Assembly (NCBI GenBank): GCA_938084675.1
Contig: CALKGM010000009.1
Span: 42,347-106,346, forward strand
Length of the DNA stretch: 64,000 bases
Direction: 5' to 3'
Origin: Candidatus Poseidoniaceae archaeon
GTDB lineage: Archaea > Thermoplasmatota > Poseidoniia > Poseidoniales > Poseidoniaceae
The notes below the pieces were generated by a model. The model was not told the origin of the DNA and searched no databases. It was given only the letters and a program-made list of their open reading frames with translations. The stretch's first letter is position 1, and every line of letters starts with the position of its first letter. The translations under genes and the position numbers were made by a program. Below, in pieces: positions 1 to 64,000 of the stretch.

Positions 1-2920
1 CAGTTGCTTCGCCAATTCCCCGACCCATAAGGCAAAGAATAGCTTCTAGGCCCCGGTTAGCAACAATACTCGCGTTTTTCATCATCCGGTCCTGTTCTTT
101 TTGGTCCTCAGAAGCCACCCATTTCTCAAGCATTGGCTGTAACCCTTCTCGGGCACATGCAAGCATTTTTCCTTTGCATTTAAGACATGTATCCGCCTTA
201 TCTAACGAGGAGTAACGAGCAATACGGAATCGCCGAGTGGCGTGGCATTTCAAGCAACAGAGCACCGCCCTCTCATTGGTCAAACGTAATTTCAGCCGTT
301 CGCGTAGAGCAGCATTGTCCCAATTTGGGAGCAACATATCGTCTTGGGTTCGATTCGATAGACCCAGCGGCCCAGTTGCAGTGATATGCAATTCCAACAG
401 TCCGGATTGAATCCCCTGCATTACGTCACTTGCCCCCCGAACATCCATACGCTCATGGAAGAGTTTGGAAAGAACTTCTTCCATGACTACAGTACCCCGG
501 TATTTCCTTAGTAGTGCTTGAAGATTGATTCGTCGAGGATCTACTCCATGGCGAAGAATTCCGAATGTCTTTGCTACCTGTGCGAAGCGCCAACGAACCT
601 GCCTTGAATTGGGAACGGTAATGCTCAGTAACTGTTCAATGGCGTCCGGTGGCGTTTCTGTGAGCCAAGAAACGATATCTTCTGGACGAACACCGCTGGT
701 TTGCAGTGCAATTCGAGTGGGTTCTGCAATGAGTCGCCCCCAATGACCTGATTTGGTTGAAGCCATGGCTAACAAAAAGTGACCAAGTGCTTCGTTAATC
801 TTAGAGCCTTGACATATATTGATGACCAAAGCATCATCGCGTTCCTCGATGGTGATAACTCGGTCAGTTGGAATTTGTTGTGTGGCTTCCATGTGAGATG
901 AGATGACTTCAGCAAGCAGACTCATTCCTTCCGAATCCAACGGATAGTCCCGAAGCATTCCCTCTTGAGGAGAAATAAGTGAGAGGGGGTCAAATTCAGG
1001 AGGTTTTGGGGCAGGTAACAAGCCAAGGTCACTCGCAATCAAGTGACGTAAGTAACCAACGTCGCGAGCAACGCCGGCGGGAACGGGTGGCAGTTCACCC
1101 AACCATTGAGGGGCTTTTGCGTGGTCGTTCACCGGTGCAACCAACAACTCGGATTGCTCTGGGTCAGCATCAACAATCATCCAAGTTCTTCCAGCGATAA
1201 CGAAGCGTCTAGGAGTTCCATCTTCCTCCTCTCCTGAATCGTTCAAACTCAGTACGAAGGCCTCATCCACATTCCCTAGACTTCTGCGAGTAACGGCATC
1301 GCGAACACGATAGGAGCGCTTGTCTGGAATCATTGACAAGTGATGGGACACCCACTCTCGGGTTCTTCCTGCGGAAGAAAACCAACCGTCTTTGAATCGT
1401 TTTGGGACATCAACCGTGCGACGGGTATACAAATCTGGGATTTCTTCATCTGGAACGGAATACAGTGGAAGAGCATCAGGCAATGGGTTCTCTGTGTTCT
1501 TAGCGGCTTCTTTTGCGACTTCATATATCGCCTTAGGCCAGCGATACCAGGGCAATTCTTCTGGCTTTGGAATAAATCGGAGCACCCAACGTTCTGCGAG
1601 TACCTGAAGAATCGCTTCAGTATCAGCACGGTTCCAACCCTCAAATTGTGTAGCGTTGGCTAACATTTCTGTAGCCTCATCAATGGGTACTGCCTTGAAA
1701 CAATGGGCCATGAGGACCAGTTGATTCGCTGCAATGGTCCGAGGCCGATTACGCCACTCGACTGGTTCGATTTCTCCAAGCATCGCCCGACGTGCAATAA
1801 CGGTTGATTCGCTGAGATGATCGGTATCCCACGAAAGAAGATGGCCTCTTCCTAATCCGCCGAGTCGGTGGTCTGCACGGCCAACTCGCTGCAACATCCG
1901 GTCAACTGATTTGGGAGAATGGAGCTGAACGATACGCCTCACGCTGCCAACATCAATTCCGAGTTCAAGGCTAGAAGTACAAACCAAGCCTGAAAGCGAA
2001 CCGTCTCGGAGTTTATCTTCCATTTCTTGGCGCGTTTCTGCCGCCAGGGAACCGTGATGCACTCCAATGTTCAAATCGGGAGCCATTGCCTGGAGGCGAG
2101 TTGACAGGGTTTCTGCTTCGCTTCGGCTGTTGACGAAGACCAAGCATGGTGCTTCGTTACGTAAAATCGTGCATAATTGACGATAGCAAGCGTGTTGACG
2201 AGGACTCAACGTGAGGTCCATGCTACCAATTTCATCCTCTGGTAGAGGAGTGGTGGATTCCACTGTTAATTTGGTCTCTCTATGACCCATCGCAATGATG
2301 GCCTTACCTTTGTGAGGCGAAAGCCATTGGGCGACTTCATCAGGATTCCCCACCGTTGCAGAGAGGCCTAAGCGTTGCACTGGAGCGCCTGTTAACGCTT
2401 CAAGCCGAGCTAATCCAACGCTCAACTGCCATCCTCGTTCGGAGGCTGCTAAATCGTGAACCTCATCGACAACAACGGCTTTGACCGTTTTGAGCATGGC
2501 CCTCAAATTCTTACCGCTAAACATCAATTGGAAGGTTTCCGGAGTGGTAACCAGCAGGTGGGGCGGCTTTCGGGTCTGCTTGGTCCGTTGCGATTGCGGA
2601 GTATCTCCGTGGCGCACATCAACGTTGAGACCAACCGCTTCTGCAAGTTCTCGTAACCGCCGGTCAATGTCTCGGTTCAACGCACGAAGTGGTGTAATGT
2701 ACAGAATGGAAAGAGGCTTCCATTCTTCTCGTAAACATCGGTCAAAAAGAGGCAAAATTCCAGCCATCGTCTTTCCCGAGCCGGTCGGGGCGATGATGAT
2801 GCGGTCCTCTCCTTTCGCAAGTTCTGGTAAGACGAGGTTCTGAATGGGTGTTGGGTCCCAGCCTTTCTCCTCTAGGGCGGTGACCAAAAGTGGGTGCAGG
2901 TTGGAAAATACACGAGACAT
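1..2920 (-). CDS. lhr: Lhr-type DEAD/DEAH superfamily 2 helicase (3' end outside window)
   Basis: This gene is not in the ORF track because its stop codon lies beyond the left edge; I translated it by hand from ATG at 2920. It is a large helicase-related (Lhr) protein, an ATP-dependent 3'-5' DNA or RNA:DNA unwinding enzyme linked to repair. Visible motifs are Walker A APTGSGKT (about residues 44-51), the DEVHD box II, an LSAT motif III and the QRVGRADHR motif VI, followed by a long Lhr-core region. Near the window edge there are two Cys pairs (CLKC...CLKC), a possible zinc site after the core. About 973 residues are visible, so little of the C-terminus should be missing. A weak TATA-like CCATAATC lies about 26 bases upstream of the ATG. 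The assignment to Lhr is firm; the exact subfamily is not. Confidence 0.9.
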   Translation of the reverse strand, partial: MSRVFSNLHPLLVTALEEKGWDPTPIQNLVLPELAKGEDRIIIAPTGSGKTMAGILPLFDRCLREEWKPLSILYITPLRALNRDIDRRLRELAEAVGLNVDVRHGDTPQSQRTKQTRKPPHLLVTTPETFQLMFSGKNLRAMLKTVKAVVVDEVHDLAASERGWQLSVGLARLEALTGAPVQRLGLSATVGNPDEVAQWLSPHKGKAIIAMGHRETKLTVESTTPLPEDEIGSMDLTLSPRQHACYRQLCTILRNEAPCLVFVNSRSEAETLSTRLQAMAPDLNIGVHHGSLAAETRQEMEDKLRDGSLSGLVCTSSLELGIDVGSVRRIVQLHSPKSVDRMLQRVGRADHRLGGLGRGHLLSWDTDHLSESTVIARRAMLGEIEPVEWRNRPRTIAANQLVLMAHCFKAVPIDEATEMLANATQFEGWNRADTEAILQVLAERWVLRFIPKPEELPWYRWPKAIYEVAKEAAKNTENPLPDALPLYSVPDEEIPDLYTRRTVDVPKRFKDGWFSSAGRTREWVSHHLSMIPDKRSYRVRDAVTRRSLGNVDEAFVLSLNDSGEEEDGTPRRFVIAGRTWMIVDADPEQSELLVAPVNDHAKAPQWLGELPPVPAGVARDVGYLRHLIASDLGLLPAPKPPEFDPLSLISPQEGMLRDYPLDSEGMSLLAEVISSHMEATQQIPTDRVITIEERDDALVINICQGSKINEALGHFLLAMASTKSGHWGRLIAEPTRIALQTSGVRPEDIVSWLTETPPDAIEQLLSITVPNSRQVRWRFAQVAKTFGILRHGVDPRRINLQALLRKYRGTVVMEEVLSKLFHERMDVRGASDVMQGIQSGLLELHITATGPLGLSNRTQDDMLLPNWDNAALRERLKLRLTNERAVLCCLKCHATRRFRIARYSSLDKADTCLKCKGKMLACAREGLQPMLEKWVASEDQKEQDRMMKNASIVANRGLEAILCLMGRGIGEAT

Positions 2921-3014
2921 ACTCTCCCCACCCTCGTTGATTATGGCAATGCCCACCCTTCTTGAGGATTTGGCTGATAGGTCAACACGCTGTTAGAACT
3001 GTTGAGACGAAGAT

Positions 3015-6000
3015 TCAATCTTCATCATCGTCGTAATCATCATCGTAATCATCATCGCCATCGCCATCGTCATCGCCATCGTCATCCCAGTCTTCATCTT
3101 CTTCGTCGAAGGCACCTTCACCGTAGTCGATGGAAGTCTTACTGGCTACAGTAAAGACAAGCGCGAGGGTGATGATAGATAGAATCACAAAGATCCAAGC
3201 GAGCGGATTTTCACGAACTGAGTCAAACCATCCAAGATATTCACCATAGGCAATGGTCACAGCATGTTCAGCAGAGTTGTCATCATCGTTAGCTTCTGGA
3301 ATCATATTTTCTTCGTCAACCACGACGCGAACCCGGTCTACTTCCTTGGATTCCCATTTTACGGTTAATGACAATGTTTCGCCCTGATTAATTCCAGCCA
3401 CTGCGACCGTTTCGAAGGGAGTTTCATCATCACCGGCGTAGAATGAAACCATGAATTGAGTCGTTGTGTTTCCACCAGCGTTGAACACGTCGGCAGTAAC
3501 GTCAATCTTTGACCCGGGAGAAATATGGTCATCGCTCATTTCGATGTTGCTGATTCGCAATTCAGGTCCAACAGCACCTAATCGTACCCATTGTCGCTCA
3601 AAGTCCGTATCGTCTACAGCAAGTTCAGGAATCGGACTTGCTTCCGAATTTGACACCACTGGGAATTGATTTCCAGCAGCATCGTATCCAGTCAAGTAGA
3701 ATCCGACAAAGTCTCCTGCCTTGGGGACAATGGTTCCGCCTGCGGTAATATCTAGAACTCCTGTCCAGGTCACGGTTTGTCCATCTTGCTGCATTCCTAG
3801 AAGCGTTGAACCTGCACCGATGGTCATTGTACGAGTAGCATCGCGCATGACCCAATGGACCATCTGCTTGGAACCTGTGAGGTCTGCATCTTCAGTTCCT
3901 TGGAACTCAACTGGGATTTGAGTGAGGTCGTTGCTGGCAGAGATATCAATCACGTTGAGTGGAGAGATTCGACGGGTCACACGAGGTGAAGCATCGTCAA
4001 CTGTCACCTGTAGGGTCGTCGAAACCAATGTTCCGGTCATGTCTTCTCCCCGTCCTGGAATGTTTGTAATTGAAATCAAACACGTTCTGGAAGGAGAGGA
4101 CTGTAGGGTGAGGGCGGATGAGAGAGGAACTTCTACTGAATAACCACCTTCGTCCGTGAGTGAACCATCAGACCACAAGTTCTCGCCATCAAAGACCTCA
4201 ACAAGAATACCTACGTCTCGGGGAGCTGCGGTTTGGCTGCCTTCGTATACAACTCGTCCTGTAAAGGCCAAGCGGTCGTCTTTACGTACACGGCTACCGT
4301 CTGCAACTGGCCCAACACGGGGTTCACTGATATCTTCAACTTCAAAGTCGGTAGGTGAAAGCATCAAGTCATTTTCAACCCTAAAGGTGTGCTCAAGAAT
4401 TAAAATTCGAGACGGATCTGGACTTCCAAGTTCTTTGTAAACAAGAGCAACGTCACCCATTTCTTCATCTGGCCAATCCCAACTGATGATAAAGTTGAAT
4501 TCCAACATAATCCACGGTAGACCCGATTCATTGGTCGTTTCAACCATGCTGCTTGTTGGGAGCAAATTGAGGTAAGGTGAATCGGACCAGAACGTGTTGT
4601 TCAAACCGGAGTACGAGATGCTCTGAGCATCTCGTTGAGGGTTTGGTCCTTCAAAATCAAAGACTAATGAGATGTACTCGAAGTCAATTGCAGTGTTAGC
4701 GTCAATGAATCCAAGTGAAATGGTTTGATGCATTCCAGCATAGACTGCTTCGTCATCTTCGTGACCAAGCCATTCAAGTCCAGTGAATACCGCTGCTGAA
4801 TCTTTTCGTGTCCGGAAGGTTGCATCATCGTACGAGAACCCTTCTTCCGATTCAAACTTGAGAAGTTCGTCTTCAGCATTCATGACCGTGTAGTGGAGCG
4901 GGTTACCGGCTTGGTCGCCACCGTCCCAATAATACGAGACTCTGCCCATATTGGGGTTACGAGAAGTGTCAATGTTTGTAATGAACCACTTTGAACGCTT
5001 CTCCGTGTTATTGGTCACAGTTTTGCTAGCATATTCTTCCGGGTCAGCCACACCGTTTCGATTCAAATCATGGTCTGCCTCAACCCAATACTTGAGTGTG
5101 AGTTCCATAGGATGGCCCACCTTGTCTTCAACAAGAACACGAATAGGCTGCTCGGTCGTAGCGGCTTCGTAAGATCCTTCTTCAGGAGCGACTGCCCTTC
5201 GTTCAGGATGTGTAGCATCGATCTTGAACGTGCGCCGCCAGTCAGCGTTAGGTTGCTGGACGTGGTCCGGGTTTCGTTCGTTATAGGTCTGTACTTCGTA
5301 GGTCATTCCATCAGGGACATCGATGTTTGGAAGATCAATCGATACGAAGAACGAACCGTTGAAATTCGTGGTATCCCGAGCGGTACTCTCAACGTAGCCA
5401 TTGCGTGAAACTCGTACGTCAAAAGCACTGTCTTTTGGAGCGTCTTGAGTATCTTGGAACCACATTGCGCCGGCAAAATGAATCTGGTCACCTGCTGCAA
5501 CCCACGATTGGTCAGGGGTGTCAAGAGAAGTAACTCCTCCATCATTATCACGAACCTTCAGCCAACCTAACCCAAAGGAGCGGTTGACTTCAAGACCCAA
5601 TTCAGATGTGAGGGGGAGAGGAGCGTAACCCGCAGTTCCACTGTCGTCAAGGCATCCCGTTCGGAAGCGGACGTTGCTTTGGTCTGGGAATTCACTTGTG
5701 ACGTAAAACATCCAGTGGATTTCCAAAATCCCGTTGCTCTCAACTGAATATGAATTTGAATCCATGACAACATACTGGCCTGGGTCGTTAGGAGCAGGGA
5801 ATACATCCCCGTACTGCCAGGAAAGGATTGGATTGTTAGCCATAGAGTTGGTTCGTAGTTCAAGCTCTGCACTCACCATTGAAGTAGCACTTTCTCCGAT
5901 AATGTGGCGAGTAACAACTTCGTAAGGCGTAATGCGCTCGTGAAGAATCTCGCCTTCAGGGATGGAAATATCAAGATTCACAGTTTGCATAATGTACGTA

Positions 6001-8087
6001 ATTTGGAACGATTCCAGCGTCAAGATGCCCGCGGAACTGGAGGTCAAATCAATAGGAATATCTGCAATACCTGAACCCGTATCTGGAATCGCATTGTTCA
6101 ATGTGCTTACAATCGAATTTCCAGCCGTGCTTGACGTGACGGTCAGAGGGCCAAGAAGGGCTCCACTTTGGGCAGAACGCTTGTAGACGCTCTTTCCGTC
6201 AATGTCAATCCCTGGTTGTTGTGGAGCATTGGAGTGCAATGCAACCGTTAGGTCGGAAAGGGACGGGCTGTATCTTGATTGTGAAGTTGAGAGTTCGATT
6301 CTCAGGCAGAGATAATATCCTGTCCCAGTCATTGATTTTGTTTGGTTTGGAGATGTAAATTGAACGACCCCGCTACTGCTCGAACTACATGACGTACTCG
6401 AACTGTAGCCTAAATTGACCTTAACCGATGTTGAACTCGGCCTCGATTCATTCCAATCAACGGTTGCAGCAACAGTGGTTTTTGCTCCGCTACCCACATA
6501 TTGGTAGGTGTAATAGTATCCAGAGGTTTGATAATTGGTGGTGTAACTTAATGCAATATCTCCGAGGACCGGTGTTTTTGAAGCAGAGCCATTTAGGGTA
6601 GCCCTCCATAACATTGAGTTCCCTGTACTTGAGAACATGACCTTCTGTCCTATTGAAGCAGCCTTCCATGTGGTACCGCCATCGTTTGAGAGGTCTACTC
6701 GGATGCTGGTTCCTGTAGGCGTTGAACCGAATACTCCGCTAAGCGTGATCGAATCAATTGCTTGTGACAGACTCACGCTTTGCCCCACGATCATCTGGTT
6801 AGATGTCGAAGAAGAGCGGACATCAAAATGAGCACCGTCTCCGTAGACATGGACGCGCCTTTGGCCTTGGGAGCAATATGATGCGTAATAATGACAGGAG
6901 AAGTAGACCTTGTGGTCGTCCGTGTCAACCATTCCATAGTGGCCTCCGCCCGGCATTGTACGTTGACCTTGCGGATTCAAAAAGCCATTTTGTACGCTGA
7001 AATAGTAGTGAATGCTTTTGTAACCCGTGTTGTAATAATAGATGTTGTAAGCAATGTTAGGCATGCTTACCGTAAGACCTGCCCCATAATCGTAGTAATA
7101 GGAAGTTGACATCATCAGCCATGAATTGTATACGACGGTTGGTGAAGCAGGGTTTACCTCTTTGACGTAATGATTCTGGGCAGAAGTATCGTAAATAGCA
7201 ACATACATTTTCCCGGTATTATCATCAAAGTCAATACCAGTGACATAGTTTGGATAATTGTAGTTGTACATGGCTTGACAGGTCCATTGGGTCTTAGCTG
7301 TGTTTAGGCTCCACTTTGAAACGCTGTAATAGGAATAATGTGCAGTGTAAATATCGCCGTTATAGATGTCAGCATCGTGAATACTTCGGTAGGCGTTGGT
7401 ATTGCACGGTGAGCCGTAAGAAATCGATGCCGTACCCAGATAAACACCTGTTGTTGCGTTGTATCGCTGGATGGTTGGGAGGCTAGTCATGGAAGTTGAG
7501 GAGTATCGGAGAACATGGATTTGGTCATCTGATACGGGGACGGTGACGCCGGTGTAGGTCCATGAGCCACCAGTAACGGTAATATCGCTGTATTTTTTGG
7601 TAGGACTCACATATCCTTGGTCGCTAAGTGCAACGAACTCACCTGTTGTATTCATTGTTGCACTGCCAATTTGGCTGACTTGGCTTGAACTGCTGAACTG
7701 TGGAGAATATTGTGTTGGGTTACCCTTCAGGTAGACCGATTGGCCAGTGACTTCGAGATTGTCACGGTAAACCGTTTGGAACGGCGAGGGGGCACTGCTG
7801 CTCTTTCCTTGGATTCTCGAATCTCCTTCGCCACCATAATGATCGTTCGTTGAGAAGTTGGTCCACGCGGTTTGACTTGCGTCTCCACGCAGGTTAAATT
7901 CTGCCGAGGTTACTTCAGCTCCATATGGAATTGAAACAACACCTGCCGCACCGTTGCCGGTTTGGGAGAACGTGTGAGAATAACTGGTTGACCCGTCCTT
8001 AAATTGGGTTTCAGTTGTCGATGCAATCGCTAGAGGCGAGAGCATTGATACTACAAAAAGAAGCGAAAGAAAGATTGCACGACGCAT
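3015..8087 (-). CDS. Giant secreted, C-terminally anchored surface protein with CARDB-like domain
   Basis: This is a 1690-residue protein of unknown function. The ORF track starts at a GTG (8096), but the ATG at 8087 begins directly with a signal peptide (MRRAIFLSLLFVVSML). The N-terminal third is rich in Tyr, Ser and Thr and reads like beta-propeller or adhesin sequence. Several beta-sandwich segments follow. A CARDB-like domain near the C-terminus contains the pattern DVFNAGGNTTT...EANDDDNSAEH. One transmembrane helix (AWIFVILSIITLALVF) is followed by a cytoplasmic tail made almost only of Asp and Glu. By analogy with other archaeal surface proteins it should sit outside the cytoplasmic membrane, perhaps in adhesion or polymer capture; that role is inference. 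It is transcribed alone, and an RBS-masking hairpin sits just upstream. Confidence 0.85.
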   Translation of the reverse strand: MRRAIFLSLLFVVSMLSPLAIASTTETQFKDGSTSYSHTFSQTGNGAAGVVSIPYGAEVTSAEFNLRGDASQTAWTNFSTNDHYGGEGDSRIQGKSSSAPSPFQTVYRDNLEVTGQSVYLKGNPTQYSPQFSSSSQVSQIGSATMNTTGEFVALSDQGYVSPTKKYSDITVTGGSWTYTGVTVPVSDDQIHVLRYSSTSMTSLPTIQRYNATTGVYLGTASISYGSPCNTNAYRSIHDADIYNGDIYTAHYSYYSVSKWSLNTAKTQWTCQAMYNYNYPNYVTGIDFDDNTGKMYVAIYDTSAQNHYVKEVNPASPTVVYNSWLMMSTSYYYDYGAGLTVSMPNIAYNIYYYNTGYKSIHYYFSVQNGFLNPQGQRTMPGGGHYGMVDTDDHKVYFSCHYYASYCSQGQRRVHVYGDGAHFDVRSSSTSNQMIVGQSVSLSQAIDSITLSGVFGSTPTGTSIRVDLSNDGGTTWKAASIGQKVMFSSTGNSMLWRATLNGSASKTPVLGDIALSYTTNYQTSGYYYTYQYVGSGAKTTVAATVDWNESRPSSTSVKVNLGYSSSTSCSSSSSGVVQFTSPNQTKSMTGTGYYLCLRIELSTSQSRYSPSLSDLTVALHSNAPQQPGIDIDGKSVYKRSAQSGALLGPLTVTSSTAGNSIVSTLNNAIPDTGSGIADIPIDLTSSSAGILTLESFQITYIMQTVNLDISIPEGEILHERITPYEVVTRHIIGESATSMVSAELELRTNSMANNPILSWQYGDVFPAPNDPGQYVVMDSNSYSVESNGILEIHWMFYVTSEFPDQSNVRFRTGCLDDSGTAGYAPLPLTSELGLEVNRSFGLGWLKVRDNDGGVTSLDTPDQSWVAAGDQIHFAGAMWFQDTQDAPKDSAFDVRVSRNGYVESTARDTTNFNGSFFVSIDLPNIDVPDGMTYEVQTYNERNPDHVQQPNADWRRTFKIDATHPERRAVAPEEGSYEAATTEQPIRVLVEDKVGHPMELTLKYWVEADHDLNRNGVADPEEYASKTVTNNTEKRSKWFITNIDTSRNPNMGRVSYYWDGGDQAGNPLHYTVMNAEDELLKFESEEGFSYDDATFRTRKDSAAVFTGLEWLGHEDDEAVYAGMHQTISLGFIDANTAIDFEYISLVFDFEGPNPQRDAQSISYSGLNNTFWSDSPYLNLLPTSSMVETTNESGLPWIMLEFNFIISWDWPDEEMGDVALVYKELGSPDPSRILILEHTFRVENDLMLSPTDFEVEDISEPRVGPVADGSRVRKDDRLAFTGRVVYEGSQTAAPRDVGILVEVFDGENLWSDGSLTDEGGYSVEVPLSSALTLQSSPSRTCLISITNIPGRGEDMTGTLVSTTLQVTVDDASPRVTRRISPLNVIDISASNDLTQIPVEFQGTEDADLTGSKQMVHWVMRDATRTMTIGAGSTLLGMQQDGQTVTWTGVLDITAGGTIVPKAGDFVGFYLTGYDAAGNQFPVVSNSEASPIPELAVDDTDFERQWVRLGAVGPELRISNIEMSDDHISPGSKIDVTADVFNAGGNTTTQFMVSFYAGDDETPFETVAVAGINQGETLSLTVKWESKEVDRVRVVVDEENMIPEANDDDNSAEHAVTIAYGEYLGWFDSVRENPLAWIFVILSIITLALVFTVASKTSIDYGEGAFDEEDEDWDDDGDDDGDGDDDYDDDYDDDED
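3016..3096 (-). repeat. Asp-codon repeat encoding the poly-acidic tail
   Basis: Near-perfect repeats of gat/gac codons (seen on the plus strand as tcatcatcgtaatcatcatc...) encode the DDD/GDDD/YDDD tail that follows the transmembrane helix of the surface protein. The tract is prone to length variation by slippage. Confidence 0.8.
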
Positions 8088-8092
8088 GATTT

Positions 8093-8106
8093 CCACCTAC
8101 AGGTGG
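8093..8106 (-). promoter_or_regulatory. Hairpin enclosing the ribosome-binding site of the 3015-8087 gene
   Basis: On the minus strand the sequence just before ATG 8087 reads CCACCTGTAGGTGG followed by AAATC and the ATG. AGGTGG is the likely Shine-Dalgarno sequence and CCACCT pairs with it perfectly across a very short loop. This could tune translation of the giant surface protein. The dyad itself is seen directly; the regulatory effect is inferred. Confidence 0.5.
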
Positions 8107-8237
8107 TTCCCCACTATTCGCATTGCATATGAAGGATGCCCCTAGAGGTTACTTCCTCACCCATCAGCGACAGGGTTCCAAGAAACGAAAACCGAGGGTT
8201 CAAGAGGCTACCCGCCATGGGTTAAACAGGTGAGTCT

Positions 8238-8630
8238 ATGAGCGAAAAGAAATCCTTCCTCCCCCGCATGTGGGAATCCCAATACGGAAAGCAGTACGGA
8301 ATTACTGCAATTGTTTCTGGTGCAAGTGGTGCTTTACTCGCTATTTGCGCATACCAACTGTTATTCTTGCAAGACCATTCCGAATGGAGCAAACACACTG
8401 GATTGGCATTGACGCTCGGATTTGTTTCGACAATCATGTTTCTCTTGTCGTTCCCCGAATTTCTTAGATTCCGTGGACACATCAACACCCTTGAGGAGAT
8501 CATGGAAATCCAATCAACTGCTGAATTACGCCGCCAAAAGAACGACGGAGACCTCTCTGCTCAAATCCTTGGAGCAGGATATCTCGCTCGATGGAATGAA
8601 TTCCTTGATAGCAGAGGCCTCCGCAGATAA
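8238..8630 (+). CDS. Small membrane protein of unknown function, paired with signal peptidase
   Basis: This 130-residue protein has two predicted transmembrane helices (about 22-44, GITAIVSGASGALLAICAYQ, and 55-72, ALTLGFVSTIMFLLSF). They are followed by a charged cytoplasmic C-terminal half that looks helical (NTLEEIMEIQSTAELRRQK). I do not recognise a family. It ends 15 bases before the signal peptidase gene on the same strand, so the two are probably co-transcribed and it may assist or anchor that protease. It is divergent from the giant surface protein gene at 8087. Confidence 0.75.
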   Translation: MSEKKSFLPRMWESQYGKQYGITAIVSGASGALLAICAYQLLFLQDHSEWSKHTGLALTLGFVSTIMFLLSFPEFLRFRGHINTLEEIMEIQSTAELRRQKNDGDLSAQILGAGYLARWNEFLDSRGLRR

Positions 8631-8645
8631 GCACGAGGAGAACCA

Positions 8646-9629
8646 ATGTCAGGCCAAGACCCGTTCAAATCCTTGGTTCTGGAAATCGCTCTTGCAGTCG
8701 GCATGATTGCATGTTTGGTCCTGGCTCTTTTCATCCACACCGGCTCAATGCCACCTCTTGTTGTGGTTGAATCAGAATCGATGATCCACGATGAAGATGG
8801 AGAAGTAGGTAGTATTGATGCTGGAGACCTCATCTTAGTACACGATAACCCTGCAGATACCATCGTCACCTTTGCAGAAGCTTCCGATAGAAACCATCCT
8901 TCCTACGGATACGAAATGCATGGGATGGAGGGTGACGTCATCATCTACGCTAAGAACGGCGAAGATGGAACTCCGATCATCCACCGTGCAGTGCTGAGAG
9001 CCGTTGCTGAAACGACAACTGTCCCAGACCGAATGGCAACGTCACCGTGTCCTGCTGAAACATCGTATGACGAGGAACTCGTCGGACCCGATGGAGAACT
9101 TGGCGCCTGTATTTGGACATGGACCGTCCCCGGAACTTCAGCCATCAATGTCAGCACCATCACGATTCAATTTGACGGCGCGGATGCGGGTTTTTACGAC
9201 TGCAAACGACCCGCTCATGGGAACGTTGAGTCACACCTAGTGGTTTGGGATTGGCGGCCTGAGCACGAAGGAATACTCACCCTAGGAGATAACAACCAAT
9301 GTTCAGTTGACCAAGGTGCTTCCGCCACCAATGGCTCAGCCGGTGTACACGGGCAGAACAGCGTAGTTGGTCCCATCCGAGACACCTGGGTTTTGGGTGT
9401 TGCAGGTGGCGAGTTACCCTGGATCGGAACGGTAAAACTGATGGTTGGTGGACCAAACTCATATGGAACACAAGACGTTCCCAACTCTTCATTCTTAGCC
9501 CTCTTTACACTCATTGCTGTGGTTCTTCTTTCGCCACTGTTTACTGAGCGGGCCTTCAAGAACATTCTTGCAGGGGCTCCTGAATTGAAAGAGGTTTACC
9601 TTGAGGATTCGCTCAAAGAATCGGAATAA
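8646..9629 (+). CDS. Archaeal-type signal peptidase I (S26B family) with enlarged extracellular loop
   Basis: Signal peptidase I removes signal peptides from exported proteins at the outer face of the membrane. An N-terminal transmembrane helix (about 8-31) precedes the catalytic Ser box VVESESM (Ser45). The second box reads GDVIIY...IIHRAV, with His113 where bacterial enzymes have Lys, as is usual for archaeal/ER-type S26B enzymes. The third box is LGDNN (Asp215). A second transmembrane helix lies near the C-terminus (FLALFTLIAVVLLSPLF). Between boxes two and three there are roughly 95 residues with several Cys, more than in typical family members. It follows the 8238 membrane gene by 15 bases and its 3' end overlaps the convergent 9596 gene by 34 bases. 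It would serve the many secreted proteins in this region. Confidence 0.87.
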   Translation: MSGQDPFKSLVLEIALAVGMIACLVLALFIHTGSMPPLVVVESESMIHDEDGEVGSIDAGDLILVHDNPADTIVTFAEASDRNHPSYGYEMHGMEGDVIIYAKNGEDGTPIIHRAVLRAVAETTTVPDRMATSPCPAETSYDEELVGPDGELGACIWTWTVPGTSAINVSTITIQFDGADAGFYDCKRPAHGNVESHLVVWDWRPEHEGILTLGDNNQCSVDQGASATNGSAGVHGQNSVVGPIRDTWVLGVAGGELPWIGTVKLMVGGPNSYGTQDVPNSSFLALFTLIAVVLLSPLFTERAFKNILAGAPELKEVYLEDSLKESE

Positions 9630-10363
9630 CCAGCCCTCCAAAGTGCTTCTTCCATCGTTAACCCACCGCAGGCAACACTGTGGGCTTCTTGCAGCGAAAT
9701 GGTAAGGGTTCCTTTGGAACGCTTTCGACTTAATCTTTGGATATTACGAAGTTCTCCTTCGGTTGGCTCTACCGTTCGCCTTGCTAACACGGGGTCGCCT
9801 TTGAGCAGGGCGATTTTGAGGGCGGACGAAGCGTGTTCATGCCTACCAGTCCCTCGACTGGTTCGGTGTTCATTCACCTGTGATACTTGGTATCCTTCAC
9901 TCAAAAAGCGATTGATGAGGCGATCTCGGTGAAGGGGCGAACCATGACCAATCCGAACATCTACGACCATTGGGCCGTACACGCGAACCAAGCCAATCAC
10001 GTGAGAAACAGCGTCCTCAACCGATTCATCTTGGGATTTGCCAAGCAACATTCCTTCAACCAACCACGCACACCCCGGGCGAGGCCCCGGGTCAATTCCA
10101 ACTGTTAAACGATGAACGACATCCAATTCTCGGAATGAACGATAGAGCTGGAGAACCGCTTCCTTCACCGTATCCGCTGTCGCACCGATTCCATTTCCCC
10201 CTAAGCGCTCAACTTCATCAGGCGTCCCAAACCACCAACCCTTCGGGTCAGGGAGGTCTTGTTCCAAGTCGACCAACTGAGCATTGAGGTGTTTCAACTG
10301 GAGTTCTCGTAGGAGGCGATATGCCATGCGAAAATCATTGGTTCGCACGTAGACCGTCTGCAC
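9596..10363 (-). CDS. RNase H-fold (RuvC-like) protein, possible nuclease
   Basis: This 255-residue protein has a central RNase H-like signature. VGIDPGPRPGCAWLV (about 94-108) gives the first acidic residue, MVVDVRIGHGSP (about 137) gives a second acidic position on a strand, and QEAHSVACGGLTMEEAL (about 223) resembles the last helix, where RuvC-type enzymes carry their final acidic or His residue. The region before it (TVYVRTNDFRMAYRLL) looks like a small alpha/beta domain. The track start is GTG at 10363; an ATG exists at 10327, but the reading frame looks protein-like before it. It runs divergently from the Hjc-like gene and overlaps the signal peptidase 3' end. A role in recombination or repair is inference; a non-nuclease YqgF-type role is possible. 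Confidence 0.65.
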   Translation of the reverse strand: MQTVYVRTNDFRMAYRLLRELQLKHLNAQLVDLEQDLPDPKGWWFGTPDEVERLGGNGIGATADTVKEAVLQLYRSFRELDVVHRLTVGIDPGPRPGCAWLVEGMLLGKSQDESVEDAVSHVIGLVRVYGPMVVDVRIGHGSPLHRDRLINRFLSEGYQVSQVNEHRTSRGTGRHEHASSALKIALLKGDPVLARRTVEPTEGELRNIQRLSRKRSKGTLTISLQEAHSVACGGLTMEEALWRAGYSDSLSESSR

Positions 10364-10491
10364 AGAGTTACCTTGTTCCCCGTCCCGTTCTAAGGTATCG
10401 GTGACGGCTCATGGGCATAAATCGCTAAAACTGTCACTGCGGCGGGCTTCCTTCCGAAGTCATCAAGAACGATGGACAACGATGCTGCAGT

Positions 10492-11175
10492 ATGACGAGC
10501 GCCTATGAGCGGGAACTCCGTGAGGTCCTAGCAGGCACTGAAAAGGGAGTAAAGGCCGTGACGAGGTCATGCTCTCCAGATGAGAAGCAACGGATGTTTC
10601 TGATTCAACGTCGGCCGTTTTTAGTGGTCCGAGCAGCAGGTTCGGGGATGGAAGGAAGCGGAGACCTTCTTGCGCTTCGGGGCGATTGTTGCTTTCCTAT
10701 TGAAGTCAAAACCACGAAAGCGGATAAACTGTATTTTTCAGGACGAACTAAAGATCAGCTGAACGCCATGATCCGAGAAGGTGAGCGCTCCAACCTCATG
10801 CCACTCTACGCCCACAGAAGAAAAGGTGTTCGTGGAGATTCATGGAGGATTTTTCGCGTTGAAACCCAGGGACTTTCCGGAACATTGAGACGACTTATGT
10901 CCCATATTCCCGCGCTCCCTCTCAATCGGAATGGCACTCCGTTCATCGATTGGGAACAGGGGATGCCGCTCAACAAATTCATTTCACTGCTCTGCTCTCA
11001 TGAAGACGAAAGTACCACCGCCTTGAATAAGTTGAAACAACGTGCTGAGAAGCAAGGTGTTGAAACAAGTGTTGCACGCTCTTCACCAAGTAAAACAAGT
11101 CAAGACATCTTAGCAGAATTGGAACGACGTCGCTCATCAGTCGTGACTCAAATCCTCAGAAATAAGGAACGATGA
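10492..11175 (+). CDS. hjc: Hjc-like archaeal Holliday junction resolvase
   Basis: Hjc cleaves four-way DNA junctions during recombination. The N-terminal half carries the archaeal Hjc nuclease pattern: an ERELRE segment (about 6-11), VVRAAGSG...GDLLAL with Asp58, and FPIEVKTTK with Glu71 and Lys73, followed by a helix containing QLNAMI. At 227 residues it is longer than stand-alone Hjc (about 120-135). It has an insertion before the VVRAAGSG strand and a C-terminal basic, helical tail of about 90 residues that ends in NKER. It is divergent from the RuvC-like gene at 10363, and its last 20 bases overlap the convergent M50 protease gene. Family membership is well supported; the role of the tail is unknown. 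Confidence 0.8.
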   Translation: MTSAYERELREVLAGTEKGVKAVTRSCSPDEKQRMFLIQRRPFLVVRAAGSGMEGSGDLLALRGDCCFPIEVKTTKADKLYFSGRTKDQLNAMIREGERSNLMPLYAHRRKGVRGDSWRIFRVETQGLSGTLRRLMSHIPALPLNRNGTPFIDWEQGMPLNKFISLLCSHEDESTTALNKLKQRAEKQGVETSVARSSPSKTSQDILAELERRRSSVVTQILRNKER

Positions 11176-12631
11176 GCGTGAATAAAAGCATCCCCAAAAG
11201 CGCGAGTGAAGAATAACTTGATGCGCGTTGAGACAAGTGGTCGACCCACATTGGATGCAAATCCCATAACTTGAGTTTACGTCCAAGCCGTTTCAGGCCA
11301 CTCAGCCATGAATGCACGATATCTTTCAGCATATGGCCTCCGTCAAAGGGAACCATTGGGATAAGATTGGTAAATCCGAGGAGAATATTGACCCACATGA
11401 GCCAAAACAAGAAACTCGTGATGAACAATAATCCGTTGGTTCCGAGGATTGAGGCCATCACTCCATCTCCCGCTACTAACAACGATTCTTCAAAAGGATG
11501 AATCGCAACGCCATTGAGTTCAAAGGGCAGAATCATGATTCCAATCAAATGAAACGGAACCGAGGTGGCTCGCTGGCTCAATGTCGCGTCGCAACCGCAC
11601 ATGAGGTCAAAGCGTGGACCAATGGGTCCGGCAAGGCGGTCAATTCCTGAGGTCCCTTCAGAGATTCCCACAACCCCGAGGAACGCGGTCCCCGGTTCAA
11701 CACCCTGCGCTGCAAGTGTTTCGTTATTCGAACCCAAGCTCAAGCGGTAGGCATGATAGTCTGTTAGTGTCACAGTTAGCGTCTCTCGTTCGCCGTCGGA
11801 ATGACGCACGACAAGGTCAACAACATCATTCGCTCCATACAGCGCCAATGTTTCTCTAAAAGATTCTGTACTCGTAACCGGTTCTCCGTTAATGGAAACA
11901 ACAGTGTCCCAAGGCTGCATCCCTGCGTCATATGCACCCTGATCTACCACGATATCTCGGACGTGTACGCCCTCTTCGGCAGCCACAAAACTTCCAGCAA
12001 TCCCACCGAGTAAAAGGAGCATGATGAAGGACGCAAACAGATTTGTTGCTGGGCCAGCGGCAAACATCCGCAAACGCTCTCTCCTAGGTGCTCTGAAAAG
12101 TTCCTCTGACTGCGGCTCAGCAAAGGCGCCAAGAGGGAGCGGTCCCAATTGAAGAAGGCCAAAAGAGCGGATTCGCATACCATGGCCTCGGGCGAGTAAA
12201 CCGTGTCCTAATTCATGTATGACCAACGATACAACGAAGGCCATAACTCCCCATCCAAGTGGAATCACCGGATTGATTCCAGGAATCGCCACGAGTTCGC
12301 TGGCAGTAGGTGGAGGGGCTGTTGAAGGGTACAAGATCGTAGAAATGAAGGCAAGCGGGACCAAGAGACCCACCACTAGCATTGCAATCGAGCATACCCA
12401 AAGAGATAGTTCGCCGTATGCTCTCCAAAATCTTCTGGGTCTTGCGAGGCGTTCAAGCAGTCTCTGACCACGTTGAGTTCGGACCATCAAAACGATACCT
12501 AGGGCCCGCGTTGCATTCCATCTGTCCAGTGTCCCGTTGCGCTCCCAAGTTTTAATGAGAATATACCAGGCAAATAGCAGTATGAGAAGCAGACTCCAGT
12601 CCGCTTGAATTGAACCCCAACTGCCCACCAT
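11156..12631 (-). CDS. Site-2-protease-type M50 zinc metalloprotease with PDZ domain
   Basis: This is an intramembrane protease that cuts within or near membrane helices. The track ORF starts at 12892, but residues before MVGSWGS have no membrane character and would overlap the divergent 12742 gene, so I use ATG at 12631 (491 residues). HELGH (about 139-143) is the zinc motif. A PDZ-like domain follows (AGMQPWDTVVSINGEPV). NLIPMVPFDGGHML near residue 430 is the second conserved M50 motif carrying the third zinc ligand. Six or more hydrophobic helices are visible. The 3' end overlaps the Hjc-like gene by 20 bases. The substrate is unknown; signalling by regulated proteolysis is the usual role. 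Confidence 0.87.
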   Translation of the reverse strand: MVGSWGSIQADWSLLLILLFAWYILIKTWERNGTLDRWNATRALGIVLMVRTQRGQRLLERLARPRRFWRAYGELSLWVCSIAMLVVGLLVPLAFISTILYPSTAPPPTASELVAIPGINPVIPLGWGVMAFVVSLVIHELGHGLLARGHGMRIRSFGLLQLGPLPLGAFAEPQSEELFRAPRRERLRMFAAGPATNLFASFIMLLLLGGIAGSFVAAEEGVHVRDIVVDQGAYDAGMQPWDTVVSINGEPVTSTESFRETLALYGANDVVDLVVRHSDGERETLTVTLTDYHAYRLSLGSNNETLAAQGVEPGTAFLGVVGISEGTSGIDRLAGPIGPRFDLMCGCDATLSQRATSVPFHLIGIMILPFELNGVAIHPFEESLLVAGDGVMASILGTNGLLFITSFLFWLMWVNILLGFTNLIPMVPFDGGHMLKDIVHSWLSGLKRLGRKLKLWDLHPMWVDHLSQRASSYSSLALLGMLLFTLIVPYF

Positions 12632-12741
12632 GAACAGCCGACGGCCTGTTCTGCCTTGAACGTTGATATGGGTCTTGGAACAAAAATTGAACAAACCTTC
12701 ATGATGGGTAGGCGGGTCCTGGAACCGTGCTAAACTACAAC

Positions 12742-13245
12742 ATGGCCATCGAGGTATGGTGTGAGAAAGCTTGGGGAGAAACTCCCAAGAAAATTTCTGA
12801 GTGGGCCGCAAACGATGAAACCATACAAGTTTTTTTGCGATTGTCCGCGAGTGTTTTGATTGCTGATTTTGAATTGAAGAAGGATGGAACACTTACCATT
12901 CGCCAACATTTGCACATCCCACTTGAGACATGGAACCCAGGTTCTATCCAAGGCATTCGTACTCCCGAAGGGAAAACACGATTTTCTCACCGAAGACAAA
13001 CCATCTACCTTTCAAGTGAATTACGAGCCCCCGAGTGGGGTGCTGCTTTGCTTGAGGATTGGTTGTTAGGGATGCGAAGCGATGTGAACAGACCAAAGGA
13101 CCGAACCCAGCGAATTGCCGAAATCAATCGGATGAAAACATCCGTCCAAAGGAATTTGGAAACAGCGGCTGTAAAACATGTTAGTAAAGAGATCACTGAA
13201 CTGGATTCGCGCATTGATCGTATCGGTAGCAATCTCGCAGAATGA
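12742..13245 (+). CDS. Conserved-looking hypothetical protein
   Basis: This 167-residue soluble protein has no family I recognise. I chose ATG 12742 (MAIEVWCEKAWGE) over the upstream ATG 12727 because the protein-like sequence begins there. The first two thirds look alpha/beta (TIQVFLRLSASVLIADFEL). The last 45 residues are charged and likely helical (RIAEINRMKTSVQRNLE), ending in a short coiled-coil-like region. It is divergent from the M50 protease and convergent with the macro-domain gene, ending 2 bases from it. No operon partner suggests a function. Confidence 0.7.
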   Translation: MAIEVWCEKAWGETPKKISEWAANDETIQVFLRLSASVLIADFELKKDGTLTIRQHLHIPLETWNPGSIQGIRTPEGKTRFSHRRQTIYLSSELRAPEWGAALLEDWLLGMRSDVNRPKDRTQRIAEINRMKTSVQRNLETAAVKHVSKEITELDSRIDRIGSNLAE

Positions 13246-13247
13246 AC

Positions 13248-13874
13248 TCAATCCATGGTCGTGTCAATGCCTGGGAACAAATCTGCTCCTTCACGGTAAA
13301 CAGTTCTCATGTTGTTAATGAAATTCTTTTCCTTGACAACAATGGTGTATTCCTTGATGCCGTAATCCTTCTCACCGTCGAGCATCTCAAGTAAGATTTC
13401 GAGAGTAAGTCGTGCTCCTTCTCGATGTGGATAGGCAAAGATGCCCATGGAGACCGGAGGGGAAACAATCGATTTGATATTGCCCATTTCTTGAATGGTT
13501 TCAAAGAGATTTGCGTAGGTTTCAGGGAGAAGTTCTCGACGGGCCTCATCTTGATTTGGCCTGCGGCAATCAGGGCCAACAACGTGAATGATATGTTTGA
13601 AGTTCTCACCTAGGGAAAAAGGCTCAGTGACGACGTTCTTTGTCACTGCACAGGGTGGGGCGTTAATTTTACGCATATCAAGGCAGATATTACGGGTCAC
13701 CTGCGTCAATTCCTTTCCAGCCTTCTTATGAATCATGCTGTCGATGCCTTCGCGCCCTGAAAGGCGGTTGTTAGCCGGTGTGACAAGAGCATCTGCGGAG
13801 TGGTTCCAAACATCCCCACCCATAACGCGGAGGACTCCCCATCTGCATTTTCGCGCCATGTAGAGTTCTGCCAT
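13248..13874 (-). CDS. Macro-domain (ADP-ribose binding) protein
   Basis: Macro domains bind or hydrolyse ADP-ribose derivatives. The fold is recognisable by VMGGDVWNHSADALVTPAN near the N-terminus (strand, GD, then the DALVTPANN ligand loop), followed by GREGIDSMIHKKAG. HIIHVVGPDCR gives the central strand, and VSPPVSMGIFAYPHREGA gives the second phosphate-binding loop (usual form GxxAFPxG). Its 208 residues are slightly longer than a minimal macro domain (about 170). A second in-frame ATG at the sixth codon is an alternative start. It is convergent with the 12742 gene. The substrate is unknown. Confidence 0.85.
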   Translation of the reverse strand: MAELYMARKCRWGVLRVMGGDVWNHSADALVTPANNRLSGREGIDSMIHKKAGKELTQVTRNICLDMRKINAPPCAVTKNVVTEPFSLGENFKHIIHVVGPDCRRPNQDEARRELLPETYANLFETIQEMGNIKSIVSPPVSMGIFAYPHREGARLTLEILLEMLDGEKDYGIKEYTIVVKEKNFINNMRTVYREGADLFPGIDTTMD

Positions 13875-13975
13875 CAGTCAACCAAGAGGGGCGACCCTAC
13901 ATATTAGGTTCGCATTATTTTCATGAAAACGCCTAAAATCAAGGCAGGAGTTGGGTAGTGCATCGCTTGGTTAAA

Positions 13976-13991
13976 CCGTTCGTGTGAACGG
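13976..13991. other. Hairpin upstream of the 14032 surface-protein gene
   Basis: CCGTTC-GTGT-GAACGG forms a perfect 6-bp stem about 40 bases before the ATG at 14032. It lies between the divergent macro-domain and surface-protein genes and could be a 5' UTR structure or an operator. Confidence 0.35.
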
Positions 13992-14031
13992 AAACCGATA
14001 CCGCTAAAGTGGGCTCCGCAGTCCACACTCC

Positions 14032-17000
14032 ATGACCACGAAGGCCTGTAGCCTAGCCTTCGTCACCCTCCTACTCCTCTCATCACTTTCAATCGTCATT
14101 CAACCGCATGACAATCCTACTGACGAATCAAAGGAATCCGAGTTATCTGATTTGTTTGACGGATTTTTTGTTGGCGAGCATGAAGATGCGTGGAACATGA
14201 CTCCTTGGCCTACCGTTGCTGTCCCAGAGGGGTTTAGTTACATGAGCGTCATTGATTACAGCGATGTCGGAGTTCTCATCAACAACCTTTCAGAGGAAAG
14301 TAGAACCATTGGTTGGGCATTTGTTGCCGCACGAAATATCTCTCTTGACCGGGTATTTATCTTCAATCAGAGCGGCACTCCAGTGGGAGAAACCATCAAT
14401 CGGGAGAAGTTTACAACGTATTTTGCCGAACCCTTCTTGGAAATGCTCCGTAACAGTTCCTCGGCTTCATCCCTCAATTATTTGGTGACTACCAAAGGAA
14501 TTCCACTGAGAATCTCAGGTGGGGCCGACAAGGCAAGTTTTGACCAAGAACTTGCTCTTTTGGGTGGAACCTATAACAGTTCAATCGGAGCAAATAACTG
14601 GTTCAATCACGGCTATGGGCCGCTTGCTGGCAAGGAAATGAATTCCTTCACGAGAGATGAATACGGCTTCTTCCTTGTTACACGATTGACAGGCTACACG
14701 GTGGACACCGCATTGGAACTGATTGAACGGGCGAATAACAGCCTAGGGGAACGAGGGACATTCGTATTGGACTTGGCAACAAATCGAAATGGTTCAGGAT
14801 ACAAGTACTGGAATGACGACCTTTATGCCGCAAATTTGACCTTGAACGGCAGCATGGACATACCCGTGATTTTTGATGAGGAAAGTGAGTTTATCACCAA
14901 CATTTCCAACGTCATGGGATATGCCTCTTGGGGAAGTAACGATGGAAATTGGGATACGAATCGAATTCCAAACTCGGGGTTTGACACAACTGATTCCGCA
15001 TGGGGCATGGGCACCCGATATTGGGAACACACACTGCCTGCAGTCAATGCAGATGAGTCATTCTCTTGGAACTATCAAAGCCAAACCAAACAAGGCGGCT
15101 CCGGTGCATTAGAAGGAATTCTAGACACGAATTGTTCGGGCCAAGATGGAACAAATACCGCCGGGCTGCTCGCAGAATACTTCGATAACAGTGGAATCTC
15201 TGTCGGCAATACCATGCCCGATTTAACCACCCGCCAACCCAATGCTATTCGCGTTGAACCAAATCTTGATTGGACGTCAAGAGGATCCGCGTATCCTGGA
15301 TTAGATTCTCGCTTCAATACGCACTGGAGTGGACGGTTTAGTGGAATCGTCACCGTTCCAGAGACAGGAAATTGGACCTTCTACCTCGAAAGCGATGATG
15401 GAAGTGAACTTTGGCTCAATCATTCGAGTTTAGTTCAAAACCATGGGATGCACGGCATGAGAACCGTTTCAAATTACATCAATCTAACAGCCGGAGAACA
15501 TGACCTTCGCGTTGAATTCTATCAAGGCGGGGGGCCGCATGGACTTCGTTTATTCTGGGAGGGGCCCAATCAATCAAAAGTGATTATACCGAACTCTGCG
15601 TTGAGTGTTTCATCCCTAACAGTACCTCAATCCGAACACCTTGAACATCGTTGGGATTTTGAAGAGGGAACTGGCAGTCAAACCAACGATAGTTCAGGAA
15701 ACGCACATCTTTCCTTTTACGGCATGAATTCTACAAACTGGGAAGCATGCCCTGGGGGCTCCTGTTTGATGTTTGACGGCCAGGATGATTACATCGAAGT
15801 CGATGTTGATGATTGGTCTGGTAACTTCACTGTGAGTCAGTTCGTAATGACGAATACCACCAATCAACCCTCATATGCATCCACCTTCGCATCTGGAGAT
15901 GCAGCAGGCTCGAATGCATCATTCCAACACATGATGCAATCAGCAGGATGGTACCTTCATAACGACCAAACCAATCTCTTTGATGTTGTAACTGTTGAAC
16001 GATGGGCCCACCTCGCAACGGTGTTTGACAATGGAACCGTTCGCCAATACTTCAACGGTCAGTACGTTGGAAGTACGGTTGCGTCTCCAGGCGACTTCAA
16101 TAATTTTGATCTTTATCGCATGGGAGTGAACCGAGCAGGGTCTTCCTTTTTTGAAGGCAAAATTGACAGGGTACTCGTCTATTCTACTGCGCTTTCACAC
16201 AGCGAAGTACATCAAATCTCACGGGAGGTCCTGTCAAACTGCCAGGTCTATTCGGGCGCTAATCAAGAGATAACAACCATCTGGCAGAACGTCACGCTCC
16301 CCGAAAATCACACCTCCCATGCATGGCTCTTGAGCTCATATGGAATGATTGAAGGTCCAATCGGAGGAACCTACACGCTCCAAGTAGAAGCTCGGGACGC
16401 CAGCGGAACTTTGCTCTCGACCAACAGGTCCACCGGTAAAACCTTCGAAACCAACTGGAACAGCGACACATTACGGTTCCGGCCACACCCTCAAGCGGTC
16501 TCGTTCAACATCAGCATTGAAGTGATGATAACCGGCTCTTCACAGGAAGGTTCCTTATTCCTTGATACGTTGAAATTGAGGGCGATTCGCCCACATATGG
16601 ATTGGGTCAACGGGTCAATTGCTGAAACTGCAGTATCAACAGGCGGTCGGTCATTCAATTGGAACACAGCCTACGGTCAATCACTGGTCGCTGACCTGAT
16701 CGAAGACGGTGTGTCGGGAGTCAAGGGCTATGTCTACGAACCCTACCTTACCGCAGTTGGCTATCCTAGTGTCTTGCTACCGGCTTATGCATCCGGATAC
16801 AACCTCGCAGAGAGCCACGCTGCTGCTAGTACGGTTTCGGGGTGGATGGGTGTGGTGGTTGGTGACCCGAAAATGGCAGCCTATGCAGACCTCTTTCATG
16901 ACATCAATATCGTAGACGCACGCGTCATAGGGGACGTGAATGTTGGTGAACCTACCTTCGTCCAGGTTATTGTTGAGAATCTCGGCATGGCTCCTTCAAA

Positions 17001-19332
17001 TGGCTCTTTGATGATTCAGTCTCGAATTGGAAACGTCGTCCTTAACGAATCATCTCTCGCCATGCCTTCAGGTGACCAGTACGGCAGCAGAACAATTCTC
17101 AATCTCACTTTTGAGCCAATACAGTCAGGATTTTTCGAGATTCGCATTCGGTATACCAATACCTCTCATGAGCAAAACTTTGGGAACAACATGATTTCGC
17201 TATCCCTTTTTGCTAATGATGCCCCCAAAATCATCAATGCATATTGCAATGCACCCACTCTCACACGAGGTGGTTATACTGTATGTACCGCGCAGGCTCA
17301 AGATGACAGCAATGTAACCGCTGCAACAATGAGTTGGCAGATTGTTCAAGAAAATGAATCTGTGAATGAAAGTCTCTGGATTCAGCAAACTATGGGCAAA
17401 ATAGACAGTTCCCGCTGGCAGGCAACACTCACTGTACCAACAGACGTAGAACTTGGAGAAATCGCATTACAAATACGGGTCTATGACATCGCAAACATGA
17501 GCGACGAAGCAACCTACCTGAATGTCACACGAATTGTTGACGCTCCACGAACATGGTATGGGCCTCATGTATCGGACATAGACCCACTCTCATGGAACCA
17601 TGCATCAACTCTACCTAACAAACCCAATGAAGGTCTTTTGCGGCACCGTTTGTACACCTTGACCAGTTGTGCTACCGACGTGGATTTTGATGTCATGCAA
17701 GCACCTCCGATATTCTCCAGTTCACGAGGGACCATGACCAACACGACATCTGTTGTACTTCATGACGCAAACGTATACTGTTACAGTTCAAATCTATCAC
17801 TTGAGTTGGGCATGTCTCTTGAGGATATTGAAATTCAAGTCAGGTCATATGACGGGTCATTGTTATTGGAACGCACACTATGGATTGATGATGTAAATCC
17901 CGAAGTCTCACTCTTTGTCGCAGACAGCAACGGTACTGCTCTTGACGCTGTGGTAGGGCATGGGAGGGAGCAACTCATCGTTCAGGTTTCAGATATTGAT
18001 GATCCAATCACCCCATTCATTGGCGATGTCATGGTGTACTGGCCAGGCAATGAAATGTTCCAAATTCCATTGGATATTCCTCAGGGAGTAGATACGGTGA
18101 CCATTCCTCTTCGTCAAATTCCAACGGCATTAGAATCCGGTGAACTCGTCATTGACATAACGGGTAACGGCCTCAACGGAGGAACTGCCGAGGCAACGTT
18201 GAGTATTCCCTTCGAGTTCACCCTACCTGAGGTCGTCTTCTTCGATGTATGTGATGATGAGGGGTCAATTCGCAACATGTCGTTTGGTCAAACGGCAACA
18301 TTGGTCGTTGGAGTACACAGCGACCGTCCTCTTGAGACTCCAAGTGGCAGACTTAGTCAATCGGGCCGCTCAATAGTAGCCCCATTAACGGATGAACCGG
18401 CGTGGGGAGAAGGCATAGCTCCTGATGCCTGTATTATTGATGAGAACTCAATCGATATGGAATGGTATCATTTCCGCATCAAGGTCGACACTTCGTTTTC
18501 CGATGGCCCCGGCAAGATTGTCATGAACATACGAGATGTTGACCGGCTGCCGACATCGCTCACCGTTGAGATGATGTTTCAGCATGCACCAACAATCCTT
18601 GGGGAATTTAATTCTTCAACCGCCATGCCTGGGGAAGACATTCTCGTCACATTACCTGTCGGAGATGAGGACGGCCTTCACACAGTCATTTGCTCATTCA
18701 CTATACACGACCCCTTGGGAACAATGCTTACGCAATCGGCAACAATGGCAGGAGAAGAAATGTATTTTGAAGGTGAATTGAGTTGGATTTACCCTATACC
18801 CGGCTCTCTAGCAAATCAAACGCTTACCCTAGAGGCCGGATGTCTTGACGAGCAAGGGCTCCGCGTCACTCAAACAGCCAATATTACCGTAGGCCCTCAA
18901 GAAGCGTGCTTGAATTGTACGTCGAATGATTTAACCCAAGGTGAATCCAAACAGCAAGATGATGCCCGTTCTTTACAGACAGTTGCGCTGGTTGGTTTGC
19001 TCACCCTAACCATTATTCTTGGAGCAGTAGGATTTGCACTGAGAACCAACAAAAAATCTACCGAAGAGCTTGATTGGAATGTGGAAGAAAACACCGGACA
19101 TAATGTCGAGTCCTTGTTTGACAACGATGACCTCATGGATCAAACCGAGGCTGAATCAAAGCAGGAAAATCCAACAGAATCAAACACTATTCCTGAAGGC
19201 TGGACGCAAGAACAGTATGTGCAGTGGCTCGATGGCCCAACTCCCGACGGATGGACAACAGAGCAATGGGCAGACTATGTAGCAGAGCACACGGCTAAAT
19301 TGGACTCCCATGATATTGGAACGGAAGGATGA
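14032..19332 (+). CDS. Giant surface protein: TIGR03790-like domain interrupted by PA14 and LamG modules
   Basis: The protein has 1766 residues. A signal peptide (CSLAFVTLLLLSSLSIV) is followed by a TIGR03790-like domain: the strand NYLVTTKGIPLRISGG, FDQELALLGG and LVTRLTGYTVDTALELI. Its sequence stops at about residue 305 (GYASWGSNDGNW) and resumes at about 870 with NWNTAYGQ..., GYVYEPYLTAVG, NLAESHAA and WMGVVVGDPKM. Between lie a PA14-like domain (LLAEYFDNSG...WTFYLESDDGSELWLN, about 375-520), a LamG/concanavalin-like domain (HRWDFEEGTGS, about 540-730) and another beta domain. CARDB-like and other Ig-like domains follow. One transmembrane helix (about 1648-1671) leads into an acidic tail with a repeated GWTxEQ motif. 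Carbohydrate or surface binding is inferred from the PA14 and LamG modules. Confidence 0.85.
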   Translation: MTTKACSLAFVTLLLLSSLSIVIQPHDNPTDESKESELSDLFDGFFVGEHEDAWNMTPWPTVAVPEGFSYMSVIDYSDVGVLINNLSEESRTIGWAFVAARNISLDRVFIFNQSGTPVGETINREKFTTYFAEPFLEMLRNSSSASSLNYLVTTKGIPLRISGGADKASFDQELALLGGTYNSSIGANNWFNHGYGPLAGKEMNSFTRDEYGFFLVTRLTGYTVDTALELIERANNSLGERGTFVLDLATNRNGSGYKYWNDDLYAANLTLNGSMDIPVIFDEESEFITNISNVMGYASWGSNDGNWDTNRIPNSGFDTTDSAWGMGTRYWEHTLPAVNADESFSWNYQSQTKQGGSGALEGILDTNCSGQDGTNTAGLLAEYFDNSGISVGNTMPDLTTRQPNAIRVEPNLDWTSRGSAYPGLDSRFNTHWSGRFSGIVTVPETGNWTFYLESDDGSELWLNHSSLVQNHGMHGMRTVSNYINLTAGEHDLRVEFYQGGGPHGLRLFWEGPNQSKVIIPNSALSVSSLTVPQSEHLEHRWDFEEGTGSQTNDSSGNAHLSFYGMNSTNWEACPGGSCLMFDGQDDYIEVDVDDWSGNFTVSQFVMTNTTNQPSYASTFASGDAAGSNASFQHMMQSAGWYLHNDQTNLFDVVTVERWAHLATVFDNGTVRQYFNGQYVGSTVASPGDFNNFDLYRMGVNRAGSSFFEGKIDRVLVYSTALSHSEVHQISREVLSNCQVYSGANQEITTIWQNVTLPENHTSHAWLLSSYGMIEGPIGGTYTLQVEARDASGTLLSTNRSTGKTFETNWNSDTLRFRPHPQAVSFNISIEVMITGSSQEGSLFLDTLKLRAIRPHMDWVNGSIAETAVSTGGRSFNWNTAYGQSLVADLIEDGVSGVKGYVYEPYLTAVGYPSVLLPAYASGYNLAESHAAASTVSGWMGVVVGDPKMAAYADLFHDINIVDARVIGDVNVGEPTFVQVIVENLGMAPSNGSLMIQSRIGNVVLNESSLAMPSGDQYGSRTILNLTFEPIQSGFFEIRIRYTNTSHEQNFGNNMISLSLFANDAPKIINAYCNAPTLTRGGYTVCTAQAQDDSNVTAATMSWQIVQENESVNESLWIQQTMGKIDSSRWQATLTVPTDVELGEIALQIRVYDIANMSDEATYLNVTRIVDAPRTWYGPHVSDIDPLSWNHASTLPNKPNEGLLRHRLYTLTSCATDVDFDVMQAPPIFSSSRGTMTNTTSVVLHDANVYCYSSNLSLELGMSLEDIEIQVRSYDGSLLLERTLWIDDVNPEVSLFVADSNGTALDAVVGHGREQLIVQVSDIDDPITPFIGDVMVYWPGNEMFQIPLDIPQGVDTVTIPLRQIPTALESGELVIDITGNGLNGGTAEATLSIPFEFTLPEVVFFDVCDDEGSIRNMSFGQTATLVVGVHSDRPLETPSGRLSQSGRSIVAPLTDEPAWGEGIAPDACIIDENSIDMEWYHFRIKVDTSFSDGPGKIVMNIRDVDRLPTSLTVEMMFQHAPTILGEFNSSTAMPGEDILVTLPVGDEDGLHTVICSFTIHDPLGTMLTQSATMAGEEMYFEGELSWIYPIPGSLANQTLTLEAGCLDEQGLRVTQTANITVGPQEACLNCTSNDLTQGESKQQDDARSLQTVALVGLLTLTIILGAVGFALRTNKKSTEELDWNVEENTGHNVESLFDNDDLMDQTEAESKQENPTESNTIPEGWTQEQYVQWLDGPTPDGWTTEQWADYVAEHTAKLDSHDIGTEG

Positions 19333-19365
19333 TGAAGACGGAAGACAGCCCTTGACTTGAGCAGC

Positions 19366-19599
19366 ATGGCCGTCGGATACGTATTGATCAATGTCCAACC
19401 TGGAACCGAACAAAGTGTGTACGAGTTGATGAAAGCCCTTCCTCATGTCAACGATGCCACCGTATTGTTTGGAGATCACGATTTGATTGTCAAGCTCATT
19501 GCTGATGACCTAGCCACTATTGCAAAGGCAGTTGTTGAACACATCCGTCAAGTCCCAGGTGTTGTTGATACCAAAACACTAGCAGGGGCGGAATTTTAG
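19366..19599 (+). CDS. Stand-alone RAM (Lrp/AsnC ligand-binding) domain protein
   Basis: This 77-residue protein matches only the effector-binding RAM half of Lrp/AsnC regulators. GYVLINVQPGTEQSVYELM, HVNDATVLFGDHDLIVKL and ...VPGVVDTKTL follow the usual beta-alpha-beta-beta-alpha-beta order. No helix-turn-helix is present. The track begins at a TTG (19357); ATG 19366 fits the domain edge. It lies 33 bases after the giant surface protein and may be co-transcribed with it. Single-domain RAM proteins usually oligomerise with or modulate full-length Lrp proteins; one such regulator is encoded at 28129. Confidence 0.85.
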   Translation: MAVGYVLINVQPGTEQSVYELMKALPHVNDATVLFGDHDLIVKLIADDLATIAKAVVEHIRQVPGVVDTKTLAGAEF

Positions 19600-19706
19600 A
19601 ATCGTCTTGTTTAGAAACCGCTCTACTGAGTGGGATTTCATCAAAAAACATGGTCCGGAAAGGGGTACTGGACCCTATATGTGGCGCAGTCTTGCCTTTT
19701 TTCGGG

Positions 19707-19747
19707 AAAAGTATTATATGCTCGTTGAGATAAGGCGTCACCGGAGG
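19707..19747 (+). promoter_or_regulatory. Promoter and RBS of the MC1 gene
   Basis: AAAAGTATTATATG (TATA box at 19712-19720 with an upstream A-rich BRE-like stretch) lies about 26 bases before a likely start site near 19742. It is followed by a strong GGAGG (19743-19747) 8 bases before ATG 19756. A second TATA-like CTATATG lies at about 19674. Confidence 0.6.
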
Positions 19748-19755
19748 AAATCCAA

Positions 19756-20022
19756 ATGTCAGACGGAAAAAAATACTTCGTTCTCATGGAGAATGGAAAA
19801 GATACGAGCCAGGTTTTTGCGAGCAAACAACCCCGCGGTGCGGCCCTTAAGGCTGCAACACGCGGACACAGCAACATCCGCCTACGAGAGCGTGGCACCA
19901 AGCGTGTCCACGTCTTCACAGGCAGCATCAGTATGGTTGACAAGCCAGCAGGCGGACCAGACTGGCTCCCAGACAAGATCAAGAAGGCCAACGTCAAGAA
20001 GCAAGGCATCGAGCACCTTTGA
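19756..20022 (+). CDS. MC1-family archaeal chromosomal protein
   Basis: MC1 is a small DNA-bending architectural protein that compacts the chromosome of some euryarchaea. The 88-residue sequence follows the family closely: KYFVLMENGKD, then VFASKQPRGAALKAATRG, IRLRERGTKRVHVFTG, WLPDKIKKANVKKQGIEHL. Compared with methanogen MC1 (about 93 residues) there is a short deletion in the basic loop after KAATRG. It has its own TATA box and a strong RBS, which fits high expression. Four stem-loops follow before the recombinase gene. The codons are C-rich, as expected for an abundant protein. Confidence 0.93.
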   Translation: MSDGKKYFVLMENGKDTSQVFASKQPRGAALKAATRGHSNIRLRERGTKRVHVFTGSISMVDKPAGGPDWLPDKIKKANVKKQGIEHL

Positions 20023-20050
20023 GTGCCCCTTGCTCTTCTTTACAGCCATC

Positions 20051-20070
20051 CAACTTGAACCATCAAGTTG
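20051..20070. terminator. Perfect stem-loop after the MC1 gene
   Basis: CAACTTGA-ACCA-TCAAGTTG is an 8-bp perfect stem with a 4-base loop, 28 bases past the MC1 stop. It may end or stabilise the MC1 transcript. No clear poly-T tract follows, so termination is uncertain. Confidence 0.45.
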
Positions 20071-20077
20071 AACAGCG

Positions 20078-20107
20078 CCCTCATCTGCTCTTCGGCGCAG
20101 ATGTGGG
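20078..20107. other. Second stem-loop in the MC1-xerA spacer
   Basis: CCC-T-CATCTGC, a TCTTCGGC loop and GCAGATG-T-GGG give a 7-bp stem extended by three G-C pairs across one T-T mismatch. It is part of a run of structures between two genes. Confidence 0.45.
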
Positions 20108-20142
20108 CCTCAAACTTTTCTTAACTCGGCTTTCATGGCGTT

Positions 20143-20160
20143 AGCCTTCAATTGAAGGCT
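20143..20160. other. Perfect 18-bp palindrome in the MC1-xerA spacer
   Basis: AGCCTTCAATTGAAGGCT is fully self-complementary. As DNA it could bind a dimeric protein; as RNA it could form a stem. It lies about 100 bases upstream of the recombinase start. Confidence 0.5.
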
Positions 20161-20235
20161 TACTCGCCAGTATGACGATGGCTTCATAAAGACGGTTTGT
20201 CATTCCCCAACGTCCTCCGGGACATGGGATGCACA

Positions 20236-20249
20236 CTCGCTTCGGCGAG
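20236..20249. promoter_or_regulatory. UUCG-tetraloop hairpin just upstream of xerA
   Basis: CTCGC-TTCG-GCGAG is a 5-bp stem with the very stable UUCG tetraloop, 14 bases before ATG 20264. It may lie in the 5' leader and influence translation. Confidence 0.45.
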
Positions 20250-20263
20250 AGGCGGTGACGCCA

Positions 20264-21358
20264 ATGAATGAACGTGAAACGCGAACGCCACAACCAAAGG
20301 CCATGAGGCCGAGCCAACAGCGGTTGGTTGAGGAAGATCTGAAGCTTCCAGCGCGGCTCACGCACCTTCGCCATCTCCCCTGGGCAGAATGTTACAAACG
20401 ACAGTTGCATGCCGAAAATAAATCAATAAATACGCAGAAGTCATACTTCTATGGGCTTCGTAGTCTCGTTGAAACAACCCTACATCGCGAACCGGTTCTG
20501 AGTGAGTCCGAATATGAAACCCTCAGTATTGAGTCTCTTGCACGACGAATGGAGCCAATGAATGGGAGAATAGATCTCTGGGCCCACTCGATTGCTGGGC
20601 TGCGCCCTACCACTTACAACGCAAGACTCGCTGCAGCACGGCACCTTCTTCGCTGGCTGGGACTTATTTGGCCTGAACATCTGCAGCGTGCGCGTACTGG
20701 AAAGCGACTCCCAAGAACATTAACGCGACGCGAACTTACTACCGTGTTAGAAACCGCTTCCTTGAGCGAAAACCCTGCAACTGCGTTTCTTGTGACAATG
20801 ATGTTGGACACAGGAATGCGAGTCAGTGAAGTCTGTGGCCTTAACCTCGATGACATTGATGTGGATGATGCTTCGGCCCTCATCCGAGGAGGGAAGGGGG
20901 ACAAAGACCGAATGGTATTGTTTACTGAACGAACCTTAGAACGGCTCCAATCATGGCTACCAATCCGAACCTCACTGGTTGACCAATCAGAGGATGCTTG
21001 TTTGGTCAATCGGCACGGACGACGATTACAGCCTCGTAGTGTTCAACGAATGATGGATGCATTAGGAGAACAATCGAATCTTCCGAAAGGAAAGTTGACC
21101 CCTCACGTACTCCGCCATAACTTTGCAACCGGTTTGCTTGAACGCGGTGCGGATTTAGTCACTATTCAGCGCCTCATGGGCCATGCAACCATCGCAACAA
21201 CTCGTGTTTACCTTGAAATCTCTGACCAAACACTGAGAGAAGTGTACCATCGTGCTCAAGCTCTACGAGAAAACATGGGTCAGCCTGAGAAGCCCGAGGA
21301 ACAAATGGTTGACACAACGCCGTCAACAAGTGCGAGTGGAATTGAAACCGAACTATGA
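20264..21358 (+). CDS. xerA: XerA-like tyrosine recombinase
   Basis: This is a site-specific recombinase, probably resolving chromosome dimers. The N-terminal core-binding domain covers about residues 35-145 (KSINTQKSYFYGLRSLVE, TYNARLAAARHLLRWL). The catalytic domain is complete: Arg186 in LDTGMRVSEVCGL, Lys in GGKGDKDR (about 211), HVLRH with His281 and Arg284, His307 in LMGHATI, and nucleophile Tyr316 in TRVYLEIS. The track starts at 20255, but ATG 20264 (MNERETRTP) is equally good and leaves room for the upstream hairpin. At 364 residues it is longer than archaeal XerA (about 280-300), with extra residues at both ends. Nothing nearby suggests an integrated element, so a chromosomal role is favoured. 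Confidence 0.87.
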   Translation: MNERETRTPQPKAMRPSQQRLVEEDLKLPARLTHLRHLPWAECYKRQLHAENKSINTQKSYFYGLRSLVETTLHREPVLSESEYETLSIESLARRMEPMNGRIDLWAHSIAGLRPTTYNARLAAARHLLRWLGLIWPEHLQRARTGKRLPRTLTRRELTTVLETASLSENPATAFLVTMMLDTGMRVSEVCGLNLDDIDVDDASALIRGGKGDKDRMVLFTERTLERLQSWLPIRTSLVDQSEDACLVNRHGRRLQPRSVQRMMDALGEQSNLPKGKLTPHVLRHNFATGLLERGADLVTIQRLMGHATIATTRVYLEISDQTLREVYHRAQALRENMGQPEKPEEQMVDTTPSTSASGIETEL

Positions 21359-21535
21359 GGTTGATTTTTTCCGCTTTGATATTTGTGAAGGACCTGTCCA
21401 AGAGCGCGTGGGCTGAATGGTTTGACCGTGGTGCCCAACAATAGGGCAAAACTTTCCTGAACGGCATCGTGAACAGTTTTCTTTCGAAGGCATTTCAACA
21501 GTCTTCCTCAAACGACCGTATTTCCTTCTTGGCAT
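21353..21535 (-). CDS. Possible small basic Cys-containing protein
   Basis: A 60-residue ORF begins MPRRKYGRLRKTVE and contains CSRCRSGKFCPIVGHHG, which could form a zinc or metal site (three Cys and two His). It fills the otherwise gene-free strip between xerA and the H1-like gene, is highly basic, and overlaps the end of xerA by only 6 bases. I do not recognise it. It could be a chance ORF, since two other ORFs exist in the same interval. Confidence 0.4.
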   Translation of the reverse strand: MPRRKYGRLRKTVEMPSKENCSRCRSGKFCPIVGHHGQTIQPTRSWTGPSQISKRKKSTS

Positions 21536-21578
21536 GGTTATCCTTCAACAATGAAGGTCTTCAAAGTTAGCGGTGATT

Positions 21579-22052
21579 TCATCGCTTTTTGAACCAAGGC
21601 ATGTCCTTTACAGATTTTGGAACCTTAATGGTTGGACCCTTGCGGTCGGATTCCTTTTTTGTTTTGAGAGAGGAAACCGCTTTTGTTTTCTCAACGACAT
21701 CTTCTGCGACATCTTGGGATTTCTTCATGACGTTTTGAGTACTTTTCTTCGCCTTAGCCGCTGCTGAAGATGCTTTTTTCTTGGCAGCAGAGGCCGCCTT
21801 TTTGGTAGTGCCCTTCACTGAATCCTTGACTTTTGATGCGGATTCTTTTGCTTTAGTCGCAGCCTTTGCAGCAGCAAGGGCTTTTTTGGCGACTGCAACT
21901 GAAAGCCCAGCCTTCTGGAGAGATTTAGGAGTTGATTGAGCCAATTTTGCTATTGAATCGATTTTGGCGGATGCAAGTTTTTTGGCAGTTGCTGCACCGA
22001 CACCAGGGAGCGAGGTCAAATCTTTGGGGGATGAAGATGCTTTGCGAGCCAT
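21579..22052 (-). CDS. Helix-hairpin-helix protein with histone H1-like Lys/Ala tail
   Basis: The start is ATG 22052 (MARKASSSPKDL); the longer track ORF adds non-protein-like residues. Residues 10-60 form a helix-hairpin-helix module (LTSLPGVGAATAKKLASAKI) of the kind that binds DNA non-specifically. The rest is low-complexity Lys/Ala/Ser (AAKKKASSAAAKAKKSTQ), closely resembling the tails of linker histones and bacterial H1-like proteins, and ends in WFKKR. It is 157 residues long. It is likely a nucleoid or chromatin protein that works alongside MC1, whose gene is 1.6 kb away. It is divergent from the 22158 gene. The function is inferred from composition and the HhH motif. Confidence 0.78.
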   Translation of the reverse strand: MARKASSSPKDLTSLPGVGAATAKKLASAKIDSIAKLAQSTPKSLQKAGLSVAVAKKALAAAKAATKAKESASKVKDSVKGTTKKAASAAKKKASSAAAKAKKSTQNVMKKSQDVAEDVVEKTKAVSSLKTKKESDRKGPTIKVPKSVKDMPWFKKR

Positions 22053-22157
22053 TATACCACTGCTGTGCTCTTGATTGACGCCGGACTTCAACCTTCCCCC
22101 TGTTGTCATTGAACAATGAAGGGGTTTCTTCATGACAATGAACCTCTTGGTTGGAGC

Positions 22158-23048
22158 ATGGCAGAGTCAACCTTGGACCCAGCCAAGAGCGTAATTATCG
22201 CCCAGGTAAAGCAGGCAGATGCAAGTCATCGAATGGACCTCAGCAGTTCGCTCCTTCGCAGTAAACACTTCAACGCACCACACAAGGTGGTTTATCTCGG
22301 GAATATAGCGACGACATTGCTTGCGCAACTTCCCCATCCGGAAACTCCCGAAATGAAAGAAGGCCCTGGATTTAACGAACAGCGTTGGACTCTTGTCACC
22401 CAAAGTGGCGACATTACTGTACAGATTACCTCCCGAAGTTACTGGGCTTTTGGTTTGTTTAATTCCGGCTATCTCAACGTCATAACGCTCACCGGACCGA
22501 TACATGAACGTGCAAGAATTGTGTTTGATACCATGAGTGCACTTGGGCACAAACCTTGGGAGTTTTCGCATCCCAAGAGTGCTGAGAAATGGCTTTCTCG
22601 TTTGGAAGGAGCCCATTCAACGAAAGAAAATGAACGGAATTGGTTGGCCCACAGAAGCAGAGCAAAGGCAGATTTACAAGAGCAAATTGAACGTCTTAAA
22701 CAGCGTTGTGATGTAATTTTCGCTGAATTTGAAGACGAAGATTTGGATGGTCTCCGCAACCGGGTCGATCATGACCTCCACATGGCAAAAGAAGCCCTTC
22801 ATGATGAAAATGCACCGGGATTGGAACGCGCCCTTGCTCGTGTCGAAGCTGAATTGATTGCAATTGACCCCCGCTCTCCACCGATAGCAATTGATGCACC
22901 TGCGGAAATTTTAGCCTCCCCTGATGAAATTCTGGATGTGAAGGAGTCTACTAACACGGATGAAATGGGGCGCATTGTACCGGTTGAACCTACCGCTGAA
23001 GAGGTACCCTTTGTGGATTTGACCTCATCCCCGCATGAAGAAGAATGA
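22158..23048 (+). CDS. Unknown protein with predicted coiled coil
   Basis: This 296-residue protein has no family I recognise. ATG 22158 (MAESTLDPAKS) is preferred; the track start at 22116 lies inside the palindromic spacer. Residues about 1-145 look like a compact alpha/beta domain (HKVVYLGNIATTLLAQLP, WTLVTQSGDITVQIT, YLNVITLTGPIHERARIVFD). Residues about 165-250 are charged helix that is probably coiled coil (RAKADLQEQIERLKQRCDV, DHDLHMAKEALHDE). The C-terminus is acidic and disordered. It is divergent from the H1-like gene, with only about 105 bases between their start codons, so shared regulation is possible. Confidence 0.75.
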   Translation: MAESTLDPAKSVIIAQVKQADASHRMDLSSSLLRSKHFNAPHKVVYLGNIATTLLAQLPHPETPEMKEGPGFNEQRWTLVTQSGDITVQITSRSYWAFGLFNSGYLNVITLTGPIHERARIVFDTMSALGHKPWEFSHPKSAEKWLSRLEGAHSTKENERNWLAHRSRAKADLQEQIERLKQRCDVIFAEFEDEDLDGLRNRVDHDLHMAKEALHDENAPGLERALARVEAELIAIDPRSPPIAIDAPAEILASPDEILDVKESTNTDEMGRIVPVEPTAEEVPFVDLTSSPHEEE

Positions 23049-23104
23049 GTGAGATTGCCGCGTCGCGTTGATAAGGGGGAGGTTTCTCGCCACAAATGGT
23101 CGCC

Positions 23105-23302
23105 ATGGCAACGAAGAAGAAGAAGAACGACGGCAGCGGTATTCAACAAGCTGCTGGATTGATTCGTTATTTCGATGAAGAATCGGAAGACTCGTGGAAG
23201 ATTACCCCTGCTCAAGTCTATCTTGCCTGCATCGGCCTTGGTGGATTCTTTTACCTCGTTAACCAAGGCGTCGTCCAAGCCATTTGGGGCCTCTTTGCCT
23301 GA
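23105..23302 (+). CDS. secG: Preprotein translocase subunit Sec61beta (archaeal SecG)
   Basis: This is the small third subunit of the SecYE(beta) channel. Its 65 residues show the family layout: a basic N-terminus (MATKKKKNDGSG), then IQQAAGLIRYFDEESE before the membrane, ITPAQVYLACIGLGGFFYLV as the single transmembrane helix, and a very short end. ATG 23105 is used; the track's ATG at 23096 adds MVA. It stands alone between unrelated genes, convergent with the 23308 gene, as is common for archaeal Sec61beta. Confidence 0.88.
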   Translation: MATKKKKNDGSGIQQAAGLIRYFDEESEDSWKITPAQVYLACIGLGGFFYLVNQGVVQAIWGLFA

Positions 23303-23307
23303 CGCCC

Positions 23308-23664
23308 TCAAAGCGACTGAATCATAACAACGCGCTGTTCTAACTCAGCCATGCGTTTTGCAACTTCTAGCGCAACGTGTAGATTTTCTGTTACGCCAAG
23401 AGTTTGCTCCCCATGCTCATTAGCAACAACCAAGCGATGAGTTAGTTGGTTCAACGTAGTTTGATCAATTCGTTCAAAAATCCAGTGTTCGTTTTCAATT
23501 CGAACCAATGCGGGAACTTCAACCAATGGGCCCATGCCCTTGCCAGTCCGTTGTGCACGAGTGGTCAGCGATTGCAAATCGCGTATGGGCCTCCATACTC
23601 GGTGTCGCAATGGCATTCTCACTTTTTTGTTGGTTTCTACTCCTGATCTAAAGGCTCGTGCCAT
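23308..23664 (-). CDS. Hypothetical basic protein
   Basis: The 118-residue protein starts at ATG 23664 (MARAFRSGVETNKK). The track start is a GTG at 23718 that falls inside an inverted repeat, so I consider it less likely. The N-terminal half is Arg/Lys-rich (MPLRHRVWRPIRDLQSLTT). The C-terminal half looks alpha/beta (PALVRIENEHWIFERI, ENLHVALEVAKRMAEL). No family is recognised. It converges on the Sec61beta gene, with 5 bases between stops. Confidence 0.65.
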   Translation of the reverse strand: MARAFRSGVETNKKVRMPLRHRVWRPIRDLQSLTTRAQRTGKGMGPLVEVPALVRIENEHWIFERIDQTTLNQLTHRLVVANEHGEQTLGVTENLHVALEVAKRMAELEQRVVMIQSL

Positions 23665-23703
23665 GAGGGTCCCATCCCTAAAGTCCGAAGACTTGGATTG
23701 AAT

Positions 23704-23730
23704 CGCTTCTTGTTGCACTAATAAGAAGCG
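23704..23730. promoter_or_regulatory. Inverted repeat between two minus-strand genes
   Basis: CGCTTCTT and AAGAAGCG (8 bp) flank an 11-base loop upstream of the 23664 start and downstream of the 23772 stop. It could be a terminator of the upstream membrane gene or an operator of the downstream one. Confidence 0.4.
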
Positions 23731-23771
23731 CGATGGATGGTAAGGCCCGCGAGCGGTTTTCTACACGGATA

Positions 23772-25106
23772 TTATAGCGTCCAGCGCTTCATTCCAAGTG
23801 TCACAAAGAGCGCATTAGCGATGAGAATCGCCCCAAATAGAAGGACCATCGCCACATAGGTAGAAGCAAAAATAGACCCTAGGGCAGCGGTTATTCCAAG
23901 AAAGATGCTCCACCCTAGCAGGGGTTTCCGGAACAATTCAAAGGGATGTTCTTCTAAAATCCAAGGTAAATTTAGCGTCAGGACACCTGCGGCGAAAACC
24001 AAAGGAATCAGCAGCCAAAATGAGACAGAAAACAAGGTGCCGACGGGGACGGTAAGGTACAGCGTAAAACGAAGCCACCATAACTCAGGCCTGTGGGCAG
24101 AATCGTAGCCCATAGTAGGGAGTAGCATGCTCAGTGCACCTGCTAAAGAAACAAAGGATGTCAGTCGTATACTGACCAACACTATTTGGGTACCCGTACC
24201 AAACAAGGCTACTTGGCTAACCGATCCAATGGTAATGAGAAAGGTCAGCATCACGACGCCTCCATACCCCCAGGTCATTGAAACACTCTGTCCGTCCCCC
24301 TGACCCAACCCCGATTCCATCCAGGCAGCAGGTGCGTGAACACAACAAATGAGAAGACTGTAAATAAGAATCATCAACGCAACAGTCTGATTTGAATTGT
24401 GGAGTGGTCGAGCCCACCATGCTTCACTCAGGACATCGGTTTGTCCCATTGCATAACATGCAATGGGGAGAAGAATGAGAAGTTTGAGAACGGCTCTTTG
24501 GAAGAGAAGAGAAGTTGAATCATTCGTCGTTAACAGAGAAGTTGAGGCTATGATTTCTCCCGACATAATAAGCAGAAGAGTAAAGCAAACAATGGATGCT
24601 AGAGTCCACCATGATGCTAATGATACGGTCGGAGAACTTGGCAGTGATGAGGGTTCAAAATATCTTGAATCAGGAAATAACAGAACAACACAAATCAAAA
24701 TCCACCACCCACTGTGACGCATTAGCCCTTGTTGAACCGCTTGGCGATGTTCACTCCCAACGGTTCGCAAGCTGGGCAATTTTGGGCTCAAGAGAGAGAA
24801 TAACATGAGGGATAAAAGGGCTCCCTCTATCGCTCCCTGGCCCGTAAATATCAACTTCAATTGCTCCATTCTCGTTGAGGAGGGGGTCAAAATTGTTGCC
24901 ACTTCAAGGTGGCTGGAATCCAATGAAAGAATCGCATTTGCTCTGTAAAAGAGCAGTCCAACAACCATAGCGGGTGGGCTCCACTTGTAGATGAGTCCCA
25001 ATACGCCCTTTTCTTCACACCAAGGCAGAAGGCCAGGCGCAAAACACCAGAGCATACAACCCCCGAATAAGAGAGGCAGGTACCATGGCGCCACATCTCC
25101 GAGCAT
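23772..25106 (-). CDS. Polytopic membrane protein, resembles NADH dehydrogenase/antiporter-like topology only loosely
   Basis: This 444-residue protein starts at ATG 25106 (MLGDVAPWYLPLLFGG); the track's longer form overlaps the divergent methyltransferase start. It is almost entirely hydrophobic, with about 12-13 predicted helices, for example YLPLLFGGCMLWCFAPGLL, IEGALLSLMLFSLLSP and VLTFLITIGS-like segments. Charged residues are few and short loops contain Trp pairs (WWARP, ELWWLRF). I see no transporter signature, so the family is unknown. It is transcribed away from the RNA methyltransferase, with about 65 bases between their starts. Confidence 0.75.
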   Translation of the reverse strand: MLGDVAPWYLPLLFGGCMLWCFAPGLLPWCEEKGVLGLIYKWSPPAMVVGLLFYRANAILSLDSSHLEVATILTPSSTRMEQLKLIFTGQGAIEGALLSLMLFSLLSPKLPSLRTVGSEHRQAVQQGLMRHSGWWILICVVLLFPDSRYFEPSSLPSSPTVSLASWWTLASIVCFTLLLIMSGEIIASTSLLTTNDSTSLLFQRAVLKLLILLPIACYAMGQTDVLSEAWWARPLHNSNQTVALMILIYSLLICCVHAPAAWMESGLGQGDGQSVSMTWGYGGVVMLTFLITIGSVSQVALFGTGTQIVLVSIRLTSFVSLAGALSMLLPTMGYDSAHRPELWWLRFTLYLTVPVGTLFSVSFWLLIPLVFAAGVLTLNLPWILEEHPFELFRKPLLGWSIFLGITAALGSIFASTYVAMVLLFGAILIANALFVTLGMKRWTL

Positions 25107-25171
25107 GTGCTCCAACGGAAGCCGGCACTCTTTGTACGTGGCGGAAGGCCCAAAGAGAAGAGGCCGGAGGG

Positions 25172-26953
25172 ATGAGCGTGCGTGGACCGACCGACAACGA
25201 GGAAGAGAGGCGGGTTCAAGCTGCAACCTGTGCCTTGACATCCATGGTCAGACATTTGGGGGTTGACCCTAAGCCGTGGATGGCGTCTGCCCTTTCCCCA
25301 CTTCCAGAGACCCTTCGCATCTCCCTCCACCGATCTGACCGTGAATGGACACTTGAACAAATAAAGCAACTTGGCGGCAAGCCTCTTTCTTGGATGCCTA
25401 ATGAATCAGGTTGGGTCATGCCGTTTGCCCGGGGAAGGGCTCCCGAGGGTATTGCACAACGGATGATGGCTCTATTGCATGAAACTGGCCGCATCACCCG
25501 ACAAGAAGCCGCAAGTATGCTTCCTGTCCAACTGCTCGACTTGACACAAGAAACTCTCGCCTTGGACCTCTGCGCAGCACCAGGCTCCAAAGCAACGCAG
25601 ATGGCTGAAGCCCTCCATCCGAATGGAGTCGTTGTTGCCAACGAGCCAGTATCTGGCCGACTCAACATGCTCGTCAGTAATCGGAGCCGATTGAGTTTGG
25701 CCAACATGGTCATCACACAACACGACGGGCGCCACCTCGGACGAATTCCCCCTCCTGGATTTGATGCGGTAGTTGCAGATGTCCCGTGTACTGGAACTGC
25801 TACGACCCGAAAGAATCGTGATGTTTGGTGGAACTGGACACCAAAAGAAGGCCGTCGAATGTTCAAGATGCAACTGGAAATAGCCATGCGTGGGGCAGCT
25901 TTGCTCTCGCCGGGCGGACATTTAGTCTACTCAACATGCAGTATCGACCCGATTGAAAACGAAGCGGTTGTTGCTGAAATCCTTCGAAGGTGCCCCTACT
26001 TAGAATTGGTACCCATAGATGACGAACGCCTTCCCGGCCTAACCCTCCATCCTGGCTTGAGCGAATGGCCTTGTTTCGACGAGAATGGCCAACCAACTGA
26101 AGTTGGAGAAGCCCGTAAGTCTCTACCGTTCCTTGACATCGCACACCTCTGCCCCGATGAACGAATTGAACAACTCGAGGGGACAGAAGTTGCATTTGAA
26201 CAGCATTTGAAACAAGTGTTGCCTGGTTGCAGAAGGTTGTGGCACATGGATAACGACACTGGTGGGTTCTTTCTCGCTGTGTTGCGCCATCGACCAGAAG
26301 CATCACCTGAGGGCATTGCTCAAACATTCCGTTCAAGAAGGCAATTGCGCAACGATGCAGGCTGGGTACCAAAGGTCCGAAACGCACCCCCTCACGACAG
26401 AAACACTGTTGTTAGGGCGGACGAGGATGTTCAAAATGAGGTCTTTTCGGTCTACGGGATGGATGATTCCCCCTACTCAGTATGGCAGCGCGGTAAACGG
26501 ATGAATATCGCTCCACCGATGGTAGCAGAACGGCTCTATGACCGAGAATGCCCTAACAACAAAGGTGAACTTTGGCCAAAGGGTACGTTCCACCCCCTAC
26601 GGGCCGTTCATGTCGGAATGCCGGCGTTTACCTTGAAGAAGAACTCTTGGCGTACCCGTCAAGAAGCACTCTATCTTCTCAGCGATGTCATCACGAAGAA
26701 TACAATGGATGTTGACCTAGAAACCTTTAGTCGTCTCCTACAGGGGTGGGCGCCATTGGTCGCAGAGTTTGAAGAGGAACTGGGTTGTCATGAACTCCCC
26801 AAGGGCGCCTTTTTGCTTACAACTGAACTCGGCCCGAGGGCGGAAATGATTTCTGTATGGGCCGGGGCTCGGGTAACACTCATGGTTGACCTTTCGGAAC
26901 AAAACCTTCTTCGCAGAAAACTTGACCTTCCGTGGCGAGATGAGGAGGAATAA
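25172..26953 (+). CDS. NSUN/Trm4-type RNA cytosine-C5 methyltransferase
   Basis: The enzyme transfers a methyl group from SAM to C5 of cytosine in RNA, most likely tRNA. ATG 25172 follows a GGAGG and starts MSVRGPTDNEEE (593 residues). The SAM site is LDLCAAPGSKATQM (about 131-144). The two catalytic Cys are present: Cys206 in ADVPCTGT and Cys256 in VYSTCSIDPIENEAV. The last 250 residues form a C-terminal domain resembling the PUA-like end of eukaryotic NSUN2/Trm4 (WPKGTFHPLRAVHVGMPAF). This size fits a Trm4-like protein better than RsmB. It is followed 3 bases later by the 26957 gene, so the two form an operon with the Lrp gene. Confidence 0.88.
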   Translation: MSVRGPTDNEEERRVQAATCALTSMVRHLGVDPKPWMASALSPLPETLRISLHRSDREWTLEQIKQLGGKPLSWMPNESGWVMPFARGRAPEGIAQRMMALLHETGRITRQEAASMLPVQLLDLTQETLALDLCAAPGSKATQMAEALHPNGVVVANEPVSGRLNMLVSNRSRLSLANMVITQHDGRHLGRIPPPGFDAVVADVPCTGTATTRKNRDVWWNWTPKEGRRMFKMQLEIAMRGAALLSPGGHLVYSTCSIDPIENEAVVAEILRRCPYLELVPIDDERLPGLTLHPGLSEWPCFDENGQPTEVGEARKSLPFLDIAHLCPDERIEQLEGTEVAFEQHLKQVLPGCRRLWHMDNDTGGFFLAVLRHRPEASPEGIAQTFRSRRQLRNDAGWVPKVRNAPPHDRNTVVRADEDVQNEVFSVYGMDDSPYSVWQRGKRMNIAPPMVAERLYDRECPNNKGELWPKGTFHPLRAVHVGMPAFTLKKNSWRTRQEALYLLSDVITKNTMDVDLETFSRLLQGWAPLVAEFEEELGCHELPKGAFLLTTELGPRAEMISVWAGARVTLMVDLSEQNLLRRKLDLPWRDEEE

Positions 26954-26956
26954 ATC

Positions 26957-28129
26957 ATGAACAAGAAAACCTCTGTAATTGTTGCAGTCGTTCTCATTTG
27001 TCTTTTTTCGCCGCTAGGGTGGGCCGAAACGCCGCTTGTGGTCCATGCATCTTCGCCAATGAGCACAACGCAATACAGGGTGTTAGAAGAGGTATTTGTG
27101 CCGGAAGATTCGCCAGACTATACTCCAAGCCAGGATGAAGATACGGTTCGATGGGTCTGGTGGTCTTGGAGTGAATCCACGGGTTCTGATTGGCCCGATG
27201 ACGACGCAGCATACCGTGCAGAACAACTTGGTTTAAACCTCTCAACGGTTGATGAGCCACTGGTGTTCAGCCATCCTGTTGATTCTGAAGAGCATGTATC
27301 CCTAACAGGCGATGTTGAAATCATGGCCGGGGAGATTGGTTATTGGTTCGTTCAGTTCCATCTGGAAATTACTCCTTTGGTCAATCTTTCCAACGATACG
27401 CTCCTTTACATCGTTCTAACCGAGGATGTCAGTGAAGACCATCACGGGCGACGGGGCGTTGATATCGTTCATGAAATGCGACCCGAGGTTGGATTCTCTC
27501 TTCAGGCAAACAACGTAACAGAAACGACATTTTCTCTTTCTTCCGACCACTTGGCTGCTGCTGGAGTTGACCTTCGCCAAATCTCAACAGGATGGCGTTA
27601 CAGCCTCATGATGTTCAACGAAACAGATGACACTGATGCCCCTATGCGCATACTTTCCCTCACTTCTGGGCCGCTACCTTCTCCGTATCAACACACAACC
27701 GCTGGAGGGCAATGGGCGCCGATCATTTTGATGGCTGTCGCCTTTGTTATTTGCAGTGCAGTCGTAGCAAATTCAAGAAAGCGTGAAGAGGGAATTCCTC
27801 GGATCAAAGCAGTTTGGTCTGCATCATCACCAACGACACTCATGGTCAAACTCAAAGCGGGAACATTGGCCTTTCGCACACAGGATTGGACCGTTGAAGC
27901 CCCATGGAAGTTCAAAGGGCGACCGCCTAAACCATCGCTTCAACCTACGGAAGAAAAGGAATTTTCCATTCAATTTTCTCAACACCATGAAGAAGATTGT
28001 CGATTTGAAGTTGGTTTAGAAGTTGATGAAATGGGGTCGTGGAGGCAACATGTGTGGCTTCCGCCCTCTTCTGTTACAACTGAAGGCAAGGGAAGTCTTG
28101 AAGATAGCAGCGCGGCTGCTCTTGATTGA
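26957..28129 (+). CDS. Secreted, membrane-anchored protein of unknown function
   Basis: The 390-residue protein has a signal peptide (VIVAVVLICLFSPLGWA). An extracellular part of about 230 residues is rich in Trp and acidic residues early on (VRWVWWSWSE). One transmembrane helix (APIILMAVAFVICSAVVA, about 255-272) leads to a cytoplasmic beta-rich segment of about 110 residues (PTTLMVKLKAGTLAF, FSIQFSQHHEEDCRFEV). The cytoplasmic part is unusual for a simple surface protein and suggests contact with an intracellular partner. It lies between the RNA methyltransferase (3 bases upstream) and the Lrp regulator (overlapping TGATG downstream). I do not recognise a family. Confidence 0.75.
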   Translation: MNKKTSVIVAVVLICLFSPLGWAETPLVVHASSPMSTTQYRVLEEVFVPEDSPDYTPSQDEDTVRWVWWSWSESTGSDWPDDDAAYRAEQLGLNLSTVDEPLVFSHPVDSEEHVSLTGDVEIMAGEIGYWFVQFHLEITPLVNLSNDTLLYIVLTEDVSEDHHGRRGVDIVHEMRPEVGFSLQANNVTETTFSLSSDHLAAAGVDLRQISTGWRYSLMMFNETDDTDAPMRILSLTSGPLPSPYQHTTAGGQWAPIILMAVAFVICSAVVANSRKREEGIPRIKAVWSASSPTTLMVKLKAGTLAFRTQDWTVEAPWKFKGRPPKPSLQPTEEKEFSIQFSQHHEEDCRFEVGLEVDEMGSWRQHVWLPPSSVTTEGKGSLEDSSAAALD

Positions 28130-28608
28130 TGACCATGAATTTGGATGAGACCGACCTAAGTTTACTCTCCCTACTCAACACCGACGCCCGACAAAGTCAA
28201 CGGCAACTTGCGCGCAAACTTGGCGTAGCTCAAGGAACCGTTACAAATCGCATCAAACGCTTGGAAGACGAGGGAATTATTTCAGGTTACTCAGCAGTCC
28301 TCAACCCGGAAAAAATTGGTTGGACCATGACCATAATGGCTGGTCTTCGAATCGACAAGGGGCGCATGATTGATGTTCAACAGAGAATCGCTGCTGACCC
28401 GCGTGTTTTTGCTGTTTACGACGTCACCGGCGACTGGGATTCGATGGTTCTTGCAAGAGTCAAAGACCGAGAAGACTTAGACAATCTAACAAAGACGGTA
28501 TTCACGCTTGACGGCGTTGCCCGTTCCTTCACACATGTTGTCCTCAATACCGTCAAAGAAGACCCTCTGCCTCAGCCTGCTCAGTCAAGTGAATCCTCAT
28601 CTAACTGA
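28129..28608 (+). CDS. Lrp/AsnC-family transcription regulator
   Basis: This is a full-length Lrp/AsnC regulator of about 159 residues. The winged helix-turn-helix occupies residues about 5-55 (LLNTDARQSQRQLARKLGV, GTVTNRIKRLEDEGIISGY). The RAM effector domain follows (MTIMAGLRIDKGRM, VYDVTGDWDSMVLARV, VVLNTVKED). The track starts at TTG 28126; ATG 28129 overlaps the upstream stop as TGATG and is the more natural start, though ATG 28135 is also possible. Its 3' end overlaps the convergent toprim gene by 28 bases. The effector is unknown. Confidence 0.9.
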   Translation: MTMNLDETDLSLLSLLNTDARQSQRQLARKLGVAQGTVTNRIKRLEDEGIISGYSAVLNPEKIGWTMTIMAGLRIDKGRMIDVQQRIAADPRVFAVYDVTGDWDSMVLARVKDREDLDNLTKTVFTLDGVARSFTHVVLNTVKEDPLPQPAQSSESSSN

Positions 28609-29072
28609 TCGATGATAGGCCTCAGTACATCTGTTAACCCAGAAATTCCCTCAACGGTTTTTGTCTCCGGTTTTAAGCAACGAAGGAGCGTTCTATGCAG
28701 CGATTCATCAAAGGATACATCCAGCGATTCAAGATTGCGACGACATGTATTTTGAAGCCGCCCACCCGTACGGTCCCAATCCATCAACACGATGAGCGTC
28801 GGACCGTTATCGTCAACATGCCTCCTTCCGTATGTATCAACCAAATACACCAGCACATCGTCCACGCTCCAACCGCGGTTGAGAAGTTCTATCGGACCGG
28901 TGAACCCGAGACGAACCAATGTCCTGCGGTCACGAAGTCCTTCCACCAGAACTGCACAATTGTGAGTGCGGTTACGCTGGCGCGCCTCTGCGAGGGCACG
29001 AGCAGCATCCCACCAACGTTGTTCGGCATTTGCAGAACCCCTGCGAAGACCGTGAAAGGAGTCGTCGTTCAT
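28581..29072 (-). CDS. Small toprim-domain protein
   Basis: The toprim fold is found in topoisomerases, primases and RNase M5. Here CAVLVEGLRDRRTLVRLGF carries the conserved Glu, and LIVLMDWDRTGG carries the DxD pair. At 163 residues it is little more than this domain plus N- and C-terminal helices. ATG 29072 is used (the track's TTG is one codon earlier); it overlaps the upstream DUF167 stop as ATGA, so translation is coupled. A role in RNA or DNA processing is likely but unspecified. Confidence 0.82.
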   Translation of the reverse strand: MNDDSFHGLRRGSANAEQRWWDAARALAEARQRNRTHNCAVLVEGLRDRRTLVRLGFTGPIELLNRGWSVDDVLVYLVDTYGRRHVDDNGPTLIVLMDWDRTGGRLQNTCRRNLESLDVSFDESLHRTLLRCLKPETKTVEGISGLTDVLRPIIDQLDEDSLD

Positions 29073-29392
29073 CAAGCGCCCTCCAAAACCTCGTTCAATC
29101 GTAACAAAAGGTCAGCAAGAGCAAGCGATTCAAGGCGCAAGCGTTTCTTCCGGGAACGATGACCTGTTACTACCGTCACATCCGATGTGCTTAGATGAAA
29201 CTGCTGAGCAATGACATGGACAACTGCGCGGTTCGCTTGTCCCTGCTTTGCCTCTGCCTTAACCGCAATGACCAATCTTGACCGCCATTCATTGAAGCCG
29301 GTGACTCCCTGCTTTGATGAGCCGGGTTGAATTTCGACCTCCATCAAAAGAGCCCCGTCGAGGGTCTGAATCAGACATGTCCCGACGTCCAT
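29072..29392 (-). CDS. DUF167 (YggU-like) family protein
   Basis: The 106-residue protein matches the DUF167 pattern: MEVEIQPGSSKQGVTGF, then RLVIAVKAEAKQGQANRAVV, and VTVVTGHRSRKKRLRL. The family has a small alpha/beta structure and no established activity. It is the first gene of a two-gene operon with the toprim protein (ATGA overlap) and is divergent from the oxidase operon, sharing a spacer that holds a GC-rich palindrome. Confidence 0.87.
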   Translation of the reverse strand: MDVGTCLIQTLDGALLMEVEIQPGSSKQGVTGFNEWRSRLVIAVKAEAKQGQANRAVVHVIAQQFHLSTSDVTVVTGHRSRKKRLRLESLALADLLLRLNEVLEGA

Positions 29393-29429
29393 ATTTGCTC
29401 ACTTTCAGGCCGGCTTTTTATTGTCTCCG

Positions 29430-29443
29430 GGCCCCGTGGGGCC
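29430..29443. promoter_or_regulatory. GC-rich palindrome between DUF167 and the cox operon
   Basis: GGCCCC-GT-GGGGCC forms a 6-bp perfect G-C dyad in the 186-base divergent spacer, about 38 bases before the DUF167 start and about 136 bases before coxB. An operator acting on either side is plausible. Confidence 0.4.
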
Positions 29444-29546
29444 ACCCCCTCTTGTTGTGACTCTTTTTCCGTCTTTCATATCAAAAAATACGCGAAACGG
29501 AAGGCTGGTGAGCCGCGCGAGGGATATGGAAAGAAGGGGTGCTTCT

Positions 29547-29578
29547 AGCCCCTTGCAACAAACGCTTAAGGAGGGGCT
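29547..29578 (+). promoter_or_regulatory. Possible stem overlapping the coxB ribosome-binding site
   Basis: AGCCCC (29547-29552) can pair with GGGGCT (29573-29578), which includes the 3' part of the AAGGAGGGG RBS and abuts ATG 29579. The loop is 20 bases. Pairing would hide the start of the oxidase operon. The complementarity is seen directly; regulation is inferred. A TATA-like AAAAAATA lies at about 29484-29490. Confidence 0.35.
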
Positions 29579-30610
29579 ATGCGGCGGGATAATCAAGGTG
29601 ATTCCATGGTCGCGGAAGATACGGTATTCTCTGTTCTCTATGATAAATTCATGTTTTGGTCTATTCTCGTCGGAATTCTGACCTTCGGGTGGATGTTCCT
29701 CGCTATGCTGCGATACCGCGACGGAGTTGAGCCAGATACCACCGACATTGACCATATTGAGGTGGGGTCATTCCCAGTCGACCGGCACAATACACCACTG
29801 GAAATCGTGTTTTACCTCGCGCCAACTGTCATTGTTTTGTGGCTTATTGTGCTCGCTGTGTCCTCCAACGCCGCAGTATGGGTCATCCCTGCTGATGATG
29901 AGGCACACAACATGAAAATCACTGGAAAACAATGGTTTTGGGACTTTGAATACGAAGACAGCCTTACGTGGGAAGATGATGAAGCACTTACCTCAATCAA
30001 CGTTGACTGGCCAAATCTAGGCAACCTCTATGTTAACGCCAGCGGTTCAGAAGCGACCAATGTCACCGTCACCGTGGAGGGAGTTGCAAGCGACTATGCC
30101 ATTGACCAACTCACCTCTTCCTTGGTACTTGATCCGAGAGAAGAAAACAGTGGAATTGATTATTTTAATCCAACATACTACTCGTTCATTGAGGTGACTA
30201 ACGCAGACGGAAATGTCCTTCATACCTGGATGCACATCCCAGTGGATCACAAATTCTCATCCGCAGCAAATGAACCCATGATTCTACCTTGTGACACATC
30301 CGTAGTATTCAACATGAAATCACTGCCTAGCGACGAATCAAACCCAAATTATGTCGGAGTCCAGCATTCATTCTGGCTCCCTGAGTGGGGTGTCAAAGAA
30401 GATTTGGTTCCTGGCCACGCAGAGGGTACATGGATGACCGTTATGCCTGATGACCCTGGAATGTTCCCCATCAAATGCGCAGAATACTGTGGAAATCAAC
30501 ATGCTTACATGACGGGTGATGTCAAGATTGTCGCTGCGGAAGGTATGGATTGCTCAGAAGACACCGGTGTGAAGAAGACCGGAAATTCTGAAGACGGAGG
30601 TGACTACTGA
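29579..30610 (+). CDS. coxB: Cytochrome c oxidase subunit II (CuA-containing)
   Basis: This subunit receives electrons at its CuA centre and passes them to subunit I. Two transmembrane helices (about 25-47, and 75-95 LEIVFYLAPTVIVLWLIVLA) precede the extracellular cupredoxin domain. QWFWDFEYE is the aromatic electron-entry region. CuA ligands are present: the His in GVQHSFWLPEWG and CAEYCGNQHAYM (C-x-E-x-C-x3-H-x2-M). Between the aromatic segment and the His there are about 110 residues, an enlarged insertion. ATG 29579 follows AAGGAGGGG; ATG 29606 is an alternative. It is the first gene of the operon, and its stop overlaps the coxA start as TGATG. Confidence 0.95.
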   Translation: MRRDNQGDSMVAEDTVFSVLYDKFMFWSILVGILTFGWMFLAMLRYRDGVEPDTTDIDHIEVGSFPVDRHNTPLEIVFYLAPTVIVLWLIVLAVSSNAAVWVIPADDEAHNMKITGKQWFWDFEYEDSLTWEDDEALTSINVDWPNLGNLYVNASGSEATNVTVTVEGVASDYAIDQLTSSLVLDPREENSGIDYFNPTYYSFIEVTNADGNVLHTWMHIPVDHKFSSAANEPMILPCDTSVVFNMKSLPSDESNPNYVGVQHSFWLPEWGVKEDLVPGHAEGTWMTVMPDDPGMFPIKCAEYCGNQHAYMTGDVKIVAAEGMDCSEDTGVKKTGNSEDGGDY

Positions 30611-32943
30611 TGCGTGGGCGGGTTTCAATCATCTTGGGAGTCCTTCTTCTTGCGCTCGTTGCAACACCACAATTTACTGCTATTCCATCAGGAATCGGTT
30701 CTTCTGGTGACCAAGGTTGTTCTTGTCACGGTGGAGCATCACCGGATACAAGCGTCGTTGTCGACGGGCTTCCTGAAGTATACAACGCCAGTGAAACCTA
30801 CACCTTCACCGTGACCGTCATCAACGATGTCATGGAACTCCATGACGGCGGTGGCGACGACTGGAACGGACGAGCTGGTGGATATCGAATTTTGACAACT
30901 CACGGAAGTATTGTTGCTATCCCTAACACGCTTGGACAAGATATGGACGGTGGACTCACCCATACCACGGAAGCAAACACTGTTCGTTCATGGACGTTTG
31001 AATGGACTGCTCCTGCAGCTGATGATGAAAACGTTGAGATGACCATTTACGGAAACGCTGTAAACGGTGGTGCCGGCTCCGGAGGAGACTATTGGAATGA
31101 AGCAAGCGTTTCCATTGCTGGAATCAACGCTGGAGCACTTGCTCCAAGTGCAAGCGCACTGGTCATCTTCATCACCGCCATCGGTCTTGCTGTTGGACTC
31201 ATCTTTGTTGGAATTCTCTGGGTCTTTTACCGACGCTCACCGGATACGTTCACGATGCAGCGGTTTTGGGATTTCCTCAAGCCATGGCTCACCACGACAG
31301 ACCACAAGGAAGTTGGGATCATGTACTTCTTGTTCGGGTTCTTCTTCTTCCTTGTTGGAGGTCTACTTGCTCTCTTGTTCCGAATACAACTCGCAGTGCC
31401 TGAGAACGATTTCCTCACCTATGATGAGTACAATTCCTACTTTACACTGCACGGAACGACAATGATTTTCCTTGCCGCCATGCCAATGATTGCTGGATTC
31501 ATGAATTACGTCCTTCCGCTGCAAATTGGAGCAAAGGACTTGGCGTTCCCAAGAATCAACGCTATGGGACTTTGGCTCCTCGTCTTCTCAACACCACTCA
31601 TCTTTGCTGGAATCTGGTCTGGGGAAGCTGCCGACATTACATGGGTCATGTACCCTCCTTATTCTTCACTCACGGAATCGAACATGGGCGCTGAACTTGC
31701 GAATTACGGTTCAAACCCAGGAACGACGGCGTTTATCTCAGGTATCCTCATGCTTGGTGCATCCTCAACACTCGGTGGTGTAAACTTCATCACCACCGTA
31801 TTCACCATGCGTGCAAAGGGAGTTACATGGATGAAAATGCCGCTCTTCTCATGGTCGGTCTTCATCAGCGTGTTTATGCTCTACATGTCACTTCCAGCAT
31901 TTATCATCGGCGTCGCTTTCTTGCTCTTTGACCACACCATTGGAACCACTTTCTTCGTAGCAGGTGGAGACCCACTGCTCTTCCAGCATTTGTTCTGGTT
32001 CTTCGGTCACCCAGAAGTCTACGTCGTGATTGTACCTGCATTCGGTATTGTATCCGAAGTTCTTGCAACTTCTGCTCGCCGTTCCATCTTTGGATACAAG
32101 TCAATGGTTTTCGCCATGGCCGGTATTGGAATCGTTGGATTCGTAGTATGGGGGCACCATATGCTCACCTCGGGTATGGACCCGTTCTGGCGAGCCGTCT
32201 TCATGATCACAACAATGTTCGTAGCGATACCAACGGGTGCTAAAATCTTCAATTGGCTTGCTACCCTATGGGGCGGTTCGTTGGTCATGAAGACCCACAC
32301 ACTTTGGTCACTGGGCTTCATCGTGACCTTCACGCTAGGTGGAATATCTGGAATGTTCTTCCCTGTTTCTGGTATGGACATTCACTTCCATGATTCATAC
32401 TTCGTCGTAGCTCACTTCCACTACGTCTTCATCGGCGGAACTGTCTTCGCACTGTTTTCCGGAGTGTACTACTGGTTCCCCAAGGTCACAGGCCGAAAGA
32501 TGAACGAAACACTCGGCCTCTGGCATTTCCTCGTTGGCTTTTCATCTTACAACGCAGCGTTCTGGCCAATGCACGCTCTTGGAATCATGGGGATGCCCCG
32601 ACGTACCCACAGTTACACCGTTGATTCAGGATTTGCGGAGTACAACATGGCAGTATCGACCTTCGCATTCATCTTCGGAATCAGCCAAATACTCCTGCTA
32701 TGGAACATCATCTACTCCTCACGCCGAGGAGAACCCGTGGGCAAAGACCCTTGGGGTGGATGGTCACTTGAATGGTCCACAACTTCACCACCACCTACTC
32801 CTTCGTTCCACGAGAACCCTGTACAAGGTGACATGAACGAACGCTACGGACATCACAAACCAAAGGGTGAGAAACTCATTGACAAACTGATGAAAGCCGA
32901 ACCGAAAGGAATTGTTGTCGGCAAACTGGAGGGAGAAGAATGA
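30610..32943 (+). CDS. coxA: Cytochrome c oxidase subunit I fused to a secreted N-terminal CSCH domain
   Basis: The catalytic subunit reduces O2 to water at heme a3-CuB. At 777 residues it is about 200 longer than usual. A signal peptide is followed by a roughly 150-residue domain with GDQGCSCHGG and a beta-sandwich (TYTFTVTV, SIVAIPNTLG), resembling Reeler/choice-of-anchor V domains that normally carry CxxCH; a membrane anchor (about 180-203) follows. The oxidase core is complete: HGTTMIFL (heme ligand), GAKDLAFPR (D channel), FGHPEVYVVIVPAFG (CuB His, Tyr and Glu), GHHM (CuB), IPTGAKIFNW (K-channel Lys) and HDSYFVVAHFHYV (heme ligands). It is an A-type enzyme. It overlaps coxC by 4 bases. 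Confidence 0.95.
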   Translation: MRGRVSIILGVLLLALVATPQFTAIPSGIGSSGDQGCSCHGGASPDTSVVVDGLPEVYNASETYTFTVTVINDVMELHDGGGDDWNGRAGGYRILTTHGSIVAIPNTLGQDMDGGLTHTTEANTVRSWTFEWTAPAADDENVEMTIYGNAVNGGAGSGGDYWNEASVSIAGINAGALAPSASALVIFITAIGLAVGLIFVGILWVFYRRSPDTFTMQRFWDFLKPWLTTTDHKEVGIMYFLFGFFFFLVGGLLALLFRIQLAVPENDFLTYDEYNSYFTLHGTTMIFLAAMPMIAGFMNYVLPLQIGAKDLAFPRINAMGLWLLVFSTPLIFAGIWSGEAADITWVMYPPYSSLTESNMGAELANYGSNPGTTAFISGILMLGASSTLGGVNFITTVFTMRAKGVTWMKMPLFSWSVFISVFMLYMSLPAFIIGVAFLLFDHTIGTTFFVAGGDPLLFQHLFWFFGHPEVYVVIVPAFGIVSEVLATSARRSIFGYKSMVFAMAGIGIVGFVVWGHHMLTSGMDPFWRAVFMITTMFVAIPTGAKIFNWLATLWGGSLVMKTHTLWSLGFIVTFTLGGISGMFFPVSGMDIHFHDSYFVVAHFHYVFIGGTVFALFSGVYYWFPKVTGRKMNETLGLWHFLVGFSSYNAAFWPMHALGIMGMPRRTHSYTVDSGFAEYNMAVSTFAFIFGISQILLLWNIIYSSRRGEPVGKDPWGGWSLEWSTTSPPPTPSFHENPVQGDMNERYGHHKPKGEKLIDKLMKAEPKGIVVGKLEGEE

Positions 32944-34328
32944 GTAGCGGAGAAGCGCACGTGGAAAACAGCATCTGGATGCGAGCTGTCTTGATGGGCA
33001 GTACCTTCCTCGTCATTGGTATTCTTGCCTTTGCTACCATGGGAGTTGGCGTAGCCAACATGAGGCACCACGCCTACGAAGAAGCCGTGCACGAGTATGA
33101 TGATGCAAAGCACGACTACGAAGAGGCAAAACTCAGTTATGAGAACGCGAAAGCAAACAATGCATCGACCGAAGAAATTGAAGCCCTCAAGGCCACCAAG
33201 GACGCTCTCAAAGACATAAAGGACGATGCACACCATCACGAAGTTGAAGCACACCTTTCCTACCTCACTTGGAGAACTGCCGGAATTACAATTCTCTTGA
33301 TGTGTGTCACCTATGCCAGTTTCATCGGCCTTGGTGGTTTTGTCAACTCAATACAACCTGAAGAAGACGATAGTCACGGGGCTTCCAGTTATGGAGGAGA
33401 TGACCATGAACATCACGGATCAGCTTCACCGATCGTTTTCGCACTTGGTATCATGTTGTTCCTGATGGGATTCCCTGAATTCCAGGCGACACTAAGCGAC
33501 ATGCTCTCAGGTAATGAAGCCGAATTAGGCGGACTTGGGCTTAGCATGTTTGGACTACTCGTTATCGTACTTGGTGTTTCAAACTGGTGGAGAGAAGACC
33601 TACCGTTCATCGGCAATGGAGAGCAGATCGCAACCTCAGCTCCATTTGAAGGTCAACACATTCGTAAAGCAGGTTTGTGGGTCTTCATTATGTCTGAAAT
33701 CATGGTGTTCGCCACCTTCTTTTCCTCCTACCTCCGTATGCGTACCGAATGGTGCACAGGGTGGCAGGTTGAAGCAGGAAACTGTGAACAAGTAGACATG
33801 TTGACCGCATCCGACTTCCTTCGCCCAGACGGTGCAGAACTCGGAGGATTAGGTGGACAGGGTGACTTCATGACCCTCCTCCCTGGAGCGATCAACACCT
33901 TTGCACTCATCGTGTCATCCTACACCATCGTCCTCGCATTGAAGACGGCTAAGAATGCGAACTGGGAAGCTCCAACCGGCTTCATGGGCAAACTCATGCC
34001 AACCAAGAAAGCCGCTGTCCGAAACTACCTCCTAGCAACCCTCTTACTCGGTTCAATGTTTATCGTTCTGAAGTTGATTGAATGGAGCCACTTGGTTGCT
34101 GAAGGATTTACCATCGGAACCCAGGCAGGTAGTATCTTTTACATCTCTACTGGGGCTCACGGCCTCCACGTCTTCATCGGCCTTTTGGTCATGCTCTACC
34201 TTGTGTTCAAAGCGGACACGGTTGAGTTTAACGAGGACAACGCCCAGGGTATCGAATACTTTGGATTGTACTGGCACTTTGTTGATTTGGCGTGGGTCGT
34301 TATCTTCCCAGCCTTCTACTTGTATTGA
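32940..34328 (+). CDS. coxC: Cytochrome c oxidase subunit III with N-terminal charged coiled coil
   Basis: Subunit III supports the stability of the oxidase and proton uptake. The C-terminal half (from about residue 230) is typical: GLWVFIMSEIMVFATFFSSY, GAINTFALIVSSYTIVLAL, STGAHGLHVFIGLLVMLY and GLYWHFVDLAWVVIFPAFY. At 462 residues it is far longer than common forms (200-290). The first transmembrane helix is followed by a charged helix of about 70 residues (HEYDDAKHDYEEAKLSYENA, EIEALKATKDALKDIKDD) and by extra helices before the canonical core. It overlaps coxA (ATGA) and is 9 bases ahead of coxD. Confidence 0.92.
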   Translation: MSSGEAHVENSIWMRAVLMGSTFLVIGILAFATMGVGVANMRHHAYEEAVHEYDDAKHDYEEAKLSYENAKANNASTEEIEALKATKDALKDIKDDAHHHEVEAHLSYLTWRTAGITILLMCVTYASFIGLGGFVNSIQPEEDDSHGASSYGGDDHEHHGSASPIVFALGIMLFLMGFPEFQATLSDMLSGNEAELGGLGLSMFGLLVIVLGVSNWWREDLPFIGNGEQIATSAPFEGQHIRKAGLWVFIMSEIMVFATFFSSYLRMRTEWCTGWQVEAGNCEQVDMLTASDFLRPDGAELGGLGGQGDFMTLLPGAINTFALIVSSYTIVLALKTAKNANWEAPTGFMGKLMPTKKAAVRNYLLATLLLGSMFIVLKLIEWSHLVAEGFTIGTQAGSIFYISTGAHGLHVFIGLLVMLYLVFKADTVEFNEDNAQGIEYFGLYWHFVDLAWVVIFPAFYLY

Positions 34329-34337
34329 GGTGAGAAC

Positions 34338-34712
34338 ATGGGAGAACACGAAACACACGGAATTATTGAAAACATCTTTGACGGACTGCTTGGAAAGGAC
34401 ATCTACTTCTGGAATTTTATCATACTGATGGTCTTTACCTTGTTTGAGGTCGCCGCTGTCTTCTTCACAGGCATACCTCTCAAAGCGGTATGGGCCATCC
34501 TTATCGGGGTTGGTATCGTCAAAGGATACGGTATATCTGCCTATTTTATGCACTTGAAGGGCGACCCGAGAATCTATACCAGAACTGCTTTATTCCCAGT
34601 CGTGTTTGTTATTCTGATGCTTTGGGGAATTGGTTTGTCCAACCCTGAGGGAGTCACAGGACTTCCAGCATGGTGCACACCACTTTCAGCAGATTATGCA
34701 ACAAACCGTTGA
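34338..34712 (+). CDS. coxD: Cytochrome c oxidase subunit IV (caa3 type)
   Basis: This 124-residue subunit has three transmembrane helices: NFIILMVFTLFEVAAVFFTG, VWAILIGVGIVKGYGISAYFMHL and LFPVVFVILMLWGIGLS. The pattern VKGYGISAYFMHLKGD matches the family's usual VKa..vv.yFMHLk. It lies 9 bases after coxC and 11 bases before the Sco gene, within the oxidase operon. It is a structural accessory of the membrane complex. Confidence 0.87.
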   Translation: MGEHETHGIIENIFDGLLGKDIYFWNFIILMVFTLFEVAAVFFTGIPLKAVWAILIGVGIVKGYGISAYFMHLKGDPRIYTRTALFPVVFVILMLWGIGLSNPEGVTGLPAWCTPLSADYATNR

Positions 34713-34723
34713 GAGAGATTTCA

Positions 34724-36283
34724 ATGAACACGAATCGAGCCTTATTGGCTGTTCTACTCACCTGTCTCTTGCTTATGCCGGCTGCTGCCTACAAAGGCAG
34801 CAAACTCGCTCGAAGCCCAGTTGAAGACTTTGTACTCACCGACCAAATGGGTGATGAGTTCTCGTTCTATGAGGACAGCAATGAGGTCACAGTTGTTGCT
34901 TTTATCTTCACCCGATGCCCAGATGTATGCCCGGTTATCACTCAGTTGTTGAAAAGTGTGGATGGGGAACTCACAGACACCGAAAAAGACGATGTCACCT
35001 TCATTTCCATTACTGTTGACCCACGCTATGATTCACCTGAGCGCTTGAAGGAGTTCACCGATATTCATGGAGTCGAGTGGCCTCATCTAACGGGAACAAC
35101 AGAAGAGTTGGCTCCTGTCTGGAAGACGTTTGGTGTGGTCGTTCAAGAGAGCGTCATTGATGCTCACGTAATGGATTACCACCCCGGTGAAGCCTCTGTA
35201 ACCGTCGTGAACACAACTGGAAATGCTTCTACACACATGTTTGGCCTTTCGGGTTGGACCTTGACTGAAACCCTTGCGAACCAACATCAAATCGACATCA
35301 ACGCCTCTCTGTCACAATACGGACATTATGTCACCGGAATCGGTGGCGAGGAAGCACCTGGAGATTCATGGTATTGGGAACTTAATGTTTGGAATCAATC
35401 AACCAACCTCTGGGCAGCCTCACAAGTTGGTATCGATGATATCGATGCCCTTCAAGAGAACCAACATATTGCTTGGATGCCCTCAAGCCTCAACCGCTCC
35501 AATCTCTCCGCACCACTCGTCGAAGACGAAGCAAGTATGACCATCATGTGGAACAATGGAACTGAAGTTCAAGCAAGTATTGACACCTTTGATGGATACC
35601 ACATCACGAAAGGTGCACTCAATGATGCAGGCGTCAATGTGACCATCGCTGACTCATCGTATGGCCATTACATGACTTCTCTTGGGGACGAAGATGCTCC
35701 CGCCGATAGTTCTTGGTGGTGGAGCCTCTATCAATGGAACTCTACCAATGCTACATGGGAGACTTCCCCTGTTGGGATGGACGGTATTGTGGAACCAAAG
35801 CATATTGCTTGGGCTCCTTCAATTGTAAATGCGTCAGATATACCTGCCCCAGTGAAGAATTCAACTGAAGAGGTTTGCAGTGGCCATGGCTGGGAAATGG
35901 GATCCGGAGAAAGTCTGCACTGCATGTGTGATGACGGCTATACATGGGATGAAGGGGACAGAACCTCCTGCGTTGAAGAAGTCAGTGAAGATTTCAATGT
36001 TGGCCACTCAACCATTACCTACATTATCAATGAAAACCGTCAGCCGCTCGTCGTCTGGACGGGGGATAATTGGAAGGTTCCTGACTTCACTGCAGACCTT
36101 AGGGAAGTCCTCGAAAATGACGGCCTAGGCGATAGTGACCCTCTTGAAACACCAGGCATGACCTTCGTTCTGTCTACTCTAGCACTCTGCCTCGCTGTCG
36201 TTGTTCGGCCCTCAAAAGAGAACCGTGGTGAGACAGTGAACAAGCGAAAGGGGAAAAAGAGGGAAACCTCCCGCCTCCAATAA
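34724..36283 (+). CDS. Sco-family copper chaperone interrupted by two repeats and an EGF-like module
   Basis: Sco proteins deliver copper to the CuA site of subunit II. ATG 34724 (MNTNRALLAVLL) starts a signal peptide; the track start is inside coxD. The Sco thioredoxin fold carries FTRCPDVCP (Cys65 and Cys69) and FISITVDPRYDSPERL. After about residue 153 come two similar repeats of about 95 residues (SQYGHYVTGIGGEEAPGDSW...HIAWMP and SSYGHYMTSLGDEDAPADSS...HIAWAP), then an EGF-like Cys module (CSGHGW...CMCDDGYTW). NVGHSTITYIINENRQP then resembles the missing Sco strand with the metal His (428), followed by DFTADLREVL. A C-terminal transmembrane helix and a basic tail end the 519-residue protein. 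It is last in the oxidase operon. Confidence 0.85.
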   Translation: MNTNRALLAVLLTCLLLMPAAAYKGSKLARSPVEDFVLTDQMGDEFSFYEDSNEVTVVAFIFTRCPDVCPVITQLLKSVDGELTDTEKDDVTFISITVDPRYDSPERLKEFTDIHGVEWPHLTGTTEELAPVWKTFGVVVQESVIDAHVMDYHPGEASVTVVNTTGNASTHMFGLSGWTLTETLANQHQIDINASLSQYGHYVTGIGGEEAPGDSWYWELNVWNQSTNLWAASQVGIDDIDALQENQHIAWMPSSLNRSNLSAPLVEDEASMTIMWNNGTEVQASIDTFDGYHITKGALNDAGVNVTIADSSYGHYMTSLGDEDAPADSSWWWSLYQWNSTNATWETSPVGMDGIVEPKHIAWAPSIVNASDIPAPVKNSTEEVCSGHGWEMGSGESLHCMCDDGYTWDEGDRTSCVEEVSEDFNVGHSTITYIINENRQPLVVWTGDNWKVPDFTADLREVLENDGLGDSDPLETPGMTFVLSTLALCLAVVVRPSKENRGETVNKRKGKKRETSRLQ

Positions 36284-36284
36284 A

Positions 36285-36370
36285 GCAGTCGTCGCATAGC
36301 CTGGTATTGCGCCGGATTTGAAATCCGGTGTCCCCGTGACTCGGGAGTTCAAATCTCTCCGACTGCGCCA
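36285..36370 (+). tRNA. tRNA-Ser (anticodon UGA)
   Basis: The gene was folded by hand. The acceptor stem is GCAGTCG/CGACTGC. The D arm is GCA/TGC with an AGCCTGGTA loop. The anticodon arm is CCGGA-TTTGAAA-TCCGG, giving anticodon TGA. A long variable arm (GTC-CCCGT-GAC core) marks it as class II, and the T arm is GGGAG-TTCAAAT-CTCTC. Discriminator G and an encoded CCA end it. No intron was seen. It begins one base after the sco stop codon, so its 5' end probably has to be cut from a longer oxidase mRNA unless it has its own promoter inside sco. Confidence 0.93.
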
Positions 36371-36379
36371 TTTAGCCAG

Positions 36380-36385
36380 TTTTTT
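36380..36385 (+). terminator. T-run after tRNA-Ser
   Basis: TTTTTT lies 10 bases beyond the encoded CCA and is the type of oligo-T signal that ends archaeal transcripts. It may close both the tRNA and the oxidase operon. Confidence 0.45.
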
Positions 36386-36447
36386 AGCTTGCGAGCCCGT
36401 TAGGATTGAGGGAAGACTTCTCAAACTCCACGCCCCCTCCAAGGACT

Positions 36448-37932
36448 ATGCGCAGAGGTGCTCTCGTCCTGTTGTTCATCGCCAGTATGTTGCTCGCTGG
36501 GTGCTTTGGCCCCTCAACATCAGCATGGGGAAATGGAGATAATGCTGTCAGCGTCTCATTTGCTAAAGACGACATCAGTGTCGTTTCTACTCTATCAGGA
36601 ACGAAAACTACGGTTTCTGACATGCAGGCCGTAGGTTGCAACCCTAGCGGCGATGAACCTGACCTCACTGTTGGGGAAGGGACCGAACTCTCATTCACTG
36701 GATACTTGGCTGCGAGCACATTCTATGACACACATGACCCGCTTTTGGGTGGTAGTAAGTTGAATTACGGCGTTACAACTGCCGTAGCCATCCAAGAGAT
36801 GTCCTTTGATGAGGCTTCATCTGTTGTTGACGGAGAAGGAGCGAGGATTGACGTGAAACTTTGGTCAAATCCATTATCGCCAGAAACCGGCGCAGGCAGT
36901 ATAGACCTGGACGAAATCAATAGTGACTCTGAATCACAGTGGTTTGTATTAGGGTTGATTCCTGCCACAGAAAACGTTCATGATGGTTTGACTGCTATGG
37001 GCGAATGGCACCAGCCCGTAACGATCAAAGGATTCATGATCGATGCAAATGAGTCCGGCGGAGGATACTACCGGGATAGTTTTGACCAATTTTTGAGACC
37101 TGATTGTTCCATGGGTGTTGACAAGGCGATGAACCTTGATAGATACTTCATTGCCGTCACCGGCATCACTCTTGACGGAGCCACAGTTAGTATGGATGGA
37201 GAAGCCGATGATGAGTGGGTTCAAGGGGACGTTCCCTTCCTGGGCCGTGCTGGATTCATCATGTTCTTCCTCGTTGTCGGCCTGGGCGGCGGCGTTGGTG
37301 CATTCATCGTTTCAAAAGGAATGGTAATCAGTTCTGCAAAAGGTACGATGCGCACCTTGCTTGGTTCGGACGGGCTTGACAAGGTTGCACAGGTCAAAGA
37401 AGACATCAAATCAGCAAAGAAGGCAGGAATGGAATCACCCGAAGAGCGTAAGAGCCGAATGGAAAAAGAACGTAGGAAGGAGGAGAAGAAAGAGGAAAAG
37501 AAGGCGAAACCTGCTTCTACTTCACAACCAAAGGAAGAGGATTCCCTTGGTGGATTCGACCTCGACAGTGTACTGGCCTCAACTGCAATGCCATCTCGAG
37601 GGGCGTCTGGACCACCAGAACGAAAGAGTTCAGTTGTCGTTACGGATGCCGCTCAAGAAATGGAACAGGTGAATCAACAGGCTAGTGAGCCATCATCGCT
37701 CCCATCTTCCTTTGGTGAACGTAGGACATCCTCTGTAACATCCTCAGCACCTCCTTCCTCTCGAAGCCCTCCGGCCTCCCGGAATCCACCTCAACAAGAC
37801 GCTCCGGTCAAGAAACCGCCAGTTCGTCGTAGAAAGGCCGTCAAAAAGGCCCCTGCTAAAGTCGTCGAAGAACCGTCACCTCGGGTTTTTGATGAAGAGC
37901 CTGAAGATGACTTTTCTGACTTTTCATTCTGA
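36448..37932 (+). CDS. Lipoprotein-like membrane protein with long basic cytoplasmic tail
   Basis: ATG 36448 (MRRGALVLLFIASMLLAGC) gives a signal peptide ending in a lipobox-like LAGC, so the Cys may be lipidated. An extracellular domain of about 240 residues has no recognised family. A transmembrane helix (about 270-290, IMFFLVVGLGGGVGAFIV) is followed by about 200 residues that should be cytoplasmic. These comprise a charged helix (ESPEERKSRMEKERRKEEKK), a Ser/Pro-rich disordered stretch, and RRRKAVKKAPAKV before an acidic end. A lipid anchor plus a transmembrane helix in one protein is unusual. Its stop overlaps the convergent kinase gene by 9 bases. Confidence 0.75.
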   Translation: MRRGALVLLFIASMLLAGCFGPSTSAWGNGDNAVSVSFAKDDISVVSTLSGTKTTVSDMQAVGCNPSGDEPDLTVGEGTELSFTGYLAASTFYDTHDPLLGGSKLNYGVTTAVAIQEMSFDEASSVVDGEGARIDVKLWSNPLSPETGAGSIDLDEINSDSESQWFVLGLIPATENVHDGLTAMGEWHQPVTIKGFMIDANESGGGYYRDSFDQFLRPDCSMGVDKAMNLDRYFIAVTGITLDGATVSMDGEADDEWVQGDVPFLGRAGFIMFFLVVGLGGGVGAFIVSKGMVISSAKGTMRTLLGSDGLDKVAQVKEDIKSAKKAGMESPEERKSRMEKERRKEEKKEEKKAKPASTSQPKEEDSLGGFDLDSVLASTAMPSRGASGPPERKSSVVVTDAAQEMEQVNQQASEPSSLPSSFGERRTSSVTSSAPPSSRSPPASRNPPQQDAPVKKPPVRRRKAVKKAPAKVVEEPSPRVFDEEPEDDFSDFSF

Positions 37933-39039
37933 TAACGGAATCATTACGTTAACAAGTGAAGGTAATACTTCCATTGTGAGCGGAGTGGAACCAAGATTTT
38001 CACCATCAATATTGATCGCCGTAGGTTGCTCTGTAGTGATTTCAAGCCGTTTGAACCGATGATAATCCACTTGTGGATGAAAAACATGACGTCCATCTTT
38101 CTTCAGCATTCCAAAGGCTTTGAGTATCCCTCTACGATGCATTTTCTTTAAAATTCCAATATCCATCATTCCATCATCGAGGGATGCGCCCGGTGCAAGG
38201 GGAAGTTCAGAACCACCCGTTTGACTGTTCTGAATCAAAAAGAGTGTGAAGTCATCATCCACTTCAACGCCGTCAAGGGTTAGTGTAGCGTGACGACGTC
38301 CGTTGGCCATAATAGCCATCAGGATACCCAAATCGTATCGCACCGGTCCGAGCCAGCGCATTTTTTCAGCCTTGATATTCGAATCCACGCCAAGACCCCA
38401 TGTCACAAGGTTGTGACTGTAACGAACCATTCGTTCACCCTCCGAACCAGGAAGTCCTTCAGTCAATTCTACTCTTGCCAGGTCCATTGCGTGCTTTTTA
38501 CCGTTGAGAATGGCGTTTATTGCAATGTCTACATCGTTTAGATTGAGGTCATATGCAACGGAATTGCCCGTACCAGCAGGGATAATTGCAAAGGATTCCT
38601 TTTTACCCAATTCTAGCATCATCCGGCCCGTTAGAACTTCTGAAAATGACCCATCTCCCCCAACTGATACAATGAGGTCTCCTGATTTGACAGTGAGTTT
38701 GGAAGCAAGGATGACAAGGTGGCCACTGTATGCCGAATAATGGACTTCTACCTTGATCCCTTCCTCACGAAGCTTTTCCTCCACATGCGTAGCGACCTTC
38801 CTGCCCTTTCTTTTTCCAGAGTACGGGTTAACGAGGAGGTGAACTCGTTTTGGACGGGTCCCCTTTGAGCCCTTTTTGGTAAAGATTGGAGCGAAAATAG
38901 GTTTGTGAACTCCCTTTTTAATTTGCGAGTCGGTATCGGCTTCAAACTCAATTCGGGCAGGGGTTGTGAGGTTCTGCGAATCGGAGGCCATAGTCTCTAC
39001 ACTGGTACTGGAGCCTTGAAGGATTCGCTGATTTTTCAT
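37924..39039 (-). CDS. Diacylglycerol/sphingosine-kinase family protein (LCB5/YegS-like)
   Basis: These kinases phosphorylate lipid alcohols using ATP. The catalytic signatures are VHLLVNPYSGKRKG (about 67-80), VSVGGDGSFSEVLTG (about 125-140) and IPAGTGNSVAYDLN. The C-terminal beta domain follows with APGASLDDGMMDIGILK and AINIDGENLG. The 371-residue track protein starts at ATG 39039; ATG 38991 (MASDSQNL) is an alternative that would drop 16 residues. It is divergent from ribD across an AT-rich spacer. The substrate is probably a glycerol-based lipid such as an archaeal diol; this is not determinable here. Confidence 0.87.
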   Translation of the reverse strand: MKNQRILQGSSTSVETMASDSQNLTTPARIEFEADTDSQIKKGVHKPIFAPIFTKKGSKGTRPKRVHLLVNPYSGKRKGRKVATHVEEKLREEGIKVEVHYSAYSGHLVILASKLTVKSGDLIVSVGGDGSFSEVLTGRMMLELGKKESFAIIPAGTGNSVAYDLNLNDVDIAINAILNGKKHAMDLARVELTEGLPGSEGERMVRYSHNLVTWGLGVDSNIKAEKMRWLGPVRYDLGILMAIMANGRRHATLTLDGVEVDDDFTLFLIQNSQTGGSELPLAPGASLDDGMMDIGILKKMHRRGILKAFGMLKKDGRHVFHPQVDYHRFKRLEITTEQPTAINIDGENLGSTPLTMEVLPSLVNVMIPLSE

Positions 39040-39081
39040 TTTTTTACATTATTCATTTCGCATGACCTATTATTCAATACG

Positions 39082-39098
39082 GATATATGTTTATTTTA
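39082..39098 (+). promoter_or_regulatory. AT-rich promoter in front of ribD
   Basis: GATATATG (39082-39089) and TTTATTTTA (39090-39098) are both good archaeal TATA candidates. They would start transcription at about 39110-39122, leaving a leader of about 65-80 bases before ribD. Confidence 0.5.
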
Positions 39099-39109
39099 TT
39101 CCTCGTTCC

Positions 39110-39166
39110 ATGAGTTCTATTGAATCCATGAAAGGGCCAGTAGGGAAAAAATGCAAGGTGTCTTGA
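39110..39166 (+). CDS. Possible 18-codon upstream ORF in the ribD leader
   Basis: ATG 39110 opens MSSIESMKGPVGKKCKVS and stops 22 bases before ribD. It sits about 26 bases after the TATATG box, the position expected for a leaderless start. It may be a regulatory leader peptide or chance; it was not in the ORF track because of its size. Confidence 0.3.
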   Translation: MSSIESMKGPVGKKCKVS

Positions 39167-39184
39167 ACCAAAGCCGTGTGGTTC
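39165..39184 (+). promoter_or_regulatory. Hairpin immediately before the ribD start
   Basis: GAACCA (39165-39170) pairs with TGGTTC (39179-39184) around AAGCCGTG, just 4 bases from ATG 39189. An alternative GCC/GGC pairing shares the loop. It would be positioned to affect ribosome access. Confidence 0.35.
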
Positions 39185-39188
39185 GGCC

Positions 39189-40226
39189 ATGGGCAGAACC
39201 TGGACTGAGCACGACCGTTTCTTCATGGAACGGGCACTCTTAGTTGCAGAACGAGGTCGAGGGCAAGTGAGCCCGAACCCGCTAGTAGGTTGCGTTTTGG
39301 TCAAAGATAGCAAGGTTATTGCTGAAGGATGGCACGATCATCTTGGTGGGCTTCACGCCGAACAAATGGCGATTCACGATGCGGAAGCAAAGGGACATTC
39401 ACCAAACGGTGCGGTTGCCTACGTTACCCTTGAGCCGTGCAACCATTTTGGAAGGACTCCCCCTTGTACTGAAGCACTGATGTGGGCCGGCGTTCAAGAG
39501 GTGATTATCGCTCATGAAGACCCAAATCCAACCGTACGTGGAAAGGGACAACACGTACTTGAAAGCGCAGGAATTCCTACATCGATGGGGTTGATGGCGG
39601 ATGAAGCAGCAGAGCTAATGCGGCCGTTCCTTCATTGGTGTGAGCACCGAAAACCCATCGTGACCGTCAAACTAGCCGTTGATGCAAAGGGTTCAGTTGA
39701 CGACCGTTCCTTAGATGCTGGGCGCTTCACCTCACCGGGCTGCCTCGAGAAGGTTCACGAATTACGTCAAGATTGCGATGCCATTCTCGTCGGAGTTGAG
39801 ACCGTTATTCGTGACGATCCTCTCCTTACAGTACGTATCGGTCAACCAAAGCGACAACCGCTCAGAGTCGTCGTTGACCCGAACGAGCGGTGCCCTCGGG
39901 ATGCTCAACTCCTCTCCGACGGTGGTGAGACTATGTTGGTTCAATCCTCTTTTGCTGGACTACCATCCTTGCTCAACCAATTGGGGGACCGAAATATTCA
40001 GCGAATTCTCGTTGAAGGCGGCCCGACAACGATTCACAAGTTTCTGGACGAAGGTTTGGTCGACGAATTCTACCTCGTCCAATCAACGCAAGAACACGGG
40101 TCTCCTATCCCATCTGGAATCACAGCAGATGTGCTCGGAAAAGCCGGACTCGAAGCCTCCAATGAATTGGTTTGGGGCGAAGAGCATGTTGAGCATTATA
40201 CCCGAAGAACTTCACAGAACGCTTAA
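39189..40226 (+). CDS. ribD: Bifunctional riboflavin biosynthesis deaminase/reductase
   Basis: RibD carries out the deaminase and reductase steps after GTP cyclohydrolase on the way to riboflavin. The N-terminal cytidine-deaminase-like domain (1-145) has SPNPLVGCVLV, the zinc motif HAE (His56, Glu58) and PCNHFGRTPPC (Cys84, Cys93). The C-terminal reductase domain (about 150-345) has VTVKLAVDAKGSV, AILVGVETVIRDDP and ILVEGGPTTIHKF. The two-domain fusion is the bacterial form, whereas many archaea use a separate reductase, which suggests ancient transfer. It overlaps the convergent 40212 gene by 15 bases. Confidence 0.92.
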   Translation: MGRTWTEHDRFFMERALLVAERGRGQVSPNPLVGCVLVKDSKVIAEGWHDHLGGLHAEQMAIHDAEAKGHSPNGAVAYVTLEPCNHFGRTPPCTEALMWAGVQEVIIAHEDPNPTVRGKGQHVLESAGIPTSMGLMADEAAELMRPFLHWCEHRKPIVTVKLAVDAKGSVDDRSLDAGRFTSPGCLEKVHELRQDCDAILVGVETVIRDDPLLTVRIGQPKRQPLRVVVDPNERCPRDAQLLSDGGETMLVQSSFAGLPSLLNQLGDRNIQRILVEGGPTTIHKFLDEGLVDEFYLVQSTQEHGSPIPSGITADVLGKAGLEASNELVWGEEHVEHYTRRTSQNA

Positions 40227-41036
40227 CACATCATCCCAGCGATGAGATGAACCTTTTCGGAAGAGGTTGTCGTGAAAATCTCGTTGATTCATGTGAGCAC
40301 ATCTGGAAAGTCTACCACGGTGATTGTAGCATCCTTGTCGAGTATGAATCGGCACCATCACCGTTGTGAGGTCAATCAATGGACCTGTGGGGGCAGGCAT
40401 CGTGAGTTCAACGCGCTCAACCACGCCGTCCCATGTGATGTCTTGCTTTGTAGGCGGGTCCAAGTCCAATTCACTGGCAAGGCGGATGTTCCCCTCAGCT
40501 AATCTTACCGGCCGCCATGAGCCTCGGACCCCATTTTCTAGCCAGGCCATCAATGCTTTCAACTGTTCAACCGTTGCCATCCCAAGATGAGATTGCTCCC
40601 ACCAACCGGGCGTTCGCGCTAGCGTTACATGATGGACGCCTGGATAGGCTTCACGAGTATCTAAGCCGTCAGCCCAGGTCCTGCATACATCTTCAATTCG
40701 AACTGGAAACACAGGCAAGGGGCCAATGTTGATGTCCTGAAGACGGTAGGGGTTGGCGAGTTCACCAAGGAGGAGGATCGGGCGGCGTTGAGCCATTGGA
40801 GCGGCACCTTGTGCGCCTAAAATGGCATCAAGAGACCCTGCGTCTGTCCCATACCCCGCTAGGTAATCCGTGAGGGCTTTTCCGTCCAATTTGGTAGTGG
40901 AGTCGGGGGCATCATCAGAGTTGAAAAGCGTGACAACTTCATTTGCACTGCATAATAACGGACGGTCAGGGAGTGCAATTGGAGAATTCGCCGGAGAGTA
41001 GGGCCAAAGGCGAGGAGAGCCATCACGCATGGGCAT
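40212..41036 (-). CDS. Unknown protein, faint gamma-glutamylcyclotransferase-like pattern
   Basis: The start is uncertain: the track uses TTG 41090, which overlaps the upstream gene, while ATG 41036 or 41030 (MRDGSPRLWPYSP) are the first ATGs. The segment ILLLGELANPYRLQ followed by PVFPVRIEDVCRTW, then HHVTLARTPGWWEQ and TVEQLKALMAWLENG recalls gamma-glutamylcyclotransferase-fold proteins (name strand, trimmed R/W strand, later acidic LxxWE). This is weak evidence and the function should be treated as unknown. It directly follows the zinc-ribbon gene and is probably co-transcribed with it. The C-terminus contains several Cys and His (GCYNHRGRLSRCAH). Confidence 0.65.
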   Translation of the reverse strand: MPMRDGSPRLWPYSPANSPIALPDRPLLCSANEVVTLFNSDDAPDSTTKLDGKALTDYLAGYGTDAGSLDAILGAQGAAPMAQRRPILLLGELANPYRLQDINIGPLPVFPVRIEDVCRTWADGLDTREAYPGVHHVTLARTPGWWEQSHLGMATVEQLKALMAWLENGVRGSWRPVRLAEGNIRLASELDLDPPTKQDITWDGVVERVELTMPAPTGPLIDLTTVMVPIHTRQGCYNHRGRLSRCAHMNQRDFHDNLFRKGSSHRWDDVLSVL

Positions 41037-41067
41037 CCCTCCTGAGCATCCCACATCAAGGATGCGT

Positions 41068-41490
41068 TCATTCAGTGTAGGTTGCTTCAAACAAGCATGC
41101 AGGACAAGTGACCTTTATCGGTCGAACGTCTGGAATGCCTAGTGCAACACCGCAAGCAGAGCAGAGAATGGCTTGATTGATCTGTTCTCGCCGTTGTGCA
41201 GCTTCACGACTTGGGTCGTATTCATACCGGAATTGTTCCCTATTGACCATGGTCGGTCCAACGTGAGATGGAGCCGCAGGAGGGGGTAGTGGGCTGGTTT
41301 TCTGGGAAGGGTTCCACTCTGGAGCAGGGGTTGAAGGAGGGGGGTTGAGACCAGGTCCCGATGAAAGAGCACTCCGAATGGTGGCTTCATCTGTTTGGTA
41401 AACACGAGTGAGACGGTCGATTTCAAGCATCTGCTCATAACCCTCCATGGCCCGAAGCGCATTGATTTCTTCATGTGGAACTGTTCCCAT
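41068..41490 (-). CDS. Zinc-ribbon protein with Pro-rich linker
   Basis: This 140-residue protein has a helical N-terminus (MEGYEQMLEIDRLTRVYQ), a Pro/Ser-rich flexible middle, and a C-terminal zinc ribbon with two CxxC knuckles (ILCSACGVALG and VTCPACLFEA). No enzyme domain is present, so it is probably an adaptor or nucleic-acid-binding factor. It is the first gene of a likely two-gene unit with the 41036 gene and is divergent from the CBS-domain gene. Confidence 0.75.
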   Translation of the reverse strand: MGTVPHEEINALRAMEGYEQMLEIDRLTRVYQTDEATIRSALSSGPGLNPPPSTPAPEWNPSQKTSPLPPPAAPSHVGPTMVNREQFRYEYDPSREAAQRREQINQAILCSACGVALGIPDVRPIKVTCPACLFEATYTE

Positions 41491-41536
41491 AGTCGTTCCA
41501 ATGGTTTCTTCAATTTATCAGTTGAGGCAATGTGTG

Positions 41537-41548
41537 CATGCATATATT
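41537..41548 (+). promoter_or_regulatory. TATA-like element upstream of the CBS gene
   Basis: GCATGCATATATTG in the 142-base divergent spacer is a good TATA candidate. It would start transcription near 41570 and leave a leader of about 60 bases before ATG 41633. Confidence 0.4.
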
Positions 41549-41632
41549 GCAGGTATCCGGAAATCTTCTTCGGGGAAGTGGAAAAAAGGAAGGCTTCAAA
41601 AAGGGTAGGTTGCGGGACACGGCTGAGAACCC

Positions 41633-42097
41633 ATGGCAATCAAGGCCCGAAATCGCAAATCCACGCGCCGCTCACCAGGCGCTCAAGCAGCAAGAAATGT
41701 CACGTGTGGCCAGACTATGCAGCATGCACACTCCATGCTTGATTCAGACTCTATGGCTCTGGTTTTGGAATCTCTTACACACAACAACTGGGACCACATC
41801 TTCATTGTTGACCGTGAAGGAGCACCCATGGGCCGAATTCATGCCGTTGATTTGCTCAAGTTAATTGCCCGCAAAACCGTCAACAGAGACATTGCTTGGA
41901 TGCATTCTATTCCCGCACAGCAACTGTTGAATCATCCTCCGTTAACTGTAAGAGTAGACACACCGCTCCTGAAGGCTGGAGCATTGATGCTCACACATGA
42001 CCTCAACCAGATTGGAGTCGTTGACAGAGAAGGAACCCTTGTTGGAGTCGTTGGTCACAACACACTTGCAAAAGTGATGCCGCGTTTTATCTTGTGA
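41633..42097 (+). CDS. CBS-domain pair protein
   Basis: The 154-residue protein consists of a basic N-terminus (MAIKARNRKSTRRS) and two CBS motifs. The first is TMQHAHSMLDSDSMALVLESL with HIFIVDREGAPMGRIHAVDLL, and the second is PLTVRVDTPLLKAGALMLTH with QIGVVDREGTLVGVVGHNTL. CBS pairs bind adenosine nucleotides and act as energy or ionic-strength sensors. No attached enzyme domain is present. It ends exactly one base before the convergent DUF373 gene. Confidence 0.88.
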   Translation: MAIKARNRKSTRRSPGAQAARNVTCGQTMQHAHSMLDSDSMALVLESLTHNNWDHIFIVDREGAPMGRIHAVDLLKLIARKTVNRDIAWMHSIPAQQLLNHPPLTVRVDTPLLKAGALMLTHDLNQIGVVDREGTLVGVVGHNTLAKVMPRFIL

Positions 42098-43219
42098 TCA
42101 GATTCCCCAATAACGGTCTGCTTGGGCTTGTTTTGCTTGGAGCGTTCGAACAACGGTCATTACCATCCAAAGCACGACCACCCAAATCAACGGGGTTGTC
42201 AAGTCGTCAAGAATCACGTTAACCGTGAATTTGTAAGATGTCCCCTCTAATACACGGATGGCGATATCGAGAGCCGTGTTGAGGAAAGAGTAGACTACCA
42301 TGCCAAACACGCTCAAAACAATCAGACTGCCAGAAAACGACCCACGCTTCAAACGAAGAAGCATAAATCCGGCTGTTGAAGTCAAGAAGGCAATAATAAT
42401 CCAAGCGAGGGATGAGTGAATCACATTCAACCACACAACCGACTGCGCTGCTGAATTAACATCTTGCTGACTGAATGCGCGCCATCCTTCTGCAACGGCA
42501 AAAATAGCACTGAAAAGAGTGGCCGTCCAAAGAAGAGAGGAAAACATCGCAGCGTCGGCATTTTCTCGCATTTCCTGAATTACACGGTTCACGGTGGACT
42601 CAATTCCTGCACCCTTGCTGAAGATGTACAATCCGAGGACCAAGGGAAGTGCACCGATGACGATGCCACCGATTTCGTTGGGGAGCATGATACCAAGTCC
42701 CAAGATGGCCATGACCGCCCCAAGTGGGATCATGATTTTTGAGCGCCATTTTGGGTCTTCAAGGGCTTTTACGATGTAATAGTATGTTCCTTCAATACCC
42801 TTTGATTGCTTGACGATAATCTTCTGAACATGGTCAATGCGGACTTGAGATTGTATGATTGGTAGAACGCTTTCATCTTCTGCACCGTCTGTAACAAGAA
42901 TTGCTTCATCTGGCTGAAACAAGGAGACTACTTCCTCTAGTTGAGCTGCAACGGCTCGGTCAGAGCGCATTCCAACCTTTTCATCACCGGTAAGAATAGC
43001 GATTTCAATTTCATCTTCTTCTCCCTTGGCTTCAACCAAGGCGTCGTGTTGAGATAACGCTCCTAGAATTGCGTTTGTGTCGCTTTCTTCAGGGTCTGCA
43101 ATCCCGAGTTTCAAAGCGGCAGTGAGGACTTGTCTCCGACCGACAACAGGCCCTCGAATCGAAGTCTTGATGCCAAGGTCGTTATCTCGGTCAACCGTCA
43201 ATACAAGAGTTCTCGTCAT
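42098..43219 (-). CDS. DUF373 archaeal membrane protein
   Basis: The protein matches the archaea-specific DUF373 family. The soluble N-terminal domain of about 150 residues (TLVLTVDRDNDLG, GIADPEESDTNAILGAL, ILVTDGAEDESVLPII) looks like a Rossmann-like alpha/beta domain with conserved acidic residues. It is followed by about six transmembrane helices (KIMIPLGAVMAILGLGIMLP onward). The 373-residue length is normal for the family. The biochemical role is unknown; a membrane signalling or transport function is speculation. Confidence 0.87.
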   Translation of the reverse strand: MTRTLVLTVDRDNDLGIKTSIRGPVVGRRQVLTAALKLGIADPEESDTNAILGALSQHDALVEAKGEEDEIEIAILTGDEKVGMRSDRAVAAQLEEVVSLFQPDEAILVTDGAEDESVLPIIQSQVRIDHVQKIIVKQSKGIEGTYYYIVKALEDPKWRSKIMIPLGAVMAILGLGIMLPNEIGGIVIGALPLVLGLYIFSKGAGIESTVNRVIQEMRENADAAMFSSLLWTATLFSAIFAVAEGWRAFSQQDVNSAAQSVVWLNVIHSSLAWIIIAFLTSTAGFMLLRLKRGSFSGSLIVLSVFGMVVYSFLNTALDIAIRVLEGTSYKFTVNVILDDLTTPLIWVVVLWMVMTVVRTLQAKQAQADRYWGI

Positions 43220-43330
43220 CGCTTCACCTCCGCTCCTTGTTAGCCCACTGACGACCTTTCATTCAAAACCTTGTGCATTTCTTTCAGCGTTGTGCTTGAT
43301 TCCGTTTGACTCTAGATGGTACGAGCAAGT

Positions 43331-44926
43331 TCAACGGGTTGGTCGCACTTGTACTGAGACCATGTCATCTTTCCCGGACGGTGGATCGCTCCAATCAGCA
43401 TCACCGGGCAAAATGAGCCCAGCACCTGTTTTGACCAAACGAGCGGCGATTTCTCTCTGAACTTTGACCAATTCATCCCAATTCTTGTCTTCGTCCTTCC
43501 AAATCTTCCATCGCTTCAAATCCCGAGAGCTGCGAACAAGGCGAGCGTACAACTTCAGATGCAAGCGAGCAGACATTGGCCACCAAATCAAGAAGAGAAG
43601 GAAGACGCCGGCGGCTGGTAAATACGTGACATATTCAAGCAACCAGTGGGACAGAAGAAGAGAATTTATCGGACTTGAAGCACTTAGAAGCGACCACGTG
43701 ATGAATGCAGAAGCAACCATCCACCAAAGTGGAAAGAACACAACGGCTGAGAGCACTTTGATGGTTCCAATTACGGAGGTATCAATCTCTCGTTTTTTCA
43801 TCAGCCAGCTCAAGAGGCCGTTTCCTTTGTACGGTGGATAATTTCCTGCAATTGCACTCCATGTGACAAGCCCAAACATCCAAACAAGCGCCCACAGCCA
43901 CACTGATAGCACCTTGAGATAACCCCTTGCCGAGAGTGTTTTCGGACGGGCGTCTACATCGTAAGGAGTGATTCCTCTTCGCGTCAATTCGGAGAAATGG
44001 GTTTCGCAGTCCTCAGCCAACTGTTTGGTTTCCTCTGGCTCGTGAACCATCATGTATTCCCAGCCAGCTCGCAATCGGCGAGCCCCTAAAACGGATTCAG
44101 CATACGTCGGCTTGACCAATTTTCCACCCGCAATACGGTTCTTTTCGGCGTAGGCAAGGCTCCGACCTTTCCAAATCATGGTCCGCTCCCTCCAGGAGGT
44201 TTTTGACAAATTTGCTCTCTGCAATTCAACATCAATGGCCTTTGTGACCTCGTCAATCCACATCCGCTCCAAACGGTCCTGCTCGAAGGAATCCGCCACT
44301 GTTGGAGGTATCGGGTTCAAATCCATTACTCGTTCAATGACAACAGCAGCCCGTTCACGGAACGTATGTGATTCGGAATAATGAAGACCAATCGGGACCA
44401 ATTGTGGTTCAGGCAATCCTTTTTCTTGAGCCTCACGACGGGCATGAAGGAGAATTCTTGCCGCCCCAGAGCGTACGCGCTTCACGCCAGATTCAGCATG
44501 TGTCGTCCCCTCTGGAAAAATCAAAACCCGCCCTCCATTAGCGATTTGTACTGACATTTCAGCAAGCATGGTAGCATTTCTCTCCCGTGATGCCTGTTTG
44601 TCTTTGGAATCTCTTGGACGCTCAATAGGAACCACTCCCGATGCTTTCAATATACGTCCCAATATGGGGATTTTGAACAACGTGTGTTTCGCAATAGTGG
44701 TCAATTTACCCGGAAGGGCCGCAGTCATCAGCATGGGGTCAATCAGGCCGCTTGGATGCCATGTAATGAACAAAAGGCCGCCTTCAGGAGGGAGGTTTTC
44801 ATCGTCTACGATGTTAATTTCCCGGAACCAAATATTGGTGAGGAAACGATAGAATCCGCGTACGATGCGGTACGATAACGGAACCTTTGACTCTTGGCCC
44901 CCAGATGGGTCTCGCAACCATCGCAT
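43331..44926 (-). CDS. PlsC-like acyltransferase with C-terminal membrane domain
   Basis: PlsC enzymes transfer acyl chains to lysophosphatidate. The four-block pattern is present: WHPSGLID (HX4D, about 56-63), then GVVPIERPRDSKD, FPEGTTHAESGVKRVRSG (about 137-154) and LVPIGLHYSE. After the catalytic domain (about 1-220) comes a helical segment and at least three transmembrane helices between about 345 and 462 (VWLWALVWMFGLVTW, AVVFFPLWWMVASAFI, AAGVFLLFLIWWP). At 531 residues it is twice the usual PlsC size. PlsC is uncommon in archaea, whose lipids are ether-linked, so the substrate is an open question. It lies 51 bases downstream of priL on the same strand. Confidence 0.87.
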   Translation of the reverse strand: MRWLRDPSGGQESKVPLSYRIVRGFYRFLTNIWFREINIVDDENLPPEGGLLFITWHPSGLIDPMLMTAALPGKLTTIAKHTLFKIPILGRILKASGVVPIERPRDSKDKQASRERNATMLAEMSVQIANGGRVLIFPEGTTHAESGVKRVRSGAARILLHARREAQEKGLPEPQLVPIGLHYSESHTFRERAAVVIERVMDLNPIPPTVADSFEQDRLERMWIDEVTKAIDVELQRANLSKTSWRERTMIWKGRSLAYAEKNRIAGGKLVKPTYAESVLGARRLRAGWEYMMVHEPEETKQLAEDCETHFSELTRRGITPYDVDARPKTLSARGYLKVLSVWLWALVWMFGLVTWSAIAGNYPPYKGNGLLSWLMKKREIDTSVIGTIKVLSAVVFFPLWWMVASAFITWSLLSASSPINSLLLSHWLLEYVTYLPAAGVFLLFLIWWPMSARLHLKLYARLVRSSRDLKRWKIWKDEDKNWDELVKVQREIAARLVKTGAGLILPGDADWSDPPSGKDDMVSVQVRPTR

Positions 44927-44977
44927 GATAAGCGGAAGTCTACCTTACCTTTTAGCAACATCTCCGTCGCTATGGAC

Positions 44978-46219
44978 TCAATCATCATCAGAAGAGGAGT
45001 TGTGTTCCGCGGAACCTTCGGGCGGGGCAGGTTCCTTTTCGACCGATTCTGCAGGTTTTGAGGTAAGGCGCTTCCATCGCTGAGTCGCTCTAATGTACTT
45101 CAGAGGATGGTCCATCCAAGGTTGGTCGCAGGTACGATTGTCTCCAGGGAGTACGGGACAATTGTGATTGATCTTCAGTTTCCCACATCCAGCAGGAGTG
45201 TATTCGTGCTGGTAAACATGCTCTACTTGATAGGAGGTTGTTGATTCACTAAAATCCGGAGCACCTCTAAAGAAGCCGACGCAAGCCTCTTGCGGAAGTG
45301 CAAGCGTGGCGGCCATTGAGGCTAAGAAGAGGCGTCCAAAGTGGTTAACGTTGACTCCGTTTGTGAGTTCGGCGATGATTTTTTGCATGCAAGGAGGCCA
45401 ATCGCTCTCTTCTGCTCCAACCAATGCAATAGCTTCACTCGCTTTATTGGCCATCAAATTACGAACAATTCCAACTGGTTCAGCAAGACGTACGGCCAAA
45501 TCTGTCGTGACTTCAGCCATCTTCTCTAGCGCCTCTTGCTCAATGCCTCTCTTGATGCGCTCTCGAAGCAACCGTGAAAGCTTGGCTGATGATGTGTATT
45601 GTCGCTCATTGTGGAGAGTTACCCAACCATCGTTCAGGTCAACGTTAGGAAGCCGCCAGCGGTCTCCAGTAATTTTAGGGCAGATTTCAATGAAATCGGA
45701 GAGCCCTATTTTCCAGAGTGAAGAGTCTCCTTGCCTTAATTGACGCATGCTCGTTGCAGATGATGCGAGAACTGCTGAACCTGTAGGCTGTGAGATTCGG
45801 ACTGCTTCCGAGATGTAAGTTTCAGCAAGAACGGGCAGATTGACTTCATCTTGAATCAACAGTTGTTCTGCACGCGCTGCTTCTGCTTGTGCCCACCGAG
45901 CAATCAGCCGTTCATCTTCGCTTGCACAGACCACGAGCCGGGCATAATAGAATGAGAACGCCTCAATGAGACGTCCTTCCTCGGTGTGAATATCCCCCCC
46001 AACAACCTGAACGCCTTCTTTCGATTGTACTGAATCAATGAGACGAATCCGAGCGCGTTGACGGGCTTTTTCCATCCACGGGCCGTCAAGCAATTCGTTG
46101 AGGTCAATTGAATGACGCTGTGCCATATCCCTAATCCATTGGGCCGCTTGAGGAAGAAACGGGTATCGTGCGAAGGTAACTTCATCCGTCAAAACCGGGG
46201 GCATGGTTGGGACGGGCAT
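44978..46219 (-). CDS. priL: DNA primase large subunit PriL
   Basis: PriL partners PriS to make RNA/DNA primers. The 413-residue protein has the N-terminal helical domain (ARYPFLPQAAQWIRDMA, EAFSFYYARLVVCASED) and the C-terminal Fe-S domain. Likely cluster cysteines are in PPCM, PAGCGK, NHNCP and NRTC, around the characteristic NVNHFGRLFLASM and DFSESTTSYQVEHVYQHEY. The C-terminal tail is acidic and disordered. It starts at ATG 46219, overlapping only the unused 5' extension of the divergent mptE ORF. PriS is not in the window. Confidence 0.9.
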   Translation of the reverse strand: MPVPTMPPVLTDEVTFARYPFLPQAAQWIRDMAQRHSIDLNELLDGPWMEKARQRARIRLIDSVQSKEGVQVVGGDIHTEEGRLIEAFSFYYARLVVCASEDERLIARWAQAEAARAEQLLIQDEVNLPVLAETYISEAVRISQPTGSAVLASSATSMRQLRQGDSSLWKIGLSDFIEICPKITGDRWRLPNVDLNDGWVTLHNERQYTSSAKLSRLLRERIKRGIEQEALEKMAEVTTDLAVRLAEPVGIVRNLMANKASEAIALVGAEESDWPPCMQKIIAELTNGVNVNHFGRLFLASMAATLALPQEACVGFFRGAPDFSESTTSYQVEHVYQHEYTPAGCGKLKINHNCPVLPGDNRTCDQPWMDHPLKYIRATQRWKRLTSKPAESVEKEPAPPEGSAEHNSSSDDD

Positions 46220-46297
46220 GACCCTACCTCAGCGGCCACGGATTATGAAGTTCAATGTTGGAGATGGTTTCTTGTGGCTGTGACGATTGGAGGCGCC

Positions 46298-47035
46298 ATG
46301 GATGAATCGCTTCTTACGCAAGTGATTGACATTCAAAACGATGTGCGGGCCGCCTTTAGTTGGCCTTACAAGGACGATGTTAAGAGCGCCAATGGACTGT
46401 ATCAACTGTTTCAAACCTCGGAACCTCTCGGTGTTGCACATTGGTCTAACGAAGCGCGCCAACACACCCTCAGTGCCGTTCAAGACAAGTTGCGCAAATC
46501 GCATCATATCGTAGTGGTTGGAGCGGCTACGGCCCCGAGTGATTTTAATCGCGAATGGCCTCGTGGAACCTCCTTCATTGCCGCTGATGGAGCCGTGGGT
46601 GCATTTCCAGACGGTATCAAACCCGTTTGCGTCGTCACCGACCTCGACGGTGCGGAACATTTGGACCGTGCTGCCTCGGCTGGCGTGACTTTGGTGGTCC
46701 ATGCTCATGGAGACAACCAACATCGTTGGGAGAGCTTGATACCTCAATGGGCTAAAAACGGGCAACCTCCTTTGGTTTTAACACACCAAACTGGTGAATC
46801 CTATGAGAGCATGTACAATCCTGGGGGATTCACTGATGGAGATCGGGCGGTTTGCTTCCTCAATTGGTTAGGAATTGACCTAAATAAAGTGGAATTGGTT
46901 GGCTTTTCAACTGACAAAATCGGCCCTTGGTCGGGAAGTACCAATGAGGAGCAAAAAATTAGAAAGTTGACATGGATGCAAAGGATCTTAGAATTATTGA
47001 ATGGTGATTTTAGCGAGTTTATTGCTCAAAAATAG
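46298..47035 (+). CDS. mptE: MptE-like 6-hydroxymethylpterin diphosphokinase (DUF115)
   Basis: The archaeal enzyme makes 6-hydroxymethyl-7,8-dihydropterin diphosphate in tetrahydromethanopterin or folate synthesis. ATG 46298 (MDESLLTQVIDIQND) is used because the track's extension overlaps priL. Diagnostic segments are HHIVVVGAATAPSD, FIAADGAVGAFPDGIKP and VCVVTDLDGAEHLDRA, followed by VVHAHGDNQ and the GGFTDGDRAVCFLNWLG region. At 245 residues its length is normal. A short oligo-T (47039-47044) lies directly after the stop codon. Confidence 0.87.
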   Translation: MDESLLTQVIDIQNDVRAAFSWPYKDDVKSANGLYQLFQTSEPLGVAHWSNEARQHTLSAVQDKLRKSHHIVVVGAATAPSDFNREWPRGTSFIAADGAVGAFPDGIKPVCVVTDLDGAEHLDRAASAGVTLVVHAHGDNQHRWESLIPQWAKNGQPPLVLTHQTGESYESMYNPGGFTDGDRAVCFLNWLGIDLNKVELVGFSTDKIGPWSGSTNEEQKIRKLTWMQRILELLNGDFSEFIAQK

Positions 47036-47049
47036 GCATTTTTTGCAAC

Positions 47050-47058
47050 TGTTTATTT
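47050..47058 (+). promoter_or_regulatory. TATA box supporting a leaderless start at 47081
   Basis: GTTTATTTT is centred about 26 bases upstream of ATG 47081, the spacing expected when transcription begins at the start codon. An oligo-T (47039-47044) just before it could terminate the mptE transcript. Confidence 0.5.
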
Positions 47059-47080
47059 TCTTGCCTCAGAACATAACCAT

Positions 47081-47725
47081 ATGAAGGTGAAGGATAACTG
47101 GTACCCCATGACGAAGCGTAATGCTTGGGTAAATCCGGTCATGTGGTTCGTTGCTGTTCTCGTCGTTAATAGTCTGTGGACCGCTGTCGCTTCACAGGAG
47201 GCTCCTAACGAGGTGAACTCACCTTCACAAACTCAAACCTACCGAGAAGTCGTCGTCGCCCCAGTTGCAGACCTTGACCGTGCACTACCTGCAAGAATCG
47301 CAGTCACCTTCTCAGCAGAAAACACCGATTCGGGCTCAATTGGCTATTCTATTCTGCTTGACAACCAAACAAAAATCACTTCTTGGAACGGCGACTTAGG
47401 CGAAGAGGTCCCGCAATGGAACGGTAAATTGGAACCTGGAACCTACACCATAGAGACCTTCACGGATGAGGGTATTGTTACTCAACAGGAACTCTACATC
47501 AAACCCTTCGCAGCGTATCAACTGGAAGGGCATGTTCTGCTCACTCTACTTCTCGTTGGGTTCGCATTTGCAGAACAAGGAGTTAGAGCACTTGCAGGTC
47601 GCCTGCAAAGCACAATTCAACAACAGCCTGTTGAACGAACACCATTCAAGCGAGTCACAAGAGGGATGCCGGACTTGGAACAACTTCCCGAGAACGACTC
47701 ACCTTGGAGAGAACCGCTTCGCTGA
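47081..47725 (+). CDS. Secreted/membrane protein of unknown function
   Basis: The 214-residue protein has an N-terminal hydrophobic segment that could be a signal anchor (VMWFVAVLVVNSLWTAVAS), an extracellular beta-rich part of about 100 residues (ARIAVTFSAENTDSGSIGYS, KLEPGTYTIETFTDEG), a second transmembrane helix (GHVLLTLLLVGFAFAEQG) and a short cytoplasmic end. The extracellular part looks like a small Ig-like or carboxypeptidase-regulatory fold. No family is recognised. It is convergent with the polymerase gene, with 1 base between stops. Confidence 0.72.
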   Translation: MKVKDNWYPMTKRNAWVNPVMWFVAVLVVNSLWTAVASQEAPNEVNSPSQTQTYREVVVAPVADLDRALPARIAVTFSAENTDSGSIGYSILLDNQTKITSWNGDLGEEVPQWNGKLEPGTYTIETFTDEGIVTQQELYIKPFAAYQLEGHVLLTLLLVGFAFAEQGVRALAGRLQSTIQQQPVERTPFKRVTRGMPDLEQLPENDSPWREPLR

Positions 47726-47726
47726 A

Positions 47727-50700
47727 TCAGAGGAAATCAGACAGTGACAACTGTTTTGCACGGTCGTTGTTAAACAACGAATCTACGCTATCAGCAAGCC
47801 ATTCGACGTTTTGTCTCGTGTAGGTGTCAACTCCATAATGGTCCATAACGAAACGTGTGACCTTGATGTATTTCCGAACTGCACCTTCAGAAACGGTCAA
47901 TGCAAGATTGCCCCCGCATAAATCTCCTTCCGATTTAGCAACACCAACGCTTGAAAGCCCTCTTCCCTTTGCTTTCTCGGGTTGAATGCACTTTCCAGAA
48001 AGCGGCATCCTGCGATATGAATGAGCGCATTTCAAACAACGAACCTTTTGCCGGCCGTACGCATTCAGGTTACCACGCAAATCGGGGAGGAAGTGAGAAC
48101 GGACCACGCTTGATGCGACCGTCCGAACATCAACGCCACGAAGACGATGTCCAAGTGCAAGTTGACCGTTCATCTTATCGATCATGGTCTCCAGAGTTTT
48201 GTATGCTGAAAGTGCTGGCCCTTCATCCAATGAGTGACAGTCATGGGTGTAACCATATCCGCGAACTGCAGCAATACTTCCAAGGCGACGTTCGACGAAA
48301 TCCATCCGATGAGCGATGGTCTTTGGGTGGGGTTGATTGAGCGTTGTCTCATAAAAATCTCGTTCGTAGAACCAACCAGAATCCACGTTCAAGGCTTCTT
48401 TATCCACCTCCGTAGGGTTGAGCCGAGTCGTCAGTACCAGCGGGGCATCCATTTGTCCACCACGGTTTGCTGGTAGAATTTCTCTGCTGAAATTCAACAA
48501 ACCGTCCATCAAGAGCAAGATAGCATCTTCATCTCCGTCACAGTTTCTTCGCTTGGCTGCGTGGAACAGCGGGTGAGCGTAACCGCCTGAACAATCAGCC
48601 CATCCAATAATGCGAGATAGAACGCCTCCGCTGGTGTGGGGGGCAAGAGCACAGATGAGATGGCCAACTAAGTCATCTGGCTTTGTCACGTTATAGTATG
48701 GCTCAGCCTTGTAATACCTGACGAGGAGTTCGTCAATATATCGGGCAGTACGAACAAAGAAGTCTCCTGCATTCTTGGCCACAATGAAATCTTGAGGGAA
48801 GATTTCCAACACCTGTTCGTCGTCCTGCAGGGGCTCTCCGAGATAATCATGTGTGTAACCGAGCGTGTGAAGTTTCTTCCAAGGAACATCAATTTCACGG
48901 GGCCTGAAGTGGGTCACAGGTACATCGCTCATGTCGTACCGGACCGTTCCATCCCGGAACACTGGCAGGTCATGCTTTGCTCTGAGGATTCCTTTTTCGA
49001 TAGCTTCGGGGGTTTGGTTACGGCTGTTGAGTTTTTTCATGCACTTCACTTGATTGGGCAAGCGGTCAATACCAAGACGAATACGGGCGTCTTCAACCAT
49101 GGAATCAATCGAAACGGTTTGGACTTCACCTCGTCGTCGTGAGTTGGCCTTTGCAGATGTCATTTTGGTTGAGCCTTCACAAGCCTCACCTGCGCGCTCT
49201 TCGCCAAAATCATCCTTTGAGCGGTGATGGCATCGGAGGAAAGGCGATTCCTTTCCACATTTACTGCATACCCGTCGTCCGAGTTGAATGCGGATTGAAC
49301 CTTTGTCAATGGCATTGCTGAGGAGGCGTTGATTGCCTCCATTCAGTTCGATGGGGAAGAGTGCGTTCGTTCTGGGGTTCATTACACGAGGTGCTGCTTT
49401 CTCGGGCCGTCCCATTCTGCAACCTACACGAACTGGGGCGCTGTGCTCCCACCTAAATTCAGATAATGTACGCACCAAGGGTAGAATTCCATCGACCGCA
49501 TGGTCGTCTTCCAATCGCTGTGCTGCGAGGTAGGCTTGCTTGTCTTTCGGCCCTTCATCGGGAATGGATGCTGCTGCTTCTCGCCCCACTTTATCGGTTT
49601 CAGCAATTCCTAGACCACGTTGACGAGCCCCTGTTTCAGAGGCAATACGAATGGTCGCTCGCTCTTTTTCTAACAGCGACAAGCGTTCCCGCTCCTCGTC
49701 AAGAACTTCCTTAGCTTGTTTGAGTTGATTCAGGCGGTCATGCGCCACCTTGTGACCGTCTTTCAATCGTATGGGTCGTTCGCCTTCAATACCAAAGCCA
49801 AGTCCTTCGAGGGCCGCAGGCCAGCCAGCGGTAATAACCAAGTCGTCTCCATCATGATGGTGTGGGAGTCCCAAAATCATGGCCGTGGCCTTAGCCATTC
49901 CATGTTGAATAAGAGCCCAACCTTCTGGAACAGATGATTGAAACACAGAGGGTTCGGGTTGAAGTTGAAGGCCGGGAAGTTCTGTTTCCCCTAATGCAGG
50001 TGTTATCTCGGGTTGTAATTCCTCTAATGTAGCGGCATCCCATCCACGAACTCCACCCGTAATTCGGAGTTGTTTATGATGCGGTAACGGGAACGTCTGG
50101 ACGTCATCTGCAAGCGGCTTAACAGAATGTGAAACCACTCCATAGGGTTCAATTTTTGCATCGGCAAACATAGTGAGGACCGGTGGAAGCCACTCCAAAG
50201 GCAAGTCAAGAAACCAAGGGTTGTGAGGGGGTGGGAGCGATGTTGCGAAACGACGGGATATCGCTTTTGCAGCCTCCCAGTCTACCGTAGTCTTACGCAA
50301 TTTTTGATGCCACTTTCGGCGAACATGATACTGGGCATCTCCATCTTCTGCTTCTGAAGGATGAATTCCCGGGCAGCCCTCGGGCCAATCGCCGCGGTTG
50401 CCGTTAAGAATCGATACAAACGCGTCAACATCCTCAGGGTGGACAAAACCTTCAATCAAATCGCTGGCCCACCAATCGGTACAGTACCCTGCTGGGACCA
50501 AATTTTTGTTGTTCTCCATGAATTCCCCATAGCCGATTACAAGTTCTCCATTATCCCAAATTTGCTTGACATTTGCACGAACGCGGGCGAAACTTGGAGC
50601 ATCGTCAAAACGTGCGAAACGCCCATCCTCAAGGACAACCCACGGGCCGTCTGTCTCATCCGATGGAGTGATTGCACAGGCTTTTCCAGGTCGCTCAATT

Positions 50701-51842
50701 TTCATTTGTGTCCCGATGGTGATGAAATCATCCAACGCAAGCATTGAGGCAGTATTGGTTGAGGCTGCTGCCAAACCTGATGGTCGGGCTCGCCCGTAAC
50801 GCAGTCGGAACCCGCCGGCCTGCAGTGGGCCGCCAAATACCGGCCGTCCAGCGATGATGTCCTTCATGAATTTTGTAATTGGAGGGACTTTTCTGGATTT
50901 GAATACTTCTCCTTCCTCCGTTTGTTTTTCTTTTCCACGAGATGCGAATTTGGAGATAAAGTCCCAGCCAGGCACCTTCAGTCGTTCTGTGTGTTTCTGA
51001 ATCTTGGGTGCTTTGAGGCACATTCCTTCTCCGATAACCAGCAAAACACCACCGCGGATTCTGGCCTCGTCGATGTTGCGAACTCGGCCGTAACCGGCAC
51101 ATTCGATGCGTTCGGTCGATTCGCCGTTGATCATAACCGGGCAAGCACGGACAATTTCGTCAATCTCGTTGGGTGAGGGGCGGTATTGGAGGTTCCCTCG
51201 GTAGAGTCCGAATTCTTCCTTCACTCGCTCAACCTCGGGGTCAGTTGGCTGGTAGTGGCCAACGTTGAGTTCTCTGCGAATCATGTCTGCAATCAATACT
51301 GCAAGGGCCTGGGCGGTTCCTCCTGCTGCCCGAATCGGTCCTGCGAAATGGACCGAAACAAATTGTGAGCCGTCAACATTGTTTAGAAGACGAACCTCAC
51401 TGATTCCCTCCAATGGAGCAACTAAAACCGCTTCAGTGAGAATCGCTAATCCTACGCGCAATCCCACGTCAATAGCCGTCTGTAAATCATAACCTTGCTC
51501 ACGAAACCCTCTTGCAACAGATTGGGCCATCATGATGGAGGTTGTTTCTCGGTCATGCTCATCAAGCATAACTCTGATATCTTCTGCGACTTCGTATCCC
51601 TGAAGATATTCGACAAGAAGTTTCTCAGTCCGCCCCGCAAGGTCTGCCGCTCTAGGGATTTCGACATGATCGCGATAATCATACCCCAACGAACGGATAT
51701 CCTCTGCGATTCGATAGGCATCGTCAGCGCGCTCGTCCATCCACTGATGATAGACTTCCATTTCATGCTCTAAACGAGAGATGTCGAGGCCAAGCAACGG
51801 ATTATGCTCAACCTTTTTTCCGTCGTCCTTCGCCGCCGCCAT
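47727..51842 (-). CDS. polC: DNA polymerase D large (catalytic) subunit DP2
   Basis: PolD is the replicative polymerase of euryarchaea; DP2 forms its active site and DP1 proofreads. The N-terminal region (RAADLAGRTEKLLVEYL, VHFAGPIRAAGGTAQALAVL) and the Mg-binding loop NCDGDED (about residue 1100) identify it. Two zinc sites are visible (CSKCGKESPFLRC about 895 and CLKCAHSYRRMPLSGKC about 1273). The last residues QLSLSDFL form a PCNA-interacting box. At 1371 residues it is longer than typical inteinless DP2 (about 1100-1270), with extra coiled-coil sequence (about 700-760) rather than an intein. The small subunit DP1 is not in the window. Confidence 0.95.
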   Translation of the reverse strand: MAAAKDDGKKVEHNPLLGLDISRLEHEMEVYHQWMDERADDAYRIAEDIRSLGYDYRDHVEIPRAADLAGRTEKLLVEYLQGYEVAEDIRVMLDEHDRETTSIMMAQSVARGFREQGYDLQTAIDVGLRVGLAILTEAVLVAPLEGISEVRLLNNVDGSQFVSVHFAGPIRAAGGTAQALAVLIADMIRRELNVGHYQPTDPEVERVKEEFGLYRGNLQYRPSPNEIDEIVRACPVMINGESTERIECAGYGRVRNIDEARIRGGVLLVIGEGMCLKAPKIQKHTERLKVPGWDFISKFASRGKEKQTEEGEVFKSRKVPPITKFMKDIIAGRPVFGGPLQAGGFRLRYGRARPSGLAAASTNTASMLALDDFITIGTQMKIERPGKACAITPSDETDGPWVVLEDGRFARFDDAPSFARVRANVKQIWDNGELVIGYGEFMENNKNLVPAGYCTDWWASDLIEGFVHPEDVDAFVSILNGNRGDWPEGCPGIHPSEAEDGDAQYHVRRKWHQKLRKTTVDWEAAKAISRRFATSLPPPHNPWFLDLPLEWLPPVLTMFADAKIEPYGVVSHSVKPLADDVQTFPLPHHKQLRITGGVRGWDAATLEELQPEITPALGETELPGLQLQPEPSVFQSSVPEGWALIQHGMAKATAMILGLPHHHDGDDLVITAGWPAALEGLGFGIEGERPIRLKDGHKVAHDRLNQLKQAKEVLDEERERLSLLEKERATIRIASETGARQRGLGIAETDKVGREAAASIPDEGPKDKQAYLAAQRLEDDHAVDGILPLVRTLSEFRWEHSAPVRVGCRMGRPEKAAPRVMNPRTNALFPIELNGGNQRLLSNAIDKGSIRIQLGRRVCSKCGKESPFLRCHHRSKDDFGEERAGEACEGSTKMTSAKANSRRRGEVQTVSIDSMVEDARIRLGIDRLPNQVKCMKKLNSRNQTPEAIEKGILRAKHDLPVFRDGTVRYDMSDVPVTHFRPREIDVPWKKLHTLGYTHDYLGEPLQDDEQVLEIFPQDFIVAKNAGDFFVRTARYIDELLVRYYKAEPYYNVTKPDDLVGHLICALAPHTSGGVLSRIIGWADCSGGYAHPLFHAAKRRNCDGDEDAILLLMDGLLNFSREILPANRGGQMDAPLVLTTRLNPTEVDKEALNVDSGWFYERDFYETTLNQPHPKTIAHRMDFVERRLGSIAAVRGYGYTHDCHSLDEGPALSAYKTLETMIDKMNGQLALGHRLRGVDVRTVASSVVRSHFLPDLRGNLNAYGRQKVRCLKCAHSYRRMPLSGKCIQPEKAKGRGLSSVGVAKSEGDLCGGNLALTVSEGAVRKYIKVTRFVMDHYGVDTYTRQNVEWLADSVDSLFNNDRAKQLSLSDFL

Positions 51843-51887
51843 CGTCGCTCATTTTCTCTTATTGGCGACCCTTTATCATCAACACGG

Positions 51888-51939
51888 TGAACTTTGAAGG
51901 AGCGACTCATGGATGAAAAATCAAGGGAAGGAAAGTTCA
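51888..51939. promoter_or_regulatory. Inverted repeat upstream of pyrE
   Basis: TGAACTTT (51888-51895) and AAAGTTCA (51932-51939) are perfect complements 36 bases apart in the divergent polC-pyrE spacer. This could be a two-site operator or a leader stem. Confidence 0.3.
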
Positions 51940-51964
51940 TGGCGTGAAGTCCTAACCCTTTGTC

Positions 51965-52564
51965 ATGGCCGTTCACGAAAGCGTTCTCGCTCACCCTCAA
52001 TGGAGCCGACTTGCTGCATTGGTTCACGATTTGGCATTTCTCGACGGAGGCAATGATGATGCGTTTACCCTCGCCAGTGGACGAAACTCACGCTGGTTTT
52101 TTGATACCAAGCCAGTGATGATGCACCCCGAGGCGGCAGGCATACTCGGTTCGCTTCTCAACGTCCGAATGAAAGCACTTGAAGCCGACTTTGTTGGAGG
52201 ATTAGAACTAGGAGCAGTTCCCCTCACTGCAATTGTCATCACCTCCCCGGATGCAGAGAATACGTTGCGTGGATTCATGGTACGGAAGGAGCCAAAAGGC
52301 CGAGGTGGCCGTAAAACAAACAATCCACCAGGAATCGAAGGCGCTTCGTTAGAAGGAGGCGGAAGGGTTGTTGTTGTGGAAGATGTCACAACGACAGGTG
52401 GTTCGTCGATTAAGGCAGTGGAGCGAATTCACGCCGATACAGCGTGTGAAGTGGTTGGAGTCATCAGTATCGTGGACCGTGAAGAAGGGGCCGAAGAAGC
52501 GTTTGCCAAAGCCGGCCTGCACTTTGAGAGTTTGCTAACCCGAAGCCACATCGCTGATTTGTGA
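51965..52564 (+). CDS. pyrE: Orotate phosphoribosyltransferase
   Basis: PyrE joins orotate to PRPP in pyrimidine synthesis. The 199-residue protein has FTLASGRNSRWFFDTKPVM (substrate strand), GGLELGAVPLTAIVI (the loop region), VRKEPKGRGGRK (catalytic Lys loop) and the PRPP motif VVVVEDVTTTGGSSIKAV. It starts at ATG 51965 and is divergent from the polymerase gene. The next gene, a methyltransferase, follows 9 bases later and is probably co-transcribed. Confidence 0.92.
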   Translation: MAVHESVLAHPQWSRLAALVHDLAFLDGGNDDAFTLASGRNSRWFFDTKPVMMHPEAAGILGSLLNVRMKALEADFVGGLELGAVPLTAIVITSPDAENTLRGFMVRKEPKGRGGRKTNNPPGIEGASLEGGGRVVVVEDVTTTGGSSIKAVERIHADTACEVVGVISIVDREEGAEEAFAKAGLHFESLLTRSHIADL

Positions 52565-52573
52565 GGGTTTAGA

Positions 52574-53866
52574 ATGCATACTGTCCTTGACCCTTCTCTC
52601 GTAGACGATGAGGGGTTAACTGAACAGGCACAAGACAAGACGGCCCCCCGAGGGATGCTCTTCTATCATGCAAAAGATGGCCAACCGCTCTCAACACCCT
52701 GGCAGGTAGCCACAGCTCGGTCCATGATGCTCAGTCAGTGTGACCTGGCGGAGGGCCTGATTGTAGATTGTGCATGTGGAAGCGGGCTCCAACTCGCTGC
52801 TCATGCATCTGTCCTCAGTAGACCTGCTGTTGGCATTGAACTTTCACACCTTCGCGCTCAAGCCAGTGCCAAAAATCTACAGATCGTAGCACGTCAACAA
52901 AAGGCAGAAATGAAACGATGGTTCAGAGAAAGCAAAATTCTAGCAGGAGACGGAACTGATGCATCGGGTGCTTTGGATGCTTTAGGAATGAATTCAGAAC
53001 ATGCAGTGGCTTTGCTCCACCTTGACCCAGCACGACCACGCAACAGCAGAACGCATGGGCTTGATGAAATGCAACCTCGTTTGGACGTTGTGTTCTCCTC
53101 ATGGGCGCCTTATTTCGCAAAGCACAAGCGTGGACCGGGGTTGCTATTGGACCTCTCCCCCCGTTTGACCCCGTCCCAACGTGATGAGGTAGAAGGTTTG
53201 GTTGACAATGTCTGGCCGGGAATTGAACGTACTTGGGTTTGGACATCGCGTGGGCGTGGGCGTGTCGACCGCTTGGCACTATGGCTTGGAGCGGCATCGT
53301 CAAAAAACACATCTCGGCGTTTCGTACGAATACCTCCAAAGCTTGGTGAACAACCCCTGATACTTTCAACATCAGGAACCAATGATGACGACTCAGCCCT
53401 TCCGAAGCCACTCATTCATCCACCAAAGCGTGGAGAATATGTGAGTATTTTAGACGCTGCACTCATTGAAAGTGGTTTGGTTGGGACGTGGCTTGAGGCG
53501 GTCTCGAAGGAGACGATGAACCGATGGGGTAGTGTTGAAGGACGCCGCCCTCAATTGCACCATGACCATCCCTTACGATTAGGAGACCAACGCAATGCGT
53601 TGTTGGTCCAAGCAACGGGTCGCGTCGTAGCACTGATTCGCGAACCGCTCTCCGATGAAACCATTGACGGATTGGTGGAAATAGCACTTGAGCATAACAT
53701 GAAATCACTCACGCTCCGACTGAGCCTTGACCCCGCTGACCAACCCAAATGGCAGGGTTCGCTTGACCGCCAATTGAGTCGGAGGCACGGAGAACGAGAT
53801 GGTTTCGTGACCCAGCATCCGAACGGAGATGTCTTGCTGTTATGCGTTTGTCATTCGGAATCATGA
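52574..53866 (+). CDS. Class I SAM methyltransferase, THUMP-like family
   Basis: The 430-residue protein has a SAM-binding core with IVDCACGSGLQLAAHA (motif I), AVGIELSHLRAQASAKN and LLHLDPARPRNSRTHGLDEM, a variant of the DPARR pattern in THUMP-like methyltransferases. The C-terminal 120 residues resemble the THUMP-like C-terminal domain of that family (GEYVSILDAALIESGLV, LTLRLSLDPADQ). The target is unknown, but RNA is most likely. It is paired with pyrE and ends 127 bases before the ribosomal operon. Confidence 0.78.
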   Translation: MHTVLDPSLVDDEGLTEQAQDKTAPRGMLFYHAKDGQPLSTPWQVATARSMMLSQCDLAEGLIVDCACGSGLQLAAHASVLSRPAVGIELSHLRAQASAKNLQIVARQQKAEMKRWFRESKILAGDGTDASGALDALGMNSEHAVALLHLDPARPRNSRTHGLDEMQPRLDVVFSSWAPYFAKHKRGPGLLLDLSPRLTPSQRDEVEGLVDNVWPGIERTWVWTSRGRGRVDRLALWLGAASSKNTSRRFVRIPPKLGEQPLILSTSGTNDDDSALPKPLIHPPKRGEYVSILDAALIESGLVGTWLEAVSKETMNRWGSVEGRRPQLHHDHPLRLGDQRNALLVQATGRVVALIREPLSDETIDGLVEIALEHNMKSLTLRLSLDPADQPKWQGSLDRQLSRRHGERDGFVTQHPNGDVLLLCVCHSES

Positions 53867-53930
53867 ACAACCCATCAGTAAAATCATTCCTTTTGAGACT
53901 CAGTGGCGCGAATGTGACCATCGCGGTCTT

Positions 53931-53987
53931 CATATACGGGAGGCAAGTCGGAGGCCTGCTTGACACTATGTGTAAGCGTTGAGGTGA
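53931..53987 (+). promoter_or_regulatory. Promoter and RBS of the uS13-uS4-uS11-rpo3 operon
   Basis: CATATACG (53931-53938) is a TATA candidate giving a start near 53960. GAGGTGA (53981-53987) is a good ribosome-binding site 6 bases before ATG 53994. Confidence 0.5.
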
Positions 53988-53993
53988 AAGAAC

Positions 53994-54461
53994 ATGGCAC
54001 GACCAAAGGATGAGGAGCTAGGAGAAGACTTCTCGTATATCCTACGTATGGCAGATACCGATATGGACGGACTTAAGCCCCTGGCTACCGCCCTAACTTC
54101 AGTGAAAGGTGTCGGTCACCGAACCGCTACCCAAATCTGTAAGAATACAGGTTTTGATGCTCACCAACTTGCTGGATTCCTATCGATTGAGCAACAAGAA
54201 GAACTTCGCCTTGCAATCGAAAACTACGCCGAAAAAGCACCATTGTGGATGCTGAACCGACAACGTGACCTTGAGACTGGAGATGAAATTCATCTGACCG
54301 GCCAACAAGTGCGATTCACTCTCGAAGACGACATCAACCGTCTTCGTACCATGAAGTGCTACCGTGGTGTTCGCCACGCTAGCGGCAACAAAGTGCGTGG
54401 ACAACGTGGCCGCTCAAATGGCCGTGGCGGTCTCACACTTGGTGTGAAGCGAAGCAAGTGA
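53994..54461 (+). CDS. rps13: 30S ribosomal protein uS13
   Basis: uS13 binds 16S rRNA in the small-subunit head. The 155-residue archaeal form has FSYILRMADTDMDGLKPLA, then the helix-two-turn-helix region ALTSVKGVGHRTATQI, and the basic C-terminal tail MKCYRGVRHASGNKVRGQR. It is the first gene of the classical archaeal cluster, 16 bases before uS4. Confidence 0.97.
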   Translation: MARPKDEELGEDFSYILRMADTDMDGLKPLATALTSVKGVGHRTATQICKNTGFDAHQLAGFLSIEQQEELRLAIENYAEKAPLWMLNRQRDLETGDEIHLTGQQVRFTLEDDINRLRTMKCYRGVRHASGNKVRGQRGRSNGRGGLTLGVKRSK

Positions 54462-54477
54462 TATGGAGGGATGATGA

Positions 54478-55137
54478 ATGGGAGAACCAAAGTTTGCACG
54501 ACCTAAGTTTGACACACCTTCCCACCCGTGGAAGGCAGAACGAATCGAAGAAGAGCACCAGATTCAGAAGAATCACGGTCTCAAGAACATGCGAGAGATT
54601 TGGAAGGCCAAGTCTCAGCTCCGACGGCATCGACGCCAAGCCATGCGCTTGATCGGTATGTCCGACGGCACCGCTACCCACGTGAAGCGCGAAGTCGACG
54701 ACCTCACCCGTTCACTCCACAACAAGGGACTCATTACATCCGATGCATCCCTTGACGACATTCTTTCCCTCGGCACTGAGGACATTCTCAACCGCCGACT
54801 TCAAGCACAAGTCTACTACAAGGGGCTTGCAGCAACCATGAAGCAAGCACGCCAACTTGTGACCCACGGTCACATCTGCGTCGGCGACCAGAAAGTCACC
54901 ATCCCATCCTACCCTGTGAGCCGAGATGAAGAAGAACTCATCAAGTACCACATGTCTTCGGATTTGAACGACGCAGACCACCACGTCAGACAAATCATCG
55001 ACGGACGTGCTTCCTCTGCAGAATACGCAGTTGAAGAAGAAGAAGTGGACCCAGAGGCAACCGCAGAATTCGCTACTGAAGTGAAGGAAGCAGCCGCAGC
55101 GGCCCCATCCGCAGAAGACGCTGGAGGTGACGAGTGA
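54478..55137 (+). CDS. rps4: 30S ribosomal protein uS4 with acidic C-terminal extension
   Basis: uS4 is a primary 16S rRNA binder. The 219-residue protein has [20 protein letters not shown] at its start, the S4 RNA-binding module ([38 protein letters not shown]), and then about 50 extra residues rich in Glu, Ala and Asp ([20 protein letters not shown]) that are not part of the usual core. A GGAGGGATGATG context precedes ATG 54478. Its stop overlaps the uS11 start (TGATG). Confidence 0.96.
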
Positions 55138-55520
55138 TGACACGACGTGCAATTATCAACATCTTCAGTTCATACAACAACATCTTGATGACAGCAACCG
55201 ATCTTACCGGTGCTGAAACCATTACGACCTGCTCTGGCGGCCAAGTCGTCAAGTCCTCAAAGGACAGCGGTGGACAATTCGCAGCAACTCGTGCTGCAGA
55301 AAAGATGGCTGACTCCCTAAAGGAAAAGGAATTCACCCAACTAATCATCAAATACCGAGCACCTGGAGGCAACCTCTCCAACAACACCGGACCTGGCGCA
55401 CAAGCCGCAATCCGTGCGTTGACCCGTGCTGGAATGACCATTACTCGAATCGAAGACGTGACGCCAATCGCTCACGACGGTACCAAAAAGAAGGGTGGCC
55501 GCCGTGGCCGCCGTGTCTGA
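55137..55520 (+). CDS. rps11: 30S ribosomal protein uS11
   Basis: uS11 lies on the small-subunit platform. The protein shows [60 protein letters not shown] and [20 protein letters not shown], the normal family sequence ending in RRGRRV. ATG 55137 overlaps the uS4 stop; the track shows the GTG one codon earlier. It is 127 residues long. Confidence 0.97.
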
Positions 55521-55537
55521 TATTTGAGGTGGAAAAC

Positions 55538-56470
55538 ATGGAAGCAAAGACTGTTGAAGGCTGGCCACGAGGGAACGCTACCCGCGTTCTTCTTACCGAT
55601 ACTGACGCTGCGCAAGTGAACGCAATCCGTCGAGCTTTGATTGCGGACGTCCCAAAGCTCGCAATCAACCGAGTGGATTTCTCACAAGGTGTGAATCAAG
55701 ACAACAAGGGCGAAGTCCTTGAATCCGTCAACGTTCTTCCTGACGAAATTCTCGCCCACCGATTGGCAATGATTCCAATCCCTACCTTCCCAGAAGAAGG
55801 CATCCACTTCTCCGATGCATGCCCAAACTGCATTGACCTCGCTGAAGAATCAAAGGGATGCCCATCCTGCCAAGTTCTCTACTCGCTCTCTGCTCGAGGC
55901 CCAACATCCGACGCAGAAGAAGACTACAAAACAGTCTATGCAGGCGATCTCACAACCATTTCAGATCAGATGTTCGACATCCGTGACGAGCACAAGCGAA
56001 TCCCCCTGACCATTCTTTCGAAGGGCCAATTCCTCGAATTCTACGCTTTCGCAACCCTTGGCCGCGGCCGTGACCACGCAAAGTGGGCACCTGCAGCAGC
56101 TATTGGATTCCGCCCACAACGCATCGCTAAACTCAACAAGCCGAAGAAGGCGGAAGCACTCTTCGGCCTCGGGTTGAAAACATCTGATGGCAAGAACATC
56201 GACGCAAAACTGTTCGGCAAAGACAAGACCCTCACTGATATCAACCACGTGATCGACATGGAAGCAGCGCTTCATCAAGTCGGTCCGGGAACCGGACGAG
56301 AAGGCGATTTCGATGGCGCCATCACACTCGAAGAAATAGAGCACGCCTATGTGTTCTCTTTCGAAACCGACGGAAGCCTCACTCCTGAGCAAGCTTTCAA
56401 TGGTGCAATGGACGAACTTCAAAGCCGCTTTGAGAACCTCACTGGCGACATTGAACGAGCCTTCGCTTGA
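55538..56470 (+). CDS. rpoD: RNA polymerase subunit Rpo3 (RpoD)
   Basis: Rpo3 forms the assembly platform of archaeal RNA polymerase with Rpo11. ATG 55538 follows a GAGGTGG RBS; the track's GTG is three codons earlier. The dimerisation domain shows VNAIRRALIADVPKLAI and NVLPDEILAHRLAMIPI. The insert domain contains four cysteines, ACPNC...GCPSC (95, 98, 108 and 111), comparable to the Rpb3 zinc loop. The protein has 310 residues, longer than many archaeal Rpo3 (about 265). It is the last recognisable gene of this operon: the usual eL18, uL13 and uS9 do not follow. Confidence 0.95.
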   Translation: MEAKTVEGWPRGNATRVLLTDTDAAQVNAIRRALIADVPKLAINRVDFSQGVNQDNKGEVLESVNVLPDEILAHRLAMIPIPTFPEEGIHFSDACPNCIDLAEESKGCPSCQVLYSLSARGPTSDAEEDYKTVYAGDLTTISDQMFDIRDEHKRIPLTILSKGQFLEFYAFATLGRGRDHAKWAPAAAIGFRPQRIAKLNKPKKAEALFGLGLKTSDGKNIDAKLFGKDKTLTDINHVIDMEAALHQVGPGTGREGDFDGAITLEEIEHAYVFSFETDGSLTPEQAFNGAMDELQSRFENLTGDIERAFA

Positions 56471-56509
56471 TGCTTACAGCACTCCGATTAAGGGCGCCTC
56501 ATCCGAGGT

Positions 56510-56516
56510 TTCATAA
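56510..56516 (+). promoter_or_regulatory. Weak TATA-like element before the 56540 gene
   Basis: TTCATAA is centred about 26 bases before ATG 56540, matching a leaderless start for the surface protein and implying its own transcription unit after rpoD. Confidence 0.3.
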
Positions 56517-56539
56517 CGGAGCGTGACTGAGAATTTTTC

Positions 56540-59500
56540 ATGCAGAACGCGCGCCACGCCGCTCTTTGCCTGACCTTACTGTTCCTCATCGCCCCGATGA
56601 TGCCACTCGCAACCGCAGCATCCCCGGAGCACGACTTGGATTTCGATGTGAAGGAACCAACCCCATCTTACGCAGAACCTTTGCTAAAGTCAATCGATGC
56701 ACATCCTCTGAAGTCCCTCGAATTGTTGGTGCCTAAAGTCGGAACAAGCAGCGGACGTGCTGCTTGCCCGAGCCCATCAACCCTCCAATCCGACGGCGGC
56801 TCAAGCGGTGATGCTGGCGCGGATGCAACCACTTCTCGTTCTCTGGGCACAAACCCAAACTCAGGCACAACAGGTGCCCAAGGGTGCGTCGACGCCACCG
56901 ACACCGATGACTGGTACACTGTGACCACAACAGCTGGCAAAGATGTCGACGTCGAACTCGTCGTACCAGCCGGTGCCGATTTCGACCTCTACCTGGTCGA
57001 TTCAACTGGGAGTGAATACGACCATGACTGGTCAGAATACGACGACCCTCTCGAAAAAGTCAGCACAGGCAGCACAAGTTTCTCTGGCGTCGCCTCAACT
57101 TTTTACATCAATGTTCGAGCTTATTCTGGCGACGGACAATACACGCTTCGAACATGGACGAACAATACGCCGCCACGACCAGATCTTGTCATCACTTCGG
57201 TGATTGAGCCTGCAAATGCGCAAGCAGGTGACACGGTGAGTGTGGAATACGTCGTTGAAAACATCTACAACACGACATCAGATGCATTTGAGATCCAATT
57301 TATTCTCTCAAGCGACCGGACATATGACCAATTTGATACCTTACTCGACGTATCCGAACCCGAAGCAGCCCTTGCAGAGAATACATCGCGAACAACAGTC
57401 GCGTCAGTGACCCTTCCAAGCAGCCTCTCTGACGGTTCTTACTACTGGATTGTATGGGCCGATGGTTACAACAACCTCACAGAATACAACGATACCAATA
57501 ACAATCTCGCGTCCGATAAGGCCATGCTTGTGGGCGACTCGTGCCAAGATTACAATCCAAACGGGGAAGACGATGCAGGACTCGGTGCAGATGCGCCAAA
57601 CAATGAATCTGCAGCTTCGACACCCCTTGGCACCAATGTAACTGATTCTTACACTGGTTGCATCGATGGTCGAGAAGGCAATGACGTGCTCGCCTTTGAT
57701 GTTCCAGCAAACCACAACATCGAAGCACAATTGACGATGGATCAGACTGTTTTCTTTACATTCCGCCTCACAAATTCAAACGACGAAACAATCGATTATG
57801 TCGGCACGCAAGGGTTCGTCAGCACCGGTGGTGGCGACTATGACGGTGTAGGGGACACATACTTCCTCAACATCACTCGTTCCGGCACCGCTGTGAACTG
57901 GACGTTGGACGTGTGGACGAACTACTCCGCTCCTGCAGCGAACCTCATCGTCACGAATGTAACTGCACCAACAACCGGAATCGCAGGTACAAGCGTGTCG
58001 ATTGATGTTCAAGTGAACAACACCGGCTCTTTGCTGGCTCCTGCAAGCACCCTCAGCGTTTGGCTTTCGGTTGACGCAGCACTCTCCCCAGATTGGGATT
58101 TACCCCTCGGCAACTACAGCGTTCCTTCAATCGATGTGAATCAATCAGAGATTGTGCAATTTTCGGCAACCATTCCAGCGGGCGCACCAGGTGGCAATTA
58201 CAGTGTCATCGTCATGGCAGATTCTGAAGAACTCATCAGCGAAAAGAGCGAATTGGACAACGAAGAGATTGCAGATGACGAACTTTTGGTCAATACGAAA
58301 GCCACTGCCTGTCCATCACAAGACGATGCTGGCTCTGGCACAGATGCCGGGGAAGATGAAAACACCGCTCTTCTCCTTGGCGAGGATGTATCCATGACCA
58401 TCACCGGATGCGTTCACGAAGACGTTGACGCTGCAGATTGGTTCGAAATCGTGGTTTCACCAGGCCTCAACCTCACAGTGACCATGGTAAACGCCCCGGA
58501 TCAAGACGCAGATGTCTATCTCCGAGACAGCGCAGGTGAATGGTTCGAACGTGGATACTTGTCAGGTTCGAACGACGAAACGATCTCAACAGCAGATGAT
58601 GCAACCTATGCGGGAACAGGTGGAACATTCTACATCAGCGTTGATGCATACCTCTCCCTTGGCGTTTACACCCTTATCATCGAGACAGAAGGCGTCGACC
58701 CTAATTCATTCAATTGTGGCCAACAAAACGATTTGGGTATTGGCCAAGATGCCCCTGCCGGTAACGGAATTGACCTCGGTACCAACCCCTCTATGAGCGG
58801 CGAAGGTTGCTTCTCTGGTGCAGACGATCTCGACATTTACGCGTTCAGCATCAGCGACAGTGAAAACTTCGACCTTGTCTTTGAAGCAGACACAAGCCTT
58901 CCATTCACTGTCACAATTCAAGATGCTGGTGGCAACCTCATTGCTTCAGCAGACAACACAAGTTTCGGAATGGTCTTCCAAACACTCGATACTGAGTTTG
59001 AAGGCCAGACCAAGGATTACACCGTCGTGGTTGATGCAGCAGGCGCCTTTGGCATTTACAACCTCTCCATCAACACGGTGGGTGCAGCACCAGCTGACGT
59101 CGCAATCTCTACGCTCGTATGCCCCCTCGACCACACATCAGGGGAAGAAGTGCAAATCTCATGGGAACTTGTCAGCCTACGAGGCCCAGGCAACGATGCA
59201 TCAATCGTTCTTCACATCGATTTGCTCGATGACATGGGTGCGGTAGTTTCCCGAATGGTGACCACGACTTCGACGGTGTCGACTCAAGGCAACCTCACGT
59301 TCGGTGCTGATTCCGAGTTCTACACCACGCCCGATGAAACCACATCAGGCAATTACACATGCCGCCTCACCATTGATGTAAACGACGACCTCGTTGAAAG
59401 TGACGAGGAAAACAACGTTCACATTGGCGATTCTTTCTTTATTCAGAATGAAGAAGAATTGTGGGCAAACGATGTCGACCGGGACGGTTTCAACACAACA

Positions 59501-60295
59501 GATTCCGGTGACGGAATTGTTGATGACTGCCCGACAACATTTGGAGAGTCAACCATCGACCGATTTGGTTGCGCTGATATCGACGAAGATGGCGTATCGA
59601 ACCTGAATGACTTCTGGCCACTCGATGCATCCCAAGCCCTCGATTCCGACCTTGATTCGTTCGGCGACAACCCACTGGGAACCGAAGGCGATCAATGCCC
59701 AGATGTGCCTGGAGTAGCAGGTGGAGAAGGCGGCGATGGTTGTCCTGCAGCCATTGTTGACGCAGATGGTGATGGCGTTCTTGACGCCGATGACGATTGT
59801 CCAAACACGCCAACAGGGACCACAGTTGGAACTGACGGTTGTGAAGTCGACCCTACCGATGGGACCACCGACAATGGCACAGATGGTGGAAACACGACAA
59901 CGGATGGCAACACAACAACACCTGGCGACAACACCGGCGATGGAAACACCGATGGGACAACGGATGGAACCGAGGACAACACTGATGTCACCGATGTTCA
60001 ATCCGATTCGACCATCTTTGGAATGTCACCTATGATTGTGTACGCTCTTGTTGGACTCATCGTGGTTGGGCTTGTTTCCGCACTCCTCCTCCGCGGCCGT
60101 AACAGTGGTGGCCAATCGAGTGTATTTGCAGAACAGCAGAAGGCCTACGACGCCTCAGCGTTGCCGGCAGCAAACGACCCAACCATCACGGCTGAACAAC
60201 TCGCTTACGAGCAGCAACTGATTGCCGCTGGTTATCCTGCTGACGCAGCCCGAACCTATGCGGATCAACACTTCCGTCCATATCTGAACAACTGA
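56540..60295 (+). CDS. Giant surface protein with four Cys-bracketed PPC modules, CARDB domains and TSP3 repeats
   Basis: The 1251-residue protein has a signal peptide (ALCLTLLFLIAPMMPLATA). Four PPC-like beta domains (about 115-207, 373-460, 624-715 and 756-850) are each preceded by a Cys-bracketed leader of the form C..DxGxGxDA...LG.....GC (for example CPSQDDAGSGTDAGEDENTA). CARDB-like domains (DLVITSVIEPANAQAGDTV and others) alternate with them. Near the C-terminus are thrombospondin type-3-like Ca-binding repeats (DADGDGVLDADDDCPNTP), a Thr/Gly/Asp/Asn linker, one transmembrane helix (about 1168-1190) and a short cytoplasmic tail (AYEQQLIAAGYPADAARTYA). Codon use is C-rich, like the neighbouring ribosomal genes, suggesting high expression. 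Its function is probably structural or adhesive. Confidence 0.87.
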   Translation: MQNARHAALCLTLLFLIAPMMPLATAASPEHDLDFDVKEPTPSYAEPLLKSIDAHPLKSLELLVPKVGTSSGRAACPSPSTLQSDGGSSGDAGADATTSRSLGTNPNSGTTGAQGCVDATDTDDWYTVTTTAGKDVDVELVVPAGADFDLYLVDSTGSEYDHDWSEYDDPLEKVSTGSTSFSGVASTFYINVRAYSGDGQYTLRTWTNNTPPRPDLVITSVIEPANAQAGDTVSVEYVVENIYNTTSDAFEIQFILSSDRTYDQFDTLLDVSEPEAALAENTSRTTVASVTLPSSLSDGSYYWIVWADGYNNLTEYNDTNNNLASDKAMLVGDSCQDYNPNGEDDAGLGADAPNNESAASTPLGTNVTDSYTGCIDGREGNDVLAFDVPANHNIEAQLTMDQTVFFTFRLTNSNDETIDYVGTQGFVSTGGGDYDGVGDTYFLNITRSGTAVNWTLDVWTNYSAPAANLIVTNVTAPTTGIAGTSVSIDVQVNNTGSLLAPASTLSVWLSVDAALSPDWDLPLGNYSVPSIDVNQSEIVQFSATIPAGAPGGNYSVIVMADSEELISEKSELDNEEIADDELLVNTKATACPSQDDAGSGTDAGEDENTALLLGEDVSMTITGCVHEDVDAADWFEIVVSPGLNLTVTMVNAPDQDADVYLRDSAGEWFERGYLSGSNDETISTADDATYAGTGGTFYISVDAYLSLGVYTLIIETEGVDPNSFNCGQQNDLGIGQDAPAGNGIDLGTNPSMSGEGCFSGADDLDIYAFSISDSENFDLVFEADTSLPFTVTIQDAGGNLIASADNTSFGMVFQTLDTEFEGQTKDYTVVVDAAGAFGIYNLSINTVGAAPADVAISTLVCPLDHTSGEEVQISWELVSLRGPGNDASIVLHIDLLDDMGAVVSRMVTTTSTVSTQGNLTFGADSEFYTTPDETTSGNYTCRLTIDVNDDLVESDEENNVHIGDSFFIQNEEELWANDVDRDGFNTTDSGDGIVDDCPTTFGESTIDRFGCADIDEDGVSNLNDFWPLDASQALDSDLDSFGDNPLGTEGDQCPDVPGVAGGEGGDGCPAAIVDADGDGVLDADDDCPNTPTGTTVGTDGCEVDPTDGTTDNGTDGGNTTTDGNTTTPGDNTGDGNTDGTTDGTEDNTDVTDVQSDSTIFGMSPMIVYALVGLIVVGLVSALLLRGRNSGGQSSVFAEQQKAYDASALPAANDPTITAEQLAYEQQLIAAGYPADAARTYADQHFRPYLNN
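59862..59995 (+). repeat. Low-complexity Thr/Asp/Gly/Asn linker
   Basis: Short imperfect repeats of GATGGNACNAC-type units encode a TTDGNTTT/GDNTGDGN linker between the TSP3 repeats and the membrane helix. It is likely an extended, possibly glycosylated stalk. Confidence 0.65.
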
Positions 60296-60353
60296 TGCTG
60301 ACTCAGCCCTTGTGAAAGCGAATGCTCTTGACCCCCCTCCGTGTGGGCGAAGC

Positions 60354-60836
60354 ATGCACGCCCTCATGGAGACCAGCGCTGGAAACATCACGATCGAACT
60401 TTACCACGGAAGTGCCCCCGACACAGTGGCGAACTTCGTCAAATTAGTCGAAATGGGCCACTACGACGGCCTCCACTTCCACCGTGTGATTGAAGACTTC
60501 ATGATTCAAGGCGGCTGCCCTCATTCCAAGGATCCAATGTCTCGCCGAGCTGGTACAGGCGGCCCTGGCTGGAACATCCCTTGCGAGCAATCTGCCCTCC
60601 GCTTGAAGCATGACAAGCCAGGTATTTTCTCCATGGCCAATGCAGGAAAGAACACGGGCGGCTCCCAATTCTTCCTCACTACAGTTGCCACACCCTGGCT
60701 CAATGGAAACCACGCGGTCTTTGGCGAGGTTGTTGAAGGCATGGACGTCGTGAAGACAATCGAAGGTTGCCAAAAACTCCCCGGCGACCGCCCAGCAGTA
60801 CCACAGCAAATCATCCGCGTCTCCATCATGGAGTGA
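60354..60836 (+). CDS. Cyclophilin-type peptidyl-prolyl isomerase
   Basis: The enzyme speeds proline isomerisation during folding. ATG 60354 ([10 protein letters not shown]) fits the domain edge; the track start is a GTG with poor sequence. [15 protein letters not shown] carries the catalytic Arg, [18 protein letters not shown] is the core, and [20 protein letters not shown] holds the Trp and His of the active site. At 160 residues it is a minimal cytoplasmic cyclophilin with no signal peptide. Confidence 0.92.
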
Positions 60837-60945
60837 ACGAGCCACTGACACAGGCACACCCTGCACTGAACGGACTCGCCCGTTCCGAGGCAATCAAGGG
60901 GAATTCCGTACGAACGGTGAAGAAGTACCGCTTCCACGGGGGAAC

Positions 60946-62343
60946 ATGGCAAATGTACGCATTGAGGCGGACACCATGGGCGAACTCGAAGTTCCAGCCG
61001 ACAAATACTACGGGTGTCAAACCGCTCGGTCACTCATCAATTTCGACATTGGTTCGGACACCATGCCACTCGGAGTGATCCGTGCTTTTGGAATTCTAAA
61101 GCAGGCTGCAGCAAAAACGAACGTGGCGCTCGAGCAGCTTGACCCAGAGGTTGGAGCGTTAATTATCGCTGCTGCACAAGAAGTGCTCGATGGTGCACTG
61201 AACGATCATTTCCCACTGCGCATCTGGCAAACTGGGAGCGGGACTCAATCCAACATGAACACCAATGAAGTCATCGCGAATCGAGCCATTGAGATGGCAG
61301 GTGGCGTTCTCGGATCGAAAACGCCGGTCCATCCAAACGATCATGTGAACCGTGCCCAATCCTCCAATGACACCTTCCCAACAGCCATGCACATCGCTGC
61401 AGCAGAAGCCATCACCCATGAATTGCTTCCAAGCGTACGAGCGCTTCGCAACGCCCTTGATGAGAAGTCAAAGGCATGGAGCGGCATTGTCAAAATCGGA
61501 AGAACCCACCTTATGGACGCTGTTCCACTGACGTTGGGGCAAGAAGTATCGGGCTGGGTTGCACAACTCGACGCAGATCTTCGTCGCATTGATTTTGCAC
61601 TCGATGACTTGTTTGAACTTGCCTTGGGTGGAACAGCCGTTGGAACTGGATTGAACACCCATCCCCTGTTTGCTCAAATGGTCGCTGATGAAATTGCCAA
61701 CATCACAGGGCTCACCTTCTGCACTGCAGAAAATAAGTTCGCCCAACTGGCTGCCCATGATGCAGTCGTCGCTGCTTCCGGGGCCCTCAACACCCTCGCC
61801 GTGTCGTTGATGAAAATCGCAAATGATGTGCGCTGGCTCGGCTCAGGGCCACGATGTGGTTTCGGGGAACTCGCTCTTCCCGCCAACGAACCAGGGTCCT
61901 CAATCATGCCTGGTAAAGTGAACCCAACCCAAGCTGAAGCCCTCACGATGGTGTGCGCTCAAGTCATGGGCAACAACACCGCCATCACTGTTGGCGGTAG
62001 CCAAGGAAACTTCGAATTGAATGTGTACAAACCCATGATGATTCACAACCTCCTGCATTCGATTGAACTGCTCAGCGATTCATGCCAAGCGTTCCGAACA
62101 AAGTGCGTCGAAGGCATGGAACCCGTCGAAGACAGCATCGCCAATCACCTAGAAAACTCACTCATGCTCGTCACAGCGCTCAACAACCACATCGGCTATG
62201 ATAAAGCAGCCAAGATTGCTAAGAATGCCCACAAAAAGGGTACGACCCTTCGCGAATCAGCGCTTGAATTAGGTTACCTCACCAACGAAGAATTCGATGC
62301 TTGGGTTCGACCCGAAGAGATGACTGGTCCACGGTCAGATTGA
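60946..62343 (+). CDS. fumC: Fumarate hydratase class II
   Basis: FumC interconverts fumarate and malate in the TCA cycle. The 465-residue protein carries [56 protein letters not shown] and the superfamily signature [13 protein letters not shown] (about 322-334). Class II is the iron-free bacterial and mitochondrial type, whereas many archaea use class I. The 3' end converges on the SPFH gene with 20 bases between. It complements the oxidase operon in an aerobic metabolism. Confidence 0.94.
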
Positions 62344-62363
62344 CTTTGCTAAAATAAATTCAA

Positions 62364-63296
62364 CTAACTCAGACTCCCAGTGTTTACAACTGGTGTTGTG
62401 TCTGTCTCAGAGCAAAGAACGACAAGTAAATTACTCACCATTGTTGCCTTTTTATCTTCGTCAAGTTGGATGATGTTCTTCTGACTGAGTTGTTCAAGAG
62501 CCAACTCCACCATTCCTACAGCCCCTTTCACAATTTCACTTCTTGCTGCGACAACCGCACTGGCTTGTTGCCTGCGAAGCATTGCTTGGGCGATCTCTTG
62601 TGAGTAAGCCAAATGGCTGATCCTTGCTTCCAGAACTTGAATGCCCGCCCGCTTTAATCTCGCTTCGACAGACAATTGCAGTTCTCGAGCAATGACTTCT
62701 TGATGGCTTGAAAGGGCAACACCGCCAATGTCTTTGTCTTCTATGATGTCATATGGGTATTTGGTCGACATGGCCCTTAACGCGGCTTCACTTTGAATTT
62801 GAACATAATCGTGGTAATTGTCCACTTCAAACATGGCTTCAGCAGCATCAACGACTTTCCAAACAACGACTGCCCCAATCTCAATGGGGTTTGCGTTCAC
62901 ATCGTTGACCTTTAGTTTGGCCGATTCAAAGTTTCGGATTCGAAGGGAGATCTTCCGCTTCTCAAACAGGGGGTTGATGAGATAATGGAATCCTTCTTCA
63001 TCCACCGTCCCACTGTATTTGCCAAAGAATGTCAACGTAGCGGCTTCATTTGGATTGATCACCATGTAACTGTTAAACATCACAAACCAGACAATACCAA
63101 TCACGATTTGGAGCAAGATGCCGATTGTGACTCCAAAACCCCCCCCGGCATACAAGATAAATGTAAAAAGGAAAAACGCTGGTACAGCCAACAAATGAAA
63201 GGCCATTCCAATGAATCCATTGAGGCTGTTTTGATGAATGTCCTTGAACATGATCTCATCTATTTCAGGCGACTCTTCATTCTTCGAAACTTCCAT
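62364..63296 (-). CDS. SPFH/band-7 (stomatin/prohibitin-like) membrane protein
   Basis: SPFH proteins form membrane-associated rings that organise lipids and proteases. The 310-residue protein has an N-terminal hydrophobic hairpin (MAFHLLAVPAFFLFTFILYA and IGILLQIVIGIVWFVMF). The SPFH domain follows (VINPNEAATLTFFGKYSGT, VNDVNANPIEIGAVVVWKV), then a helical region with ARLKRAGIQVLEARISHLAY and the RRQQASAVVAARSEIVKGAV segment typical of the family. A TATA box sits at -26 to its ATG. Confidence 0.88.
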   Translation of the reverse strand: MEVSKNEESPEIDEIMFKDIHQNSLNGFIGMAFHLLAVPAFFLFTFILYAGGGFGVTIGILLQIVIGIVWFVMFNSYMVINPNEAATLTFFGKYSGTVDEEGFHYLINPLFEKRKISLRIRNFESAKLKVNDVNANPIEIGAVVVWKVVDAAEAMFEVDNYHDYVQIQSEAALRAMSTKYPYDIIEDKDIGGVALSSHQEVIARELQLSVEARLKRAGIQVLEARISHLAYSQEIAQAMLRRQQASAVVAARSEIVKGAVGMVELALEQLSQKNIIQLDEDKKATMVSNLLVVLCSETDTTPVVNTGSLS

Positions 63297-63320
63297 AGTA
63301 GCGCCTAAGAGCCGTCAAGG

Positions 63321-63328
63321 ATATAAGA
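63321..63328 (-). promoter_or_regulatory. TATA box for the SPFH gene
   Basis: On the minus strand TTTTCTTATATCC is centred about 27 bases upstream of ATG 63296, indicating a leaderless or nearly leaderless mRNA. Confidence 0.5.
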
Positions 63329-63356
63329 AAACCTGATGCATTTAGCAAGGCGGGCG

Positions 63357-63590
63357 TCAGACGTTGTCTTCTTTCAAAACTCTGCCTAAATAGAATCCTG
63401 CACAGTTGACGAACACATCTGAAATCTTGTTGCTCCATTCTTCCGATGCAAATTCATAGGGTAGGTACAATTCCAAAACCTCCCAACCGATTGAAAGGAC
63501 CAAGAAAGGGATCCACCCAATCTTCAATACATAGCCAATAATTCCCCACTGAGCGAAATGCCCTAATGACCACAAATTGAGCAACGCCAT
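63357..63590 (-). CDS. Small membrane protein of unknown function
   Basis: I use ATG 63590 (MALLNLWSLGHFAQ, 77 residues) rather than the track start at 63773. The longer form would overlap the divergent 63677 gene, while a TATA box lies exactly 26 bases before 63590. Two hydrophobic helices are visible (WGIIGYVLKIGWIPFLVLS and the C-terminal DVFVNCAGFYLGRVL), with WEVLELYLPYEFASEEWSNK between them. The WE..E...N..D...N..G spacing faintly recalls VanZ-like membrane proteins. The function is unknown. Confidence 0.6.
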   Translation of the reverse strand: MALLNLWSLGHFAQWGIIGYVLKIGWIPFLVLSIGWEVLELYLPYEFASEEWSNKISDVFVNCAGFYLGRVLKEDNV

Positions 63591-63611
63591 GGTTATGCCA
63601 GACAAATTTAG

Positions 63612-63619
63612 GGTATAAG
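63612..63619 (-). promoter_or_regulatory. TATA box supporting the 63590 start
   Basis: GCTTATACC on the minus strand is centred 26 bases before ATG 63590, the standard spacing for a leaderless archaeal gene. Confidence 0.45.
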
Positions 63620-63652
63620 CATATGAAAATCGGGCTTTTCGGTCGCCAATAA

Positions 63653-63660
63653 TAATATAT
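63653..63660 (+). promoter_or_regulatory. TATA box for the rightmost secreted protein gene
   Basis: AATAATATAT is centred about 26 bases before the second or third in-frame ATG (63683/63689) of the gene that runs off the right edge. Confidence 0.5.
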
Positions 63661-63676
63661 CGTGCTTGGTAATGGC

Positions 63677-64000
63677 ATGACCATGAACATGCGAACATCC
63701 GCGCCAAGCCTGCTGCTGACTGCCCTCCTTCTTGTGGCCCTTGTGCCAGCAGGAACTGTAGCTGCGGCGCCATCAGAGGCGTCTGAATTTTATTATGGCG
63801 TCGAATACGATTGGAGCAGTTTGGATTCCGATATCACAAATATGACCGGCCTCGATATCCCAGATATGCTCAGTGAAGTGATGGGCGCTGCCGACGATGC
63901 AGGCCTCAACTTGATTGTAGGGCAACTGATCACTGGTTCTTCAAATGTGTATGTGCACCATACAGAAAACATCACACCTCAAATCATTCAAGATTTGGAC
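63677..64000 (+). CDS. Secreted protein (5' part only)
   Basis: This gene was read by hand because it runs past the window end. From ATG 63677 (alternatives 63683 and 63689) it encodes a signal peptide (SAPSLLLTALLLVALVPAGT) ending near AAAPSEA, then EFYYGVEYDWSSLDSDITN and a further 60 or so residues without a recognisable domain. About 108 residues are visible. It is divergent from the small membrane protein at 63590. Secretion is well supported; the function is unknown. Confidence 0.7.
   Translation, partial: MTMNMRTSAPSLLLTALLLVALVPAGTVAAAPSEASEFYYGVEYDWSSLDSDITNMTGLDIPDMLSEVMGAADDAGLNLIVGQLITGSSNVYVHHTENITPQIIQDLD

Follow-up and report, generated by a model that had tools for sequence, protein, structure and literature searches.

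A Poseidoniales (Marine Group II) archaeon has, directly behind its oxidase genes, a gene for an unusual Sco-family protein whose Sco domain is interrupted: the break falls within the "Sco loop", immediately ahead of the histidine of the copper site, and about 265-270 residues lie between the two halves. Sco proteins are small, with one compact domain that holds a CxxxC-Xn-H copper site. The interruption is supported by conservation, profile tests, the secondary structure of an AF2 model and natural near-relatives without the insert, and the same grounds support the original prediction in placing the Cys half of the fold far from the His half and in locating the insertion in the loop before the His. 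Among relatives the loop is a cassette site, where the insert has been lost, shortened or swapped. We consider it probable that the protein is still a cox-linked Sco copper chaperone/thiol reductase, whose loop-inserted cassette would act as a glycosylated docking or helper arm. Throughout most of one ocean archaeal class, entire domains separate the two halves of the copper site in sequence, and the interchangeability of the cassette makes partner recognition and copper handover testable by its removal or swapping.

A Sco domain in two halves

The window (the whole stretch of DNA analysed, 64,000 nucleotides) contains a coxB-coxA-coxC-coxD cluster in which the interrupted Sco gene comes fifth, its frame starting 12 nt past the stop codon of the coxD-like gene. 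The cluster reads as follows:

29579..30610, + strand: coxB (oxidase subunit II), presumably the Sco client; CuA motif CAEYCGNQHAYM (translation)
30610..32943, + strand: coxA (subunit I), choice-of-anchor V domain at its N-terminus (NCBIfam CtaD_CoxA 6.7e-190, choice_anch_V 9e-23)
32940..34328, + strand: coxC-like (subunit III), annotated by inspection of translation and gene order
34338..34712, + strand: coxD-like (subunit IV), a small membrane protein, annotated by inspection of translation and gene order
34724..36283, + strand: Sco protein in interrupted form, 519 aa; coordinates include the stop (open frame; orthologues placed alike in related genomes)

Within the interrupted Sco protein we distinguish these parts:

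34724..34789, + strand: signal peptide-like N-terminus, residues 1-22 (read from the sequence; AF2 helix 3-17; alignment)
34790..35167, + strand: Sco N-terminal half, residues 23-148 (PF02630 at 5e-24; invariant residues)
35189..35521, + strand: insert repeat 1, DUF4430-like, residues 156-266 (repeat alignment; same AF2 order as repeat 2)
35522..35857, + strand: insert repeat 2, DUF4430-like, residues 267-378 (repeat alignment; AF2 order)
35876..35971, + strand: 4-Cys EGF-like module, residues 385-416 (invariant in 30 relatives; sub-threshold EGF-type matches; pLDDT <50)
35993..36118, + strand: Sco C-terminal half, residues 424-465 (profile of Sco C-termini, joined-halves tests, insert-less near-relatives)
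36152..36202, + strand: hydrophobic helix near the C-terminus, probably a membrane anchor, residues 477-493 (sequence; AF2 helix 479-493)

In the alignment, relatives from MGIIb carry a lipobox in place of the signal peptide-like N-terminus and are missing the C-terminal hydrophobic helix. The choice-of-anchor V domain of CoxA, with its GCSCHGG motif (window 30610-31170), is another extracellular module of the same operon. We rejected an artefact, whether from gene fusion or from a frameshift, because GC content is even along the gene and the same architecture recurs in other Poseidoniales, in dozens of independent assemblies.

The Pfam family SCO1-SenC (PF02630) recognises the window protein at 85.2 bits, against a curated cut-off of 22.8, and the match covers residues 34-148 only (profile 2-115/134), ending short of the part that bears the ligand His. 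This N-terminal half carries Cys65 (34916), Cys69 (34928), D99-P100 and D103. We made a profile of the C-termini of 20 further Sco proteins, uninterrupted or with short inserts (paralogues from the same genome, paralogues from MGIIb whose TSP3-like inserts are short, and the Thermus and human proteins). It matches residues 425-464 at E=6.6e-9; among 2000 shuffles the lowest E value was 0.006. When residues 1-148 are joined to 420-466, the SCO1 score rises to 94.8 bits and profile coverage is restored to 2-133/134, compared with 85.0 bits for the contiguous native stretch and 84.0 bits (profile 2-111) for a control in which 1-148 was joined to a segment of the insert. The top PDB match, 2k6v, likewise improves from 3e-11 to 7e-15 upon joining, and its alignment then passes through the His. 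Cys65, Cys69, D99-P100, D103 and the ligand-type His428 (36005-36007) are invariant in an alignment of 30 proteins, which gives the protein the CxxxC-Xn-H pattern of the family and bears out the earlier identification of His428 as the conserved Sco His. The interrupted Sco proteins of MGIIb (L024-L035) have Leu for Pro after the second Cys, turning CPDVCP into CPDICL.

The AF2 model, computed from 43 sequences (mean pLDDT 75, pTM 0.48; pLDDT 33 from the single sequence), has strands at 431-435 and 441-446 and a helix at 452-465, as expected for a Sco C-terminus, with pLDDT 75-88 in this block; over residues 390-428, His428 included, pLDDT is <50. A Foldseek comparison with the PDB aligned mainly some 120 columns with Sco chains and did not bridge the insert.

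That His153 might complete a contiguous Sco domain, leaving 424-465 to fold as a separate one, was the outcome named beforehand as fatal to the split-domain reading, and we give it next to no credence. All that speaks for it is that residue 153 is a His; this His is not conserved among the 30 aligned proteins and is Gln in the nearest relatives. The segment that follows is strand 1 of the first insert repeat and so does not close the Sco domain, whereas residues 425-464 are recognised as a Sco C-terminus. In the split domain, copper would still be bound by the core through Cys65, Cys69 and His428, presumably in the service of CuA of CoxB.

The gene's setting bears on whether the protein is still a chaperone. 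The window genome has two more Sco paralogues elsewhere, and an erstwhile chaperone that now works as a cell-surface thiol-disulfide oxidoreductase, or as a redox sensor with a Sco fold, would fit with these paralogues, with the thioredoxin-type fold and with the 4-Cys module that the chain also carries; thiol-disulfide oxidoreductase activity is in principle open to Sco proteins (PMC6696091). We nevertheless regard this as improbable, as the His ligand is invariant although useless for a plain oxidoreductase, and the cox cluster holds the interrupted copy, neither paralogue, next to an oxidase that carries a CuA motif. Orthologues of the interrupted gene sit in the cox cluster in most of the related genomes looked at.

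Repeats, cysteine module and sequons of the insert

The insert begins with two tandem repeats, which had been noticed at the outset and given a length of about 95 residues; the tandem arrangement holds, and the length has to be corrected to about 111 residues each, as the first strands had been missed. Repeat 1 accordingly starts immediately after His153. The two align with each other at a score of 208, where shuffled sequences average 33 +/- 6 (z=28), and AF2 gives both the order strand-strand-helix-five strands. Recent duplication at the DNA level was rejected, the DNA repeats being only short and degenerate, and a sequence search of the window genome found no further copies of the insert outside Sco genes. 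The repeats resemble DUF4430 (PF14478), whose domains we take to have a beta-grasp fold. The window protein scores 12.3-14.9 bits against a cut-off of 23.8; 6 of the 30 relatives match at E values up to 0.5, the best being 9e-5.

Between the repeats and the Sco C-terminal half lies a cysteine module in which C385, H399, C400, C402 and C416 are invariant in 30 relatives. It had been described as EGF-like; the Cys module is real, and the resemblance to EGF is a loose one, given four conserved cysteines rather than six and a best match (cEGF) of 16 bits against 26.6. Full membership of EGF and of DUF4430 was rejected, their scores falling under the Pfam cut-offs. A 4-Cys module of this kind (HCMCDDGY) also occurs in an unrelated secreted protein of 818 aa (L038 5287-7740), and the module therefore seems mobile.

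The insert is rich in N-x-S/T sequons, with 12 (N163, N167, N193 and N224 among them) where composition predicts 3.3, a number that none of 2000 shuffles attained, while the Sco core of the window protein has zero. Across the 30 proteins, sequon density is 3.9 per 100 residues in the insert and 0.55 in the Sco core. A homologue of the oligosaccharyltransferase STT3 is present in the window genome, and going by its sequons the insert is probably N-glycosylated. This STT3 match, the genome's only one (G000:C4:66435-67403), lies inside an unusually long open frame of 3210 residues. A probably secreted protein of 1766 aa elsewhere in the window (14032-19329) shows a milder excess, 44 N-x-S/T sequons against 19.7 expected.

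In the mechanism that we favour, the Sco core would remain a copper chaperone/thiol reductase for CuA of CoxB, and the cassette of two beta-grasp-type repeats and the 4-Cys module would face outward, attached where the His-bearing hairpin hinges. This arm, probably glycosylated, would keep a partner at the copper site, be it CoxB, a copper donor or a reductant; the cassette might conceivably dock on CuA of CoxB itself. Binding of the partner would shift the His loop and so favour copper transfer, and the arm, by tugging at the His hairpin, may gate release. The cassette might thereby replace separate helpers, either PCuAC, which was not found in the 21 genomes searched, or TlpA, whose domain type forms the cassette of a sister order (see below).

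Variation at the cassette site

The first search yielded 38 loci, all in assemblies labelled marine euryarchaeal or Poseidoniales-type. With the 4-Cys module and Sco C-terminus as query, 89 of 97 related genomes were matched, some of the weaker matches being other Sco genes or other module-bearing proteins. The cassette comprises one to three repeats, with the 4-Cys module present or absent (L098, for example, has one repeat and no module), and the spacing from second Cys to His follows its content: 101-136 residues in proteins with a linker only, 238-298 with one repeat and the 4-Cys module, 359-373 with two repeats and the module (359 in the window protein) and 434-493 in a genus that has repeats and no module. 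Some loops hold linkers rich in His and acidic residues, with 7-17% His (L087, L088, L093, L102, L121). Some close relatives differ in having or lacking the cassette. Between L118 and L121, of the same genus, 129/155 positions are identical on the N-terminal side of the cassette and 36/42 on the C-terminal side, and the stretch between is 169 and 51 residues long, respectively; for L083 and L087 the corresponding figures are 71/114 and 35/43.

MGIIb genomes also carry a second Sco gene directly upstream of the interrupted copy, with a TSP3-like insert (DxDGDGVADGFDxC) at the same place in the loop (L024 5989-6693, L030 5980-6708, L034 5992-6711 and others). Locus L089 has tandem short Sco-like genes (4049-4648 and 4656-5231), the second with CDDVCL and with VHLQPVYIL instead of the usual V-x-H-S/T motif.

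The most telling cassette is found in family f3, by context another order of the class (a sister order), Marine Group III, and in one genus of family f2, where the loop holds the 4-Cys module and a complete TlpA/ResA-like thioredoxin domain. The carriers are L114-L117, L130 and L094, with cox-linked genes at:

L094 2059-3546: cox-linked Sco with TlpA/ResA-like cassette
L114 5197-6651: the same
L115 4094-5506: the same
L116 801-2255: the same
L117 3429-4898: the same

In L114 a second thioredoxin-type domain with CxxC (FFHTNCPHC) stands between the Sco halves; Thioredoxin_8, Thioredoxin and AhpC-TSA all exceed their cut-offs, the PDB matches are YkuV, StoA and ResA, and a ResA model matches residues 254-391 at 3e-15, under that model's own cut-off. 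A bacterial Sco-reducing domain type has here been placed in the very loop that moves on copper binding, and we regard it as the best hint that the cassettes have helper functions, which suggests that such functions have been built into the copper site itself.

On a tree of Sco cores (63 rows, with bootstrap not fully settled) the thioredoxin-type cassette arises once, while the five linker-only proteins need five changes, of which well-supported branches force at least three; loss or collapse of the cassette has therefore probably been repeated. As its content is highly variable and it has been lost at least three times, a strict function of the cassette is doubtful. The chief rival to a docking arm starts from this: the Sco domain is interrupted and the cassette has no role in copper transfer, the exposed loop being permissive and its modules a glycosylated spacer or shield that would fit a cell surface open to the surroundings. 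The sequon excess of the insert would suit such a loop, as would the occurrence of very unlike modules at one site and their repeated collapse to plain linkers. Set against this, most genomes keep the cassette, the residues of the 4-Cys module are invariant, and the domain found in f3 belongs to a type with a known action on Sco, so that we judge the spacer reading rather unlikely. More speculative than the docking arm, and offered tentatively, is a wider view of the Sco loop as a dedicated plug-in site for partner functions in CuA assembly, where engagement of a partner would move the His hairpin and gate release; docking arm, copper-gathering His linker and TlpA-type reductant would then be alternative insertions between the Cys and His ligands.

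Comparison with known Sco systems

In the literature searched, mostly papers available without subscription, we found no report of a domain inserted in the Sco loop. A sample of the wider phylum, taken outside the class, gave few strong SCO1 matches, in short frames, and weaker ones in various frames; plasmid-borne bacterial Sco genes, among the 30 matches listed, were each matched in one piece. Bacterial Sco proteins have as partner PCuAC or another small copper protein (PMC9145763); PCuAC was detected in 0/21 genomes here, by a search that did pick it up in controls.

The insert has its own parallels. With DUF4430 its repeats share the strand-strand-helix-strand order and the region of a W-x-W motif, yet they remain under the Pfam cut-off and are located inside another domain. 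With EGF-like domains the 4-Cys module shares a CxC-x-DGY-like core, though it has four conserved cysteines instead of six and all its Pfam matches are sub-threshold.

What sets Sco apart from thioredoxin is the His-bearing "Sco loop", which turns into a beta-hairpin upon copper binding (PMC6696091). Like Sco1, SenC, PrrC and YpmQ (PF02630), which are copper chaperones serving CuA of cytochrome c oxidase, the window protein has the CxxxC and D-P-x-x-D motifs, a His ahead of the last strands, thioredoxin-type secondary structure and linkage to cox genes; unlike theirs, its Sco loop accommodates additional domains totalling about 265 residues, and 359 residues separate the second Cys from the His, in place of 86-87 in Thermus and human. 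In Bradyrhizobium, TlpA reduces ScoI and CoxB, and recognition of the loop governs transfer to CuA (PMC6696091). The f3 proteins resemble that pair in having a TlpA/ResA-like domain, which is physically within the Sco protein, and differ from it in that both belong to one polypeptide, known from its sequence, with the domain set into the Sco loop, a place that beta-grasp-type repeats occupy in the window protein.
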